47,775 bases of DNA from Thermoplasmata archaeon (GTDB lineage Archaea; Thermoplasmatota; Thermoplasmata; Methanomassiliicoccales; Methanomethylophilaceae). The stretch spans positions 1 through 47,775 of the forward strand of contig SUSZ01000012.1 of assembly GCA_015063165.1 (NCBI GenBank), written 5' to 3'. Below the pieces are notes generated by a model. It did no database searches. It was not told where the DNA came from and saw only the letters and a program-made list of their open reading frames with translations. This document shows positions 1-47,775 of this stretch, piece after piece; positions within the stretch are counted from its first letter, which is position 1, and each line of letters starts with the position of its first letter. Both the position numbers and the translations under genes were made by a program.

Positions 1-100
1 GGCTCGCGACCCCGGCCCCGTCCGAGGGCCGAATCGCCCCGCCGGTCGGCACGGTCCTGCGGATCCGGCCCAGAAGGCCGCAGGTAGGCTTCCGGACTTA
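1..100. other. GC-rich structured segment cut by the window edge, possible ncRNA end
   Basis: These bases contain no convincing ORF but fold well. Bases 20-30 can pair with 87-97 (GTCCGAGGGCC with GGCTTCCGGAC, 10 of 11 pairs counting G-U), and inside them CCTGCGG (56-62) pairs perfectly with CCGCAGG (78-84). An AT-rich stretch follows (98-128). This looks like the end of a stable RNA whose other end lies outside the window. I could not match it to RNase P RNA, SRP RNA, 5S rRNA or tRNA by their conserved cores. The strand is undecided because the stems work on either strand, and TATA-like bases at 98-105 could read in either direction. Confidence 0.35.
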
Positions 101-125
101 TACCATAAAATCCAGGAGTTAGAGT

Positions 126-1304
126 TTAAATTAACGCCTTTGAGACGGCTTCTTTGAGAGCCGTAATGACATCTCCTGCGATCGATGCGTCGGGAACTCC
201 TCCCTGCGAGAAGTCCGGCTTGCCTCCGCCCCTTCCTCCGAAAGCCTTCAGGCAGTCGCCGAGGATGGCCTTGCAGTCCACGGCTTTGTTGCCGGAAGCC
301 AGGACCACTGAGAGGGTCTCTCCGACGGAAACGAGTGCTGCGACCCCTCCTTTGGATTTGATGGCTTCCGCGGCCTCTGCGAGGGCGTTGCGGTCCCCTC
401 CTGGAACTACGACGGACAGGACCGGGCACCCGTTGACGTCCTCGGGCACGGCGCTGGAGAGGATGTCCTTGGACGCGGATCTCAGCAGCTTGCGGTCCAG
501 CTCGAGCTCATGCTTCATGTTGCTGACTGCGCGAGGGGAGTCCTCCGCCTTGCATCCGATGGTGTCGATCATCTCCAGAGCGGAGATGGCCAGAGCGGTC
601 GCTGCATCCTTGGCGGCATCTCCGATCTTGAAGTGTATCGCCACTCCGTCCTTGCCTGCGGAGACCTTCCTGTCCACGGTGATGAACTCCAGCTCGGACG
701 TCTCCATGACATGGATTCCGCTGCACGCGGAGAGGTCTATGTCCCCGATGGCGACGACCGAGATCTCCTCATCCTCGGCGATTCTGTCCAGCTTTATCCT
801 GACCTTCTCCAGGTCGGGGTCGTCCCTGTCCATGATGGTCTTGGTGACCGGGAGGTTGTCCCTGATGGCCTGGTTGGCGAAAGCCAGAGCGGCGCGGATC
901 TGCTCCCAGGTAAGGTCCTGGTTCACGATGACGTACTTGCTCTCCGGCGAGATGTAGATCTTCTTTATCGTCAGCTCGGGGCACTGCCTCTTCAGGGAGC
1001 AGAACAGGAGGTGCTCTCCGGTGTGTCCCTGCATGAGGTCGAAGCGCCTGTCCCAGTCGACGCTGCACCAGACCATGTCGCCTTTCGCGAGGTCGTTGCC
1101 CGGGACTACGTGGATTATGTCCTTGCCCTTGTAATGGACGTCTGTGACCCTGCGGTCGCGGATGCTGCCGGTGTCGCACACCTGGCCTCCTCCGCCCGGA
1201 TAAAACGCGGTGGTGTCGAGGACGACCTCGTCACCTTCGACGGATACGACCTCCGCCTCGAAGTTGAATAGGTATCCGTCCCGCCTGAAAATCTCGTCGG
1301 TCAT
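126..1304 (-). CDS. alaX: Alanyl-tRNA editing protein AlaX (long form with DHHA1 domain)
   Basis: This 392-residue protein is a stand-alone relative of the alanyl-tRNA synthetase editing half and should hydrolyse Ser-tRNA(Ala) or Gly-tRNA(Ala) in the cytoplasm. The beta-barrel begins with an FYPGGGGQ motif (residues 34-41). The zinc-binding editing site is complete: HTGEH (H94, H98) and CSGIH (C194, H198). A C-terminal DHHA1 region ends in GGRGGGKPD (356-364), so this is the long AlaX-L/AlaX-M type rather than the short AlaX-S. The open frame runs on upstream, but the start is set at the ATG at 1304: the longer part loses similarity and would run through the divergent promoter and antisense to the Lrp gene. 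The stop is TAA. It is divergent from the Lrp regulator. Confidence 0.9.
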   Translation of the reverse strand: MTDEIFRRDGYLFNFEAEVVSVEGDEVVLDTTAFYPGGGGQVCDTGSIRDRRVTDVHYKGKDIIHVVPGNDLAKGDMVWCSVDWDRRFDLMQGHTGEHLLFCSLKRQCPELTIKKIYISPESKYVIVNQDLTWEQIRAALAFANQAIRDNLPVTKTIMDRDDPDLEKVRIKLDRIAEDEEISVVAIGDIDLSACSGIHVMETSELEFITVDRKVSAGKDGVAIHFKIGDAAKDAATALAISALEMIDTIGCKAEDSPRAVSNMKHELELDRKLLRSASKDILSSAVPEDVNGCPVLSVVVPGGDRNALAEAAEAIKSKGGVAALVSVGETLSVVLASGNKAVDCKAILGDCLKAFGGRGGGKPDFSQGGVPDASIAGDVITALKEAVSKALI

Positions 1305-1370
1305 TGTATCACTGCTCTGTCTAAGCGTGAGATAATAAATATCCTTTAAGGCTATGCTCTCCGAGATTCC
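1305..1370. promoter_or_regulatory. Divergent promoter region between alaX and the Lrp gene
   Basis: These 66 bases separate two divergent start codons. An AT-rich tract at 1331-1350 (GATAATAAATATCC) contains TATA-like sequence about 25-35 bases from the Lrp ATG at 1371, consistent with a very short leader. Lrp proteins commonly autoregulate, so an operator here is plausible, but I see no clear palindrome. Confidence 0.45.
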
Positions 1371-1829
1371 ATGGGCCTCGAAGGATACGACGAACTGGAC
1401 AAGCGCATCATCGAGCTTCTGAGCACGTCCAGCCAAGGCTCTTACAGGCAGATTGCCAAGACCCTCGACGTCCATCCATCCACGCTCATCCAGAGGGTCA
1501 AGAACCTGGAGTCTAGAGGAGTCATCCGCGGATACCGCGCCAACATCGACTACATGAAGCTCGGGTTCGAGTTCATGGGCGTGGTCAACGTCAACGCGTC
1601 CGACGTTATCGCGGTCCAGGACAAGATCTCGAAGATACCCCAGGTGGTCTCCGTCTTCGACGTCACCGGCGACAGCGACTGCATGGCCTGGATAGCCTGC
1701 ATCGACAGGGAGGAGTTCTCCTCGGTCGTCAAGAAGATAAACTCCATCGAGGGGGTCACCAGGACGAACACCTCGGTCATCATGGACATCAAGAAGGACC
1801 CGTTCTCCTACATCCCGCCTATACTGTGA
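1371..1829 (+). CDS. Lrp/AsnC family transcriptional regulator
   Basis: This 152-residue protein has the usual size and layout of an archaeal Lrp/AsnC regulator. The N-terminal helix-turn-helix is visible at about residues 8-52 (DELDKRIIELL ... YRQIAKTLDVHPSTLIQRVKNLE). An RAM-type alpha/beta ligand-binding domain follows (about 65-145), including the VTGDSDCMAWIAC strand typical of the family. Such proteins bind DNA as dimers or octamers and respond to amino acids. The effector cannot be told from sequence. It stands alone, divergent from alaX and 105 bases upstream of aspS. Local control of either neighbour is possible but unproven. Confidence 0.9.
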   Translation: MGLEGYDELDKRIIELLSTSSQGSYRQIAKTLDVHPSTLIQRVKNLESRGVIRGYRANIDYMKLGFEFMGVVNVNASDVIAVQDKISKIPQVVSVFDVTGDSDCMAWIACIDREEFSSVVKKINSIEGVTRTNTSVIMDIKKDPFSYIPPIL

Positions 1830-1885
1830 CACAGCCCCTTTTATAGGCGTCTATGCGGGCTTCAAGCCGTTGAAATCGTCCGACT

Positions 1886-1900
1886 ATACTTTATAGTGCT
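1886..1900 (+). promoter_or_regulatory. TATA-like element upstream of aspS
   Basis: The sequence CTATACTTTATAGTG in the gap between the Lrp gene and aspS contains a TATA-like core at about 1890-1897. It lies about 40 bases before the aspS ATG, so the leader would be short. No Shine-Dalgarno-like sequence beyond AGGTG (1926-1930) is seen. Confidence 0.4.
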
Positions 1901-1934
1901 TGCAGAATAGCGAGGCTCATTAACAGGTGCTCTT

Positions 1935-3752
1935 ATGAGAAGAACAAACACATGCGGCGATCTGAGGATGTCGGACCTCGGAAAGAAAGTATGCCTGCAG
2001 GGATGGGTCAGGTTCTCCAGGGACCACGGAGGAGTCGCTTTCATCGACCTCGCCGACAGGTACGGGATCACCCAGGTCGTCTTCGACCCCGAGGACCTTC
2101 CCGCAGGGGCCGACAAGGACGCCATCGCGGCAGAGATGTCCAAATTCACGCGCGAATGCGTGGTATCCATTGACGGAATCGTCAGGAAGAGGGTCGAGGG
2201 CACCGACGACTCCAGGAACCCTACCGGCGAGATCGAGGTCCTCATCACCAGCGCGGAGCTTCTGAACACCTCCGTCATGCCTCCCTTCGAGCTCGGAGAC
2301 CAGAAAGAAGGAGTCCTCCCCAACGAGGACGTCCGTCTGAAGTACAGGTACCTCGACCTCAGGAGGACCGAGATGATCCAGGCCATGGAGTTCAGGAGCA
2401 AGCTCGTGCACCTCGCGAGACAGTACCTCGAGCAGAACGGGTTCCTCGAGATCGAGACCCCAATCCTCGGAAGGTCCACTCCCGAAGGAGCCAGGGACTA
2501 CATCGTCCCGTCCAGGGTCCATCCCGGAACCTTCTACGCCCTTCCCCAGTCCCCTCAGCAGTTCAAGCAGATGCTGATGGTCGCGAGCATGGACCGCTAC
2601 TACCAGGTCGCCAGATGCTTCCGCGACGAGGACTCCAGGAAGGACAGGCAGCCCGAGTTCACCCAGCTGGACCTGGAGATGTCCTTCGTCGACATGAAGG
2701 ACATCCAGGACATGATGGAGGGAATGGTCAGCTACGTCTGGAAGGGACTCTACGGAAAGGATCTCCAGACCCCGTTCCCCCACATCGGATACCGCGACGC
2801 CATGGAGAGGTTCGGATCCGACAAGCCCGACATGAGGTACGGTCTGGAGTTCATCAAGCTCACAGAGGTCGTCAAGGACGCTCCGTACAAGATCTTCCAG
2901 AACATCCTGGCGGAGGGCGGGATCGTCGCAGGAATGAACCTCAAGGCAGACATCGCCGGCGAGAAGGTCGGAAGGAACGACGTCGATCGTTACATCAAGT
3001 ACGCCAAGAAGGTAGGGCTCGGAGGGCTCACCTGGATGAGGTGCGTGGACGGAAAGCTGGAGAGCAACATCGTGAAGTACTTCACCCCCGAGATCCTCGA
3101 GAACATCAAGAAGACCATGGGGGCCGAGGAGGGCGACCTGCTGTTCATCATCGCAGGGCCCTGGAAGGCCACCTACGAGGGCGGAGGATTCCTCAGGAAG
3201 AAGGTCGCGGAGGACCTCGGACTCGTGCCCGAGGACGTCTTCCAGTTCTTCTGGATGGACCAGTGCCCCATGTACGAAGTCGACCCCGTCTCCGGCAAGT
3301 GCGACGCGTTCCACCACCCGTTCGTCCTCCCCGAGGGAGACCCCATGGACGAGAACGTGGGCGGAGCCTGCTTCGATCTGTGCCTGAACGGCAACGAGCT
3401 CGGATCCGGTTCCCTGCGTATCCACAACGTCGAGATGCAGAGGCAGGTATTCCACAAGCTCGGACTCGACGACGAGAGGATCGAGAGGAACTTCGGCTAC
3501 TTCGTGGAGATGCTCAGCTACGGAGCGCCTCCCCACGGCGGAATCGCCATCGGAGTGGACAGGCTGTGCGCCATCCTCCTGAACAAGGAGTCCATCAGGG
3601 ACGTCATTGCGTTCCCCAAGAATAAGAGGGCGGTTTCCCTACTGGACGGCTCGCCCTCCAAGGTCGACGACGACAAGCTCGAGGAGCTCCAGATCATCTC
3701 CCTCGCAGGAGACCTGGACATCGGCGACATCGACGAGACCGAGATCGAATGA
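1935..3752 (+). CDS. aspS: Aspartyl-tRNA synthetase, bacterial-type with GAD domain, likely non-discriminating
   Basis: This 605-residue class II synthetase charges tRNA with aspartate. Length and sequence match the bacterial type (about 590 residues, with a GAD domain between motifs 2 and 3), not the roughly 430-residue archaeal type. Signs are RYLDLRR, STPEGARDYIVPSRVH, FYALPQSPQQFKQML and QVARCFRDEDSRKDRQPEFTQ (motif 2). Motif 3 is in GIAIGVDRL near the C-terminus. In the anticodon-binding OB fold it carries H31 (RDHGG) and a glycine at 89 (RVEGT). These align with the H31/G83 pair linked to non-discriminating enzymes in Pseudomonas (from memory), where the discriminating E. coli enzyme has Leu and Lys. 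With gatCAB also in the window, it probably makes Asp-tRNA(Asn) as well. It was likely acquired from bacteria. Confidence 0.93.
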   Translation: MRRTNTCGDLRMSDLGKKVCLQGWVRFSRDHGGVAFIDLADRYGITQVVFDPEDLPAGADKDAIAAEMSKFTRECVVSIDGIVRKRVEGTDDSRNPTGEIEVLITSAELLNTSVMPPFELGDQKEGVLPNEDVRLKYRYLDLRRTEMIQAMEFRSKLVHLARQYLEQNGFLEIETPILGRSTPEGARDYIVPSRVHPGTFYALPQSPQQFKQMLMVASMDRYYQVARCFRDEDSRKDRQPEFTQLDLEMSFVDMKDIQDMMEGMVSYVWKGLYGKDLQTPFPHIGYRDAMERFGSDKPDMRYGLEFIKLTEVVKDAPYKIFQNILAEGGIVAGMNLKADIAGEKVGRNDVDRYIKYAKKVGLGGLTWMRCVDGKLESNIVKYFTPEILENIKKTMGAEEGDLLFIIAGPWKATYEGGGFLRKKVAEDLGLVPEDVFQFFWMDQCPMYEVDPVSGKCDAFHHPFVLPEGDPMDENVGGACFDLCLNGNELGSGSLRIHNVEMQRQVFHKLGLDDERIERNFGYFVEMLSYGAPPHGGIAIGVDRLCAILLNKESIRDVIAFPKNKRAVSLLDGSPSKVDDDKLEELQIISLAGDLDIGDIDETEIE

Positions 3753-3758
3753 TCAATC

Positions 3759-3800
3759 AGGGGCTCCGGCCCCTCACACCCTCCTTACTGCTTTTTATCG
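3759..3800 (+). terminator. Stem-loop and T-run after aspS
   Basis: A perfect 6-bp stem AGGGGC / GCCCCT with a 4-base loop lies at 3759-3774. A pyrimidine-rich tract ending in CTTTTTA follows at about 3791-3797. It sits between aspS and larE. The T-run is some 17 bases from the stem, so the T-run alone may be the archaeal termination signal. Confidence 0.4.
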
Positions 3801-3821
3801 CCCTACATCATCACCCCGGCC

Positions 3822-4595
3822 ATGAAGCTCCATCCGTCTATCGTACCCGAGAGCCTGAGAGCATTCTTCGAGGAGAATCCCAGGGTGCTGCTGGCGTTCT
3901 CCGGAGGCACGGACTCGTCCTATCTGCTGTTCGCGGCTGTGGCAAGCGGAGCGGACGTCGTGGCGTGCACAGCCAAAGGCCCTTTCCAGCCCGATTTCGA
4001 GACCGAGGATGCTCTCTCGTTTGCCAAGGCGCTGGGGGTAAGGCATTCGATAGTCCTCGTGGATCCCCTTTCCCATCCCGGGATATCGGCCAACGGACCG
4101 GACAGATGCTACCTGTGCAAGAGGGTGCTGTTCGGGAAGCTCCGCGAGATCGCAGACATCGAGGAAAGATGCCTCATAGACGCCACCAATGCATCCGACG
4201 ATCCTTCATCTAGGCCCGGTATGAGGGCGCTGGATGAGCTGGGCGTTGTGTCTCCGCTGAGGATATGCGAGATCGCCAAAGCGGATGTCAGGAGGCTATC
4301 CAGAGAATCGGACCTGCCGTTCGCCGACATGCCGTCCAACTCCTGTCTGGCCACAAGGATTTCCACCGGGACGGCGATCACGGCAGAGGCGCTGGAGAGA
4401 GTGGAGAGATCCGAGGACGAGATTCGCGGATTGGGATTCTCGGGATTCCGCGTCAGGGACAGAGGCGACCAGTGCATCCTCGAGATACAGGACCACGACA
4501 AAAGGGTCCTTGACAACAGCATCGCGGAAGTCGAATCCATTCTCAATAAGTACTATTCGGGGATATCATACGGTCGGAGGCCACCATCGGAATGA
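3822..4595 (+). CDS. larE: ATP-dependent sacrificial sulfur transferase LarE
   Basis: This 257-residue PP-loop ATP pyrophosphatase matches LarE, which adenylates and then thiolates the pyridinium-3,5-dicarboxylate mononucleotide made by LarB. In the studied Lactiplantibacillus enzyme the sulfur comes from its own cysteine. The PP-loop SGGTDSS is at residues 27-33. C175 in NSCLATR corresponds to the sacrificial Cys176. The pair C96/C99 (RCYLCK) is also present, as in relatives that may carry an iron-sulfur cluster. It is first in the larE-larB-larC operon and overlaps larB by 4 bases (ATGA). The product cofactor is the nickel-pincer nucleotide used by lactate racemase LarA and LarA-like racemases or epimerases. 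No larA is in the window. Confidence 0.9.
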   Translation: MKLHPSIVPESLRAFFEENPRVLLAFSGGTDSSYLLFAAVASGADVVACTAKGPFQPDFETEDALSFAKALGVRHSIVLVDPLSHPGISANGPDRCYLCKRVLFGKLREIADIEERCLIDATNASDDPSSRPGMRALDELGVVSPLRICEIAKADVRRLSRESDLPFADMPSNSCLATRISTGTAITAEALERVERSEDEIRGLGFSGFRVRDRGDQCILEIQDHDKRVLDNSIAEVESILNKYYSGISYGRRPPSE

Positions 4596-5344
4596 ACACG
4601 CTGCAGATCCTACAGGACGTCAGAGATGGAAAACTCTCCCCAGAGGATGCAGAGGTCATGCTGAAGGCCGAGCCGTTCGTGGAGCTGGGCTATGCCAAGC
4701 CCGATACCCACCGTCGCATCAGGCAGGGAGCCACCGAAGTCATATACGGAGCGGGGAAGACGCCCGAGCAGACTGCAGGGATCGTGAAAGCGCTCATGGA
4801 AGGAGGCGCAGGATGCGTTCTCGTCACCCGCGCTCCCGACGAAACAGCCAGTCTGATCAAGGAACGCTATAGCGATACCGAACATCATCCGGACTGCGGG
4901 ATAGTCATCGTCGGCAAGAAGCCTGAGCCGTCGAAGAACAGCCTGGTCTGTGTCGTATCCGCAGGCACCAGCGATATGAAGGTAGCCGAAGAGGCCGCGT
5001 TCACAGCCGAGGCCGAAGGCAGCAGGGTCGTGAGGATATACGACGCCGGGGTGTCGGGGATACACAGGCTGCTGTACAAGACCGACGACCTTCTCAGAGC
5101 CAGGGCCGTGGTGGTCGTGGCAGGCATGGAAGGCGCTCTGCCGTCCGTGGTCGGAGGGCTCGTGGACGTTCCCGTTCTGGCCGTTCCTACGTCCGTGGGA
5201 TACGGAGCATCGTTCGGAGGGGTCACCGCATTGCTGTCGATGATGAACTCCTGCTCCAGCGATGTTAGCGTGGTGAACATAGACAACGGGTTCGGAGCTG
5301 GATACATAGCCAGCATGATAGACAGGAGGAGCGCGCCATTATGA
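4592..5344 (+). CDS. larB: Nickel-pincer cofactor biosynthesis protein LarB (NaAD carboxylase/hydrolase)
   Basis: This 250-residue protein matches LarB, which carboxylates nicotinic acid adenine dinucleotide at C5 of the pyridinium ring and hydrolyses the phosphoanhydride, giving P2CMN and AMP. The C-terminal half is PurE-like (VSAGTSDMKVAEEAA at about 129-143, then GMEGALPSVVGGLVDVPVLAVPTSVGYG). The N-terminal half contains the conserved GYAKPDTHR and EVIYGAGKT segments. It overlaps larE upstream and larC downstream by ATGA, so the three genes are translationally coupled. Confidence 0.92.
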   Translation: MNTLQILQDVRDGKLSPEDAEVMLKAEPFVELGYAKPDTHRRIRQGATEVIYGAGKTPEQTAGIVKALMEGGAGCVLVTRAPDETASLIKERYSDTEHHPDCGIVIVGKKPEPSKNSLVCVVSAGTSDMKVAEEAAFTAEAEGSRVVRIYDAGVSGIHRLLYKTDDLLRARAVVVVAGMEGALPSVVGGLVDVPVLAVPTSVGYGASFGGVTALLSMMNSCSSDVSVVNIDNGFGAGYIASMIDRRSAPL

Positions 5345-6519
5345 GGACGATCTATCTCGATTGCAATGCCGGTGCTTCCGGCGACATGATGCTCGGAGCC
5401 CTCTGCGGGCTTCTGGACGACCCCTGCGAGCTCGAGGACATGGTCAAGGCTGCTGGGATGCCTGACGTGGAGGTTCGCGTGGAGAACGCATCCTCGTCGT
5501 CCGTATCGGGGATCAGAGTGCGCGTGCTGGTCCGCGGAGAGGAGGAGCATCAGGGCGACCATCGCCATCACCATCACAGCACCCATGGCAGTATCAGCGA
5601 CGTGATCTCCGGTCTGAACGTCTCCGAGAGCGTCAAGAGGCATGCACTGGAAATCTACGGCTCGATAGCTTCCGCGGAGGCCGAGGTGCACGGAAAGCCC
5701 GTCGACGAGGTGCATTTCCACGAAGTCGGAGCTCTGGATGCTGTCGCGGACGTCGTGGGCACCTGCATGCTCATGGAGAAGCTGGGCGCGGAGAGGATAG
5801 TCGCATCGCCACTGAGGACCGGATACGGCCAGGTGCAATGCGCTCATGGGATCCTTCCCGTCCCCGCTCCTGCCACCGCACTGCTACTGAGAGGCGTTCC
5901 AGTATACGCAGGCGACGTCGAAGGCGAGTTCACCACCCCCACCGGCGCCGCTCTCGTCTCTCATTTCGCGCAGGAGTACGGTAGGATGCCCCTGATGTCC
6001 TACGACAAGGTCGGAACAGGCTTCGGGAGCAAGGAATCCGAAGGGATCGCCGACATGCTCCGCGCCTTCCTGGGAGAATCCGATCCCGGGATGCCGACGA
6101 TGACCCAGATCGAATGTAACCTCGACGACATGACGCCCGAGGACATCGGCGAAGCCATCGCCGCCATAATGAACGAGGGGGCTCTGGATGTCGGAGTCCT
6201 GCCGATAACGATGAAGAAGGGCCGTCCTGGACATATGATGATTGTTCTGTGCAAGGACGTCGACAGGGAGCGCATAGCCAAGTCCGTCATCCTTCATACG
6301 TCTACCATCGGGGTTCGCATGCACAGGTGCGAGAGGGTAGAGTTAACTTCCAGGTTCGAGACTGTATCGACCGTATACGGCGATGTCAGGGTCAAGATAT
6401 CCGAGGGACACGGAATGTCGAAATGGAAGCCGGAGCACGACGACATCGCCAAGGCGTCGGAGCGTTCAGGGGTCTCCCAGGAGGAGGTCCGCCGCGAAGT
6501 CATCCGTTCCAAGCGGTGA
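5341..6519 (+). CDS. larC: Nickel insertion protein LarC (single-chain, CTP-dependent cyclometallase)
   Basis: This 392-residue protein matches LarC, which inserts nickel into the bis-thiolated pincer nucleotide in a CTP-dependent reaction. The N-terminus MRTIYLDCNAGASGDMMLGA is characteristic. A histidine-rich loop (residues 70-82, five consecutive positions RHHHH within it) fits nickel handling. The C-terminal LarC2-like part contains CNLDDMTPEDIGEA and TMKKGRPGHM. In Lactiplantibacillus plantarum larC is split and joined by a programmed frameshift; here it is one uninterrupted frame. The operon appears to end at this gene. Confidence 0.92.
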   Translation: MRTIYLDCNAGASGDMMLGALCGLLDDPCELEDMVKAAGMPDVEVRVENASSSSVSGIRVRVLVRGEEEHQGDHRHHHHSTHGSISDVISGLNVSESVKRHALEIYGSIASAEAEVHGKPVDEVHFHEVGALDAVADVVGTCMLMEKLGAERIVASPLRTGYGQVQCAHGILPVPAPATALLLRGVPVYAGDVEGEFTTPTGAALVSHFAQEYGRMPLMSYDKVGTGFGSKESEGIADMLRAFLGESDPGMPTMTQIECNLDDMTPEDIGEAIAAIMNEGALDVGVLPITMKKGRPGHMMIVLCKDVDRERIAKSVILHTSTIGVRMHRCERVELTSRFETVSTVYGDVRVKISEGHGMSKWKPEHDDIAKASERSGVSQEEVRREVIRSKR

Positions 6520-6534
6520 CCCTTCTAGTTCCTA

Positions 6535-6600
6535 ATTGCAAAAATCCTAGATAAATCGTGGAATAATTCACAGATTGCAAAAATCCTCGATTAATAATGG
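6535..6600 (+). repeat. Two imperfect 27-bp direct repeats before the first DUF4143 ATPase
   Basis: The repeats are at 6535-6561 and 6574-6600. They start with an identical 14-mer (ATTGCAAAAATCCT), end in TGG, match at 23 of 27 positions, and are 39 bases start to start. They lie immediately upstream of the TATA box of the ATPase gene, a position suited to an operator. The short spacer and only two copies make a CRISPR array untenable. Confidence 0.7.
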
Positions 6601-6601
6601 A

Positions 6602-6609
6602 TTTATATA
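6602..6609 (+). promoter_or_regulatory. TATA box for leaderless DUF4143 ATPase gene
   Basis: TTTATATA lies with its centre about 24 bases before the ATG at 6629. That is the usual TATA-to-start distance in archaea, so the transcript probably begins at or next to the start codon. No Shine-Dalgarno is present, which agrees with a leaderless mRNA. Confidence 0.6.
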
Positions 6610-6628
6610 GCAATGGGCATCATCAATC

Positions 6629-7831
6629 ATGGAGAGGTATCTCGAAAGGAGGAGCTACATAGAGCGTATCAGCGCCGGCCGTGGAGATACGGACGTCATC
6701 AAGGTGATAACAGGGATGAGACGTTGCGGAAAATCAGTCCTCCTTCAGATGTATTCCGATGAACTGATCAAGACCGGTGTTCCGAAAGAGAACATCATCC
6801 AGGTGAATTTCGAGAATTTCGAGTATCAGGGGATAAAGGACAAGGACCTTTTGAACGAGTTCCTTTCGAAAAGAATCACGACGGACGATCCGTATTATGT
6901 CCTTCTGGACGAGATCCAGAATGTGGAGGGATGGGAGCTCACCTTGTCCGGATTGGTGTCGATGGGCAACTGCGACGTTTACATAACTGGTTCTAATTCG
7001 GATATGCTTTCATCGAAACTGGCTACCCACATCTCCGGACGCCATGTCGAGATTCGTGTATTTCCGCTGTCTCTATCCGAATTCATGAGGATGCACGAGT
7101 ACTCAGATGGAGAGGCGGCGATGCGGGATTATCTCGAATACGGAGGCCTCCCCGGAATAGACCTGTCCAGAGGTTCGAGGTATGTGATGGATTATCTTGA
7201 AGGCGTCTACAGCACCATCGTGATAAAGGACGTCCTGAGACATGTGAACGTGAGGGATCCTTCGAAGGTGAGGGCGATCGCCAGGTTCCTGTTCTCCAAC
7301 ATAGGGAACATAACCAACAAAGCCTCCATAGCAAAGGAGACGGGTCTGTCCGAATCGACGGTAGGGATGTACCTGGATGCGATGGAGGAGGCGTTCCTGG
7401 TTCTCCAATGCAATCGGTACGACGCCGTGGGCAAAAAGCTGCTGAGAACCAATTCCAAATACTATGTCATGGACCTCGGTCTCAGAAAGGCAGCGTCGGA
7501 TCTGGTTGCTGGGACCGACTTGAGCAGGCCACTCGAGAACGTAGTCTATGTCGAGCTCTTGAGAAGAGGGTACAAGGTGAGAGTGGGCAGCTACAGGGAT
7601 TCAGAAGTGGATTTCATAGCATCCAGAGACGGCGAGATCGAGTACTATCAGGTATGCCAGACACTGATGACGGACGGTACGAGGGAAAGGGAGACCAGGG
7701 CTTTGATGCGTCCTGCGGACAGCTATCCCAAGACGGTGCTGACGCTGGACCGTTTCGGACTGGGCAATGATAATGGAATCATGATCAGAAACGTTGTGGA
7801 TTGGCTTCTGGAACGATCTTATGCCTCATGA
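6629..7831 (+). CDS. AAA ATPase with DUF4143 C-terminal domain (plus-strand copy)
   Basis: This 400-residue protein belongs to the large AAA_14/DUF4143 family of archaeal and bacterial predicted ATPases, whose cellular role is unknown. Walker A is GMRRCGKS (residues 29-36), Walker B YYVLLDEIQN (88-97), and a sensor-like YITGSNS follows. A central winged-helix segment is visible (NITNKASIAKETGLSESTVGMYLDAMEE). The C-terminal DUF4143 part resembles a PD-(D/E)XK fold, with SEVDFIA and EIEYYQV. It faces a second, diverged family member, and their 3' ends are 29 bases apart. It has its own upstream direct repeats and a leaderless start. Mobile or defence-like behaviour is a guess. Confidence 0.85.
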   Translation: MERYLERRSYIERISAGRGDTDVIKVITGMRRCGKSVLLQMYSDELIKTGVPKENIIQVNFENFEYQGIKDKDLLNEFLSKRITTDDPYYVLLDEIQNVEGWELTLSGLVSMGNCDVYITGSNSDMLSSKLATHISGRHVEIRVFPLSLSEFMRMHEYSDGEAAMRDYLEYGGLPGIDLSRGSRYVMDYLEGVYSTIVIKDVLRHVNVRDPSKVRAIARFLFSNIGNITNKASIAKETGLSESTVGMYLDAMEEAFLVLQCNRYDAVGKKLLRTNSKYYVMDLGLRKAASDLVAGTDLSRPLENVVYVELLRRGYKVRVGSYRDSEVDFIASRDGEIEYYQVCQTLMTDGTRERETRALMRPADSYPKTVLTLDRFGLGNDNGIMIRNVVDWLLERSYAS

Positions 7832-7860
7832 TGTCGAATCTGCCTTCGGTGATGGCGGCA

Positions 7861-9144
7861 TCACGGGCCGAGGCTGGTTATCGGGACGACGTATACCCCG
7901 TCCTCCCTGCGGTAGGCCAGGCTTCCAGTGCCGGTCAGGACGCACATAACCGAAGGTCCCGATCCCGGCTCCTTGCTCTCCATGGAATCCCTTATCTTCA
8001 GGAGGTTCGCGGCGGCTGTATCCGCAGAGTTCTGGCCCAGCTTTATCTCGAATGCCCCCCACCCTTTTCCTGGCATCTCCACGACGGCGTCTATCTCTTT
8101 CCCGCTGTGGTCGCGGTAATGGTGCAAGGATCCTCCCGAAGCTTGGGCGTATATCCGGAGATCCCGTTCGCAGAGCGATTCGAACAGGAGGCCCATTGTC
8201 TTGAGGTCGGTGGAGAGCTCTTTCGTACCGATCTCCAGTGCGGTGGCCGCGAGGGAAGGGTCCGCCAGATGCCGTTTCGGAGCCTTTCCGACCCTGTACG
8301 AGGACCGGCGGTGGGGATTGTACGCAGGTTGATCGTCTCTGAGATACAGCCTTTCGAAGATGTCCATGTAGTCGGACACCGTCTCGTCATCTATGCTTTC
8401 GGATTCGAACTCTTTGATGTCCGAGGCTATCCTGGATTTGGAGGCCATAGTGCTCTCGTTCCTGGCAAGGGAACGTAGCGTACGGCGAAGCCCTTCGACA
8501 TTCCTTCTTTTACCGTCGATCTTCTGCGCGTCCACGCCGCAGACTCTGTGCATGTAGCTGCCCATCGCTAGTTTCACCTGATCCTCTTTCAAGGACAGAT
8601 TGCCCGGCCACCCTCCCCGGACGATCAGCCACGCCAATTCTTCGAGGCTGCACGACTTCCCCTTGGACATCTCGAACGACCCGTCGAAAAGGCTCGGTAG
8701 AGATGTCGACCCGAGGGAATCCTTCGATTCGAAGAGGGACATGGGGCGCATCCTTACGCTGATGATGCGCATCGCTCCCGAATGCATGAGCGATCCCATG
8801 TCGACTGAAGACGACCCGCTCAGTATGTAGCTCCCTTTGGAACCGTCCAAGTCTACGGAGTAGCGAACTGCATCCCAGATCCTGGGTACTTCCTGCCACT
8901 CGTCTATCAGATGCGGGCGTTCTCCCTTCAATACAGCCGCAGGGTCCATGTTAGCAATTTCACGATTGATGAAATTGTCAGCAGGGTCCACCAGTGAGAA
9001 CTCGCTGTTAGCGAATTTCCTGGAACACCATGTCTTTCCACATGATTTCGGGCCTTCTATGCTCACAGCTCCTGCGGCTTTCATGGCGGTGCAGATCTCT
9101 TTCTCTATGAGCCTCGGGAGGTATCCGTCAGGTTCCAGGGTCAT
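7861..9144 (-). CDS. AAA ATPase with DUF4143 C-terminal domain (minus-strand copy)
   Basis: This 427-residue protein is another AAA_14/DUF4143 ATPase, convergent with the 6629-7831 gene but clearly diverged from it, so not a recent duplicate. Walker A is GPKSCGKT (31-38) and Walker B HLIDEWQEV (78-86). ILSGSSS is the sensor-1-like segment. The C-terminus keeps a fuller PD-(D/E)XK-like set (GKEIDAVVE ... WGAFEIKLG, with E-x-K) than its partner. The substrate or partner is unknown. The start is the ATG at 9144, with a TATA box 24 bases upstream, implying a leaderless mRNA. Tandem 23-bp repeats lie directly behind that promoter. Confidence 0.83.
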   Translation of the reverse strand: MTLEPDGYLPRLIEKEICTAMKAAGAVSIEGPKSCGKTWCSRKFANSEFSLVDPADNFINREIANMDPAAVLKGERPHLIDEWQEVPRIWDAVRYSVDLDGSKGSYILSGSSSVDMGSLMHSGAMRIISVRMRPMSLFESKDSLGSTSLPSLFDGSFEMSKGKSCSLEELAWLIVRGGWPGNLSLKEDQVKLAMGSYMHRVCGVDAQKIDGKRRNVEGLRRTLRSLARNESTMASKSRIASDIKEFESESIDDETVSDYMDIFERLYLRDDQPAYNPHRRSSYRVGKAPKRHLADPSLAATALEIGTKELSTDLKTMGLLFESLCERDLRIYAQASGGSLHHYRDHSGKEIDAVVEMPGKGWGAFEIKLGQNSADTAAANLLKIRDSMESKEPGSGPSVMCVLTGTGSLAYRREDGVYVVPITSLGP

Positions 9145-9163
9145 ATTTGGTTATCACCAAGGG

Positions 9164-9171
9164 TGTATAAA
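9164..9171 (-). promoter_or_regulatory. TATA box for leaderless minus-strand DUF4143 ATPase
   Basis: On the minus strand the sequence reads GATTTATACAC. Its centre is about 24 bases from the ATG at 9144, the same geometry as the plus-strand copy. The tandem repeats begin 7 bases further upstream. Confidence 0.55.
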
Positions 9172-9177
9172 TCAAAT

Positions 9178-9236
9178 ACCGCAAGTTTCATCGGTTTTAG
9201 ACCGCAAGTTTCATCGGTTTTAGACCGCAAGTTTCA
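9178..9236. repeat. Tandem 23-bp repeat, 2.6 copies, upstream of DUF4143 ATPase
   Basis: Units lie at 9178-9200, 9201-9223 and 9224-9236 (partial). Each begins ACCGCAAGTTTCA and the two full units are identical, with no spacers. The array fills the gap between the ATPase promoter and the nitroreductase gene. Its last partial copy contains the TGA stop of the nitroreductase (9234-9236). The direct head-to-tail arrangement suggests an iteron-like binding site or operator. Confidence 0.85.
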
Positions 9237-9746
9237 AAGGAACGTCGTGAAGTCCGAGATCTCCTTGCTCTGAAAGTGGAGCGGACCAGGCTCGCAGTCC
9301 TCCGCGGCGTATCCCACGGGAAGGATGTGCATGAGGACGAGGTCGTCTGGGATCCCGAACGCCTCGCAGATGGGTTTCGGATCGAAATATCCGACCCAGC
9401 AGGTGCCCAGGCCGAGGTCCGTGGCCTGGAGCATCATATGGTCTGTGACTATGGACGTGTCCGTCTCCGCGATGTCCCTTCCGGTGAACCTGCTTATCCA
9501 GGACTCTCCCTTCTTGGCGAACACCAGCATCACGACGGGGGCTCCGAAGATCATCATGCACAGCTCGCTGATCTTCTTCACCGCTTCGGGGGATCTGAGG
9601 ACGTAGATCCGCTGGCCCTGCTTGTTCTTCCCCGTAGGGGCGAGCCGGGCGGCCTCGAGCATCTTCTGGATCTTCCAGTCCTCGACAGGCCGGTCGCTGT
9701 ACTTCCTGACGGAGTACCTCTGCCTGATCACGTCCTCGAACTCCAC
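9234..9746 (-). CDS. Nitroreductase family protein
   Basis: This 170-residue protein is an FMN-dependent nitroreductase-fold oxidoreductase. The family N-terminus is visible (FEDVIRQRYSVRKYSDRPV), followed by ARLAPTGKNKQ and the DLGLGTCWVGYFD segment near the flavin and dimer interface. The physiological substrate is unknown. The start is GTG at 9746; no ATG fits. It lies 4 bases after the gatB stop on the same strand, so it is probably transcribed at the end of the gat operon, perhaps only by position. Its stop codon falls inside a tandem repeat copy, so its last codons may have been altered when the repeats arose. Confidence 0.87.
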   Translation of the reverse strand: MEFEDVIRQRYSVRKYSDRPVEDWKIQKMLEAARLAPTGKNKQGQRIYVLRSPEAVKKISELCMMIFGAPVVMLVFAKKGESWISRFTGRDIAETDTSIVTDHMMLQATDLGLGTCWVGYFDPKPICEAFGIPDDLVLMHILPVGYAAEDCEPGPLHFQSKEISDFTTFL

Positions 9747-9750
9747 CCGT

Positions 9751-11088
9751 TCACATCCTCGACTCGATGGCCTTCCTGACGGCTTCCACGACCTCCGCGG
9801 AAGAGAACTTTCCTCCGCTCTGTTTCATGACGAAGCCGATCGCCTTGTTGGCGGCCTTCTCGTTCTTGGCGTAGTCCGCTATGATGGCGGGGTTCTGGTC
9901 CAGGAACTCGTTGACCATCTTGTCAAGGTCTCCGGAGGCCCCCTTCACGGATTCGGCCGACTCGCCGGTCATGGCGCACTTGATCTCCAGGGCGCACTCG
10001 GTGTCGGTGATCTCTCCGTTGGCGAACTTCCTGATGATGGGGATGACGTTGTCGGGGCTTCCTCCGCGGGCCTCCATGGCCTTCCATCCGGCGCTGACAG
10101 GACCGGACACCCACTTCACCGCGTTATGGACTCCCAGCTCCTTGGCGACGGTCTCGAAGGTCTCTGCGAGGCCTACGGAGGTCGTGACGAGCTGCTTGGC
10201 GGCCTTCTGGTCGATGCCGTACTCGTGGGCGAGCCTGAGGGCCATCTTCTGGGGGCTCTCCTTGATCTTGATGGCGTCGGCCATCTCCTTCAGGTGGTAG
10301 ATCCCCAGGTCGGGCTCGTCGATGTATCCGTAGTCCGCCTCGAACTCCTTCTTCCTGACGGAGATGGTGACTCCGCGCTCCTCGTCGAACCTGCGGGTCT
10401 CGCGGTCGATCTTCCCGCCAGCTTTGAGGATCTTCGTCTGCCTGATCATCTCGAAGGTCAGCGCCCTCTCGACGTTCTTCAGCCCGGTGACGTTCTTGAC
10501 CTCGCACCTCTCCTTCCCGACGGAGATGTTGCAGTCGCAGCGGATGCTCCTCTCGCCGTCTCCGGGGAGGTCTATGACGTGCCTGATGTCCTCTATGAGC
10601 TGTCCGAGGAACTCCCTTGCTTCAGCGGGGGTGGATATGTCGGGCTCGGTGACTATCTCGGCCAGGGGGATCCCGGACCTGTTGTAGTCTATCAGCGACG
10701 ACAGGTCTCCGACTCTTTTGGTCTTCCCAGGGTCCTCCTCCACGTGGATGCGCGTGATCCTGATGGGCTTCTTGCCGTTCAGGTAGTAGACCCCCTTCTC
10801 TCCGATGGGGTTGTCGTACTGGGTGATCTGGACGCTCTTGGACATGTCCGGGTAGAAGTAGGTCTTCCTGGAGAACCAGGTGGTGTCCGCGACCTTGCAT
10901 CCGAGCATCTTCGCCAGCATGATGCCGTACTCCAGGACCTTCCTGTTGAGGACAGGCCTGGAACCAGGCATCCCGAGGCAGGTGGGGCACACGTGGGTGT
11001 TCGGCGCAGGGGCGTCGGTGGTGGGGCAGGAGCAGAACATCTTCGACCTGGTCGGCAGCTGGACGTGGATCTCCAATCCTATCTTCAT
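9751..11088 (-). CDS. gatB: Asp-tRNA(Asn)/Glu-tRNA(Gln) amidotransferase subunit B
   Basis: This 445-residue protein is the tRNA-binding kinase subunit that phosphorylates misacylated Asp-tRNA before amide transfer. The N-terminus MKIGLEIHVQLPTRSKMFC is diagnostic. The cysteines in MFCSCPTTDAPAPNTHVCPTC fit the GatB zinc site. The cradle domain contains DYNRSGIPLAEIVTEPD and RCDCNISV. A YqeY-like C-terminal domain ends the protein (FVMKQSGGKFSSAEVVEAVRKAI). The open frame extends far upstream antisense to gatA codons, but the ATG at 11088 is fixed by its ATGA overlap with the gatA stop. Archaea generally use GatDE for Gln-tRNA, so GatCAB here most likely serves Asn-tRNA. Confidence 0.95.
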   Translation of the reverse strand: MKIGLEIHVQLPTRSKMFCSCPTTDAPAPNTHVCPTCLGMPGSRPVLNRKVLEYGIMLAKMLGCKVADTTWFSRKTYFYPDMSKSVQITQYDNPIGEKGVYYLNGKKPIRITRIHVEEDPGKTKRVGDLSSLIDYNRSGIPLAEIVTEPDISTPAEAREFLGQLIEDIRHVIDLPGDGERSIRCDCNISVGKERCEVKNVTGLKNVERALTFEMIRQTKILKAGGKIDRETRRFDEERGVTISVRKKEFEADYGYIDEPDLGIYHLKEMADAIKIKESPQKMALRLAHEYGIDQKAAKQLVTTSVGLAETFETVAKELGVHNAVKWVSGPVSAGWKAMEARGGSPDNVIPIIRKFANGEITDTECALEIKCAMTGESAESVKGASGDLDKMVNEFLDQNPAIIADYAKNEKAANKAIGFVMKQSGGKFSSAEVVEAVRKAIESRM

Positions 11089-12413
11089 GCGCCCACCTCC
11101 GGCTTCTTCATGTCGAATCCCTTCTCCCATCTCTCCGCGATGTCGAACAGGACCTCTTCGTTCCAGTGGTCCGCGACGAACTGCATTCCGATGGGCATCC
11201 CGTCGCCGTCGTATCCGCAGGGGACCGACATGTGAGGGGTCCCGGCGATGTTGGCGGGAATGGTCAGATAGTCCGCCTTGTAGGCGTCCAGAGCGGACAT
11301 CTTGGAGATGTCGTCGAACCTGGGCGCGGTGAACGGCATGGTAGGCGCGAGAACGGCGTCGTGGTCGGCCAGGACGCGCTTGTAGTCCTTGATCACGATC
11401 TGCCTGACCTTCAGGGCCTTGGCGTAGTACCTGTCCCTGAATCCGGCCATCCTGGTGTATGTTCCGAGGAGTATCCTCCTCTTGGCCTCGTCCCCGAAGT
11501 ACTCGGAGCGGAACGAGCTGAAGTAGTCGTCGAACTTGAGGGAGAGGTCCCCCTTCTGCTGCCCGTATCTCATTCCGACGTATCTGGCGAGGTTGGTGGA
11601 CGCCTCGGAGGTCGCCAGGACGTAGTATGCGGGCATGGCGTACTTCAGAGATGGCATCTCCACGTGCTCGACGTCGACTCCTATGCCCTTCAGCGCCTCG
11701 ACGGAGTCGTTGAACGTCTTCTCCACGTCTTTGGAGAGGCCTTCCACCCCTTCCTTGGGGATGGCGACGGACTTCAGCTTCCTGCCTTCGTCCTTGAGCT
11801 CGGGCTGGACGCAGGACGTGGGGTCCTTCTCGTCCTTCCCGGCGATGACATGCACGTATCTCCTGAGGTCTCCCGCTCTGGCGGAGATCACTCCAATCTT
11901 GTCCAGGGAGTTCCCATAGTCGATGAGCCCGTACCTGGAGACGCGTCCGTAGGTGGGGGCGATGCCGTATACCCCGCAGAACGAGGCGGGGCAGCAGATG
12001 GACCCCCCGGTGGAGACTCCGAGCGAGACGTGGTCCTCGAACACGGCGGCAGCGCAGGCGGACCCTCCGGAGGACCCTCCGCACGCCCTCTCGAGGTCGT
12101 AGGGGTTCCTGGGTATCTCCAATCCTGAGTTGCTGGAGAACGTTCCGAATCCGAACTCGTCCATGTTGCACTTGCCTATGAGCTTCCCGCCGGCCGCCCT
12201 CATCTTGGCTATGGAGGTCGCATCGAAGGCCGGCCTGTAGCCGATGAGGATCCTGGATCCGGAGCAGGTCTCCATGTCGCAGGAGGTGAGGTTGTCCTTG
12301 GCGGAGAACAGGAACTTCGATTCTCCCGGGTCGCTGTCCTCGGTCATGGCGTGGAACATGGAGTATCTGTCGTTGGTCGCTTTGAGCTTGGATAGGATGT
12401 CATTCATGGTCAT
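11085..12413 (-). CDS. gatA: Asp-tRNA(Asn)/Glu-tRNA(Gln) amidotransferase subunit A
   Basis: This 442-residue amidase-signature enzyme releases ammonia from glutamine and channels it to GatB. The Ser-cisSer-Lys triad is present: K39 (FSAKDN), S114 in GGSSGGSA and nucleophile S138 in GVSTGGSI. The more common GSDTGGS is varied here to GVSTGGS. It is about 40 residues shorter than many bacterial GatA proteins, mostly at the N-terminus. The start at 12413 is supported by the ATGA overlap with the gatC stop; an in-frame ATG two codons later is the alternative. It sits between gatC and gatB in the usual order. Confidence 0.95.
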   Translation of the reverse strand: MTMNDILSKLKATNDRYSMFHAMTEDSDPGESKFLFSAKDNLTSCDMETCSGSRILIGYRPAFDATSIAKMRAAGGKLIGKCNMDEFGFGTFSSNSGLEIPRNPYDLERACGGSSGGSACAAAVFEDHVSLGVSTGGSICCPASFCGVYGIAPTYGRVSRYGLIDYGNSLDKIGVISARAGDLRRYVHVIAGKDEKDPTSCVQPELKDEGRKLKSVAIPKEGVEGLSKDVEKTFNDSVEALKGIGVDVEHVEMPSLKYAMPAYYVLATSEASTNLARYVGMRYGQQKGDLSLKFDDYFSSFRSEYFGDEAKRRILLGTYTRMAGFRDRYYAKALKVRQIVIKDYKRVLADHDAVLAPTMPFTAPRFDDISKMSALDAYKADYLTIPANIAGTPHMSVPCGYDGDGMPIGMQFVADHWNEEVLFDIAERWEKGFDMKKPEVGA

Positions 12414-12682
12414 GACAGCCTCGGCCCCCTAACGTACCTCTCGTAGGTGTCCATGTCCTTCAGGAGAACATCGGGATCCAGCTCCATGTGGGGCTCGTCC
12501 TCCCTGAGCACGTCGGCTACCTCTATCGGGTTCACGCCGAATCCATCGCAGTCCGGAGCCTCGTCCAGGAGCTCGAAGTAAGACAGGATGTCGTTGAGGT
12601 CCTTGCTGTAGGCTTCCAGCTCGGCCTCTGTGAGCTTGATGTGGGCCGCGCGCGCGACCCTTTCCACGGTTTCTCTGTCCAT
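12410..12682 (-). CDS. gatC: Asp-tRNA(Asn)/Glu-tRNA(Gln) amidotransferase subunit C
   Basis: This 90-residue protein is the small belt subunit that wraps GatA and GatB. It shows the family pattern VERVARAAHIKLTEAELEAYSKDLNDILSYFE, followed by a proline-poor linker and the DVLREDEP segment. It is first in gatC-gatA-gatB and is coupled to gatA by ATGA. The ATG at 12682 is preceded on its strand by a 13-base palindrome (12686-12698) and a TATA-like tract overlapping the stop of the DUF2284 gene. Confidence 0.93.
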   Translation of the reverse strand: MDRETVERVARAAHIKLTEAELEAYSKDLNDILSYFELLDEAPDCDGFGVNPIEVADVLREDEPHMELDPDVLLKDMDTYERYVRGPRLS

Positions 12683-12685
12683 TGT

Positions 12686-12720
12686 CAGACCTGGTCTGGT
12701 CTAACGGATACATTATTAAT
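12686..12720 (-). promoter_or_regulatory. gatCAB promoter and leader palindrome
   Basis: On the minus strand an AT-rich TTATTAATAATG element (about 12709-12720) lies about 30 bases before the gatC ATG. Between it and the start is a near-perfect palindrome CAGACC-N-GGTCTG (12686-12698), with an extra GGTCT copy next to it (12696-12702). It could be an operator or a short leader hairpin. It overlaps the end of the upstream gene, so gatCAB may also be read through from there. Confidence 0.45.
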
Positions 12721-13264
12721 AAAGAATGTCGAGGCTTCGCATCATTATGAATCCGTAAAGCGTGACGACCCCGTCCTCGAACCTGAATTCCTCGCCGTTG
12801 GACGCCATGTACTCCTTGAGGTTCAGCCCCAGGACGGATATCGACGGGACCAGCATCTCCGGGTACCTGCAGGGTTCCGGGTAGGAGCAGACTCCGCAGT
12901 AGCGGCATCCTCCGTCGGCGAAGCCCATGCTCTTGTACCCCTCTTTCCTGAGAGCGAGCACTATGTTCCTCACGTACGTCTGGAGGTCGTCCCCGAGCTT
13001 ATCGAGGGCGGCCTTGTCCGAGAAGTCGACCTCGTACCTCTTCTTCACGATGCCCACTCTAGAATAGTCCTTCGATACCTTCTCCACGGTCAGATCGCAT
13101 CCCGGCGGGCATCCCCATGAGCACCCGTAGCTGCCGCATTTGTTCTCGGCGCAGAGCGCTCTTCCTCTGGCGAAGGCCTCCGCGTCGTGCACCGGAAAGC
13201 TCCAGTCCATGATGTCGAATCCTTCCGGCAGGACCGATGCCGCGACCTCTTTCCAAGGCTTCAT
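12716..13264 (-). CDS. Cysteine-rich DUF2284 family metal-binding protein
   Basis: This 182-residue protein matches the DUF2284 family found in methanogens and anaerobes, which is annotated as predicted metal-binding but has no known reaction. Two cysteine clusters are clear: C38, C43, C48, C52, C56 (ENKCGSYGCSWGCPPGC) and C120, C123, C126, C132 (GGCRYCGVCSYPEPC). These could hold one or two iron-sulfur clusters or zinc. No membrane segment is seen. The stop is TAA. It precedes gatC on the same strand by 33 bases. Confidence 0.85.
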   Translation of the reverse strand: MKPWKEVAASVLPEGFDIMDWSFPVHDAEAFARGRALCAENKCGSYGCSWGCPPGCDLTVEKVSKDYSRVGIVKKRYEVDFSDKAALDKLGDDLQTYVRNIVLALRKEGYKSMGFADGGCRYCGVCSYPEPCRYPEMLVPSISVLGLNLKEYMASNGEEFRFEDGVVTLYGFIMMRSLDILY

Positions 13265-13338
13265 GCTTTAACATGGTCAGGTGCTCTTTATAAGGCTTTG
13301 TCAAAGCGTTTTTTATCCTCCCAGGAGTACGTACCGTC

Positions 13339-13851
13339 ATGGCAGAGGCTACGCCCGAGAAGAAGATCGCCACCGCGATGAAAGCGATGGACGAGGGGGA
13401 TTTCAAAAAAGCCTACACGGCTTTCAAGAAGCTGACAGCGGAGTTCCCAGACAACGCAGACGTCTGGTATTGCAAAGCCGAGAGCGGAAACTTCGCATCC
13501 GGAATGGCCGGTGCGAAGATCAGCGTCGACGAGATCATCGAGGCTTACAACAAAGCGATAGAGCTGGATCCCGAGCGCGTGGACTACTACCAGTCCTACG
13601 GGCAGTTCTGCATCTCCATCAACAAGTTCGACGAGGCGGAGAAGGCCTACTGCGAAGCAGCCGAGATCGACGAATCCATGTCGGCCAGCCTTTTCAGCGA
13701 GTTCGCCATCGAGTACTACAACACCGCCATGGCGGCCTACGGGGAGATCATGGAAGACCCCAAGGCCCGCGCCCCGTTCGGGAAGAAGGCCCTCTCCTAC
13801 ATGCTGAAGGCTCTCGACATGACCCCCGAAGAGGCCAAAGAGCTTCTCTGA
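13339..13851 (+). CDS. TPR-repeat protein
   Basis: This 170-residue soluble protein is built of tetratricopeptide-like helical pairs. Clear units are DFKKAYTAFKKLTAEFPDN (about 20-38), EIIEAYNKAIELDPER (64-79) and KFDEAEKAYCEAAEID (95-110). It has no catalytic motif, signal peptide or membrane helix and is probably a protein-protein scaffold. It is a single gene with a strong UUCG stem-loop terminator after it. The ATG at 13339 was chosen as the first in-frame ATG. Confidence 0.8.
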   Translation: MAEATPEKKIATAMKAMDEGDFKKAYTAFKKLTAEFPDNADVWYCKAESGNFASGMAGAKISVDEIIEAYNKAIELDPERVDYYQSYGQFCISINKFDEAEKAYCEAAEIDESMSASLFSEFAIEYYNTAMAAYGEIMEDPKARAPFGKKALSYMLKALDMTPEEAKELL

Positions 13852-13869
13852 AGAAGGATAAACATCTCA

Positions 13870-13894
13870 TCCCTCTTCGGAGGGAACGCTTTTT
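13870..13894 (+). terminator. UUCG-capped hairpin terminator after the TPR gene
   Basis: A perfect 6-bp stem TCCCTC / GAGGGA capped by a TTCG tetraloop (13870-13885) is followed within 5 bases by TTTTTA. It ends the TPR transcript and separates it from the structured element downstream. Confidence 0.7.
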
Positions 13895-13921
13895 ATTTCC
13901 GAGATCAGGTTCGGATTGATG

Positions 13922-13929
13922 CTTATACC
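13922..13929 (+). promoter_or_regulatory. TATA box for the structured element and Sel1 gene
   Basis: The sequence CTTATACC predicts transcription start near 13950. The surrounding 10-mer GCTTATACCA (13921-13930) also occurs at 20553-20562, before the structured RNA ahead of uL3. Confidence 0.5.
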
Positions 13930-13949
13930 AGGGTTTGACGTTTGCATTG

Positions 13950-14055
13950 TTGACTGACCCGGTTTCCGCCGGGACCGGATCATCTCTGCGGGACATCGCC
14001 CTGAAGCACCGAGTCAGGACAGGGCGCCAGTATCGTCTGCCGCAGGATGTCCGGA
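13950..14055 (+). ncRNA. Putative structured RNA or long structured leader
   Basis: This stretch has no convincing ORF and contains nested complementary segments. A hairpin CCCGG / CCGGG lies at 13958-13973. A perfect 7-bp stem pairs GGACATC (13991-13997) with GATGTCC (14046-14052). Stacked directly inside it is a perfect 6-bp stem, GCCCTG (13998-14003) with CAGGGC (14020-14025). A TATA box sits about 25 bases before the proposed 5' end. It could be an independent small RNA or the leader of the Sel1 gene about 70 bases downstream. I do not recognise a known riboswitch or box C/D or H/ACA core. Confidence 0.4.
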
Positions 14056-14122
14056 AGCCGCCCGACCCCTTAAACAGAGTACATTGCGCACAATGATCGG
14101 ACAGGAAAGGAGCCCAGATACG

Positions 14123-14542
14123 ATGGAACCCACGATGGAAGAGAAGCTGAAGGTTTGCATACAGCTGTGCGAGGAAGGCGACCCGGAGATGTGCGCCTTC
14201 CTCGGGAAGGAGTTCTATTACGGCATGAACGTGCCGCAGGACCTCGGCCGTGCTTTGCGCTACCTGACGACCGCCTCGGAACACGGGGATGCCATCTCGC
14301 AGTTTACCTTGGGCTTCATGTACTGGTCAGGCAGGGGGACCGAACCGGATCTCGACGAGGCGCTCAGACTGTTTCTTCTCGCGGCGGATCAGGGCATCCC
14401 GGAGGCGATGTACAACGTCGCGAAGATCCTGCTTGCAAAGGATTTCGAAAAGAACAGGGACGAGGCCATCAGATGGCTGAAGCGTTCCGCGAACGCCGGA
14501 TACAGCACGGCTTACGATATGCTCTCCGATCTGGATGGATGA
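14123..14542 (+). CDS. Sel1-repeat protein
   Basis: This 139-residue protein is made of Sel1-like (SLR) repeats, roughly residues 24-55, 60-91 and 96-128. Signs are the repeated A-x-x-x-x-x-x-A-A pattern and ISQFTLGFMYWSGRGTEPDLDEALRLFLLAADQG. Such proteins act as adaptors, and no enzymatic motif is seen. An ATG at 14123 preceded by GGAAAGGAG about 10 bases upstream is preferred. In-frame ATG (14093) and TTG (14084) codons upstream are alternatives. The long region before it carries the putative structured element. Confidence 0.75.
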   Translation: MEPTMEEKLKVCIQLCEEGDPEMCAFLGKEFYYGMNVPQDLGRALRYLTTASEHGDAISQFTLGFMYWSGRGTEPDLDEALRLFLLAADQGIPEAMYNVAKILLAKDFEKNRDEAIRWLKRSANAGYSTAYDMLSDLDG

Positions 14543-14648
14543 CGCTGCGCAAGGACTTCTCCGCCAGGGAACCCCTCGTTCAACTTGAAACGAACCGCCG
14601 GATGGAAATCCATAGGGCGGTCCACGAGATAAATGATGGATAAAGGAA

Positions 14649-14726
14649 TGGTAGCGAGGGGTCGATTTGAACGACCGGTCTCCGGGTTATGAGCCCGACG
14701 GGATATCCTGGCTACCCCACCTCGCT
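14649..14726 (-). tRNA. Initiator tRNA-Met (CAT), CCA encoded
   Basis: Read on the minus strand, the 5' end AGCGAGG pairs with CCTCGCT at the 3' end, followed by discriminator A and an encoded CCA (TGG at 14649-14651 on the plus strand). The anticodon stem-loop is GGG-CTCATAA-CCC with anticodon CAT. The three consecutive G-C pairs in the anticodon stem, and the A1 start typical of archaeal initiators, mark it as the initiator. The T arm (GGTCG-TTCAAAT-CGACC) is intact, and no intron is present. Confidence 0.95.
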
Positions 14727-14744
14727 ATAGAACACCCTAGGATG

Positions 14745-14760
14745 GTTTAATATATAAATT
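14745..14760 (-). promoter_or_regulatory. tRNA-Met promoter TATA box
   Basis: On the minus strand TTTATATATTAAA lies with its centre about 25 bases before the mature tRNA 5' end at 14726, as expected for an archaeal tRNA promoter with almost no leader. Confidence 0.6.
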
Positions 14761-14807
14761 TACCCTTTCAGACGATAAATAATCCCGTTCTGAAAGGGCT
14801 TGTGGTT

Positions 14808-15140
14808 TCAGAAGAACTTCTTGAGGAACATGACGTCGTCAAGCTTTCCTTTGATTTTGATCTTCTTGAGGACGTATGCCTTCATAGGCCTGAGGGTTCC
14901 GTTCATGAGGTTGCGAAGGTTCTCGGGAGTGGTGGTGACGATGATGTCAGCGTTGTCCATGAGTTCGGTCCTGAACTCCTTGACGTGAGCATCCTCGATC
15001 CTGAAGCCGTATGCCTCCTCCCCAAGATCCATGTTGATGGTCTTCTTGATGGGCATGAGTTCCTTCTTGAGCTCCGGGTCGCTCTCGACCTTCTTGTGGA
15101 ATTTGTCGATAACGGCTCTGATTTCGTTTTCCATGGTCAT
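14808..15140 (-). CDS. SCP2-like sterol-transfer domain protein
   Basis: This 110-residue protein resembles the SCP2 fold found as a free domain in many archaea. The pattern DADIIVTTTPENLRNLMNGTLRPMKAYVLKKIKIKGKLDDVMFLKKFF-type C-terminus (about 63-110) is typical, with the substrate-binding and dimer region before it. It probably binds a hydrophobic ligand, but which one is unknown. The frame opens further upstream, but the ATG at 15140 is preceded by GGTGA five bases away, so it is preferred over TTG/GTG at 15152/15149. It lies just behind rnhB and is likely cotranscribed with it. Confidence 0.78.
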   Translation of the reverse strand: MTMENEIRAVIDKFHKKVESDPELKKELMPIKKTINMDLGEEAYGFRIEDAHVKEFRTELMDNADIIVTTTPENLRNLMNGTLRPMKAYVLKKIKIKGKLDDVMFLKKFF

Positions 15141-15145
15141 TTGAT

Positions 15146-15790
15146 TCACCAATCGCTGATTTTCGTGTTGGATCTTCTCGAGAGCATGACCCTGACAGGC
15201 TCCCAGGAGCAGCGCACGTCTTCGGGCGCCTTCCCGTTCTCCTTGATCCAGTTCTCGATGAACTCCATTGTGTGACGATCGCTAGGATATCCGCTTCCGA
15301 CGTCCGTTCCGAACCTCTGGCGGATCTCCTCCATCATCCTGTCGCGCGTCACCTTGGCGATGATGGATGCTGCCGATACCACGGGGTATGTGTCATCCGC
15401 TTTATGCTTTGCTATAACCGTTCCATCGGTTTTGAGAGCAGCCTTGAACCTGGTGGTGAACCCTGTCTCGTTCACGTCTGGGCAGTCGGCTATCACCTCG
15501 GACGCAGGATACCTTGTAACAGCCTCGCAGAACATGTCCATCTCGATCTCGTTCAGGCTCATGGACTTCCTGAGCCTGTCTATGTCGGCAGCAGACGCTA
15601 TCGACACGCTCCATCCCGGGACGGAGGACGTGAGCTGCTCGTACATGGATTCGCGCTTCTTCGGCGTCAGCTTCTTCGAATCCTTCACTCCGATGTCTAG
15701 AAGGATGTCATCTGACTCGACGAACACGGCTCCGACCACGAGAGGGCCCATCACGGACCCCCTTCCAGCCTCGTCCACTCCGCAATACAT
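15146..15790 (-). CDS. rnhB: Ribonuclease HII
   Basis: This 214-residue enzyme cleaves the RNA strand of RNA-DNA hybrids and nicks at single embedded ribonucleotides. The N-terminus MYCGVDEAGRGSVMGPLVV carries D6, E7, R9 and G10. D102 (VIADCPDV) and D131/D132 (KADDTYPVVSAASIIAKVTRDR) complete the metal site. The length is normal for archaeal RNase HII. It is divergent from mptA across a 92-base promoter region. Confidence 0.94.
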   Translation of the reverse strand: MYCGVDEAGRGSVMGPLVVGAVFVESDDILLDIGVKDSKKLTPKKRESMYEQLTSSVPGWSVSIASAADIDRLRKSMSLNEIEMDMFCEAVTRYPASEVIADCPDVNETGFTTRFKAALKTDGTVIAKHKADDTYPVVSAASIIAKVTRDRMMEEIRQRFGTDVGSGYPSDRHTMEFIENWIKENGKAPEDVRCSWEPVRVMLSRRSNTKISDW

Positions 15791-15882
15791 GGAACAGGCA
15801 ACTTCCGACGCCGATTATATTTTTTCGCGGTCGACGGAACTTCATCTACAGTTTTTGTTGTAAGATAATGCTTAATTAGGCA
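15791..15882. promoter_or_regulatory. Divergent promoter region between rnhB and mptA
   Basis: A minus-strand TATA-like element (AAAATATAATC, about 15815-15826) lies some 30 bases before the rnhB start. A plus-strand AT-rich element (GATAATGCTTAATT, about 15863-15876) is just ahead of mptA. Leaders of both genes should be short. Confidence 0.45.
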
Positions 15883-16788
15883 ATGATGGTACGTCGGGAC
15901 ATCATGGCATTGAAATGCGACCTTCAGTACGGCAAAGGGGAAGCCGCGTACAAGCTCACGCGCGTCGGCGTGAAAGGAGTGCGTAAACCCGTGATAGTCC
16001 ACAGGGAAGGACTTGGCAAGAAGCTCAACAACTCCCTCAACTGCTCCATCGACATCTTCGTCGACCTTCCTGGAAGCCAGAAGGGGTCGCACATGTCCAG
16101 GAACGTCGAGGTCCTCAACGAGGTCGTCCTCCAGAGCATGTCCGAGCCCGTCACCGGCATCGAGGATATGGCGGCCGACATGTGCAAGCGCCTCCTGGTA
16201 CACCACGAGTACGCCCAGACCGCCGATGTGAAGATCGTCGCAGAGTATTTCCGCCACAACGTCACCCCTCTCGGGAAGGACACCTTCGAGACCTACGGCC
16301 TTCTCGGCGGAGCACACATCGAGCGCGACGGGGTCCTGCTCAAGAAGATCGGGGTCAAGGTCATCGGAATGACCGCCTGCCCCTGCGGACAGCAGACCGT
16401 CACCGAGATGCTGGGATACGAGGGAGACCTCCCTGTCATGACCCACAACCAGAGGAACGTCTGCAAGCTCGTCCTGGAGTGTCGCGAAGGAATAGACGTC
16501 GAAGCCGACGACCTCATCGACCTCGTGGAGGATTCGTTCTCCTCGCCCACCTACGAGCTCCTGAAGAGGCCGGACGAGGGACAGGTCATCATCAATGCCC
16601 ACAACAAGACCAAGTTCGTCGAGGATGTCGTCAGAGGTGTCCTCAAGCGCGTGGTGGAGAAGTACAAGGACCTCCCCGACGACGTCTATGTGGATGTCAC
16701 CAGCGAGTCCGAGGAGTCCATCCACAAGCATAACGCGTTCGCCCAGAGGGAGGGAACCCTCGGGGAGCTCCGCCAGGAGAACGACTGA
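15883..16788 (+). CDS. mptA: GTP cyclohydrolase MptA (methanopterin biosynthesis)
   Basis: This 301-residue Fe(II)-dependent GTP cyclohydrolase (FolE2/IB family) opens GTP to 7,8-dihydroneopterin 2',3'-cyclic phosphate, the first step of the tetrahydromethanopterin pterin. Diagnostic segments are FVDLPGSQKGSHMSRN, VTPLG, IGMTACPCGQQ (metal-binding Cys), PVMTHNQRN and the C-terminal HKHNAFAQREG. Methionine codons at 15883, 15886 and 15904 are all possible starts. The gene stands alone and ends at a strong hairpin. It supports a methanogen-type C1 metabolism but is not proof by itself. Confidence 0.92.
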   Translation: MMVRRDIMALKCDLQYGKGEAAYKLTRVGVKGVRKPVIVHREGLGKKLNNSLNCSIDIFVDLPGSQKGSHMSRNVEVLNEVVLQSMSEPVTGIEDMAADMCKRLLVHHEYAQTADVKIVAEYFRHNVTPLGKDTFETYGLLGGAHIERDGVLLKKIGVKVIGMTACPCGQQTVTEMLGYEGDLPVMTHNQRNVCKLVLECREGIDVEADDLIDLVEDSFSSPTYELLKRPDEGQVIINAHNKTKFVEDVVRGVLKRVVEKYKDLPDDVYVDVTSESEESIHKHNAFAQREGTLGELRQEND

Positions 16789-16814
16789 TTCTGAAAATCG
16801 AAAAATACATTCAT

Positions 16815-16863
16815 CCGGGAAGCCGGGCGGACGCATGAACCTCGTCCGTCCGGGGCTTCCTCG
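16815..16863. terminator. Bidirectional hairpin terminator between mptA and the CDIN1-like gene
   Basis: A long, nearly perfect stem pairs CCGGGAAGCC...CGGACG (16815-16833) with CGTCCG...GGCTTCCTCGG (16843-16864), with a loop of about 9 bases. A-rich sequence precedes it and T-rich sequence follows. It lies between two convergent genes and can serve both strands. Confidence 0.7.
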
Positions 16864-16868
16864 GAGAT

Positions 16869-17630
16869 TCATTTTTCCCACTTGTCGAGCTTCACATCCA
16901 TGACGGATATGTCGCTCACGTACACGCCTTCGGGGCATTCCAGGTCGTCCAGGCATCCTACCCAGTAGACCACCAGGCCTGGGCCGAAGAGCTGGGTGTA
17001 AGGTACCAGCTGCTTGCGGGAGTTGAACCTGAACTCGATGTTGTCGCCGAAGGAGGCCTTGCTCTCGACCCAGCAAATCTTATGGCCCTTGTACATGACG
17101 GGGTAGTCGAGGAGGCAGTCCGGGGTCTTGGTGGACTCCGTGCCGCGGAGGTCGTTCTCGGTGCGGTATCCGACGCCTTGGCCGTCCAGCCATTCGTGGA
17201 GGAGGTTCTCTCCCCAGATCCCGCGCTCCTTCTGGCGGTTGTTGGCCTCGGGGGAGTAGACGATGTCGTTCTTCACGGCTTCGCGGACCTCGTTGGCGGT
17301 CTCCTCGCTCTCGAGGAGGTTCGGGTCGTTGATGTAGCTCCAGAACTCCTTCTTCGACGCTCCGTCCTCCAGGAAGATGAACATCGCCACCAGGATGGGC
17401 GGGAAGCGGTATTTGTCAGCGAGGGAGACGATGGACTTCCCCTTGCTCCACTCGTTCAGCATGCGCTTCGAGTTCTGCTTCACGCGGTAGAAGTTCTTCT
17501 TGACCTCCCTGCTCGTCTTCTGCGTGAACAGGGTGTCCAGGAGCCTGTCGTCGTATTCGCCGGACAGTCTCTCGACGTCCTTGGCGGTCTTGAGGCTGCT
17601 GTAGAGCTCCCTGTACTCGTCGTAGTCCAT
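16869..17630 (-). CDS. TPD-motif nuclease, archaeal homologue of CDIN1/C15orf41
   Basis: This 253-residue protein resembles the CDIN1 (C15orf41) family, whose human member partners Codanin-1 and is mutated in congenital dyserythropoietic anaemia type I. The N-terminal half is helical with a helix-turn-helix look (KGKSIVSLADKYRFPPILVAMFI, about 64-86). The C-terminal half is a PD-(D/E)XK nuclease domain: E141 in GIWGENLLHEWL, the TPD motif at 169-171 (STKTPDCLLDYP) and E189-x-K191 in CWVESKASFGD. The biological substrate in archaea is unknown. It follows the flavoprotein gene on the same strand with a 6-base gap, so cotranscription is likely. Confidence 0.8.
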   Translation of the reverse strand: MDYDEYRELYSSLKTAKDVERLSGEYDDRLLDTLFTQKTSREVKKNFYRVKQNSKRMLNEWSKGKSIVSLADKYRFPPILVAMFIFLEDGASKKEFWSYINDPNLLESEETANEVREAVKNDIVYSPEANNRQKERGIWGENLLHEWLDGQGVGYRTENDLRGTESTKTPDCLLDYPVMYKGHKICWVESKASFGDNIEFRFNSRKQLVPYTQLFGPGLVVYWVGCLDDLECPEGVYVSDISVMDVKLDKWEK

Positions 17631-17636
17631 CTTCTA

Positions 17637-18989
17637 TCACTGGCCTAGCTTCCTGCAGACCTCTTCCACGGCCCCGAACACCGGGTCCCTGACCATGGAG
17701 GTCGGCGGGCAATACGCGTTCTCGGCACGGACCAGGAACTCCTCTGCAGTCATGCCGGAAACGATGGCGGAGGTCATCCAGTCGATGCGACCTGTGGCTT
17801 CCTCTCCGGCTATGATCTGCGCTCCGATGATCCTGTGCGTCGCTCTGTCGGCGAGGACCTTGACGATGAGCTCCTTTCCGCCGGGGTAGTACCTGGCGCG
17901 GGTGAGCCCTTCCGCCTTCCCTTCCACGACGTTCACGCCGTACCAGACGGCGAGCCCGGTGGAGAGCCCGGTCCCGGCGATCTGCTTGTCGCCGATGACG
18001 CTGACCCAGGGGCTGGCAACGGGTCCGAACAGGGCCTTGGGGCATCCTGCGGCGTTCTGTCCTGCCACGCGCCCCTGCTTCACCGCGGTGGAGCCGAGCT
18101 GGCTCATTGTGGCTCCGGGCATGATGGCGGACTCGCACTGTACGAGGTCTCCCGCGACGTAGATGTCGGGGACCAGGCGCCCCCTCCTGTAGGGCTGGAG
18201 GGTGGGCGACACGACGAGCGCTCCGAGCTGTCCGATGTCCAGGCCGAGGGCCTTGGGTATGTCCAGGTTGGCGCGGATGCCGGTGGCGAAGATCATGACC
18301 TCGCAGGGGTACTCCGCTCCTGCGGCGGTGACTCCGGAGACCTTTCCGTCCCCGTTGACCGACTGGATGGGCGCTTTCATGACGAATCTGATGCCTTTCT
18401 CCTCGAGGTGCTTCTGGATGATGTCGGCCATGTCCTTGTCCGCTATGCGCGGGATGACCTGGTCCATCATCTCGATGACGGTGACGTCCTTGCCCATCTC
18501 CTTCATCGACACGGCGAGCTCGAGCCCTATGACTCCAGCTCCTCCGATGACGACCTTGGAGGCGTCCTTGAGGGCTTCCTGTATGCATTTTCCGTCTTTG
18601 ACCGTCCTCACGATGAAGACGTTCTTCAGGTCTGTTCCGGGTATGGGAGGGACGAACACCCTTCCGCCCGTGGCTATGACGAGGGAGTCGTACTGGTACG
18701 TGCTCCCTCCGGCAGTGACAGTTTTCGCGGCGTCGTCGACGGAATCGACCTTCGTCCTGGTGTACACCTTTATCCCGCGCTCCTTCTCGTAGTAGCTGGG
18801 CGTGTGCATGACGATGTCGTCCCATCCGGTCCTCCCTTCGATTCCCCAGGGGATGGCGCAGGGCGAGTATGCGATGTCCTCGTCCTCGGTGAATATCGTT
18901 ACTTCGGCTGACGGGTTCCTAGCTTTTGCGGTGGAAGCCGCTGTCATTCCAGCCGCGCCCGAGCCGATCACTATGATTTTTCTGGCCAT
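17637..18989 (-). CDS. FAD-dependent NADH oxidase / CoA-disulfide reductase family protein
   Basis: This 450-residue pyridine-nucleotide disulfide oxidoreductase of the single-cysteine group uses FAD and NAD(P)H. The N-terminal GSGAAG dinucleotide motif lies at residues 9-14. The redox-active cysteine is C44 in AYSPCAIPW, as in CoA-disulfide reductase and NADH oxidase. A second nucleotide fold is marked by VVIGGAGVIGLELA, the FAD-binding segment is DIYVAGDLVQ, and the dimerisation domain is C-terminal. Whether it reduces O2, CoA disulfide, polysulfide or another target cannot be told. The start at 18989 (MARKIIVIGSG) is preferred; the frame stays open to an ATG at 19019. Confidence 0.88.
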   Translation of the reverse strand: MARKIIVIGSGAAGMTAASTAKARNPSAEVTIFTEDEDIAYSPCAIPWGIEGRTGWDDIVMHTPSYYEKERGIKVYTRTKVDSVDDAAKTVTAGGSTYQYDSLVIATGGRVFVPPIPGTDLKNVFIVRTVKDGKCIQEALKDASKVVIGGAGVIGLELAVSMKEMGKDVTVIEMMDQVIPRIADKDMADIIQKHLEEKGIRFVMKAPIQSVNGDGKVSGVTAAGAEYPCEVMIFATGIRANLDIPKALGLDIGQLGALVVSPTLQPYRRGRLVPDIYVAGDLVQCESAIMPGATMSQLGSTAVKQGRVAGQNAAGCPKALFGPVASPWVSVIGDKQIAGTGLSTGLAVWYGVNVVEGKAEGLTRARYYPGGKELIVKVLADRATHRIIGAQIIAGEEATGRIDWMTSAIVSGMTAEEFLVRAENAYCPPTSMVRDPVFGAVEEVCRKLGQ

Positions 18990-19018
18990 TTGGCTTACCG
19001 TTATGGTCATCGAATCCA

Positions 19019-19090
19019 TCCTTATAACTATCTTACGAGTAACAGGTCGTTCTTTAACGCGTGTGTTTTTCCGACAAAACGTTATATCCG
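19019..19090. promoter_or_regulatory. Divergent promoters of the flavoprotein and RaSEA genes
   Basis: A minus-strand TATA-like element (AGTTATAAGG, about 19019-19028) serves the flavoprotein gene. A plus-strand element (GTTATATCC, 19081-19089) lies about 25 bases ahead of the RaSEA start region, suggesting leaderless or nearly leaderless transcription. Confidence 0.5.
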
Positions 19091-19108
19091 CTTGGATGGA
19101 TGACGAGG

Positions 19109-20119
19109 ATGGTGTTTCGTCAGATGAAAGATAAGAGATCCCCGTCGGAGCTGGAAGCGCTCTGGAAGGAGGACGACATGGCGGGCGGAGAGAAGGTCCG
19201 CGCCATGGTCGTGATCATGCGCACCAACGGGTGCTGCTGGGTCAAGCATGGCGGATGCACCATGTGCGGATACAGGGAGGCTTCGCTGCATGATGTATCC
19301 GAGGATGACCTCCTCAAGCAGCTGGATCAGGCCCTGTCCAGATACAAGGGGGAGCCGTTCGTGAAGATATACACGTCCGGAAGCTTCCTCGACGACAACG
19401 AGGTCCCGCCGTCGGTGAGGGAGAAGTTCTACGAGGCCTTCTCCGGATGCTCTCGCCTCCTGTTCGAGAGCCGTCCGGAGTTCATCACGGAGGAGACCGT
19501 GAAGACGCTGCCCAGGAACGCCACGGTGGCCCTCGGGCTGGAGAGCTCCGACCCAGAGGTCCTGGCGACCGCCGTCCATAAGGGATTCACCCCTGACGAC
19601 ATACGCAGGGCCGGGCTTCTGCTCAAGCAGAACGGGCTCGCCGTGAGGACGTATCTGCTGCTGAAGACACCCTTCATGACGGAGTCCATGGCCATCCGCG
19701 ACTCGGTGGCCTCCGCGAGGTTCGCTGACGAGTTCTCGGACGAGATATCGGTCAACCCGCTGAATGTCCAGAGGGGGACGTACGTGGAACGCCTGTGGAA
19801 GAGGGGCGAGTTCAGGTCCCCGTGGATCTGGTCCCTCGTCGAGGTGTTCAGGCAGCTGCATGGAACCGTGCACGCTAGGCTGATGTCGTCGCCGTCCGGA
19901 GGAGGAGCCCAGAGGGGCGTCCACAACTGCGGCGAGTGCGACAAGAAGGTTTTGGATGCGGTGGAGCGCTTCAGCTTCTCGCAGGACATATCGGACCTCT
20001 CCGTCACCTGCCCGTGCGAGGCCAGGTGGAGAGCCTACATGGAATCAGAGAACCTGCTCGGGTCCCCGGCGGACCTCGAGAGGGGATTCGAAAACGAGTT
20101 AACGCTTAGGATGGTTTGA
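19109..20119 (+). CDS. raSEA: Archaeosine biosynthesis radical SAM protein RaSEA
   Basis: This 336-residue radical SAM enzyme matches RaSEA, which works with ArcS to turn preQ0-lysine-modified G15 of tRNA into archaeosine. The cluster-binding cysteines are in the RTNGCCWVKHGGCTMCGYR region (C42 or C43, C50, C53 from the chosen start). Further conserved segments are KIYTSGSFLDDNEVP, LFESRPEFI and ALGLESSDPEVL, and the C-terminus has extra Cys pairs (NCGECD, CPCEARW). The start is uncertain: ATG codons at 19100, 19109 and 19124 are all close to the predicted transcription start. arcS and tgtA are not in this window. Confidence 0.85.
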   Translation: MVFRQMKDKRSPSELEALWKEDDMAGGEKVRAMVVIMRTNGCCWVKHGGCTMCGYREASLHDVSEDDLLKQLDQALSRYKGEPFVKIYTSGSFLDDNEVPPSVREKFYEAFSGCSRLLFESRPEFITEETVKTLPRNATVALGLESSDPEVLATAVHKGFTPDDIRRAGLLLKQNGLAVRTYLLLKTPFMTESMAIRDSVASARFADEFSDEISVNPLNVQRGTYVERLWKRGEFRSPWIWSLVEVFRQLHGTVHARLMSSPSGGGAQRGVHNCGECDKKVLDAVERFSFSQDISDLSVTCPCEARWRAYMESENLLGSPADLERGFENELTLRMV

Positions 20120-20123
20120 TAAA

Positions 20124-20459
20124 GTGACGGATTTCGACATCAAGAAAGGCTGGTACAAGAACATAGAAGGAGACGGCCTGAAGAACATCATGCAGCAGGT
20201 GTTCGGCAACGTCTCCGAGATCGACGGAGGATGCGTCTCCTCATACGGCATCATGGAGAGGATCGAGGCGAAGATCGTATCGAAGACGGTCCTCGATATC
20301 GTCACCGTCAACAAGGACATCGACCCCTCGAAAGTCGCCGACGCGGACGTCCTCGACAGCAAGAGGAAGCTCAACGAGTTCGCGGAGAAGGCGACCGGCT
20401 TCGACGCCAAGGCCCGCATGAAGAGGGCCCAGAAGAAGGCCAAGGAAGGCACCCTCTGA
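20124..20459 (+). CDS. DUF5611-like conserved archaeal protein
   Basis: This 111-residue soluble protein looks like the DUF5611 family of euryarchaeal proteins of unknown function. It has a compact alpha/beta N-terminal part (DFDIKKGWYKNIEGDGLKNI ... IEAKIVSKTVLDIVTVN) and a basic C-terminal tail (ARMKRAQKKAKEGTL) that may bind nucleic acid. The start is GTG at 20124, 4 bases after the RaSEA stop, so the two are very likely cotranscribed. It ends at a hairpin and T-run terminator. Confidence 0.7.
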   Translation: MTDFDIKKGWYKNIEGDGLKNIMQQVFGNVSEIDGGCVSSYGIMERIEAKIVSKTVLDIVTVNKDIDPSKVADADVLDSKRKLNEFAEKATGFDAKARMKRAQKKAKEGTL

Positions 20460-20466
20460 TCAAACG

Positions 20467-20500
20467 GCGGGACCTTCCCGGTTCCGCTGCTTTCTTTTTT
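20467..20500 (+). terminator. Hairpin and T-run terminator after the DUF5611-like gene
   Basis: GCGGGACC (20467-20474) pairs with GGTTCCGC (20480-20487) over 8 positions, one of them G-U, with a 5-base loop. A T-rich run (20491-20500) follows. It insulates the ribosomal cluster from the upstream genes. Confidence 0.7.
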
Positions 20501-20553
20501 ATTAATACGTGCGCGCGTAATGTTTGCCAACGGGTAAGTTCATATACCAGTTG

Positions 20554-20561
20554 CTTATACC
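20554..20561 (+). promoter_or_regulatory. Promoter TATA box of the ribosomal protein supercluster
   Basis: CTTATACC, within the 10-mer GCTTATACCA (20553-20562), predicts transcription start at about 20580. A weaker TATA-like CATATACC lies at 20541-20548. The predicted start falls immediately before the first stem of the structured RNA. Confidence 0.55.
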
Positions 20562-20579
20562 ATCGCTTGGATTGGACAT

Positions 20580-20700
20580 AATAGTGTCCGACCAGACGTA
20601 TCGGGCAATGCGAAAGCAACCCACATCTCGCCGTCTTCCTTCGGGAATTCTGACGGCACATAGGCGTCACGGTCGGAGCATTAAGACGTTCGTCTGATAA
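20580..20700 (+). ncRNA. Three-way-junction structured RNA: candidate leader of the S10-spc cluster or independent ncRNA
   Basis: No ORF fits here, but the sequence folds strongly. The closing stem pairs TCCGACC (20587-20593) with GGTCGGA (20671-20677) and continues as GACG (20595-20598) with CGTC (20665-20668). One arm is GGG/CCC (20603-20605, 20620-20622) then TGC-GAAA-GCA (20609-20618), a GNRA tetraloop. The other arm is GCCGTC (20630-20635) with GACGGC (20652-20657), then TTCC-TTCG-GGAA (20636-20647), with the exceptionally stable C(UUCG)G cap and a 4-base bulge. A small hairpin AGACGTTCGTCT follows (20684-20695). It starts right at the predicted promoter start and lies 67 bases ahead of uL3. 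I match it to no known riboswitch. Confidence 0.6.
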
Positions 20701-20703
20701 ATC

Positions 20704-20728
20704 GCGAGGTTAGCGAAGAAACCCTCGC
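20704..20728 (+). promoter_or_regulatory. Hairpin just upstream of the uL3 start
   Basis: GCGAGG (20704-20709) pairs with CCTCGC (20723-20728) around a 13-base loop, ending 15 bases before the preferred uL3 ATG. It could mask or position the ribosome-binding region, as in ribosomal-protein feedback leaders, but no protein-binding motif can be named. Confidence 0.35.
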
Positions 20729-20743
20729 AGGTATGTGTCAAAT

Positions 20744-21784
20744 ATGCCACAAAGAAGACGTCCTAAGAGAGGATCTAGGGCATACGGCCCTAGGAAGAGA
20801 GCAAAGTCGCAGACCCCAAGGCTCGACTCTTGGCCCGAGATCAGCGGTACCCCCAAAATCCAGGGATTCGCTGGTTACAAGGCCGGCATGACCCATGCGC
20901 TCATAGTGGACAGCCGCGCCAAGAGCACCACCTCCGGACTCGAAGTCCAGGTGCCCGTCACCGTCGTGGAAGTCCCCCCTATGAAGATCGCAGCGGTCAG
21001 GTTCTACGAGAACAGCATTCTCGGCCTGAAGACCGCTGGCGAGGTATGGGCCAACGATCTCGATTCCCTCCTGTCGAGGCGCATGTGCCTCCCCAAGAGC
21101 GGAGCAGAGACCGAGGGCGACGCCCCCGCAGAGAAGGCCAAATACAACGAGGCAAGCTTCGCCAGGTACGACGGACTGGACATCGAGGATGTCCGCGTTC
21201 TCGCGTACACCCAGCCCAAGATGGTCTCCGGAGTCCCCAAGAAGGTCCCCGACATCATGGAGCTGAGGATCGGCGGAGGAACCATCGACGAGAGGGTCGC
21301 CTACGCTAAGAGCATACTCGGAACCGAGGTTTCCTTCGACAACTTCGTCGCCGAGGGCGCGCTGATCGATGTGATCGCCGTCACCAAAGGAAAGGGATTC
21401 CAGGGAGTTACCAAGCGCTGGGGAGTCAAGCTTCTGTCCCACAGGAACAGCAAGCACCGCCGCGGAATCGGTAACCTCGGACCTAAGAGACCCGGCTACG
21501 TGAGATCCACCGTTCCCGGATCCGGTCAGATGGGATACCACCAGAGAACCGAGTTCAACAAGAAGATCGTCAAGGTCGGAGCCGACGGAGCAGAGGTCAC
21601 CCCCAAGGGAGGCTTCATCAACTATGGCGAGGTCAGGAACACCTACGTCCTCGTCCACGGATCCGTCCCCGGACCCACCAAGAGGCTCATCAGGTTCAGA
21701 GACGCCACCAGGGCTCCCAAGAAGGCCAGCATGGATGCCGTCGAAGTCACCTACGTCTCCACCGATTCTAAGCAGGGGGCATGA
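20744..21784 (+). CDS. rpl3: 50S ribosomal protein uL3
   Basis: This 346-residue protein is archaeal/eukaryotic-type uL3, which reaches the peptidyl transferase centre. The N-terminus MPQRRRPKRGSRAYGPRKRA matches the archaeal family, so the ATG at 20744 is preferred over a GTG three codons upstream. Conserved segments include GFAGYKAGMTH, KGKGFQGVTKRWGV and the NRKIVKVG-like region near the C-terminus. It is the first gene of the S10-spc cluster and is preceded by a long structured leader. Confidence 0.95.
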   Translation: MPQRRRPKRGSRAYGPRKRAKSQTPRLDSWPEISGTPKIQGFAGYKAGMTHALIVDSRAKSTTSGLEVQVPVTVVEVPPMKIAAVRFYENSILGLKTAGEVWANDLDSLLSRRMCLPKSGAETEGDAPAEKAKYNEASFARYDGLDIEDVRVLAYTQPKMVSGVPKKVPDIMELRIGGGTIDERVAYAKSILGTEVSFDNFVAEGALIDVIAVTKGKGFQGVTKRWGVKLLSHRNSKHRRGIGNLGPKRPGYVRSTVPGSGQMGYHQRTEFNKKIVKVGADGAEVTPKGGFINYGEVRNTYVLVHGSVPGPTKRLIRFRDATRAPKKASMDAVEVTYVSTDSKQGA

Positions 21785-21788
21785 GTAA

Positions 21789-22565
21789 ATGGCAACCACT
21801 AACGTCTATTCAGTCAGCGGAGCAGTCGCAGAGACCATCGAGGTTCCTGCCGTGTTCACCACCCCCTACAGGCCTGACATAATCAAGAAGGCAGTCCTCG
21901 CCGCGGCAGCCAACAAGAGGCAGCCCTACGGACCCGCTCCCGGAGCAGGAATGAGGCACTCCGTCAGCACCTGGGGAAAGGGACGCGGAACCGCCCGTGT
22001 TCAGCGTGTCCACGACGGCAGGAAGGCCACCGAATCGCCCAACAACGTCTCCGGAAGGAGAGCGCACCCTCCAGTCCCCGAGAGGATCTGGGACCAGAAA
22101 GTCAACAAGAAAGAGCTGAAGATCGCTCGCCAGTCCGCAGTCGCAGCCACCGGCCGCGCAGCATGCGTCAAAGCACGCGGACACAAGTTCGACGACGCAG
22201 TCACCTTCCCCATCGTGGTCGATGACGCCTTCGCCGACATCAAAGCAACCTCCGAGGTCATCGATCTGTTCGAGAAGATCGGAATCGGATACGACCTCGA
22301 CCGCGCAAAGGACGGACGCAAGATCCGCGCCGGAAGGGGAACCATGAGGAACAGGAAGTACCGCACCCCCGTCTCCGTTCTCGTCGTCGTGAAGGACGAT
22401 GAGAGGGCCGCACCCATCTTCAAGAGCGCATCCAACATCCCTGGAGTCACTATCGAGGAGGTCAAGACCCTCAACACCAGCATCCTGGCACCCGGAGGAG
22501 ACGCAGGAAGGCTCACCGTCTACACTAAATCCGCAATCGAAGCACTGGGAGGCTGGACAGAATGA
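21789..22565 (+). CDS. rpl4: 50S ribosomal protein uL4
   Basis: This 258-residue archaeal uL4 lines the peptide exit tunnel with its extended loop. The tunnel-loop region is recognisable as RHSVSTWGKGRGTARVQRV and RRAHPPVPERIWDQKVNKKE. It starts 4 bases after uL3 and overlaps uL23 by ATGA. In bacteria uL4 represses the S10 operon through its leader; whether the archaeal protein does so here is unknown, though the leader is structured. Confidence 0.95.
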   Translation: MATTNVYSVSGAVAETIEVPAVFTTPYRPDIIKKAVLAAAANKRQPYGPAPGAGMRHSVSTWGKGRGTARVQRVHDGRKATESPNNVSGRRAHPPVPERIWDQKVNKKELKIARQSAVAATGRAACVKARGHKFDDAVTFPIVVDDAFADIKATSEVIDLFEKIGIGYDLDRAKDGRKIRAGRGTMRNRKYRTPVSVLVVVKDDERAAPIFKSASNIPGVTIEEVKTLNTSILAPGGDAGRLTVYTKSAIEALGGWTE

Positions 22566-22819
22566 AGCAGAGCGATGTCCTCATCAGCCCTTACTACACA
22601 GAGAAAGCGATGAACCACAAGGACGCCAACAAGATCGAGTTCATCGTCCACAGGAAAGCCGATAAGCCCGCCATCAAAGCCGCCGTCGAAGCCCGCTTCG
22701 AGGTCAAGGTCGAGAAGGTCTGGGTCAGAATCCAGAAGGACGGAAAGCACGCGATCATCAAGCTCGCGGACGGATATTCCGCAGAGGAAGTCGGTTCCAG
22801 AGTCGGAGTCATGTACTGA
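22562..22819 (+). CDS. rpl23: 50S ribosomal protein uL23
   Basis: This 85-residue protein sits beside the exit tunnel and docks SRP and the translocon. The pattern SDVLISPYYTEKAMNHKDANKIEFIVHRKADKP is typical, followed by the V(K)VEKVWVRI strand. The length is usual for archaea. It overlaps uL4 by 4 bases. Confidence 0.95.
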   Translation: MKQSDVLISPYYTEKAMNHKDANKIEFIVHRKADKPAIKAAVEARFEVKVEKVWVRIQKDGKHAIIKLADGYSAEEVGSRVGVMY

Positions 22820-22830
22820 GGGTGAGTGAA

Positions 22831-23526
22831 ATGGGAAAGAGATTAATCACACAGAGGAGGGGCCGCGGAACCTCGTTGTACCGCTCGCCCAGCCACAGAC
22901 ACGTGGACGATGTCAGGCTTCCCGCGATCCCCGAGGGGACCGCAATCATCAAGGACCTCATCCAGGCTCCTGGAAGGACCTGCCCTCTGGCAGTCCTCGA
23001 CATCAACGGAAGGACCGACTACCAGCTCGCAGTCGAGGGAACCAAGGTCGGACAGACCATCCTCATCGGCGGAGACGTCGTCGCAGCCGGAAACATCTCC
23101 GAGCTCGCCAAGATCCCTGAGGGAACCCTCATCAACAACATCGAGGCAAGGCCCGGAGACGGAGGAAAGTTCGTCAAGACCGCAGGATCCAGCGCCACCG
23201 TCGTCTCCAGAGGAGAGAAGGTCATGGTGCAGATGCCCTCCGGAGTAATCAAAGAGTTCAGCCCTACCTGCCGCGCCGTCATCGGAGTCGTCGCTGGAGG
23301 AGGAAGGGGAGACAAGCCCCTGGCGAAAGCGGGAAAGAACGTCCTGACCCTCAGGTCCAGGTCCACCGCCGCTTTCAAGACCAAGGGTGTCGCCATGAAC
23401 CCTGTCGACCACCCCCACGGAGGAGGAAGCCACGCTCACGTCGGAGGCCCCAACTGTCAGAAGAGAACCGCATCGACCGGTCAGAAGGTAGGATTCCTGC
23501 CTCCTAAGAAGAAAGTTAAGAAGTGA
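22831..23526 (+). CDS. rpl2: 50S ribosomal protein uL2
   Basis: This 231-residue protein binds near the peptidyl transferase centre and bridges to the small subunit. Archaeal-type features are MGKRLITQRRGRGTSLYRSPSHRH at the N-terminus and the conserved MNPVDHPHGGGSHAHVG loop near the end, with its functional histidines. The ATG at 22831 follows GGGTGAG at a good distance, so it is preferred over GTG at 22822. Confidence 0.95.
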   Translation: MGKRLITQRRGRGTSLYRSPSHRHVDDVRLPAIPEGTAIIKDLIQAPGRTCPLAVLDINGRTDYQLAVEGTKVGQTILIGGDVVAAGNISELAKIPEGTLINNIEARPGDGGKFVKTAGSSATVVSRGEKVMVQMPSGVIKEFSPTCRAVIGVVAGGGRGDKPLAKAGKNVLTLRSRSTAAFKTKGVAMNPVDHPHGGGSHAHVGGPNCQKRTASTGQKVGFLPPKKKVKK

Positions 23527-23531
23527 TTGCA

Positions 23532-23999
23532 ATGGCAAAGAAGATTATTGCAGGATCGGCAAAGGCCTCGAGGAGGAAGTCCAGGAAGAAAGCATCCGCA
23601 ATCCAGGCGAGGAGGAAGAAGGAGTTCCTCTTCCGTGGATTCAACATGGAGGAGCTTCTGTCCATGCCCTTCGACGACATACTCGGACTCCTGCCTTCCA
23701 GGGCAAGGAGGACGTACCTCCGCGGACTCAACTACGAGCAGCAGCTCCTTTACGACAAGCTCGTGAAGGCTGAGCCCGGAGCAGTCGTCAGGACCCACCG
23801 CAGGGACCTGCCTATCGTGCCCCAGTTCGTCGGAAAGACCGTCAGCATATACAACGGAAAAGAATTCAAGGACGTTGAGATCAAGCCCGAGATGATCGGA
23901 TGCTTCCTCGGTGAGTTCGCTGTCACCAGGAAGGCTCCTCAGCACTCCGGACCCGGAGTCGGTGCTACCAGATCCTCGAAGTTCATGCCGCTCAAGTGA
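23532..23999 (+). CDS. rps19: 30S ribosomal protein uS19
   Basis: This 155-residue protein of the 30S head matches archaeal uS19, with FLFRGFNMEELLSMPFDDILGLLPSRARR and the C-terminal VGKTVSIYNGKEF ... HSGPGVGATRSSKFMPLK. The N-terminal 20 residues are strongly basic. The ATG at 23532 is used; an in-frame GTG three codons earlier is the alternative. Confidence 0.94.
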   Translation: MAKKIIAGSAKASRRKSRKKASAIQARRKKEFLFRGFNMEELLSMPFDDILGLLPSRARRTYLRGLNYEQQLLYDKLVKAEPGAVVRTHRRDLPIVPQFVGKTVSIYNGKEFKDVEIKPEMIGCFLGEFAVTRKAPQHSGPGVGATRSSKFMPLK

Positions 24000-24008
24000 G
24001 GTGAAGTC

Positions 24009-24458
24009 ATGGTTTCAGGATACACAGCAGTAGCAGACCCCGACACGACTGCAAAGGCCCTTGGAAAGGAGATGCCCGTCTCCCCCAAGTTCGCTCGCGA
24101 GGTCGCGGGAATGATTCGCGGAATGAAAGTCGAGGCCGCCAGGAAGGCTCTGGAGGACGTCATCGCCAAGAAGAGGCCCGTCCCCCTCAAGAGATACAAC
24201 AAGCGCGTCTCCCACAAGCCCGGCGTCGGTCCCGGAAGGTACCCCGTCAAGGCAGCAAAGCACATCCTCGGTGTCCTCAACAGCGCCGCTTCCAACGCGG
24301 AGTTCAAGGGACTCGAGGTTTCGAACATGGCGATCTCCACCATCTCCGTCTCCAGGGGACGCACCATACCCGGACACATGCCCAGGGCACACGGACGCGC
24401 CACCCCGTGGAACCAGGAGACCGTGAACCTCGAGATCATCATCCAGGAGGTTGAGTGA
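24009..24458 (+). CDS. rpl22: 50S ribosomal protein uL22
   Basis: This 149-residue archaeal uL22 contributes a beta-hairpin to the exit tunnel. Clear segments are KFAREVAGMIRGMKVEAARKALEDVI, GRYPVKAAKHILGVLNSAASNAEFKGL and RGRTIPGHMPRAHGRATPWN. A GAGGTGAA ribosome-binding sequence (23998-24005) precedes the ATG. Confidence 0.95.
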   Translation: MVSGYTAVADPDTTAKALGKEMPVSPKFAREVAGMIRGMKVEAARKALEDVIAKKRPVPLKRYNKRVSHKPGVGPGRYPVKAAKHILGVLNSAASNAEFKGLEVSNMAISTISVSRGRTIPGHMPRAHGRATPWNQETVNLEIIIQEVE

Positions 24459-24459
24459 A

Positions 24460-25149
24460 ATGGCATCAGAGAGAAAGTTCGTTGCCGAGAACGTCCGCAG
24501 GGTCCTCCTCAAGGAGTACCTCATGAAAGAGGTCAGCCGTGCGGGATTCGGTGGACTCGACGTCCAGAGGACCCCCATGGGAACCCGTGTCGTGCTCACC
24601 ACCGAGAGGCCCGGACTCGTCATCGGAAGGCGCGGTCAGACCATCAAGAACCTGACCACCGTCATCGAGGAGCGCTTCGGCTTCGAGAACCCCCAGATCG
24701 AGGTTCAGGAAGTCAAGAACCCCAGTCTTAACGCACAGATCATGGCCGAGAAGCTGGCCTTCTCCCTCGAGAGGGGATGGCACTTCCGCAGAGCAGGACA
24801 CTCCACGGTCCGCAGGATCATGGACGCCGGCGCCCGCGGATGCCACATCATCGTGGCAGGCAAGCTGACCGGACAGAGGCACAGAACCGAGAAGTTCAAA
24901 GAGGGATACATAAAGTTCTGCGGAGAGCCCAAAGCAAACTTCATCGACCACGGATACGCGGTCGCGAAGCTGAAGATGGGCGTCATCGGAGTGACCGTCG
25001 AGATCATGGACGAGCACGCCAAGCTCCCTGCAGACATCACCGTCATGAACAAGACCGAGGCCGCATCCCTGCTCCCCGACCTGTTCGCCGCCCCCGCCGA
25101 GGCCGCGGCTCCCGTCGAGGAAGCAGCCGAATCCCAGGAGGGACAGTGA
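24460..25149 (+). CDS. rps3: 30S ribosomal protein uS3
   Basis: This 229-residue protein lines the mRNA entry tunnel. The N-terminal KH domain carries LVIGRRGQTIKNLT, and the C-terminal uS3 domain follows. An alanine/glutamate-rich tail (PAEAAAPVEEAAESQEGQ-like) ends the protein, common in archaeal forms. The ATG at 24460 follows the uL22 stop by one base and lies behind GGAGGTTGAG. The last base of its stop codon is the first base of the uL29 start. Confidence 0.95.
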   Translation: MASERKFVAENVRRVLLKEYLMKEVSRAGFGGLDVQRTPMGTRVVLTTERPGLVIGRRGQTIKNLTTVIEERFGFENPQIEVQEVKNPSLNAQIMAEKLAFSLERGWHFRRAGHSTVRRIMDAGARGCHIIVAGKLTGQRHRTEKFKEGYIKFCGEPKANFIDHGYAVAKLKMGVIGVTVEIMDEHAKLPADITVMNKTEAASLLPDLFAAPAEAAAPVEEAAESQEGQ

Positions 25150-25352
25150 TGGCTTCGCTCAAGACTGCAGACATAAGGAACATGAGCGCGGAGGAGCGCA
25201 ACCAGAAGCTCAAAGAGCTCCGCGACGACCTCATGCATGAGAAGGGAATCACCGCATCCGGTGGAGCGCCTTCCAGCCCCGGTGCCATCCGCGCCCTCAG
25301 GCTGAACATCGCCCGCATCCTGACCGTGCAGAAGGAGGAGGAAGAGATCTGA
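25149..25352 (+). CDS. rpl29: 50S ribosomal protein uL29
   Basis: This 67-residue two-helix protein lies near the exit tunnel. It reads MASLKTADIRNMSAEERNQK at the start and ends RALRLNIARILTVQKEEEEI. The gene is coupled on both sides by TGATG overlaps (uS3 upstream, aIF1 downstream). A larger open frame covering it begins inside uS3 in another frame and is not the real start. Confidence 0.94.
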   Translation: MASLKTADIRNMSAEERNQKLKELRDDLMHEKGITASGGAPSSPGAIRALRLNIARILTVQKEEEEI

Positions 25353-25651
25353 TGGCTGAGATCTGCCCGGTATGTGGATTGCCTAAAGAGCTGTGCATGT
25401 GCGAGGAGATCGCACGCGAACAACAGACCGTAAGGATTTCGATCGACAGCCGCAGGTACGGCAAAACCGTGACCGTGATAGACGGGATCGACGAGAACGA
25501 CATCGACATCGGAGATCTCGCGAAGCAGCTGAAGAACAGATGCGCCGCAGGCGGAACATGCAAAGACGGACGCATCGAGCTCCAGGGAGACCACAAGAAA
25601 AAGGTGAAGTCGGTCCTGGAGGAAATGGGATTCCGTACAGAGGTAAGATGA
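25352..25651 (+). CDS. sui1: Translation initiation factor aIF1 (SUI1)
   Basis: This 99-residue SUI1-domain protein checks start-codon pairing on the 30S subunit. It has the archaeal N-terminal cysteine ribbon (ICPVCGLPKELCMCEEIA; C5, C8, C15, C17), then the core RRYGKTVTVIDGID and the basic CAAGGTCKDGRIELQGDH segment. It lies in its conserved archaeal place between uL29 and rnp1, overlapping both. Confidence 0.94.
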   Translation: MAEICPVCGLPKELCMCEEIAREQQTVRISIDSRRYGKTVTVIDGIDENDIDIGDLAKQLKNRCAAGGTCKDGRIELQGDHKKKVKSVLEEMGFRTEVR

Positions 25652-25899
25652 AATCCAACTTCATCAGAACTGAGCTCATCGGACTGGATGTGGAAGTGCT
25701 GTCTGCGCCATTCTCGGGGATATCCGGGAAGGTGGTCGACGAAACGAAACGCACGTTCACCATCGAATCGGCCGGAACTGAGAGAATGGTACCCAAACCA
25801 GGAAATGTGTTCAGATTCGCATATGAAGGCAGAACCATCGACATCATCGGATCAGAGATAATGCACCGACCAGAGGACAGAATCAAGAAGGTTAGGTGA
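25648..25899 (+). CDS. rnp1: Ribonuclease P protein component 1 (Rnp1/Rpp29/Pop4)
   Basis: This 83-residue protein is the archaeal homologue of Rpp29/Pop4 and binds the specificity domain of RNase P RNA. The Sm-like barrel is seen in [29 protein letters not shown] and [21 protein letters not shown]. It overlaps aIF1 by ATGA. The frame is open further upstream, but the coupled start at 25648 gives the normal family length. Confidence 0.93.
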
Positions 25900-25904
25900 A
25901 TCAA

Positions 25905-26237
25905 ATGGCAGCAGAAATTAAAGACATCGGATTCGACGTCGTTCCTCCCACCTTGGAGTGCAATGACCCCAACTGCCCGTTCCACGGCAGTCTTTCGGTC
26001 AGGGGACAGACGATCGACGGAGTAGTTGCGACGGTCAAGATGAACAAGACTGTCGTCGTCGAGCGCAACTACATCAGGTACGTGCAGAAATACGAGAGAT
26101 ACGAGAAAAGGAGCAGCAGGTACTCCGCTCACGCCCCCGCATGCCTCGGCCTCAAGGTCGGGGACAGGGTCACCATCGCGGAGTGCCGCCCCATCTCCAA
26201 GACCGTGTCTTACGTAGTCATCGAGAAGAAGGAGTGA
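25905..26237 (+). CDS. rps17: 30S ribosomal protein uS17
   Basis: This 110-residue archaeal uS17 has an OB fold binding 16S rRNA. Clear segments are [36 protein letters not shown] and the basic [29 protein letters not shown]. The ATG at 25905 follows an AGGTGAATCAA leader; an in-frame GTG at 25896 overlaps the rnp1 stop and is an alternative. Confidence 0.94.
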
Positions 26238-26243
26238 TTCGGA

Positions 26244-26642
26244 ATGAAGGGAATAGCTGGAAACCAGACCAGGGGACTTCAGAACGGATCCCAGCTCGAT
26301 GTCATCGACAACACCGGAGCCAAGGTCATCGAGATCATCACCGTTCCCGGTTACCACGGAGTCGCCAGGAGGGTGCCCAGCGCAGGAGTAGGAGACCTCG
26401 TCATCGCTTCTGTCAAGAAGGGAACCCCCCAGATGAGAAGGCAGATCGTCTTTGCGGTCATCGTCCGCCAGAGGCGCCCCATGAGGAGGGCCGACGGAAC
26501 GATCGTCTTCTTTGAAGACAACGCCGCGGTCATAACCACCGAGACCGGTGAGACCAAAGGAACAGACATCAAAGGTCCCGTCGCGAGGGAGGCAGCCGAG
26601 AGGTGGCCCCGTATCTCCGCGACCGCGAACACTATCATCTGA
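26244..26642 (+). CDS. rpl14: 50S ribosomal protein uL14
   Basis: This 132-residue protein lies at the subunit interface. The barrel core is intact: LDVIDNTGAKVIEIITVPGYHGVARRVPSAGVGDLVIASVKKGTP, followed by VVRQRRPMRRADG-like sequence and the DNAAVI strand. The gene is tightly spaced after uS17. Confidence 0.95.
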   Translation: MKGIAGNQTRGLQNGSQLDVIDNTGAKVIEIITVPGYHGVARRVPSAGVGDLVIASVKKGTPQMRRQIVFAVIVRQRRPMRRADGTIVFFEDNAAVITTETGETKGTDIKGPVAREAAERWPRISATANTII

Positions 26643-26652
26643 GGTGTCAAGA

Positions 26653-27027
26653 ATGGTCAGCAGCAAAGCAAGGGTACAGAGGAGGAACCAGGCACACGCC
26701 CCTCTGCACGTCAAGAGAAAGATGCTTTCGGCGCACCTCAGCGACGAGCTCAGCAGCAAATACGGAGTCCGCTCCGCCAGGGTCTGCAAGGGCGACACCG
26801 TCATCGTCGTGCGCGGAAACGAAGACATCAGGAACATCGAGGGCAAGGTCGTCGACGTCTTCACCAAGACCGGACGCGTTGCCATCGAGGGAATAACGAT
26901 CAAGCAGGCCGACGGAACCGATACCGAACGCCCCATCCACGCGTCCAACCTCGTCATCGTCAAGCTGAACACCGAGGACCAGTGGAGGATCGAGTCCCTT
27001 TCCAAGAAGAAGGAGGCTAAAGAATGA
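26653..27027 (+). CDS. rpl24: 50S ribosomal protein uL24
   Basis: This 124-residue archaeal uL24 initiates 23S assembly. The N-terminus (RRNQAHAPLHVKRKMLSAHLSDEL) and the KOW segment (CKGDTVIVVRGNEDIRNIEGKVVDVFTKTGRVAIEGIT) are typical. The frame opens upstream within uL14 but the ATG at 26653 is the natural start. It overlaps eS4 by ATGA. Confidence 0.94.
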   Translation: MVSSKARVQRRNQAHAPLHVKRKMLSAHLSDELSSKYGVRSARVCKGDTVIVVRGNEDIRNIEGKVVDVFTKTGRVAIEGITIKQADGTDTERPIHASNLVIVKLNTEDQWRIESLSKKKEAKE

Positions 27028-27731
27028 GCGATCACATGAAGAGGCTGGCGGCGCCCAGGACCTGGCCCCTCAAGAGGAAGGTCAACATCTGGGTAGCCAA
27101 GCAGTCCGCAGGAGCCCACTCCGTCGAGGAGTCCATGGCGGCCGTCACCGTCCTCAGGGACATGATCGGAGCCTGCGACACCGCTAAAGAGGCCAAGAGG
27201 ATCATCGGAAACCGCGAGATGTTCGTTGACGGCAAGGCTGTCAAGAACCCCAAGATGCCCGTCGGATTCATGGACGTCATCACCATCCCCAAGATGGATC
27301 TCAGGTTCCGCATGCTCTTCACCGACAAAGGCAAGCTCACCCTTGTCCCCATCGACGAGAGCGAGGCCGCCTGGGAGATCTGCAAGATCGAGAACAAGAC
27401 CATCGTCAAGGGCGGAAAGTTCCAGCTGAACCTCAGCGGAGGAAGGAACGTCCTCCTCGACAAGAACGCCTACAAGTGCGGCGACTCCCTGAAGATCGCC
27501 TTCGACGGCCAGAAGATCCTCGAGCACTACCCCTTCACCGAGGGATGCACCGTGTTCATCAAAGAGGGATCCCACAGCGGAAGCGTCAAGACCGTCAAGG
27601 GAATCCAGATCCTCAAGAGGTCCGGACCCAACGTCGTTATCTTCAACGACGGAACCGAGACCGTCACCGACAACATCATGGTCATCGGCTCCGCCGGTCC
27701 CGCCATCAAGCTCCCGGAGGCTTCCGAATGA
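27024..27731 (+). CDS. rps4e: 30S ribosomal protein eS4
   Basis: This 235-residue protein is the archaeal/eukaryotic-specific eS4. It has the N-terminal [16 protein letters not shown], an S4-like RNA-binding segment ([30 protein letters not shown]), and a central and C-terminal KOW region ([16 protein letters not shown]). Its presence between uL24 and uL5 is the archaeal gene order. It is coupled at both ends. Confidence 0.95.
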
Positions 27732-28237
27732 ACGCAATGAGGAACCTCCACGTCGACAAGGTCGTCGTGAACATCGGAGTCGGCGAGGCTGGAGAGAGGC
27801 TCGTCAAAGCAGAGAAGGTCCTCGAGATGGTCACCGGCCACAAGCCCGTCGAGACCATCTCCAAGACCATCAACAGGGATCTCGGAATACGCAAGGGAAT
27901 GCCTCTCGGGTGCAAGGTCACCCTCAGGGGAGAGGATGCAGAGGAATTCATAAAGAAGGCCCTCGTCATCCGCGAGATGCGCGTCCCCGAGTACTCCTTC
28001 GACAAGGAGGGCAACATGTCCTTCGGCATCTCCGACTACACCGATTTCGAGGGTATGAAATACGACCCCGAGATAGGCATCTTCGGAATGGACATCAGCG
28101 TCGTCCTGAGGAGAGTCGGAAACAGGATCACCCAGAGGGCGCTCCTGCAGAGAAGGATCCCCAAGAGCCACCGTGTCGACCGCGAGGAGGCCATCCAGTA
28201 CATGAAAGACACGTTCGAAGTCAAGGTGATTCAGTGA
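27728..28237 (+). CDS. rpl5: 50S ribosomal protein uL5
   Basis: This 169-residue protein binds 5S rRNA and contacts the P-site tRNA. Clear segments are [45 protein letters not shown] and [25 protein letters not shown]. The ATG at 27728 overlaps the eS4 stop. An open frame beginning inside eS4 is a shadow extension. Confidence 0.95.
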
Positions 28238-28380
28238 AGCCCAAGAAGCAGTATGGAAGATCGGTCGGCTGCTCTCGCTGCGGACGCAGAAGAGGAATCA
28301 TCAGGCGTTACGGGATGCACCTGTGCCGCCAGTGCTTCAGGGACATGGCCCCCGAGCTCGGATTCAAGAAGTATTCGTGA
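28234..28380 (+). CDS. rps14: 30S ribosomal protein uS14 (zinc-binding short form)
   Basis: This 48-residue protein of the 30S head has a GTG start (28234) overlapping the uL5 stop by 4 bases. It keeps both CxxC pairs of the zinc form: C13/C16 ([16 protein letters not shown]) and C31/C34 ([10 protein letters not shown]). It is too short to stand out as an ORF and was read directly from the sequence between uL5 and uS8. Confidence 0.94.
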
Positions 28381-28390
28381 GGTGAGATGA

Positions 28391-28780
28391 ATGCAGTGCG
28401 ACCCACTCAACGACGCTATGTGCGTCATCAAGAATGCAGCTCTCAACGGAAAGAGCGAGTGCGTTATCCAGCCCTCCTCCAAACTCATCGGCCGTGTGCT
28501 GAAGGTTATGCAGGACCGCGGATACATCACCCAGTTCGAGTACATCGAGGACGGCAAAGCAGGAAAGTTCCGCGTAATGCTCGACGGAGCAATCAACGAC
28601 TGCGGCGTTATCAAGCCCAGGTATTCGGTCTCCGTGACGGATGTCGAGAGGTTCGAGGCGAGGTTCCTCCCCGCCCAGGACTTCGGACTCCTGATCCTGA
28701 CCACTACCGCGGGAGTGATCACCCAGGACCGCGCCAAAGAGCTCGGAATCGGCGGCAAATTGCTCGCCTACGTATATTGA
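28391..28780 (+). CDS. rps8: 30S ribosomal protein uS8
   Basis: This 129-residue protein binds the central domain of 16S rRNA. It starts [20 protein letters not shown], whereas most archaeal uS8 begin with a short segment before the DPL motif, so the N-terminus is compact. Conserved parts are [22 protein letters not shown] and [39 protein letters not shown] precedes the ATG as a good ribosome-binding site. Confidence 0.95.
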
Positions 28781-28789
28781 GGAATGTGA

Positions 28790-29341
28790 ATGACAATAGC
28801 AGGGAAAATCGAAAGCACCATCGCTATCCCCGGTGGGGTGTCCGTCCAGCTGGACGGGGGCATCATGAAGGTCAAAGGACCTAGGGGTGAATTAAGCAGA
28901 AACTTCGCGCACCCTGGAATAGATATCGCCGTGAACGCGACCGAGGTCACAGTCAGCTGTGAATACCCTAGGGTCAAAGACAAGGCAATGGTCGGTACCT
29001 ACGTTGCGCACGTTAAGAACATGATCAAGGGCGTGACCACAGGCTTCACCTACCACCTCAAGGTCGTGTACAACCACTTCCCCATGAAAGTCGCTGTCAA
29101 AGGCAACCGTGTAGAGATCAACAACTACATGGGAGGAAAGGCTCCCCGTTTCGCTAACATCGTACCGGGATGCACCGTCAAGATCAGCGGGACCGACATA
29201 ACCGTCGAGGGCAACGACATCGAGGCTTGCGGACAGACCTCCGCCAACCTCGAGAGGGCGACCTCGAGGCTCGGGTTCGACAAGAGAACGTTCCAGGACG
29301 GAATCTACATCGTCCAGAAATCCCACAAGGTGAAAGAATGA
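28790..29341 (+). CDS. rpl6: 50S ribosomal protein uL6
   Basis: This 183-residue protein sits near the factor-binding site. It shows IAIPGGVSVQLDGGIMKVKGPRGELSRNF, the middle GTYVAHVKNMIKGVTTGFTYHLKVVYNHFP and the C-terminal EACGQTSANLERATSRLGFDKRTFQDGIYIVQK. It overlaps eL32 by ATGA. Confidence 0.95.
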   Translation: MTIAGKIESTIAIPGGVSVQLDGGIMKVKGPRGELSRNFAHPGIDIAVNATEVTVSCEYPRVKDKAMVGTYVAHVKNMIKGVTTGFTYHLKVVYNHFPMKVAVKGNRVEINNYMGGKAPRFANIVPGCTVKISGTDITVEGNDIEACGQTSANLERATSRLGFDKRTFQDGIYIVQKSHKVKE

Positions 29342-29994
29342 CCGTCAAATCACTGACCGAACTCCCCGGCATGACCGCGGACAACGTGAAGGAGCTCGAA
29401 TCCATCGGGATCACCTCCGTTTCCGAGCTCACCGAGGCCGTCAACGACGAGGCGAAGGTCAAGGAAATCGTCAAGACCCTTTCCGGCGTCGGACCTAAGA
29501 CCGTCTCCGGATGGAAGGCCGCTCTCGAGGGCGCAGAGGCAGTCGCCTCCACCGCTACCGAGCCCGCACCCGTCGCGGAGAAGGCCTACGTCGTCAAGGC
29601 AAAGCCCGAGCTTTCCGACGAGGACGCTGACGCTCTCGCCAAGAGGGCGCTGATCTCCGGAAGGAGGCCCGCTTTCAAGAGGCAGGAGTGGTTCAGATAC
29701 TCCAAGCTCGGCGAGAAATGGAGAAAGCCCAAGGGTATCCACTCCAAGATGAAGAGGTGCCTCAAGAGGCGCCCCCCGATGGTCGACATCGGATACCGCG
29801 GACCCAAGTCCGTCAGGAACCTCCACCCCTCGGGATTCGAGGAGGTCCTCATCTACAACGTAGAGGGACTCGAGGGCATCGACCCCAAGAAGCAGGCTGT
29901 CCGCATCGGCGGAACCGTCGGAACGAAGAAGAGGATGGCAATCGAGGACAGGGCCGACGAGCTCGGAATCAGGGTCCTCAACAGGATGGTGTGA
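29338..29994 (+). CDS. rpl32e: 50S ribosomal protein eL32 with N-terminal helix-hairpin-helix extension
   Basis: This 218-residue protein carries the eL32 domain in its C-terminal half (FKRQEWFRYSKLGEKWRKPKGIHSKMKRCLKRR, then DIGYRGPKSVRNLHPSGFEEVLIYNVEGLE). Ahead of it is an extension of about 90 residues that looks like a helix-hairpin-helix pair (LTELPGMTADNVKELESIGITSVSEL ... VKTLSGVGPKTVSGWKAALEG), followed by an Ala/Pro/Glu-rich linker. Typical eL32 proteins are about 130-150 residues. The extension may bind RNA or DNA on the ribosome surface. The start is fixed by the ATGA overlap with uL6. Confidence 0.92.
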   Translation: MTVKSLTELPGMTADNVKELESIGITSVSELTEAVNDEAKVKEIVKTLSGVGPKTVSGWKAALEGAEAVASTATEPAPVAEKAYVVKAKPELSDEDADALAKRALISGRRPAFKRQEWFRYSKLGEKWRKPKGIHSKMKRCLKRRPPMVDIGYRGPKSVRNLHPSGFEEVLIYNVEGLEGIDPKKQAVRIGGTVGTKKRMAIEDRADELGIRVLNRMV

Positions 29995-29996
29995 TC

Positions 29997-30455
29997 ATGT
30001 CAGATCTGAAGAACCAGAGAAGGATGGCCGCCGAAGTCCTGAAGTGCGGCGAGAACAGGGTCTGGATGAACCCTGACAGGCTCGACGAGGTCGAGAAGTG
30101 CATCACCCGCGCGGACATCCGCACGGCAGCTGCCTCCGGACTCATCAAAGCCAAGCCCAAGAACGGAACCTCCAAAGCCAGGACCAGATACGCCAAGGCG
30201 CAGAAGGCCAAAGGAAAGAGAAAGGGCCCCGGATCCAGGAAGGGAACCGCGAACGCCCGCGTACGCGACAAGGAGCGCTGGATGGGAACCATCAGGCCTA
30301 TCCGCGCAGAGCTGAAGTCCCTCAGGGCTGACGGCAGCATCACTCCTTCCGTCTACAGGCTCTACTACAGGAGGGCCAAGGGAGGACTGTACAAGTCCCG
30401 CGCTCACCTGAAGCAGCACATGATCGCCGCAGGCCACCTTAAGGAGGAGATCTGA
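29997..30455 (+). CDS. rpl19e: 50S ribosomal protein eL19
   Basis: This 152-residue archaeal/eukaryotic-specific protein forms a bridge to the small subunit. Conserved parts are NQRRMAAEVLKCGENRVWMNPDRLDEV, the basic KGKRKGPGSRKGTANAR hinge and RIYRRAKGG-like C-terminal helices. A frame open far upstream inside eL32 is a shadow; the ATG at 29997 lies 2 bases after the eL32 stop. It overlaps uL18 by TGATG. Confidence 0.94.
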   Translation: MSDLKNQRRMAAEVLKCGENRVWMNPDRLDEVEKCITRADIRTAAASGLIKAKPKNGTSKARTRYAKAQKAKGKRKGPGSRKGTANARVRDKERWMGTIRPIRAELKSLRADGSITPSVYRLYYRRAKGGLYKSRAHLKQHMIAAGHLKEEI

Positions 30456-30955
30456 TGGCAACAGGACCTAGATACAAAGTTGCGTTCCGCAGAAGAAGAG
30501 AGAACCGCACCGACTACTACCAGCGCCGCAGGCTCCTCGCAGCCAAAGAGGCCAGGGCAGTCGTCAGGAGGTCCAACAAGAACATCACCGTCCAGTTCGC
30601 CGAGTTCGGCATGGAGGGTGACAGCATCATCGCATCGGCGTCCACCAGAGAGCTCAAGAAGTACGGATGGGAGTACTCCTGTTCGTCCATCCCCGCAGCC
30701 TACCTGGTCGGATACCTCGCTGGAAAGAAGGCAGCTGACGCTGGGATCGAGTACGCGGTCCTCGACATCGGCATGCAGAAGGTCCAGCACGGCGGAGTGC
30801 TCTTCGCGACCGTCGCCGGCATGACCGACGCCGGACTCGAGGTCCCCCACGGAGAAGATGTCCTCCCTGACGAGGACAGGCTCATGGGAAAGCACATCGA
30901 CGAGGGCATCGAAGCGGCCGTCGAGAGCGTCAAACAGAAGATGGAGGCTGAGTAA
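30455..30955 (+). CDS. rpl18: 50S ribosomal protein uL18
   Basis: This 166-residue protein binds 5S rRNA with uL5. The N-terminus ATGPRYKVAFRRRRENRTDYYQRRRLLAAKE is the archaeal form, followed by the AAYLVGYLAGKKAADAGIEYAVLDIGMQ core and a C-terminal acidic helix. Its stop is TAA, the only one among the ribosomal genes here. Confidence 0.95.
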   Translation: MATGPRYKVAFRRRRENRTDYYQRRRLLAAKEARAVVRRSNKNITVQFAEFGMEGDSIIASASTRELKKYGWEYSCSSIPAAYLVGYLAGKKAADAGIEYAVLDIGMQKVQHGGVLFATVAGMTDAGLEVPHGEDVLPDEDRLMGKHIDEGIEAAVESVKQKMEAE

Positions 30956-30956
30956 A

Positions 30957-31637
30957 ATGGCAGACTGGGTACCTAAAACCAGGCTCGGACAGATGGTCCT
31001 CAACGGTGACATAACCACCATGAGCGACGCTCTGGCCACTAAGCTGCCCCTTCGCGAGCCCGAGATAGTGGATATCCTCCTCCCCGACCTGAAGGACGAG
31101 GTCATCGACCTCAACATGGTCCAGAGGATGACCGACTCCGGAAGGAGGGTCAGGTTCGCTGTCACCTGCATCGTCGGAAACGGCGACGGTTTCATCGGAA
31201 TCGGAAGGGCAAAAGGAAAAGAGGTCGGGCCCTCCATCAAGAAGGCCATCGACAACGCCAAGCTGAACATAATCGAGATCAAGAGGGGCTGCGGATCCTG
31301 GCAGTGCGGATGCGGACAGCCGCATTCTCTGCCTTTCGAGGTCGTCGGAACCACCGGCTCCGTCACCGTGTCCCTCAAATCCGCTCCCCGTGGAGTGTCC
31401 CTCGCCGTGGGCGATGTCGCGAAGAGTCTCCTGACCCTCGCCGGCGTCCGTGACGCATGGGGATTCGCCAGGGGCAACACCAAGACCAAGGTCAACTACG
31501 CGATGGCGACCTTCGAGGCCCTCAAGATGACCTCTCGCATGAGAGTCACCGAGGAGCAGGAGAAGACCCTCAACATCGTTTCCGGACCTATCGGTGTCAC
31601 CTATGCTGAGACCGATGTCGAGAACCAGGAGGAGTGA
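30957..31637 (+). CDS. rps5: 30S ribosomal protein uS5
   Basis: This 226-residue protein helps decoding accuracy and mRNA unwinding. The double-stranded-RNA-binding-like domain VRFAVTCIVGNGDGFIGIGRAKGKEVGPSIKKAIDNAK is clear. The archaeal CGSWQCGCGQPHSLPF loop and the C-terminal VGDVAKSLLTLAGVRDAWGFARGNT follow. The ATG at 30957 follows the uL18 TAA by one base. Confidence 0.95.
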   Translation: MADWVPKTRLGQMVLNGDITTMSDALATKLPLREPEIVDILLPDLKDEVIDLNMVQRMTDSGRRVRFAVTCIVGNGDGFIGIGRAKGKEVGPSIKKAIDNAKLNIIEIKRGCGSWQCGCGQPHSLPFEVVGTTGSVTVSLKSAPRGVSLAVGDVAKSLLTLAGVRDAWGFARGNTKTKVNYAMATFEALKMTSRMRVTEEQEKTLNIVSGPIGVTYAETDVENQEE

Positions 31638-31639
31638 AG

Positions 31640-32104
31640 ATGGCATACGCAGTCATTCGTGTTCGCGGTCAGCCCGATGTCAACTACAACATCGAGTTCA
31701 CCATGGGACTCCTCGGACTCAACAAGGTCAACCACTGCGTGATCGTTCCTGAGAACGACTCCGTCAAGGGAATGCTCCAGGTCGCCAAGGACTACGTCAC
31801 CTGGGGAGAGGTCGACCAGGCCACCCTCGCCGACATGATCCGCGCTCGCGGAAAGGTCGTGGGAGACGAGGCCGTCACCGACGAGTACCTCAAGGAGAAG
31901 TCCGAGTTCGCCACTATCGACGACCTCGCCAAGGCGATTATCGACAGCGACTACAAGCTCAAGGACATCGAGGGCGTCAAGCCCGTCGTCCGTCTGCACC
32001 CTCCCGTCAAGGGATACGAGGGCAACAAGCGCTCCTACAAGAGCGGCGGCGCCCTGGGATACAGAGGAGCTGCAATCAACGACCTCATCAAGAGGATGCT
32101 GTGA
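31640..32104 (+). CDS. rpl30: 50S ribosomal protein uL30
   Basis: This 154-residue protein is the longer archaeal form of uL30, with YAVIRVRGQPDVNYNIEFTMGLLGLNKVNHCVIVPE and the C-terminal FRLHPPVKGYEG-like segment. The ATG at 31640 is preceded by GGAGTGAAG; the in-frame GTG at 31634 is less likely. Confidence 0.94.
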   Translation: MAYAVIRVRGQPDVNYNIEFTMGLLGLNKVNHCVIVPENDSVKGMLQVAKDYVTWGEVDQATLADMIRARGKVVGDEAVTDEYLKEKSEFATIDDLAKAIIDSDYKLKDIEGVKPVVRLHPPVKGYEGNKRSYKSGGALGYRGAAINDLIKRML

Positions 32105-32113
32105 GGGATAGAG

Positions 32114-32536
32114 ATGCCTAGCAGAACCAAAAAATTCAGGGGATACAGGACCCACGGACGCGGTAAGAAATCCGGACGTGGAGCAGGTATCATCGGCGGA
32201 CACGGTCAGGCCGGACTCAGCAAGACCGGAAAGATCGGCATGCTGAAGTACGACAGGAACCACTTCGGCCGCTACGGGTTCAAGAGGCCCCAGTGCATGG
32301 TCGAAGCCAACCGCACGATCAACGTCGGGGAGCTTTCCGAGCAGGTCGAGAGGTTCGTTGCTATGGGATTCGCATCCAAAGAGGGAGACGCGTACAGCGT
32401 CAACCTCACCGATGCGGGCATAGACAAACTTCTGGGCAGCGGGAACATTGGCGTCGCGGTCAACGTGACCGTCGCTGAGGTCTCGGAGAAAGCACGCTCT
32501 AAGATCGTCGAAGCTGGCGGATCAATCGTTGAGTGA
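32114..32536 (+). CDS. rpl15: 50S ribosomal protein uL15
   Basis: This 140-residue protein is a late assembly protein. The glycine-rich, basic N-terminus RTKKFRGYRTHGRGKKSGRGAGIIGGHGQAGL is the archaeal pattern. The C-terminal globular part VNVTVAEVSEKARSKIVEAGGSIVE is intact. It precedes secY, as in most archaea. Confidence 0.95.
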   Translation: MPSRTKKFRGYRTHGRGKKSGRGAGIIGGHGQAGLSKTGKIGMLKYDRNHFGRYGFKRPQCMVEANRTINVGELSEQVERFVAMGFASKEGDAYSVNLTDAGIDKLLGSGNIGVAVNVTVAEVSEKARSKIVEAGGSIVE

Positions 32537-32558
32537 GAAATATCGAGAGGTAGATTGG

Positions 32559-34094
32559 ATGGAAGAGACAAAAAGCCTGTTGTACAAGGTTAAGCCGATT
32601 GCCGACAGGCTCCCCTCCGTCAAGAGGCCTGAAGGGCACGTGCACTTCAGGACCAAAATGATGTGGGTAATCGTCATATTGGTACTGTACTTCATAATGA
32701 CCAATGTGTATCTTTACGGCTTGGACCAGTCCGAATCGTTGGACTTGTTCGCACAGTATAGAACCATCATGGCAGGAGCTTCCGGATCGCTACTGCAACT
32801 CGGTATCGGACCGATCGTCACTGCATCCATCATAATGCAGCTGTTCGTCGGTGCAAAGATCATCAAACTGGATCTCTCGAAGCGCGAGGACAAGGCTTGC
32901 TACCAGTCCGTCATGAAGCTGCTCGTCATCGTCATGATCGTCTTCGAGGCAATACCCCAGGTGTTCGGCTACCTCGTGCCTTCCGCTGGCCTAGGGAGTG
33001 CCATCGGGAGCGGAGGCGCCAAACTCCTGCTGATATTCCAGCTCTTCGTGGGATCCTACATACTCTTCATGATGGACGAGGTGGTGTCCAAGTGGGGTAT
33101 CGGAAGCGGTATCTCCCTGTTCATCGCCGCGGGAGTGGCACAGGCCCTGTTCACGGGAACCCTCAACTGGAATCCCGTCGACATGACTGCCGAGATGTCG
33201 CTCTCCAACCCTCCGGCTGGAACCATTCCGAGGTCTCTGTACTACGTGTTCACGATGTCGCCCGAACAGATGGCGTCAGGAGGATACGAGTCGCTGTTCA
33301 TCGGCAGTCCCAACCCCATCATAGCCTTGATTGGAACCCTGGTCATCTTCGTGGTCGTGTCGTACCTCGAGTCCACCCGTATCGAGCTGCCCCTCTCGCA
33401 GGGAAGCGCAAGGGGCGCCCGCGGACGCTACCCGATCAAGCTGATGTACGCGAGCAACATCCCTGTCATCCTGATGTCCGCTCTGCTCGCTATCGTGAGT
33501 ATGATGGCATTGCTGCTGTACAGCAACGAGCTCCTCAGCCAGATTCCGTTCCTCGGAGGAAACTCCTCGATCGGATACTTCGAAGAGGGCTCCACGTACG
33601 CGGCCGGAGGACTGGCATGGTATCTGTCCGCGCCTCAGGGAATCTCGGATTGGCTGATGCCCATCCTCGATCCAACCTCGTACGGAAACGGCCACGGAGC
33701 CATACAGAACCTGGCCCGTGTGGTGATCTACTTCACGGTCATGGTGATGGGTTCGATCCTGTTCGCCAAGTTCTGGGTGGAGACCACCAACCTCGGACCC
33801 GAGTCTGTGGCCAACCAGATCCAGAGGAGCGGAATGCAGATCCCTGGATTCCGTCGCGACCCCCGTATCGTCAAGCGTGTGCTGGAGAGGTACATCCCTA
33901 CCATTACCGTGATGTCAGGAGCCTTGGTCGGAGCGCTCGCCGCTTTCGCGGACATGATCGGTACTACCGGTAATGCGAGCGGAACCGGAGTGCTGCTGAC
34001 CGTCGGTATCCTGATCCATCTCTACGAGGCCATCGGCCGCGAGCAGATGATGGAAATGAATCCTGTGATGAGAGGATTCTTCGGCGGAGAGTGA
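32559..34094 (+). CDS. secY: Preprotein translocase subunit SecY
   Basis: This 511-residue integral membrane protein forms the Sec channel. About ten hydrophobic spans are visible, starting at MWVIVILVLYFIMTNVYLYG. The plug and pore helices lie in SGSLLQLGIGPIVTASIIMQLFVGAKII. The cytoplasmic ribosome-binding loop ARGARGRYPIKLMYASNIPVIL and the C-terminal SGMQIPGFRRDPRIVKRVLERYIP are well conserved. A TTG at 32529 overlapping uL15 is in frame, but the ATG at 32559 with GAGGTAGA upstream is preferred. Confidence 0.95.
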   Translation: MEETKSLLYKVKPIADRLPSVKRPEGHVHFRTKMMWVIVILVLYFIMTNVYLYGLDQSESLDLFAQYRTIMAGASGSLLQLGIGPIVTASIIMQLFVGAKIIKLDLSKREDKACYQSVMKLLVIVMIVFEAIPQVFGYLVPSAGLGSAIGSGGAKLLLIFQLFVGSYILFMMDEVVSKWGIGSGISLFIAAGVAQALFTGTLNWNPVDMTAEMSLSNPPAGTIPRSLYYVFTMSPEQMASGGYESLFIGSPNPIIALIGTLVIFVVVSYLESTRIELPLSQGSARGARGRYPIKLMYASNIPVILMSALLAIVSMMALLLYSNELLSQIPFLGGNSSIGYFEEGSTYAAGGLAWYLSAPQGISDWLMPILDPTSYGNGHGAIQNLARVVIYFTVMVMGSILFAKFWVETTNLGPESVANQIQRSGMQIPGFRRDPRIVKRVLERYIPTITVMSGALVGALAAFADMIGTTGNASGTGVLLTVGILIHLYEAIGREQMMEMNPVMRGFFGGE

Positions 34095-34098
34095 GCCA

Positions 34099-34809
34099 AT
34101 GCCTAACCCTGGAAGCCCCGAGAGCATGCAGGAAGCCCAGCAGCAGATGCCCGGAATGTCTGGAAAGACGATGATGGGCATGATGCTCGCCATGGTCATC
34201 ATGCTCGTAGTCACGAGCTTCAGGGACCCTATCGGGGAAGCCTTGGACGTGGTGTTCAAATACATCGCGTTCAAGGACAGCCCCGTGCTGACCCTGATTC
34301 TCGCAGGAATCATCATGATCACCATCAGCACGGTGGCGAGAAGTCTCCTGACAGACTTCGTCGGCATGGCTAGGAACCAGCAGATCCAGAGCGACTTCAA
34401 CGCGGAATTCCGCCAGGCTAGGATGGAGAACAACCTCTTCAAGATGAAGAAGCTGCAGGAGCAGCAGCCCCGGATCATGGCGCTGTCCATGGAGGCGAGC
34501 ACACAGCAGATGAAGGTCATGCCCATAACCATGCTCTTCGTCATCCCTGTGTACGCTTGGGTCTACTACTTCCTGAAGACCGGAGACACCGCAGCGTACT
34601 TCCCCGGACAGACGGTCATCGTCAACATGCCCTGGGGATCCCTGGATGTCAACTCCCTGCTCATGGGATTCTTCCCGTCTTGGATCATCCTGTACACCCT
34701 GGTGAGCCTGCCCATCGGACAGATCGAGAACAGGCTGATCAGGCTGGTCCTCCTCAGGAAGCGCCTCAGACAGCTGGACCTCGAAGCTAAGAGGGCTGAG
34801 ATCGAATGA
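34099..34809 (+). CDS. DUF106/EMC3-TMCO1 family membrane insertase (YidC-like)
   Basis: This 236-residue membrane protein belongs to the archaeal DUF106 group of the Oxa1/YidC/EMC3/TMCO1 superfamily, which inserts membrane proteins beside SecY and ribosomes. Predicted spans are at about 24-42, 61-81, 142-160 and 190-208. A cytoplasmic coiled coil lies between the second and third spans (FNAEFRQARMENNLFKMKKLQEQQ), the family hallmark that reaches the ribosome. The N-terminus is methionine-rich. It lies 4 bases after secY and overlaps cmk by ATGA, so insertase and translocon are cotranscribed. Confidence 0.88.
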   Translation: MPNPGSPESMQEAQQQMPGMSGKTMMGMMLAMVIMLVVTSFRDPIGEALDVVFKYIAFKDSPVLTLILAGIIMITISTVARSLLTDFVGMARNQQIQSDFNAEFRQARMENNLFKMKKLQEQQPRIMALSMEASTQQMKVMPITMLFVIPVYAWVYYFLKTGDTAAYFPGQTVIVNMPWGSLDVNSLLMGFFPSWIILYTLVSLPIGQIENRLIRLVLLRKRLRQLDLEAKRAEIE

Positions 34810-35366
34810 GAATAACCATAAGCGGTCCCCCCGGATCCGGGAAGACGACCGCATGCTGCCTGCTCTCGGAAGCGCTCGGGCTGAAGATGGTAGTCTTCGG
34901 CAAGATCTTCCGCGAGCTCGCGGCTGAAAAGAACTTAACTTTGGGGGAGCTCGGCGCGATCGCCGAGAAGGACCCCTCCATCGATCACATGATCGACGAG
35001 AGGATCCTCGAGATCGCGCGCGAGAACCCTGATATAATCCTGGAATCCAGGCTTTCTGCTTATATGCTTCACAGGCACGAAATTCCCGCGTTCAAGGTCT
35101 ATCTCGACGCCAGTCCCGAGGTCCGCTTCTCAAGGATCGGGGTCCGCGAGGGAGAGACCCTGGAGGAGGCCGTGCAGAAGACCAAGGAGCGCGCCGCTTC
35201 CGAAGCCAAGAGGTACATGATGTACTATGGCATCGATGTCGAGGACAAGAGCGTCTACGACCTCATCGTCGACACCGGCGACAAGACTCCCGACCAGGTC
35301 GTTCAGGCCATCATCGACGGCATGGGTGAAACTGATGCTGGTGAAGGACCCGAATGCGATTCCTGA
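34806..35366 (+). CDS. cmk: Cytidylate kinase (archaeal CmkB type)
   Basis: This 186-residue P-loop kinase phosphorylates CMP and dCMP. The P-loop GPPGSGKTT is at residues 7-15. The lid-like segment VRFSRIGVREGETLEEAVQKTKERAASEAKRYMMYYGID follows. It is coupled to the insertase gene by ATGA, and its end overlaps cbf5 by 32 bases in another frame. No adenylate kinase gene is present between secY and cmk, where many archaea carry one. Confidence 0.9.
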   Translation: MRITISGPPGSGKTTACCLLSEALGLKMVVFGKIFRELAAEKNLTLGELGAIAEKDPSIDHMIDERILEIARENPDIILESRLSAYMLHRHEIPAFKVYLDASPEVRFSRIGVREGETLEEAVQKTKERAASEAKRYMMYYGIDVEDKSVYDLIVDTGDKTPDQVVQAIIDGMGETDAGEGPECDS

Positions 35367-36330
35367 CAAGTGGGGCAAGAGGCCCTCCGATCGTTCGGTC
35401 GGAGAACTGCTCCGCGGGGGAGTTCTGATCCTGGACAAGCCTCCGGGACCGACCTCCCATCAGGCCACCGCTTGGGTTAGGGATGCACTCAAGGTCGACA
35501 GGATCGGTCATGGAGGGACTCTCGACCCTTATGTGAGCGGCGTCCTTCCCATCACCGTCGGAAAGGCTGTCCGCCTGACCGATGTCGTTCTTTCTTCAGA
35601 CAAGGAATACATCTGCCTCATGCGTCTGCATGCGGATCGTCCCGAGAAGAGGATAAGGGAGGTGGTCTCCCGCTTCCAGGGGAAGATATACCAGCTTCCT
35701 CCGGTGAGGTCCGCCGTCAAGAGGCAGCTCAGGATCAGGACGATCAAGGAGCTCGAGGTCCTGGACATCCGCGGCCGCGACGTTCTCCTGAGGATAGAAT
35801 GCGATGCGGGGACCTATGCCCGTACCCTCTGCGTCGATATCGGCGATGTCCTCGGATGCGGAGCGAACATGGTCGAGCTCAGACGCACCCGTTCCGGCAA
35901 GATGACCGAGCAGAGGGCAGCTTCGCTCCAGGACATCCGCGATGCGTACGTGTTCTGGCAGCAGAACGGACGTGGGGAATGGCTCAGGAGCCTTCTTCTC
36001 CCCATGGAGGTTCTGGTGGAGCCTCTGCCGAAGGTCGTCGTGAAGGCTACCGCCGTCGATGCCGTTTGCCATGGGGCCGACCTGAACATCTGCGGAGTCC
36101 ACATGCTGGACGAAGGCATACGCAAGAACGCTCTTGTCGCGATGATGACCGCTCGCGGGGAGCTTATAGCCCTTGGAAGGATGGCCATGTCCGCCGAGAA
36201 GGTCATGGCTTCGTCCCAGGGGAAGGCCGTGGACACCGAGAGGGTGTTCATGGAGGAAGGCCATTATCCTAGGATGTGGAAGTACTCCACCGACCTGGAA
36301 GAGTTCCAGGAGCCCGTTTTCCCCGAGTGA
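35335..36330 (+). CDS. cbf5: tRNA/rRNA pseudouridine synthase Cbf5 (TruB family, H/ACA RNP catalytic subunit)
   Basis: This 331-residue enzyme makes pseudouridine at H/ACA-guided rRNA sites and probably at tRNA U55. The catalytic aspartate is D64 in IGHGGTLDPYVSGVLP. The TruB core continues through RDKEY-like VVLSSDKEYICLMRLHADRPE, YQLPPVRSAVKR and LRIECDAGTYARTLCVDIG. A C-terminal PUA domain (about 245-320) begins at KVVVKATAVDAVCHGADLN. The start is uncertain: the ATG at 35335 lies within cmk, and the usual archaeal N-terminus would be of this length. It closes the supercluster. Confidence 0.92.
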   Translation: MLVKDPNAIPDKWGKRPSDRSVGELLRGGVLILDKPPGPTSHQATAWVRDALKVDRIGHGGTLDPYVSGVLPITVGKAVRLTDVVLSSDKEYICLMRLHADRPEKRIREVVSRFQGKIYQLPPVRSAVKRQLRIRTIKELEVLDIRGRDVLLRIECDAGTYARTLCVDIGDVLGCGANMVELRRTRSGKMTEQRAASLQDIRDAYVFWQQNGRGEWLRSLLLPMEVLVEPLPKVVVKATAVDAVCHGADLNICGVHMLDEGIRKNALVAMMTARGELIALGRMAMSAEKVMASSQGKAVDTERVFMEEGHYPRMWKYSTDLEEFQEPVFPE

Positions 36331-36675
36331 TCCTCGGATTCTGATTAACTCCTCTTCCTTGGGTCTGCAGATGTGGCACAGGAGGCAGCCTATTACGCCG
36401 AAGACGCCGCCAGGTACCCGATGCCCCTTCAGCCTTTCTAGAACCCCGATCCTATAGCAAGCGTATTGCTCACGCCGAGAAGAGCAGGACACTTCCACTT
36501 CCAAGAAGAACAGCATTGCTAAACGTGATGGGCAGCGTACGCCCCTTCTCGTTCTCCATGGTCGTTCTGCAAATCAGCCAGCATAAAGGATCTTGTTTCG
36601 ATTCTCCTGAAATCCATCGTCCGATCCGTACCAGGAATCGTTAACAGTACATACCATCTCGACTTTCCCTAACGC
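36331..36675. other. Gene-poor interval between cbf5 and a small hypothetical gene
   Basis: No convincing gene fills these 345 bases. On the minus strand a 29-codon frame (36559 to 36470) starts 20-25 bases downstream of a TATA-like CTTTATGC and encodes a short hydrophobic peptide (MENEKGRTLPITFSNAVLLG at the start). A different minus-strand frame then continues with a Cys pair (CLLCHIC) toward cbf5. This could be a degraded or frameshifted small membrane-protein gene, but the evidence is weak. A plus-strand TATA-like stretch (about 36640-36652) may serve the next gene. Confidence 0.25.
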
Positions 36676-37011
36676 ATGAAGCTGTTCGAGAAGAAGACAC
36701 AGGTCTACGGACCGGAGACGGTTTCCGTCGGAGATTTCGATATCACCGTCGACGGATGCTATCGCAACGTCTTCATCATAACGCTGAACGTCAAACCCAG
36801 GCATTCCCTATACGTCAGGATCGAGTCCGACAACCCTGTGGATGTCGCGGTCGCCAACGAGGACAACTCCGTCGCCGGCCATAAGGACAGGATAACCAGC
36901 GACGTCCTAGGTCCGTTCAGCACACAGAAATTCTCCACAATGGGTCTGTTCGTAGGGGTCTACCGCGGCGACAAGGCGAAGGTCACGATAGACGTGTGGA
37001 TGGAAAGATGA
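36676..37011 (+). CDS. Small beta-rich hypothetical protein
   Basis: I do not recognise this 111-residue protein. It has no signal peptide, cysteine or membrane span. The alternation of hydrophobic residues in VGDFDITVDGCYRNVFIITLNVKPRHSLYVRIESDNPVDVAVA suggests a beta-sandwich. LFVGVYRGDKAKVTIDVWME at the end resembles lipid-binding or emp24-like beta domains, but this is only an impression. It stands alone, with a bidirectional terminator after it. Confidence 0.6.
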   Translation: MKLFEKKTQVYGPETVSVGDFDITVDGCYRNVFIITLNVKPRHSLYVRIESDNPVDVAVANEDNSVAGHKDRITSDVLGPFSTQKFSTMGLFVGVYRGDKAKVTIDVWMER

Positions 37012-37018
37012 AAGAAGG

Positions 37019-37040
37019 GAGAAACCCCCCGGTTTTTCTC
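37019..37040. terminator. Hairpin between convergent genes
   Basis: GAGAAACC (37019-37026) pairs with GGTTTTTCTC (37031-37040) with two bulged bases, giving a C-rich loop and a T-run on the plus strand. It lies directly between the ends of two convergent genes. Confidence 0.55.
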
Positions 37041-37041
37041 T

Positions 37042-37419
37042 TCAGATCCCGAAGAACTCCTTGACCTTGGGCCTGAAGATATAGTACAGGAGAAGAGCCT
37101 GGATGATAAGCCCTATGATAGCGGAGACGTTGCCTCCGATGAGGGATATCGCGCTGAAGATGATCGCGATGATTCCGAAGATCACCGCGAGGTACCAGAT
37201 AGCTTTCCATCCGTTCCAGAAACCTCCAGCTATGATTATGCTGATTATTCCTGCAACAGCTATTATGCCGCCTACCATGGCAGCTGGAACTACCGCATCT
37301 GGAACAGCGACTCCCAGAAGCCCTATTCCTGCACCACCCAGCAACATCAGTACTCCGAATACGAAGTAGAGTATCGCTATGATGGTGATGAGCACTGGAC
37401 GATCTTTGCCGCCTGCCAT
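37042..37419 (-). CDS. Small four-helix membrane protein
   Basis: This 125-residue protein is almost entirely hydrophobic, with four predicted spans at about 9-33, 42-66, 70-92 and 97-115. A lysine-containing N-terminus and a charged C-terminal tail (FRPKVKEFFGI) flank them. It resembles generic small DUF membrane proteins of archaea, and no transport or catalytic motif is visible. It shares strand and general build with the next gene upstream (37469-37864), 49 bases away, so the two may form one unit. Confidence 0.65.
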   Translation of the reverse strand: MAGGKDRPVLITIIAILYFVFGVLMLLGGAGIGLLGVAVPDAVVPAAMVGGIIAVAGIISIIIAGGFWNGWKAIWYLAVIFGIIAIIFSAISLIGGNVSAIIGLIIQALLLYYIFRPKVKEFFGI

Positions 37420-37468
37420 GGTCGGTCCTATTGGCTTATCTGGTAAAATATTTTTTGTCGTTCTTCTG

Positions 37469-37864
37469 TCAATCTTCGAGCCTTATCCGCATGTCGAATC
37501 CGCTGTAGAACTCCAAGTTAGGTTTGGTCAGCAGCAGGACGATGGACGATATCGAGAGGATGATCAGCACGAAGTCCAGAAATCCTATCGACTCAGGATC
37601 CAGATCCGCCAGGGTGGCCCCTATGTCCAGCACGAGAACGACTAGAGCAATCTTGTGGGCGATCGGGATGCCTAGGAACAGCATGCCCGAAAGCACGAAC
37701 ATGACGATCGAGAGCACAGCTATCAGGTATATGACGTTCTCAGGGACATCGAAGTAGTCGAAGATATCGGGATACGCTATCCCGCACATTCCCTGGAAGA
37801 ACAATATGATCCCTGTCACGAACATGAATCCGATTGCATAGTTCGCTGTGTACGGCCGGTTCAT
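37469..37864 (-). CDS. Small four-helix membrane protein
   Basis: This 131-residue protein has four predicted spans (about 9-31, 43-66, 69-88, 93-112) and an acidic or mixed tail (MRIRLED). I do not recognise a family. It has the same topology and strand as the 37042-37419 gene but little obvious sequence identity. It is divergent from the ABC exporter pair, 39 bases away from its start, so a link in regulation is possible. Confidence 0.65.
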   Translation of the reverse strand: MNRPYTANYAIGFMFVTGIILFFQGMCGIAYPDIFDYFDVPENVIYLIAVLSIVMFVLSGMLFLGIPIAHKIALVVLVLDIGATLADLDPESIGFLDFVLIILSISSIVLLLTKPNLEFYSGFDMRIRLED

Positions 37865-37903
37865 CCTAGGACAGGATGTTCATGCTTCCTTTAAAGTTTG
37901 AGC

Positions 37904-39658
37904 ATGACTGTTTTATCGGTGTTCGGTATTTGCCATCATATGGCTGCCAGCTCGAGGAAGGTATTGCGGACGTATCTGTATCCGTATTCCTGGCATATCA
38001 TGGCGATAGCGACGCTCCAGTTCCTTGCCGTGATAACGCAGGTGCTGGCGATAGGCATGCTCAAGCCCATCCTCGACACAGGAGTGGAAGGCTACGGTGT
38101 CGAATACATCGTTGCGCAGGGCGTGGTCCTTCTGGGCATCACGATGACGTTCGCATTGGCAGTCTCGCTGGCATCCAAGATGTCTTCCGAGGTAGCCTCG
38201 TACGTTGCTTCCGATCTCAGGCGGGACGTGTTGGTGGCTTCGCTGAGGGTCCAGAGCTTGGAATCTGCCGGCTCCACCACGACCTATTCTCTCAGCAGCC
38301 TCACCTCTAACGTCATGGTGGTGCAGGACTACATCTACAAGTCGTTCGCCGTGTATATGCCGCTGCCTCCGCTTGCTATCCTGATGGTGCTCTGTACGTA
38401 CTATATCAGCTCCACTGTCGGGCTTATGGTGGCGGTCGCGATGATAGCGGTGATCGCTCTCACGTTCATCCTGTCGATGCGCATCTCCAAGGTCCACGGG
38501 GAGTCCATGGAAGGGCAGGACATCATCTACGGGCTCCTCAGGGAGAAGGTGAACGGGGCCAGGACAATAAAATCATACGGCGGGGAGGATTACGAGGTCA
38601 AGAAGTTCTGGGGTTTCAGCGGCTTCTATGGAAACCGCAACTTCAAGATAGCCATGAACAGCTACCATCTCCCTTCGTTCACGACCGCATTCATCTGGAT
38701 ATTCATCGTCTTCGTATACATGGTGGCCGCTCTCGGGATGTCTGAGCAGACCATCCGCCCGTCCCATCTCATGCTGTTCATGCAGTTCACGACCTGTATC
38801 ATCTCCTGCCTGGCGATAGTTCCGTACATCTGCCTGCATGTGCCTTACGCTCTGGCGAACATGGAGAGGGTGGAGGAGATCGTCAATGCGACAGATGACA
38901 GGCCGAGGACCACCGTCAGAAAGAAGGGAGCCGACGCCTTGGTCGCAGAGAACGTATCATTCGTAGACCAGTTCGGCCGCAGGATGCTGGATAACCTGAA
39001 CCTTGTTGTGAAGACTGGGGAGATCACCACCGTGACCGGACCCAATGGCAGCGGGATAACCGAGCTGATAGACATGGTGACCGCTTTCTCCGTTCCTGCC
39101 TCGGGGAAGATAGAGGTCTGCGGGATGGACGTGGGGACCTCCAACCCCTCAGACATCCGCTCCGCGGTCTCCTACGCCGGAAGGCAGTCGGGGACGTTCT
39201 CGACCACCATGCGCTTCAACCTCGATCCGTTCGGCACGCATGATGACAAGGAGATCCTGGATGTCTGCGAGAAGACCGGCTTCATCTCTTACGTCAACAG
39301 CCTCCGCGACGGCCTGGATACGAAGGTGTCTCCAACTGGCATGTCCGGAGGGCAGTCGCAGCTCCTGGCGCTGACCAGGTGCCTCCTGAGGGATGCGGAG
39401 CTCTATGTCTTCGACGACTGCTTCTTCTCCATGGACCTGGTTACCCGGAAGAAGGCTCTGAGCGCAGTGCTGGACATATGCTCGGGAAAGACCGTCCTGT
39501 TCGCATCCCACGACATGTCGACAGTGGAGCTGTCTCAGAAGGTCTTCGTGGTGAAGGACGGCCACGTTGTGGATTCGGGCACCCATGACGGCCTGTTGAA
39601 GGGATCCTCGTTCTATTCGGACATGTTCAAGAAGAGCTCGGGAGGTCTGTCATGCTGA
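37904..39658 (+). CDS. ABC exporter half-transporter with degenerate Walker A (subunit 1)
   Basis: This 584-residue protein has an N-terminal six-span exporter domain (about 15-320) and a C-terminal nucleotide-binding domain. The Walker A reads GPNGSGIT: the invariant lysine is isoleucine at residue 385 (codon 39056-39058). The Walker B region is ELYVFDDCFFSMD, with Asp in place of the catalytic Glu. The signature MSGGQ (480-484) is near consensus, and the H-loop histidine is kept (FASHDMST). It overlaps the next gene, whose defects are complementary, so the two form a heterodimer. The substrate is unknown. ATG at 37904 or 37940 can be the start. Confidence 0.88.
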   Translation: MTVLSVFGICHHMAASSRKVLRTYLYPYSWHIMAIATLQFLAVITQVLAIGMLKPILDTGVEGYGVEYIVAQGVVLLGITMTFALAVSLASKMSSEVASYVASDLRRDVLVASLRVQSLESAGSTTTYSLSSLTSNVMVVQDYIYKSFAVYMPLPPLAILMVLCTYYISSTVGLMVAVAMIAVIALTFILSMRISKVHGESMEGQDIIYGLLREKVNGARTIKSYGGEDYEVKKFWGFSGFYGNRNFKIAMNSYHLPSFTTAFIWIFIVFVYMVAALGMSEQTIRPSHLMLFMQFTTCIISCLAIVPYICLHVPYALANMERVEEIVNATDDRPRTTVRKKGADALVAENVSFVDQFGRRMLDNLNLVVKTGEITTVTGPNGSGITELIDMVTAFSVPASGKIEVCGMDVGTSNPSDIRSAVSYAGRQSGTFSTTMRFNLDPFGTHDDKEILDVCEKTGFISYVNSLRDGLDTKVSPTGMSGGQSQLLALTRCLLRDAELYVFDDCFFSMDLVTRKKALSAVLDICSGKTVLFASHDMSTVELSQKVFVVKDGHVVDSGTHDGLLKGSSFYSDMFKKSSGGLSC

Positions 39659-41334
39659 AGGAGATCTTCTGGCCGGAGTCCATCGGGCTTCTGGAGAATT
39701 ACTCTCAGACGCATATGCGCAACTTCCGCCTGCTCGCATTCGTGTCGCTCCTGTCCATGATCCTGGTGTCTGTCGTGCCCTACATCGCGGGTACGTTCGT
39801 CTCCAGGCTCGTCAACATGGAGGAGGAAGAGGGCATAGTCGATGTCGAGTTCATAATCAACACCGCTACCCTCGTAGTCCTCATCATCACGTTCTGGTAC
39901 ATCACCATCGCTATCGTGCAGAGGGAGACCTCCAAGATGGGACTCTTTGTTACGAGGAAGATGAGGGAGGACCTCAACGACAAGCTAATGAGGATGTCCA
40001 TCAGACAGATCGACGAGATCCGTAGCGGGGTGATGCCCGTGAAGGTGTCGGTGGACATGCCGGCTATATCTAATCTGATATCGAGGGATTTCGTCGCGTT
40101 CTTCACTGGCAGCATCATGATAATAATGATTGTCGTAGCGATGATTGTGGTATCGCCTGCCCTGGCGTTGGTGTACATCGTGACTATACCCCTCACCCTG
40201 CTGGCCTCTAGGACCTTGACTTCCCTGTCGGAGAAGGATTTCGTCGAGAAGAAGCAGGCTGTCGACGCGATGGGGGCCGGTATGAGCGACCTCATAGCGA
40301 ACCATCGCACTATTAAGACCAACAACCTCGAGGATCTGCTGATCTCCAGGTTCGAGGTCTACAACAGGAGGTTCAGGGAGGCTTCGGTGAGCTCCGAGGC
40401 TCGCAGCGGCCTTATCGCACCCATATCCACCGTCGCGGTGAATCTCGGCTATGTGCTCACCGTCGTCATCGGAGCGGCCATGACCTACCAGGGGAGCCTG
40501 GATATAGGGATGTTCCTCGCGTTCATGGTTTACGTCCGTCTGGTCAACAAGCCCCTGACCGATTCCGCGGTGTCCTACGACACCATCAAGTCCGAGACCG
40601 TGTCCCTGAAGAGGGTGCTGAATATCCTGAACTCTCCCGAAGAGGAGGAAGGGGATGTGGAGGAAGGATTCGAGGCCGTCGGGAAGGTCGAGTTCGAGGA
40701 TGTTCACTTTTCGTACGAAGGTTCGGACGAGGTCCTCCACGGAGTATCGTTCTCCGTAGAGCCTGGGAAGGTGGCCGTGATAACAGGTCCTACCGGCTCC
40801 GGCAAGACCACGGTTCTGAATCTACTGCTGCGCTTCTATCTTCCGGATTCCGGCAGCATCCGCATAGACGGGAGGGATGTGAGGTGCATCTCCCGCAAGG
40901 ATCTGGGAAAGGCCGTGGCTGCCGTCTTCCAGGATCCATGGGTCTTCGACGGGACGATAAAGGAGAATATAGTCTACAACAGGGACTGGGTCACCCAGGA
41001 GGACCTGGACAGGGCCATGGAGATAACAGGGTTTGCCGGATATGTGAAGAGCCTTCCCGAAGGCATCGATACGAAGATAGGCAACGACATCCGCGTGCTG
41101 CCTTTGGCTCAGAGGCGTATGTTGGCCATGACCAGGGCTATCCTCGGGAACCCGAAGATCCTGATCCTGGACGAAGCGTTCTCCGGTCTGGATCCGTTGA
41201 CGGAGACCGTTGTGTTCGACGGCCTGAAGCGCATGATGAGCGGCCGTACGGTGATGATCGTCAGCCATGAGTGCAACCTGGTCGAGAATGCCGACCAGGT
41301 CGTTCGCATGGAATCTGGAAGGGTAGTTTCCTGA
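39652..41334 (+). CDS. ABC exporter half-transporter with degenerate signature motif (subunit 2)
   Basis: This 560-residue partner also has six exporter spans followed by a nucleotide-binding domain. Here Walker A is canonical (GPTGSGKTT, K385), as are the Q-loop (AAVFQDPWVFDGTIKENI), Walker B (ILILDEAFSGLD, catalytic Glu) and H-loop (IVSHECNL). The LSGGQ signature is LPLAQ (483-487). In the head-to-tail dimer its Walker A faces the good signature of subunit 1, and its bad signature faces the bad Walker A of subunit 1. The result is one working and one dead ATP site. It overlaps subunit 1 by 7 bases. Confidence 0.9.
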   Translation: MLKEIFWPESIGLLENYSQTHMRNFRLLAFVSLLSMILVSVVPYIAGTFVSRLVNMEEEEGIVDVEFIINTATLVVLIITFWYITIAIVQRETSKMGLFVTRKMREDLNDKLMRMSIRQIDEIRSGVMPVKVSVDMPAISNLISRDFVAFFTGSIMIIMIVVAMIVVSPALALVYIVTIPLTLLASRTLTSLSEKDFVEKKQAVDAMGAGMSDLIANHRTIKTNNLEDLLISRFEVYNRRFREASVSSEARSGLIAPISTVAVNLGYVLTVVIGAAMTYQGSLDIGMFLAFMVYVRLVNKPLTDSAVSYDTIKSETVSLKRVLNILNSPEEEEGDVEEGFEAVGKVEFEDVHFSYEGSDEVLHGVSFSVEPGKVAVITGPTGSGKTTVLNLLLRFYLPDSGSIRIDGRDVRCISRKDLGKAVAAVFQDPWVFDGTIKENIVYNRDWVTQEDLDRAMEITGFAGYVKSLPEGIDTKIGNDIRVLPLAQRRMLAMTRAILGNPKILILDEAFSGLDPLTETVVFDGLKRMMSGRTVMIVSHECNLVENADQVVRMESGRVVS

Positions 41335-41335
41335 G

Positions 41336-41782
41336 TCACCACATGTTGGACTTGTCGGTGTTGGCGTTCATCCTCCCAGGGCTGTCCAGCCCTTTGATGA
41401 TGGGCATGAACACCGCTCCGGAGGACATTCCGGGAGTCTTGTTCTTTCCGATGATCTCGGGCTCGTGATAGTTGGTGATGATCACCTGGTACTTCTGGAT
41501 CTGGCCCTCGACGGATATGCATGGGTGTTCCGATGCCTTCAGGATATCGAGGGTGACGTCCGCCAGGGCCTGGATGTCCTCGGGGCTGACGTCGTCGGAG
41601 AGGTGGATGAAGAACGTGTGTTCTTCGGTGGTCCCGTTCAGGAGGTAGGTGACCTCGGACTCGCCGACGATCTTCTTGAACTTCTCAGGCTTCTCTCCCT
41701 CTCCAGCGAGGGCGATCATGCGCCTTTTCCAGGTCTCAGGGATGTCGATGTATATCGCATCCTCTCCGAGTATCTTCCACAT
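41336..41782 (-). CDS. Hypothetical protein
   Basis: I do not recognise this 148-residue soluble protein. The N-terminal part (MWKILGEDAIYIDIPETWKRRM) is followed by an alpha/beta stretch (EHTFFIHLSDDVSPEDIQALADVTLDILKASEHPCISVEGQI) and a disordered, Asn/Gly-rich tail. It ends one base from the end of the ABC subunit 2 gene, convergent with it. A 9-bp inverted repeat lies 40 bases upstream of its start. Confidence 0.65.
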   Translation of the reverse strand: MWKILGEDAIYIDIPETWKRRMIALAGEGEKPEKFKKIVGESEVTYLLNGTTEEHTFFIHLSDDVSPEDIQALADVTLDILKASEHPCISVEGQIQKYQVIITNYHEPEIIGKNKTPGMSSGAVFMPIIKGLDSPGRMNANTDKSNMW

Positions 41783-42107
41783 GCGGCGGTTATTGTCGGC
41801 TTTCTGTTAATATGTTCTTATCGATGCGATGCGTTCGAGGATGGTTATCGCATCGTCCGTGCCGCCATTTGAGTGGCCCCTTCTTGATTGAAATCATGTC
41901 GTCAGACATGCAAGCTACCTGTTCGGTTCAGCCTATATGTTATCTTAAACCGAAAGGAGCACACCCGTGGCATGGGTTTGAGAACGGCGTTCTTATCACA
42001 TCAGACAGATGCAAGGAACGGGTTGTTCTTTTAAGCTCGACAATCGCTGTCGCGTCTCTGTCATAGGAATTATAATTATATCGTAAGTGGGACTACGGAC
42101 GAAACAT
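41783..42107. other. Gene-poor interval with several inverted repeats ahead of trpS
   Basis: No convincing ORF is present in these 325 bases. Inverted repeats are dense: a perfect 9-bp pair CGATGCGAT / ATCGCATCG (41822-41830, 41847-41855); CATGTC / GACATG with a 4-base loop (41897-41912); a perfect 7-bp pair TTCGGTT / AACCGAA (41922-41928, 41948-41954); and AGAAC / GTTCT (about 41983-41995). A TATA-like CTATATGTTA sits at about 41933-41942. The region may hold an operator for the minus-strand gene and a small RNA or a leader for trpS. Confidence 0.4.
42070..42081 (+). promoter_or_regulatory. TATA box upstream of trpS
   Basis: The run TTATAATTATAT lies about 30 bases ahead of the trpS ATG at 42108, so the trpS-pheS transcript should have a very short leader. 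Confidence 0.55.
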
Positions 42108-43232
42108 ATGGCAGAGGAGTTCAAGGTCACGCCGTGGGAGGTCACCGGCGACATAGACTACGACAGGCTTCAGCAGCAGTTCGGAACGACCCCGGTGGAC
42201 GACGTCCTCAAGGCGAGGCTGTCCAAGTACGGAGAGATCCACCCTATGATCAGGCGCGGGATCTTCTATTCCCACAGGGACATGATCCCGTTGCTCGACC
42301 AGTACGACAAGGGCAACCGCTTCGTCCTTTACACCGGAAGGGGCCCTTCGGGGAACACCCATCTCGGACATATGATGCCATGGATATTCAACAAATGGGT
42401 CCAGGACACCTTCGGAGTCGACATGCTTTTCCAGATGACCGACGACGAGAAGTTCCTGTTCAAGGAGAAGCTCGACCTCGAGGACACCACCTCCATGGCC
42501 TATCAGAACGCACTGGACTTCATCGCGCTGGGATTCGACCCCAAGAGGACCAGGATCATCCTCAACACGAAGAACATCGACAAGATGTATCCTCTCGCTC
42601 TCAGGATATCCAAGAGGGTCACGTTCAGCACGGCCAGAGCCGTCTTCGGATTCGACGACTCCACCCATATCGGACAGATCTTCTACACCACCATGCAGTC
42701 GGTCCCGGCGTTCCTCCCATCGGTGGAGGCTGGAAAGCAGGTGCCTGTGCTCATCCCCTGCGGAATCGACCAGGACCCCCACTTCAGGGTCACCCGCGAC
42801 GTCGCGCCGGGAATGGGATTCCCCAAGCCCTCGCTGTTCTACTGCAAGATGTTCCCCGGGCTCTCAGGTGCGGACAAGATGTCCTCCTCGGACGAGAACG
42901 CCACCATATACACCACCGACACGCCCAAAGCCGTCAAGAAGAAGGTCGGAAGGGCGTTCACCGGAGGCTGCGTATCCGTCGAGGAGCAGAGGGAGAAGGG
43001 CGGAAACCCCGAGGTCTGCGCCGTATTCAAGTATAATTACTATCTTTTCGAGAACGACGATGATAAGCTGAACGAGCTCGCCCAGAAGTGCCGCAACGGG
43101 GAGATCCTCTGCGGAGAGTGCAAGATGTGCCTCACCCAGAAGATCAACGTCTTCCTCGAGGACCATCAGGAGAAGAGGGAGAAGGCCAAGGACGTCGTCG
43201 GCAGCATGACGTATGACGGTTTCGAATGGTGA
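42108..43232 (+). CDS. trpS: Tryptophanyl-tRNA synthetase
   Basis: This 374-residue class I synthetase is of the archaeal/eukaryotic type. The HIGH-like motif is GPSGNTHLGHMMPW, the tryptophan pocket region reads FQMTDDEKFLF, and PVLIPCGIDQDPHFRVTRDVA and the KMSSS loop (SGADKMSSSDENATIY) follow. A Cys-rich segment near the end (ILCGECKMCLTQKI) may bind metal. The open frame begins at 42087, but the ATG at 42108 sits at the right distance from the TATA box. It overlaps or abuts pheS. Confidence 0.95.
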   Translation: MAEEFKVTPWEVTGDIDYDRLQQQFGTTPVDDVLKARLSKYGEIHPMIRRGIFYSHRDMIPLLDQYDKGNRFVLYTGRGPSGNTHLGHMMPWIFNKWVQDTFGVDMLFQMTDDEKFLFKEKLDLEDTTSMAYQNALDFIALGFDPKRTRIILNTKNIDKMYPLALRISKRVTFSTARAVFGFDDSTHIGQIFYTTMQSVPAFLPSVEAGKQVPVLIPCGIDQDPHFRVTRDVAPGMGFPKPSLFYCKMFPGLSGADKMSSSDENATIYTTDTPKAVKKKVGRAFTGGCVSVEEQREKGGNPEVCAVFKYNYYLFENDDDKLNELAQKCRNGEILCGECKMCLTQKINVFLEDHQEKREKAKDVVGSMTYDGFEW

Positions 43233-43237
43233 TCACA

Positions 43238-44749
43238 ATGGAGTTTTCAGAGATTCTTGAAGGGCTCAGCTACAATGAGAAGAAGCTCCTGCTCGCTTTG
43301 GACGAGAAGGGCGGAAGGACCCGCATCGCGGACCTCATCTCGGACGGGACGTTCTCCCTGGAGGTCGAGGTCATGGGAGCGGCATCCTGGCTCGAGTCCA
43401 AGGGGCTCGCCAAGCTGACAGAGAGGTCCGAGAAGTTCTTCGTCGCGCCCGCTGAGGTGGGAGAGCTTCCCGAGAGGACCGCCGTCAAGGCCATCGACGC
43501 CGCCGGCGGAAGCATGAGCATGGAGGCTCTCGCCGACGCCATGCCCGGAGGGGCCGACAAGATCGCCGTCGGATGGCTCAAGAGGAAAGGCCTGGCCGAC
43601 ATCGTCAAAGAAGGAGACTCCAAGATCCTGCGTCTCACAGACAAGGGACGTTCTATCCTCAGCGAGGAGATGCCCGACGAGGCCCTTCTCAAGAGGATAA
43701 TGGCCGGTCCCGTTCCCGAAGCCGAGGCCGACAAAGCCCTCATAAAGGATCTGAAAGGCCGCCAGGGCATGATAGCCGAGAAGATTGTGACCGAGAGGAC
43801 CGTCGAGTTCACCGGCCTCGGAGTCAAGGCGGCAAGCTCTGGTCTGGAGCTCAAGCCCCAGGTCACCGACGTCACCGACCGCATGATCCAGAGCGGAGAG
43901 TGGAAGGACGCCGAGATCAGGAAGTACGACGTCCAGACCTTCGTTCCGCCTATGATCCCGGCGAAGAAGCACCCGCTCACCAGGCTCACCGCCCAGGTCA
44001 GGGGGATCTTCACCGACATGGGGTTCGAGGAGATGTCCTCGGAGTACGTCCAGCCCTCCTTCTGGAACATGGACGTCCTCTACACCCCCCAGGACCACCC
44101 TGCGAGGGACCTGCAGGACACCTTCTACCTCGAGAATCCCGCCAGCATCCACGTGGACGACGAGGAGCTTGTCGCCAAGATCAGAGCCATTCACGAGAAC
44201 GGAGGGGACACCGGCTCCACCGGATGGGGAGGAAAATGGTCCAGGGAGAAGGCCGAATCCGCTCTTCTCAGGACCCACAGCACCGTGAGCAGCATCAAGT
44301 ACATCGCCGCCCACCCCGATGCGCCCCGCAAGGCGTTCTCCATTTCGCGCATCTTCAGGAAGGAGTCCATCGACGCCACCCACCTCCCCGAGTTCACCCA
44401 GATCGAGGGGATCGTCATCGACGAGCACGCCAACTTCGACATGCTCATCACGCTCATAAGGGAGTTCTACGCCAGGATGGGATTCGACAAGATCCGCATC
44501 CGTCCCGCCTACTTCCCCTACACCGAGCCTTCGCTCGAGCTGGAGGTCTTCTTCAACGGGAAGTGGATGGAGCTCGGAGGGGCTGGAATATTCAGGCCTG
44601 AGGTCCTCGAGCCCTTGGGAGTCACCACGCCCGTTCTGGCATGGGGATTCGGATTCGAGAGGCTCGCGATGCTCAAATGGGACATCAAGGACATCAGAGA
44701 GCTTTACATCTCCGATATCGACATCCTGAAGAACAGCACCGTTCTTTGA
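43238..44749 (+). CDS. pheS: Phenylalanyl-tRNA synthetase alpha subunit
   Basis: This 503-residue class II subunit is of the archaeal/eukaryotic type. Winged-helix DNA-binding-like modules form the N-terminal third (LSYNEKKLLLALDEKGGRTRIADLI and later repeats). The catalytic core includes MGFEEMSSEYVQPSFWNMDVLYTPQDHPARDLQDTFYL, motif 2 (FSISRIFRKESIDATHLPEFTQIEGIV) and motif 3 (PVLAWGFGFERLAML). The ATG at 43238 has GGTGA five bases upstream; an ATG at 43226 inside trpS is the alternative. pheT does not follow: the next gene is convergent and overlaps the pheS end by 46 bases. Confidence 0.95.
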   Translation: MEFSEILEGLSYNEKKLLLALDEKGGRTRIADLISDGTFSLEVEVMGAASWLESKGLAKLTERSEKFFVAPAEVGELPERTAVKAIDAAGGSMSMEALADAMPGGADKIAVGWLKRKGLADIVKEGDSKILRLTDKGRSILSEEMPDEALLKRIMAGPVPEAEADKALIKDLKGRQGMIAEKIVTERTVEFTGLGVKAASSGLELKPQVTDVTDRMIQSGEWKDAEIRKYDVQTFVPPMIPAKKHPLTRLTAQVRGIFTDMGFEEMSSEYVQPSFWNMDVLYTPQDHPARDLQDTFYLENPASIHVDDEELVAKIRAIHENGGDTGSTGWGGKWSREKAESALLRTHSTVSSIKYIAAHPDAPRKAFSISRIFRKESIDATHLPEFTQIEGIVIDEHANFDMLITLIREFYARMGFDKIRIRPAYFPYTEPSLELEVFFNGKWMELGGAGIFRPEVLEPLGVTTPVLAWGFGFERLAMLKWDIKDIRELYISDIDILKNSTVL

Positions 44750-45933
44750 AACCATTCCTGGGTCCGGCCTCGGTTCTGGTCGGACCCGTCCTTTCTCGTC
44801 GCTTTCGCCGCTTCTTCCAGCATGGAGGCCCGCTCGTTCCTTCCGAGGGCCTTGTCCGCCTTGGCTTCCTGCTCTATGACCTCGTCCAGCCTGAACAGGC
44901 AGCCCGAATCCATCATCCTGCGCCTGGACATCCTCAGGTAGACCAGTGCCTCCTCGTGCCTGCCTGCCGCGTTCATGCATTTGCCCAGGGCGAGGGAGGT
45001 GTACCTGTCCTCGGAGTAGCATCCCAGCGCCACGTCAAGAGCTTCGTCCGTCTTGTCTTCTGCCAGCAGGATCTCGGCCCTCATGGCTTTCGCACGGTCG
45101 CTGTCGCCCGCTGTTCCCATAACGGCTTTGGCGTTGTCCACCGAATCCAGACGGAGCGACAGGAGCGCTGTGATCAAGGACAGCCTCCTGTCTCCTGTCC
45201 TCTCGCAGAGGGAGCACATCGTGTCCATCATCCCTGCGTCCCAGGAGTCCGCGATGGCGAAGCGGTACTCGGTCGCGAGCTTCACAGCCTCCCTCAGACG
45301 TCCGGACCTCAACAGGTGGTACAGCCTTTCCGGGAGATCCTCCCAGTTGCTCTGGTACACGTCCGCGGCCGCGCTGTGCCATCTGACGAGGTCCTCCTCC
45401 GTGGCTGTAGCCAGGAACCTTTCGCGGGCGTCCAGCCTGATGTTCAGGTTCCCTTTGCTGTCGAACGGCAGCCCGTACATCCCGTGGAGGTCCAGCTTCT
45501 GCCGCTTCACGTTGCGCCTGAGGACGCACAGCATGCCGACGATCTCCCTCTCCTCCGAGGGCATGTCGCGCATCATGTCCGTGCTCATGCGGTTAACAGG
45601 GTGCTGGAGGGCGAGCTCGGACCGGGGTATTCCGGACGCCTCCAGGTCATCCAGTATCCCGTTGATGACCGTCTTCCCGTGCTCCGAGAGGACGTAGATC
45701 TTCTTCTTCACCTTGCAGTTGCAGCCGCTCACGCGAGCCAGACCGGTCAGGACATCACCAGCCTTCTCCATCCTCAGAAGCGTGGTGCAGGCGTGGGAAC
45801 GTGTGATGCCGAGGGCGGCGGCTATCCCGTCCTGGGTTATGTCAATGGGGGCTCCGAATTCCATGTTCACATCCAGATTGCTGAATCTGGCCAGATGGAG
45901 CATCATGCGTTCGCGGGTGTTGAACTCGTACAT
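44704..45933 (-). CDS. Winged-helix protein with TPR-like C-terminal region
   Basis: This 409-residue protein starts with a MarR-like winged helix (DITQDGIAAALGITRSHACTTLLRMEKAGDV, about 31-61, then KKKIYVLSEHGKTVINGI). The rest is all-helical and TPR-like, for example AVKLATEYRFAIADSWDAGMMDTMCSL and EALVYLRMSRRRMM near the end. A CNC motif (GCNCKVKKK) sits in the wing. It lacks an ATPase domain, so it is not a full STAND regulator. A transcriptional regulator is likely, but the ligand and targets are unknown. It ends inside the 3' end of pheS on the opposite strand (46-base overlap). The stop is TAA. Confidence 0.72.
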   Translation of the reverse strand: MYEFNTRERMMLHLARFSNLDVNMEFGAPIDITQDGIAAALGITRSHACTTLLRMEKAGDVLTGLARVSGCNCKVKKKIYVLSEHGKTVINGILDDLEASGIPRSELALQHPVNRMSTDMMRDMPSEEREIVGMLCVLRRNVKRQKLDLHGMYGLPFDSKGNLNIRLDARERFLATATEEDLVRWHSAAADVYQSNWEDLPERLYHLLRSGRLREAVKLATEYRFAIADSWDAGMMDTMCSLCERTGDRRLSLITALLSLRLDSVDNAKAVMGTAGDSDRAKAMRAEILLAEDKTDEALDVALGCYSEDRYTSLALGKCMNAAGRHEEALVYLRMSRRRMMDSGCLFRLDEVIEQEAKADKALGRNERASMLEEAAKATRKDGSDQNRGRTQEWFQRTVLFFRMSISEM

Positions 45934-46013
45934 GCACGGTTGCTGTTCTGAACGGAATTAACCAATGCCTGTTTTGAATAAGGTTGTTAAATCACAATTG
46001 CCTTGCCGGGGTC
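45934..46013. promoter_or_regulatory. Divergent promoter region between the winged-helix gene and dtdA
   Basis: These 80 bases separate two divergent starts. AT-rich elements lie at about 45953-45963 (GGAATTAACC) and 45985-45996 (TTGTTAAATCAC). The latter is about 25 bases from the dtdA ATG and could be its TATA box. Confidence 0.4.
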
Positions 46014-46850
46014 ATGTCACGGCTCCTGATCTGCTCCGAGGTCGATCTCCCTTCAGTCAACATGAGGGCGTGTCTTCTAGCCAAGGGAGGATGGGAGGAT
46101 ATCGGGAGCGACGGGACCTGCGATTATATGATGAAGGGCGACACCGCGATGATGTCCATGCCGGACATGCACATCCGCCACGAGCTTCCTGATAAAGAGG
46201 CGGAGAAGTTCGGGATAAAGGTGGACGACATCGTGGTCATGTCCAAGCACTCCGCCAAGAGCGGGATGCCTGCCTTGACGGCCCATCCTATCGGCAACTA
46301 CCACGAGAACCAGTACGGAGGACGCGAGGGGACTCTTGCGCCCGCCTCTTCCGCCCTGATGACAGATGCCCTCAGGCGCATCGTGAAGTATAACGCTGAG
46401 GAGAGGAACCAGACCTGCTTCGAGGTCACCCACCACGGACCGTTCACTGAGAAGCCGATATTCTATATCGAGATCGGGAGCGACGAATCCAACTGGGGCA
46501 ACATGACGTCCGCCGAGACTCTGGCCAACGTGATAACCGACCTGGAGCCTGACGAGGACGCCATGAGGCTCGTGGGTGTCGGAGGAGGCCATTACGCCCC
46601 TCGTTTCTCCGAGGTCGCTCTGAAGTACAGGGTCTCGTTCGGCCACATGCTTCCGAACTACCAGATGGAGAACCGCGACGACGAGGACATCGTCAGGATG
46701 ATGAGGATGGCCTGCGAGGCCACCGGAACGAAGACGGTGTACCTCCACAGGAAATCGATGAAGAAGCCGGAGGAGAGGCGCATAACAGGCCTCATAGCCT
46801 CCGCGGGATTGGAGCAGGTCCAGTCCTCCGACCTGGAACCTCTTCAGTGA
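46014..46850 (+). CDS. dtdA: D-aminoacyl-tRNA deacylase (archaeal DTD2 type)
   Basis: This 278-residue enzyme of the archaeal and plant DTD2 (GEK1) family hydrolyses D-amino acids from tRNA and is thought also to clear N-ethyl adducts. The N-terminus MSRLLICSEVDLPSVNMR, SAKSGMPALTAHPIGNYHEN, CFEVTHHGPFTEKPIFYIEIGSDESNW and VGVGGGHYAPRFSEV are diagnostic. The ATG at 46014 gives the normal length; the frame opens 30 bases earlier. It converges on pyrH with a 7-base overlap. Confidence 0.93.
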   Translation: MSRLLICSEVDLPSVNMRACLLAKGGWEDIGSDGTCDYMMKGDTAMMSMPDMHIRHELPDKEAEKFGIKVDDIVVMSKHSAKSGMPALTAHPIGNYHENQYGGREGTLAPASSALMTDALRRIVKYNAEERNQTCFEVTHHGPFTEKPIFYIEIGSDESNWGNMTSAETLANVITDLEPDEDAMRLVGVGGGHYAPRFSEVALKYRVSFGHMLPNYQMENRDDEDIVRMMRMACEATGTKTVYLHRKSMKKPEERRITGLIASAGLEQVQSSDLEPLQ

Positions 46851-47527
46851 GAGTCCACGAATGTTCCCTTGATCTCCTTTCCGAGGATGGCGTTGCGGAG
46901 CTCGTCGATGTCGCGCCCGTCCACGATGAGGATGTCTATCTTGCTCTCCCTGGCGATCTTGACTCCCAAGGGATCGAAGACGCCGGAGCTGGACGCGTGA
47001 TGCTCGTCGTAGACGATGTCGTCGAGCTCGTCGATGGTCATCCTACTGATCTTCTTGGCGTTCGGATCTTTGCGAGGGTCAGCGGTGTACACTCCGTCGA
47101 CGGCGGTGGCGTTGATCATGCGGGTGGCCCCTAGGGCCTTGGCGACCATGGCCGTGACCGCATCGGTGGTGTGGCCGGGCTCGGTCCCACCCATGACGGA
47201 GATGCGCCTGCCGTCGTTCACCAGGGCCTCGGGGGTCCTGTGGACGTCGTCGGGCATATCGCCGAGAGCGAGAGCCAGAAGCTGGGCGTTCATGCGTGTG
47301 GCGGCTATGCCGAGGATGTCCTGCTCGTAGTCCCCTCCTCCGAGCTCCTTCGCGATCCCGGCGTAGTACCTCGCGGTCTTTCCGCCTCCGCAGATGACCG
47401 CCAGCCTCGCATCCTTCGACACCTCTTTCAGCATCGCCGCGAGACGGAGGATATATTCGGAATCGTTCTCTCCAGGAACCAGGATGGAACCGCCTATAGA
47501 CACCACTACGTTGTCCGTTGTGAACAC
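46844..47527 (-). CDS. pyrH: Uridylate kinase
   Basis: This 227-residue amino-acid-kinase-fold enzyme phosphorylates UMP to UDP. The archaeal PyrH pattern is clear: VVVSIGGSILVPGE, AVICGGGKTARYYAGIAKELG, GIAATRMNAQLLALALGD, VMGGTEPGHTTDAVTAMVA and INATAVDGVYTADPRKDPNAKK. The start appears to be GTG at 47527; no in-frame ATG is available. It is the last complete gene in the window. Confidence 0.93.
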   Translation of the reverse strand: MFTTDNVVVSIGGSILVPGENDSEYILRLAAMLKEVSKDARLAVICGGGKTARYYAGIAKELGGGDYEQDILGIAATRMNAQLLALALGDMPDDVHRTPEALVNDGRRISVMGGTEPGHTTDAVTAMVAKALGATRMINATAVDGVYTADPRKDPNAKKISRMTIDELDDIVYDEHHASSSGVFDPLGVKIARESKIDILIVDGRDIDELRNAILGKEIKGTFVDSH

Positions 47528-47738
47528 CTCATCCCAGCACAGCGCTCACCATGTTAAAGGTTATGTGTTCTGGAAGACGCTTGGAGCGTCCCGACGATGC
47601 TGGCTCTCCCGGCTCTGGGCAGATTATTTCGTCGTTATGTCGTCTCCGACAGTCATTCCGCACCCTTGACTTTTGGATGGGTGATTTAATCGGGCTGGCT
47701 GACCTCGCACCCCGCCCGAGAAGAGGGTGGATTTGGGT
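47528..47738. other. Intergenic region with a small hairpin
   Basis: This region has no convincing gene. A perfect GACGCT / AGCGTC hairpin with a 3-base loop lies at about 47576-47590. An AT-rich stretch (GTGATTTAATC, about 47681-47691) may be a promoter for the gene beginning near the end of the window. Confidence 0.3.
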
Positions 47739-47775
47739 ATGCCCATGAGCGCGAGGAATCCCGAGGCCTTCTGGT
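47739..47775 (+). CDS. Partial gene running off the window end
   Basis: An ATG at 47739 (or 47745) opens a frame reading MPMSARNPEAFW up to the edge. A GAGGGTGG sequence lies about 15 bases upstream as a possible ribosome-binding site. Too little is visible to name the product. Confidence 0.3.
   Translation, partial: MPMSARNPEAFW

Follow-up and report, generated by a model that had tools for sequence, protein, structure and literature searches.

The window analysed here, 47,775 nt of contig SUSZ01000012.1 from a Thermoplasmata archaeon of the family Methanomethylophilaceae, carries a ribosomal-protein operon whose first gene is uL3 (rpl3, 20744..21784; archaeal 50S L3, E 9e-133), and the terminator-like hairpin, promoter, leader and operon features described in the following lie on the plus strand. 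The downstream operon genes encode uL4, uL23, uL2, uS19, uL22 and uS3 (21789..25149), which are at the same time candidate ligands of the leader RNA described below. On the other side, the operon is preceded by RaSEA, an archaeosine radical-SAM gene, and an ORF of 111 aa without NCBIfam match. A GC-rich hairpin with a T run behind it (20465..20489, within the stretch 20465-20499) resembles an intrinsic terminator and represents the probable end of this upstream transcription unit. It is the sole terminator-like site in 20460-20760, compared to a mean of 0.1 in shuffles, and none was found between the leader RNA and uL3 in the window. The only Rfam gathering-level match of the window is a tRNA gene on the minus strand (14652-14726). 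A 16S rRNA gene was not found in the assembly despite its completeness score of 99.86%; the 23S rRNA gene is located on contig C22.

The leader RNA is built around a three-way-junction core (20587..20677) that is supported by its folding energy, by covariation and by a covariance model match at 20583-20679. With -38.0 kcal/mol the junction folds considerably better than its dinucleotide shuffles (-25.1 ± 3.5 kcal/mol; z = -3.75), none of 200 of which reached this value, and the entire 165 bases of 20580-20744 still give a z of -2.96. The core is closed by stem P1 (20587-20593/20671-20677), which is separated by an A/AC internal loop from P2 (20595-20599/20664-20668), followed by the GAAA-capped arm P3 (20603-20622; 20603-20605/20620-20622 with 20609-20611/20616-20618) and the C(UUCG)G-capped arm P4 (20630-20657; 20630-20639/20644-20657), the latter featuring a 3' bulge UUCU at 20648-20651. 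A small hairpin AGACGUUCGUCU (20684..20695) follows, which is lineage-specific and differs among genera. An initial sequence-only reading had proposed a strongly folded three-way junction at this position; the fold statistics bear this out and all of its stems, namely P1, P2, both capped arms and two small hairpins, are present where it had placed them. Its outline of the leader was nevertheless incomplete, as it lacked one hairpin at the 5' end, P0, and one at the start codon, P6.

Inclusion of P0 follows from the position of the promoter. In 77/77 family members, a TTTAWATA-like 8-mer (at least 7/8 match) starts 28-31 nt upstream of a conserved RGATT, and the base preceding RGATT is mostly a pyrimidine (-1). 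From this spacing, the TATA box of the uL3 operon is assigned to TTCATATA at 20539..20546 and transcription is predicted to start at the R of RGATT, around 20569..20570, for which transcript data are not at hand. The box assumed previously (CTTATACC, 20554-20561) is only weakly conserved and would be situated at about -12, some 15 nt away from the one assigned here, whereby the start, formerly put at the base of P1, shifts by about 15 nt as well. The leader therefore also takes in P0 (20574..20589; 20574-20578/20585-20589), a GGACA/UGUCC hairpin assessed within the window's family only, in which 84% of the cells pair and three pairs show two-sided changes, one of them with 15. Since 20587-20589 are common to both, P0 and P1 compete, and a strand-exchange switch may be built on this competition, which remains a possibility read from the bases and is not established.

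Between the junction and uL3, two further hairpins were identified. P5 (20704..20728; fold z -2.84) has the form GCGAGR-UUAGCGAAGANAC-YCUCGC, with 99.6% of its stem cells paired and two-sided changes in 4/6 pairs in the family. Its conserved 13-nt loop UUAGCGAAGANAC is nearly invariant in the window's family and possibly serves as a second protein site or as a site of tertiary contact. A stretch akin to this loop, GUUAGCG..AAGAGA, recurs in other Methanomassiliicoccales families. The start-codon hairpin P6 (20730..20748; 20730-20736/20742-20748; -7.6 kcal/mol, z -2.81) includes the uL3 AUG, which is at least partly paired in the predicted folds of 67/79 family members. P6 comprises 7 bp, and within the family its left arm varies along with codon 2 and the flanking bases (GGUAUGU/AUAUGCC, GGUGUGA/UCAUGCC, UGUGA/UCACA).

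None of the families in Rfam 15 matches the leader. The search returned one irrelevant chance hit downstream at E <= 10 for the locus in the window and one chance sub-threshold snoRNA hit at E <= 1 in 20 relatives, which confirms the earlier statement that the RNA corresponds to no known riboswitch. Archaeal RNase P RNA (RF00373) was also considered and rejected, because the leader does not match it and the RNase P RNA of this genome is found on another contig.

The stems proved to be strongly supported by covariation. In 80 phylum-wide sequences, 94.7% of the cells pair and 14/21 pairs show two-sided change, adding up to 247 two-sided cells against a shuffle mean of 69.8, a count reached by 0/500 shuffles; in slid controls of this alignment, pairing drops to 33-41%. 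Because the model structure guided the fitting of alignments A3 and A4, their pairing percentages lean toward it. This does not apply to the plain MAFFT alignment A2 of 54 family members, in which 95.9% of the cells are paired and two-sided changes number 44, vs 12.7 in shuffles, nor to the independent gene-context evidence. Conservation of the stems in relatives, the check on which the sequence-only reading had made its proposal depend, was thus passed decisively, and the r-leader (ribosomal-protein leader) criterion of a secondary structure backed by covariation is met. In some relatives fold energy alone is not significant (z -0.86 in L167), and there the case rests on covariation.

The CCA.AC/GU.ACGG sequences flanking the A/AC internal loop are invariant or nearly so, and the GGG/CCC at the base of P3 is invariant in 76/76 distinct sequences; a few divergent copies outside the 80-sequence alignment vary even these, such as L317 with UUGG/CCAA. 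The acidophiles L167, L170, L181 and L319-L321 carry a U-A pair in P2 where others have G-C (CCAUAC/GUGUAACGG), which is a clade-specific compensatory change. It might be argued that such an RNA is a constitutive structure of the 5' UTR without any regulator, kept for mRNA stability or translation enhancement at high expression. Highly expressed mRNAs can indeed carry stabilising 5' structures, and no ligand or regulation has been shown for the leader, yet the invariant internal loops and P3 pairs, together with lineage-specific hairpins at the start site, exceed the needs of stability, and we regard this explanation as most unlikely.

To follow its distribution, we used a covariance model R1, built from the junctions of 54 family members only, and a second model R2 built from a phylum-wide sequence set. 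The RNA is present in 81/81 readable uL3 upstream regions of Methanomethylophilaceae, the window's family. Searched genome-wide over the order Methanomassiliicoccales, R1 detected it in 128/147 genomes, including 74/74 of good quality, as a single copy each, the sole second match being a fragment at a contig edge. At class level, R1 found it in 215/400 genomes with strict filters and in 29/30 chosen genomes with looser ones, and at phylum level in 167/295 genomes. The class and phylum counts are lower bounds, as R2 recovered 8/8 held-out relatives that had escaped R1 (E 7e-11 to 5e-7), each with a visible copy upstream of uL3. Going by these matches, most of the genomes sampled from the phylum Thermoplasmatota contain the RNA, with Ferroplasma acidarmanus Fer1, Acidiplasma aeolicum, Candidatus Methanomethylophilus sp. 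1R26, Methanomassiliicoccus sp. and Poseidoniales MAGs among its carriers. No such RNA was found upstream of uL3 in six genomes of one family of the class (f14; L311-L316), an apparent case of loss or replacement, so that the RNA is dispensable somewhere. The uL3 genes of f14 have short TATA-to-ATG leaders without the RNA.

No confident match with context read departs from the linkage to uL3. At 73/75 context-checked loci, uL3 lies directly downstream on the same strand, and the two exceptions, L187 and L188, are weak off-target matches (E 0.1-0.4). The 75 loci include 68 from outside the window's family, confident or weak (down to E 0.115), and all 68 have uL3 in this position. A DNA pattern scan of genome contigs, made blind to uL3, returned 118 loci, 105 of which sit 83-184 nt 5' of uL3; of the other 13, nine reach the end of the available stretch and four, outside the phylum, are due to chance. 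The bacterial and Methanospirillum pattern matches L202, L210, L238 and L268 were dismissed as chance for want of a uL3 gene at the locus and for weak model scores, L238 being additionally located within an open reading frame. Outside Thermoplasmatota, presence was judged by this pattern scan alone. A consistent 5' UTR position before ribosomal-protein genes, the second r-leader criterion, is therewith met.

The distance between junction and start codon differs by lineage. In AT-rich acidophile relatives, 6-14 nt separate the junction from the AUG, and it adjoins or overlaps the Shine-Dalgarno sequence. In family f22, to which Ferroplasma probably belongs, this distance is 6-12 nt and the Shine-Dalgarno sequence, e.g. 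GGUUGGUGAUAUAAAAUG, either overlaps the 3' strand of P1 or comes after it, and in family f18 a GAGGUGA stands immediately after the junction. These assignments are supported by the anti-Shine-Dalgarno sequence GGAUCACCUCC at the 16S 3' end, confirmed in four 16S genes. Methanomassiliicoccales have a further 56-99 nt between junction and AUG, a stretch that contains P5 and P6 in the window's family; in other families of the order, CUCUC segments have two possible partners, a GAGAG further upstream and the Shine-Dalgarno GAGAGGG. A constant junction with platforms varying by lineage is as expected of a conserved binding domain with varied translational outputs. The position also fits the transcription start and the ribosome-binding site, a further r-leader criterion that is met on sequence signals only, without transcript data.

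This arrangement bears on the proposal of a free small RNA, also put forward in the initial reading, which would be ~110-170 nt long, encoded between the promoter and uL3, and act in trans. Such an RNA would fit with how very strongly the sequences of P3 and the internal loops are conserved (GGG/CCC in 76/76). It would be expected to form a context-independent gene or to possess its own terminator, neither of which is met: the confident matches with context read are single-copy and directly 5' of uL3 across the phylum, the acidophile copy stops 6-14 nt from the AUG with the Shine-Dalgarno sequence in or next to P1, and no terminator-like site precedes uL3 in the window. Together with the covariation, this disfavours the free small RNA, which we consider very unlikely, and supports the feedback leader that had been named as the other option.

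We therefore judge the RNA likely to be a cis-acting leader through which a ribosomal protein exerts feedback on the translation of uL3-uL4-uL23-uL2-uS19-uL22-uS3: a protein encoded in the operon would bind the junction, and the ribosome-binding site would be blocked. Conservation, structure, position, single-copy linkage and the geometry of promoter and ribosome-binding site are observed; protein binding, the identity of the protein and the repression of translation are all inferred from position and precedent. Transcription would begin at ~20569 and the nascent mRNA would fold the three-way junction, to which an operon-encoded ribosomal protein in excess over free rRNA would bind, uL4 by precedent and possibly uL3 or uL2. 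The bound and stabilised RNA would then stop 30S loading at the adjoining ribosome-binding site. With P1 beside or overlapping the Shine-Dalgarno sequence, the acidophile ribosome-binding site would be blocked directly; Methanomassiliicoccales would relay the effect via added hairpins masking the start codon (window's family) or the Shine-Dalgarno sequence (other families).

The RNA might instead be a riboswitch or another sensor that adjusts ribosome output to a small metabolite or ion, and neither this nor another trans ligand is excluded. A compact junction whose unpaired nucleotides include invariant ones, Shine-Dalgarno and start-codon hairpins and the competing pairing of P0 and P1 all recall translational riboswitches. 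Metabolite riboswitches usually serve several operons, however, and this RNA was found before one ribosomal operon only, none of the loci read having it in front of a metabolic or transport gene. As such operons are furthermore usually controlled through feedback by one of their own proteins (Eckert and Weinberg 2020, PMC7247131), we consider a riboswitch unlikely and retain the protein-bound leader as our preferred interpretation.

Which protein would be bound is a more tentative matter. No credible match to 23S or 16S rRNA was obtained with R1 and R2 with filters off, nor for the A/AC internal loop searched in rRNA, so that no ligand is identified by resemblance. A 23S stretch GGGCAAUCC resembling P3 and an AGCGAAG resembling the P5 loop are short matches expected by chance in 2.9 kb and were discarded. 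Imitation of the ligand's rRNA site, a common but not required trait of r-leaders, is not met; several accepted r-leaders lack it as well (PMC7247131). The best ligand predictor is held to be a protein already known as leader ligand elsewhere (Eckert and Weinberg, PMC7247131), which is why uL4 is our first candidate, an assignment by analogy that we hold at clearly less than even confidence. By the same reasoning, uL3 and uL2 would come next, without binding data for either.

In E. coli, the ribosomal protein L4 binds the S10 leader and thereby feeds back on the operon that encodes it; that operon begins with S10, and transcription attenuation is also involved. Both RNAs are 5' leaders of operons encoding L3, L4, L23 and L2, but the search revealed no relation in sequence or structure to the Thermoplasmatota RNA (no Rfam 15 match). 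Among known elements, the closest is the L4 r-leader candidate located before rplC, rplD, rplW and rplB, which has been described from Archaeoglobi alone and was considered borderline there (PMC7247131). Like the Thermoplasmatota RNA, which is backed by strong covariation, it precedes uL3, uL4, uL23 and uL2; that the two are homologous has been neither shown nor ruled out. Archaeal S15 and eL15 r-leaders are also known, the S15 ones imitating a three-stem 16S rRNA junction (PMC7247131). These are likewise archaeal ribosomal-protein leaders, but belong to other genes and lineages, and the Thermoplasmatota junction has no detectable 16S/23S similarity. No paper on a uL3 leader RNA of Thermoplasmatota was found in the open-access literature, subscription journals and supplements not being covered. 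Within these limits, r-leaders are known as a kind and the phylum-wide Thermoplasmatota family appears to be new.

Little is known about how archaea balance ribosomal-protein synthesis, and no more than four archaeal r-leader candidates have been listed, which were called rare opportunities (Eckert and Weinberg, PMC7247131). With a whole phylum, the reach of the present RNA is far broader than that of most r-leaders, and its covariation is strong. As it occurs in cultured organisms, e.g. Ferroplasma acidarmanus, ligand and mechanism are directly testable. On balance, we lean towards a protein-binding leader of ancient origin, which the common ancestor of Thermoplasmatota probably already had. 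It would control translation of the uL3 operon, and its sensing domain would have been kept while the downstream platform was rebuilt, as direct Shine-Dalgarno occlusion, Shine-Dalgarno hairpin or start-codon hairpin. The swapped platforms represent a natural series for the evolution of archaeal translational switches.
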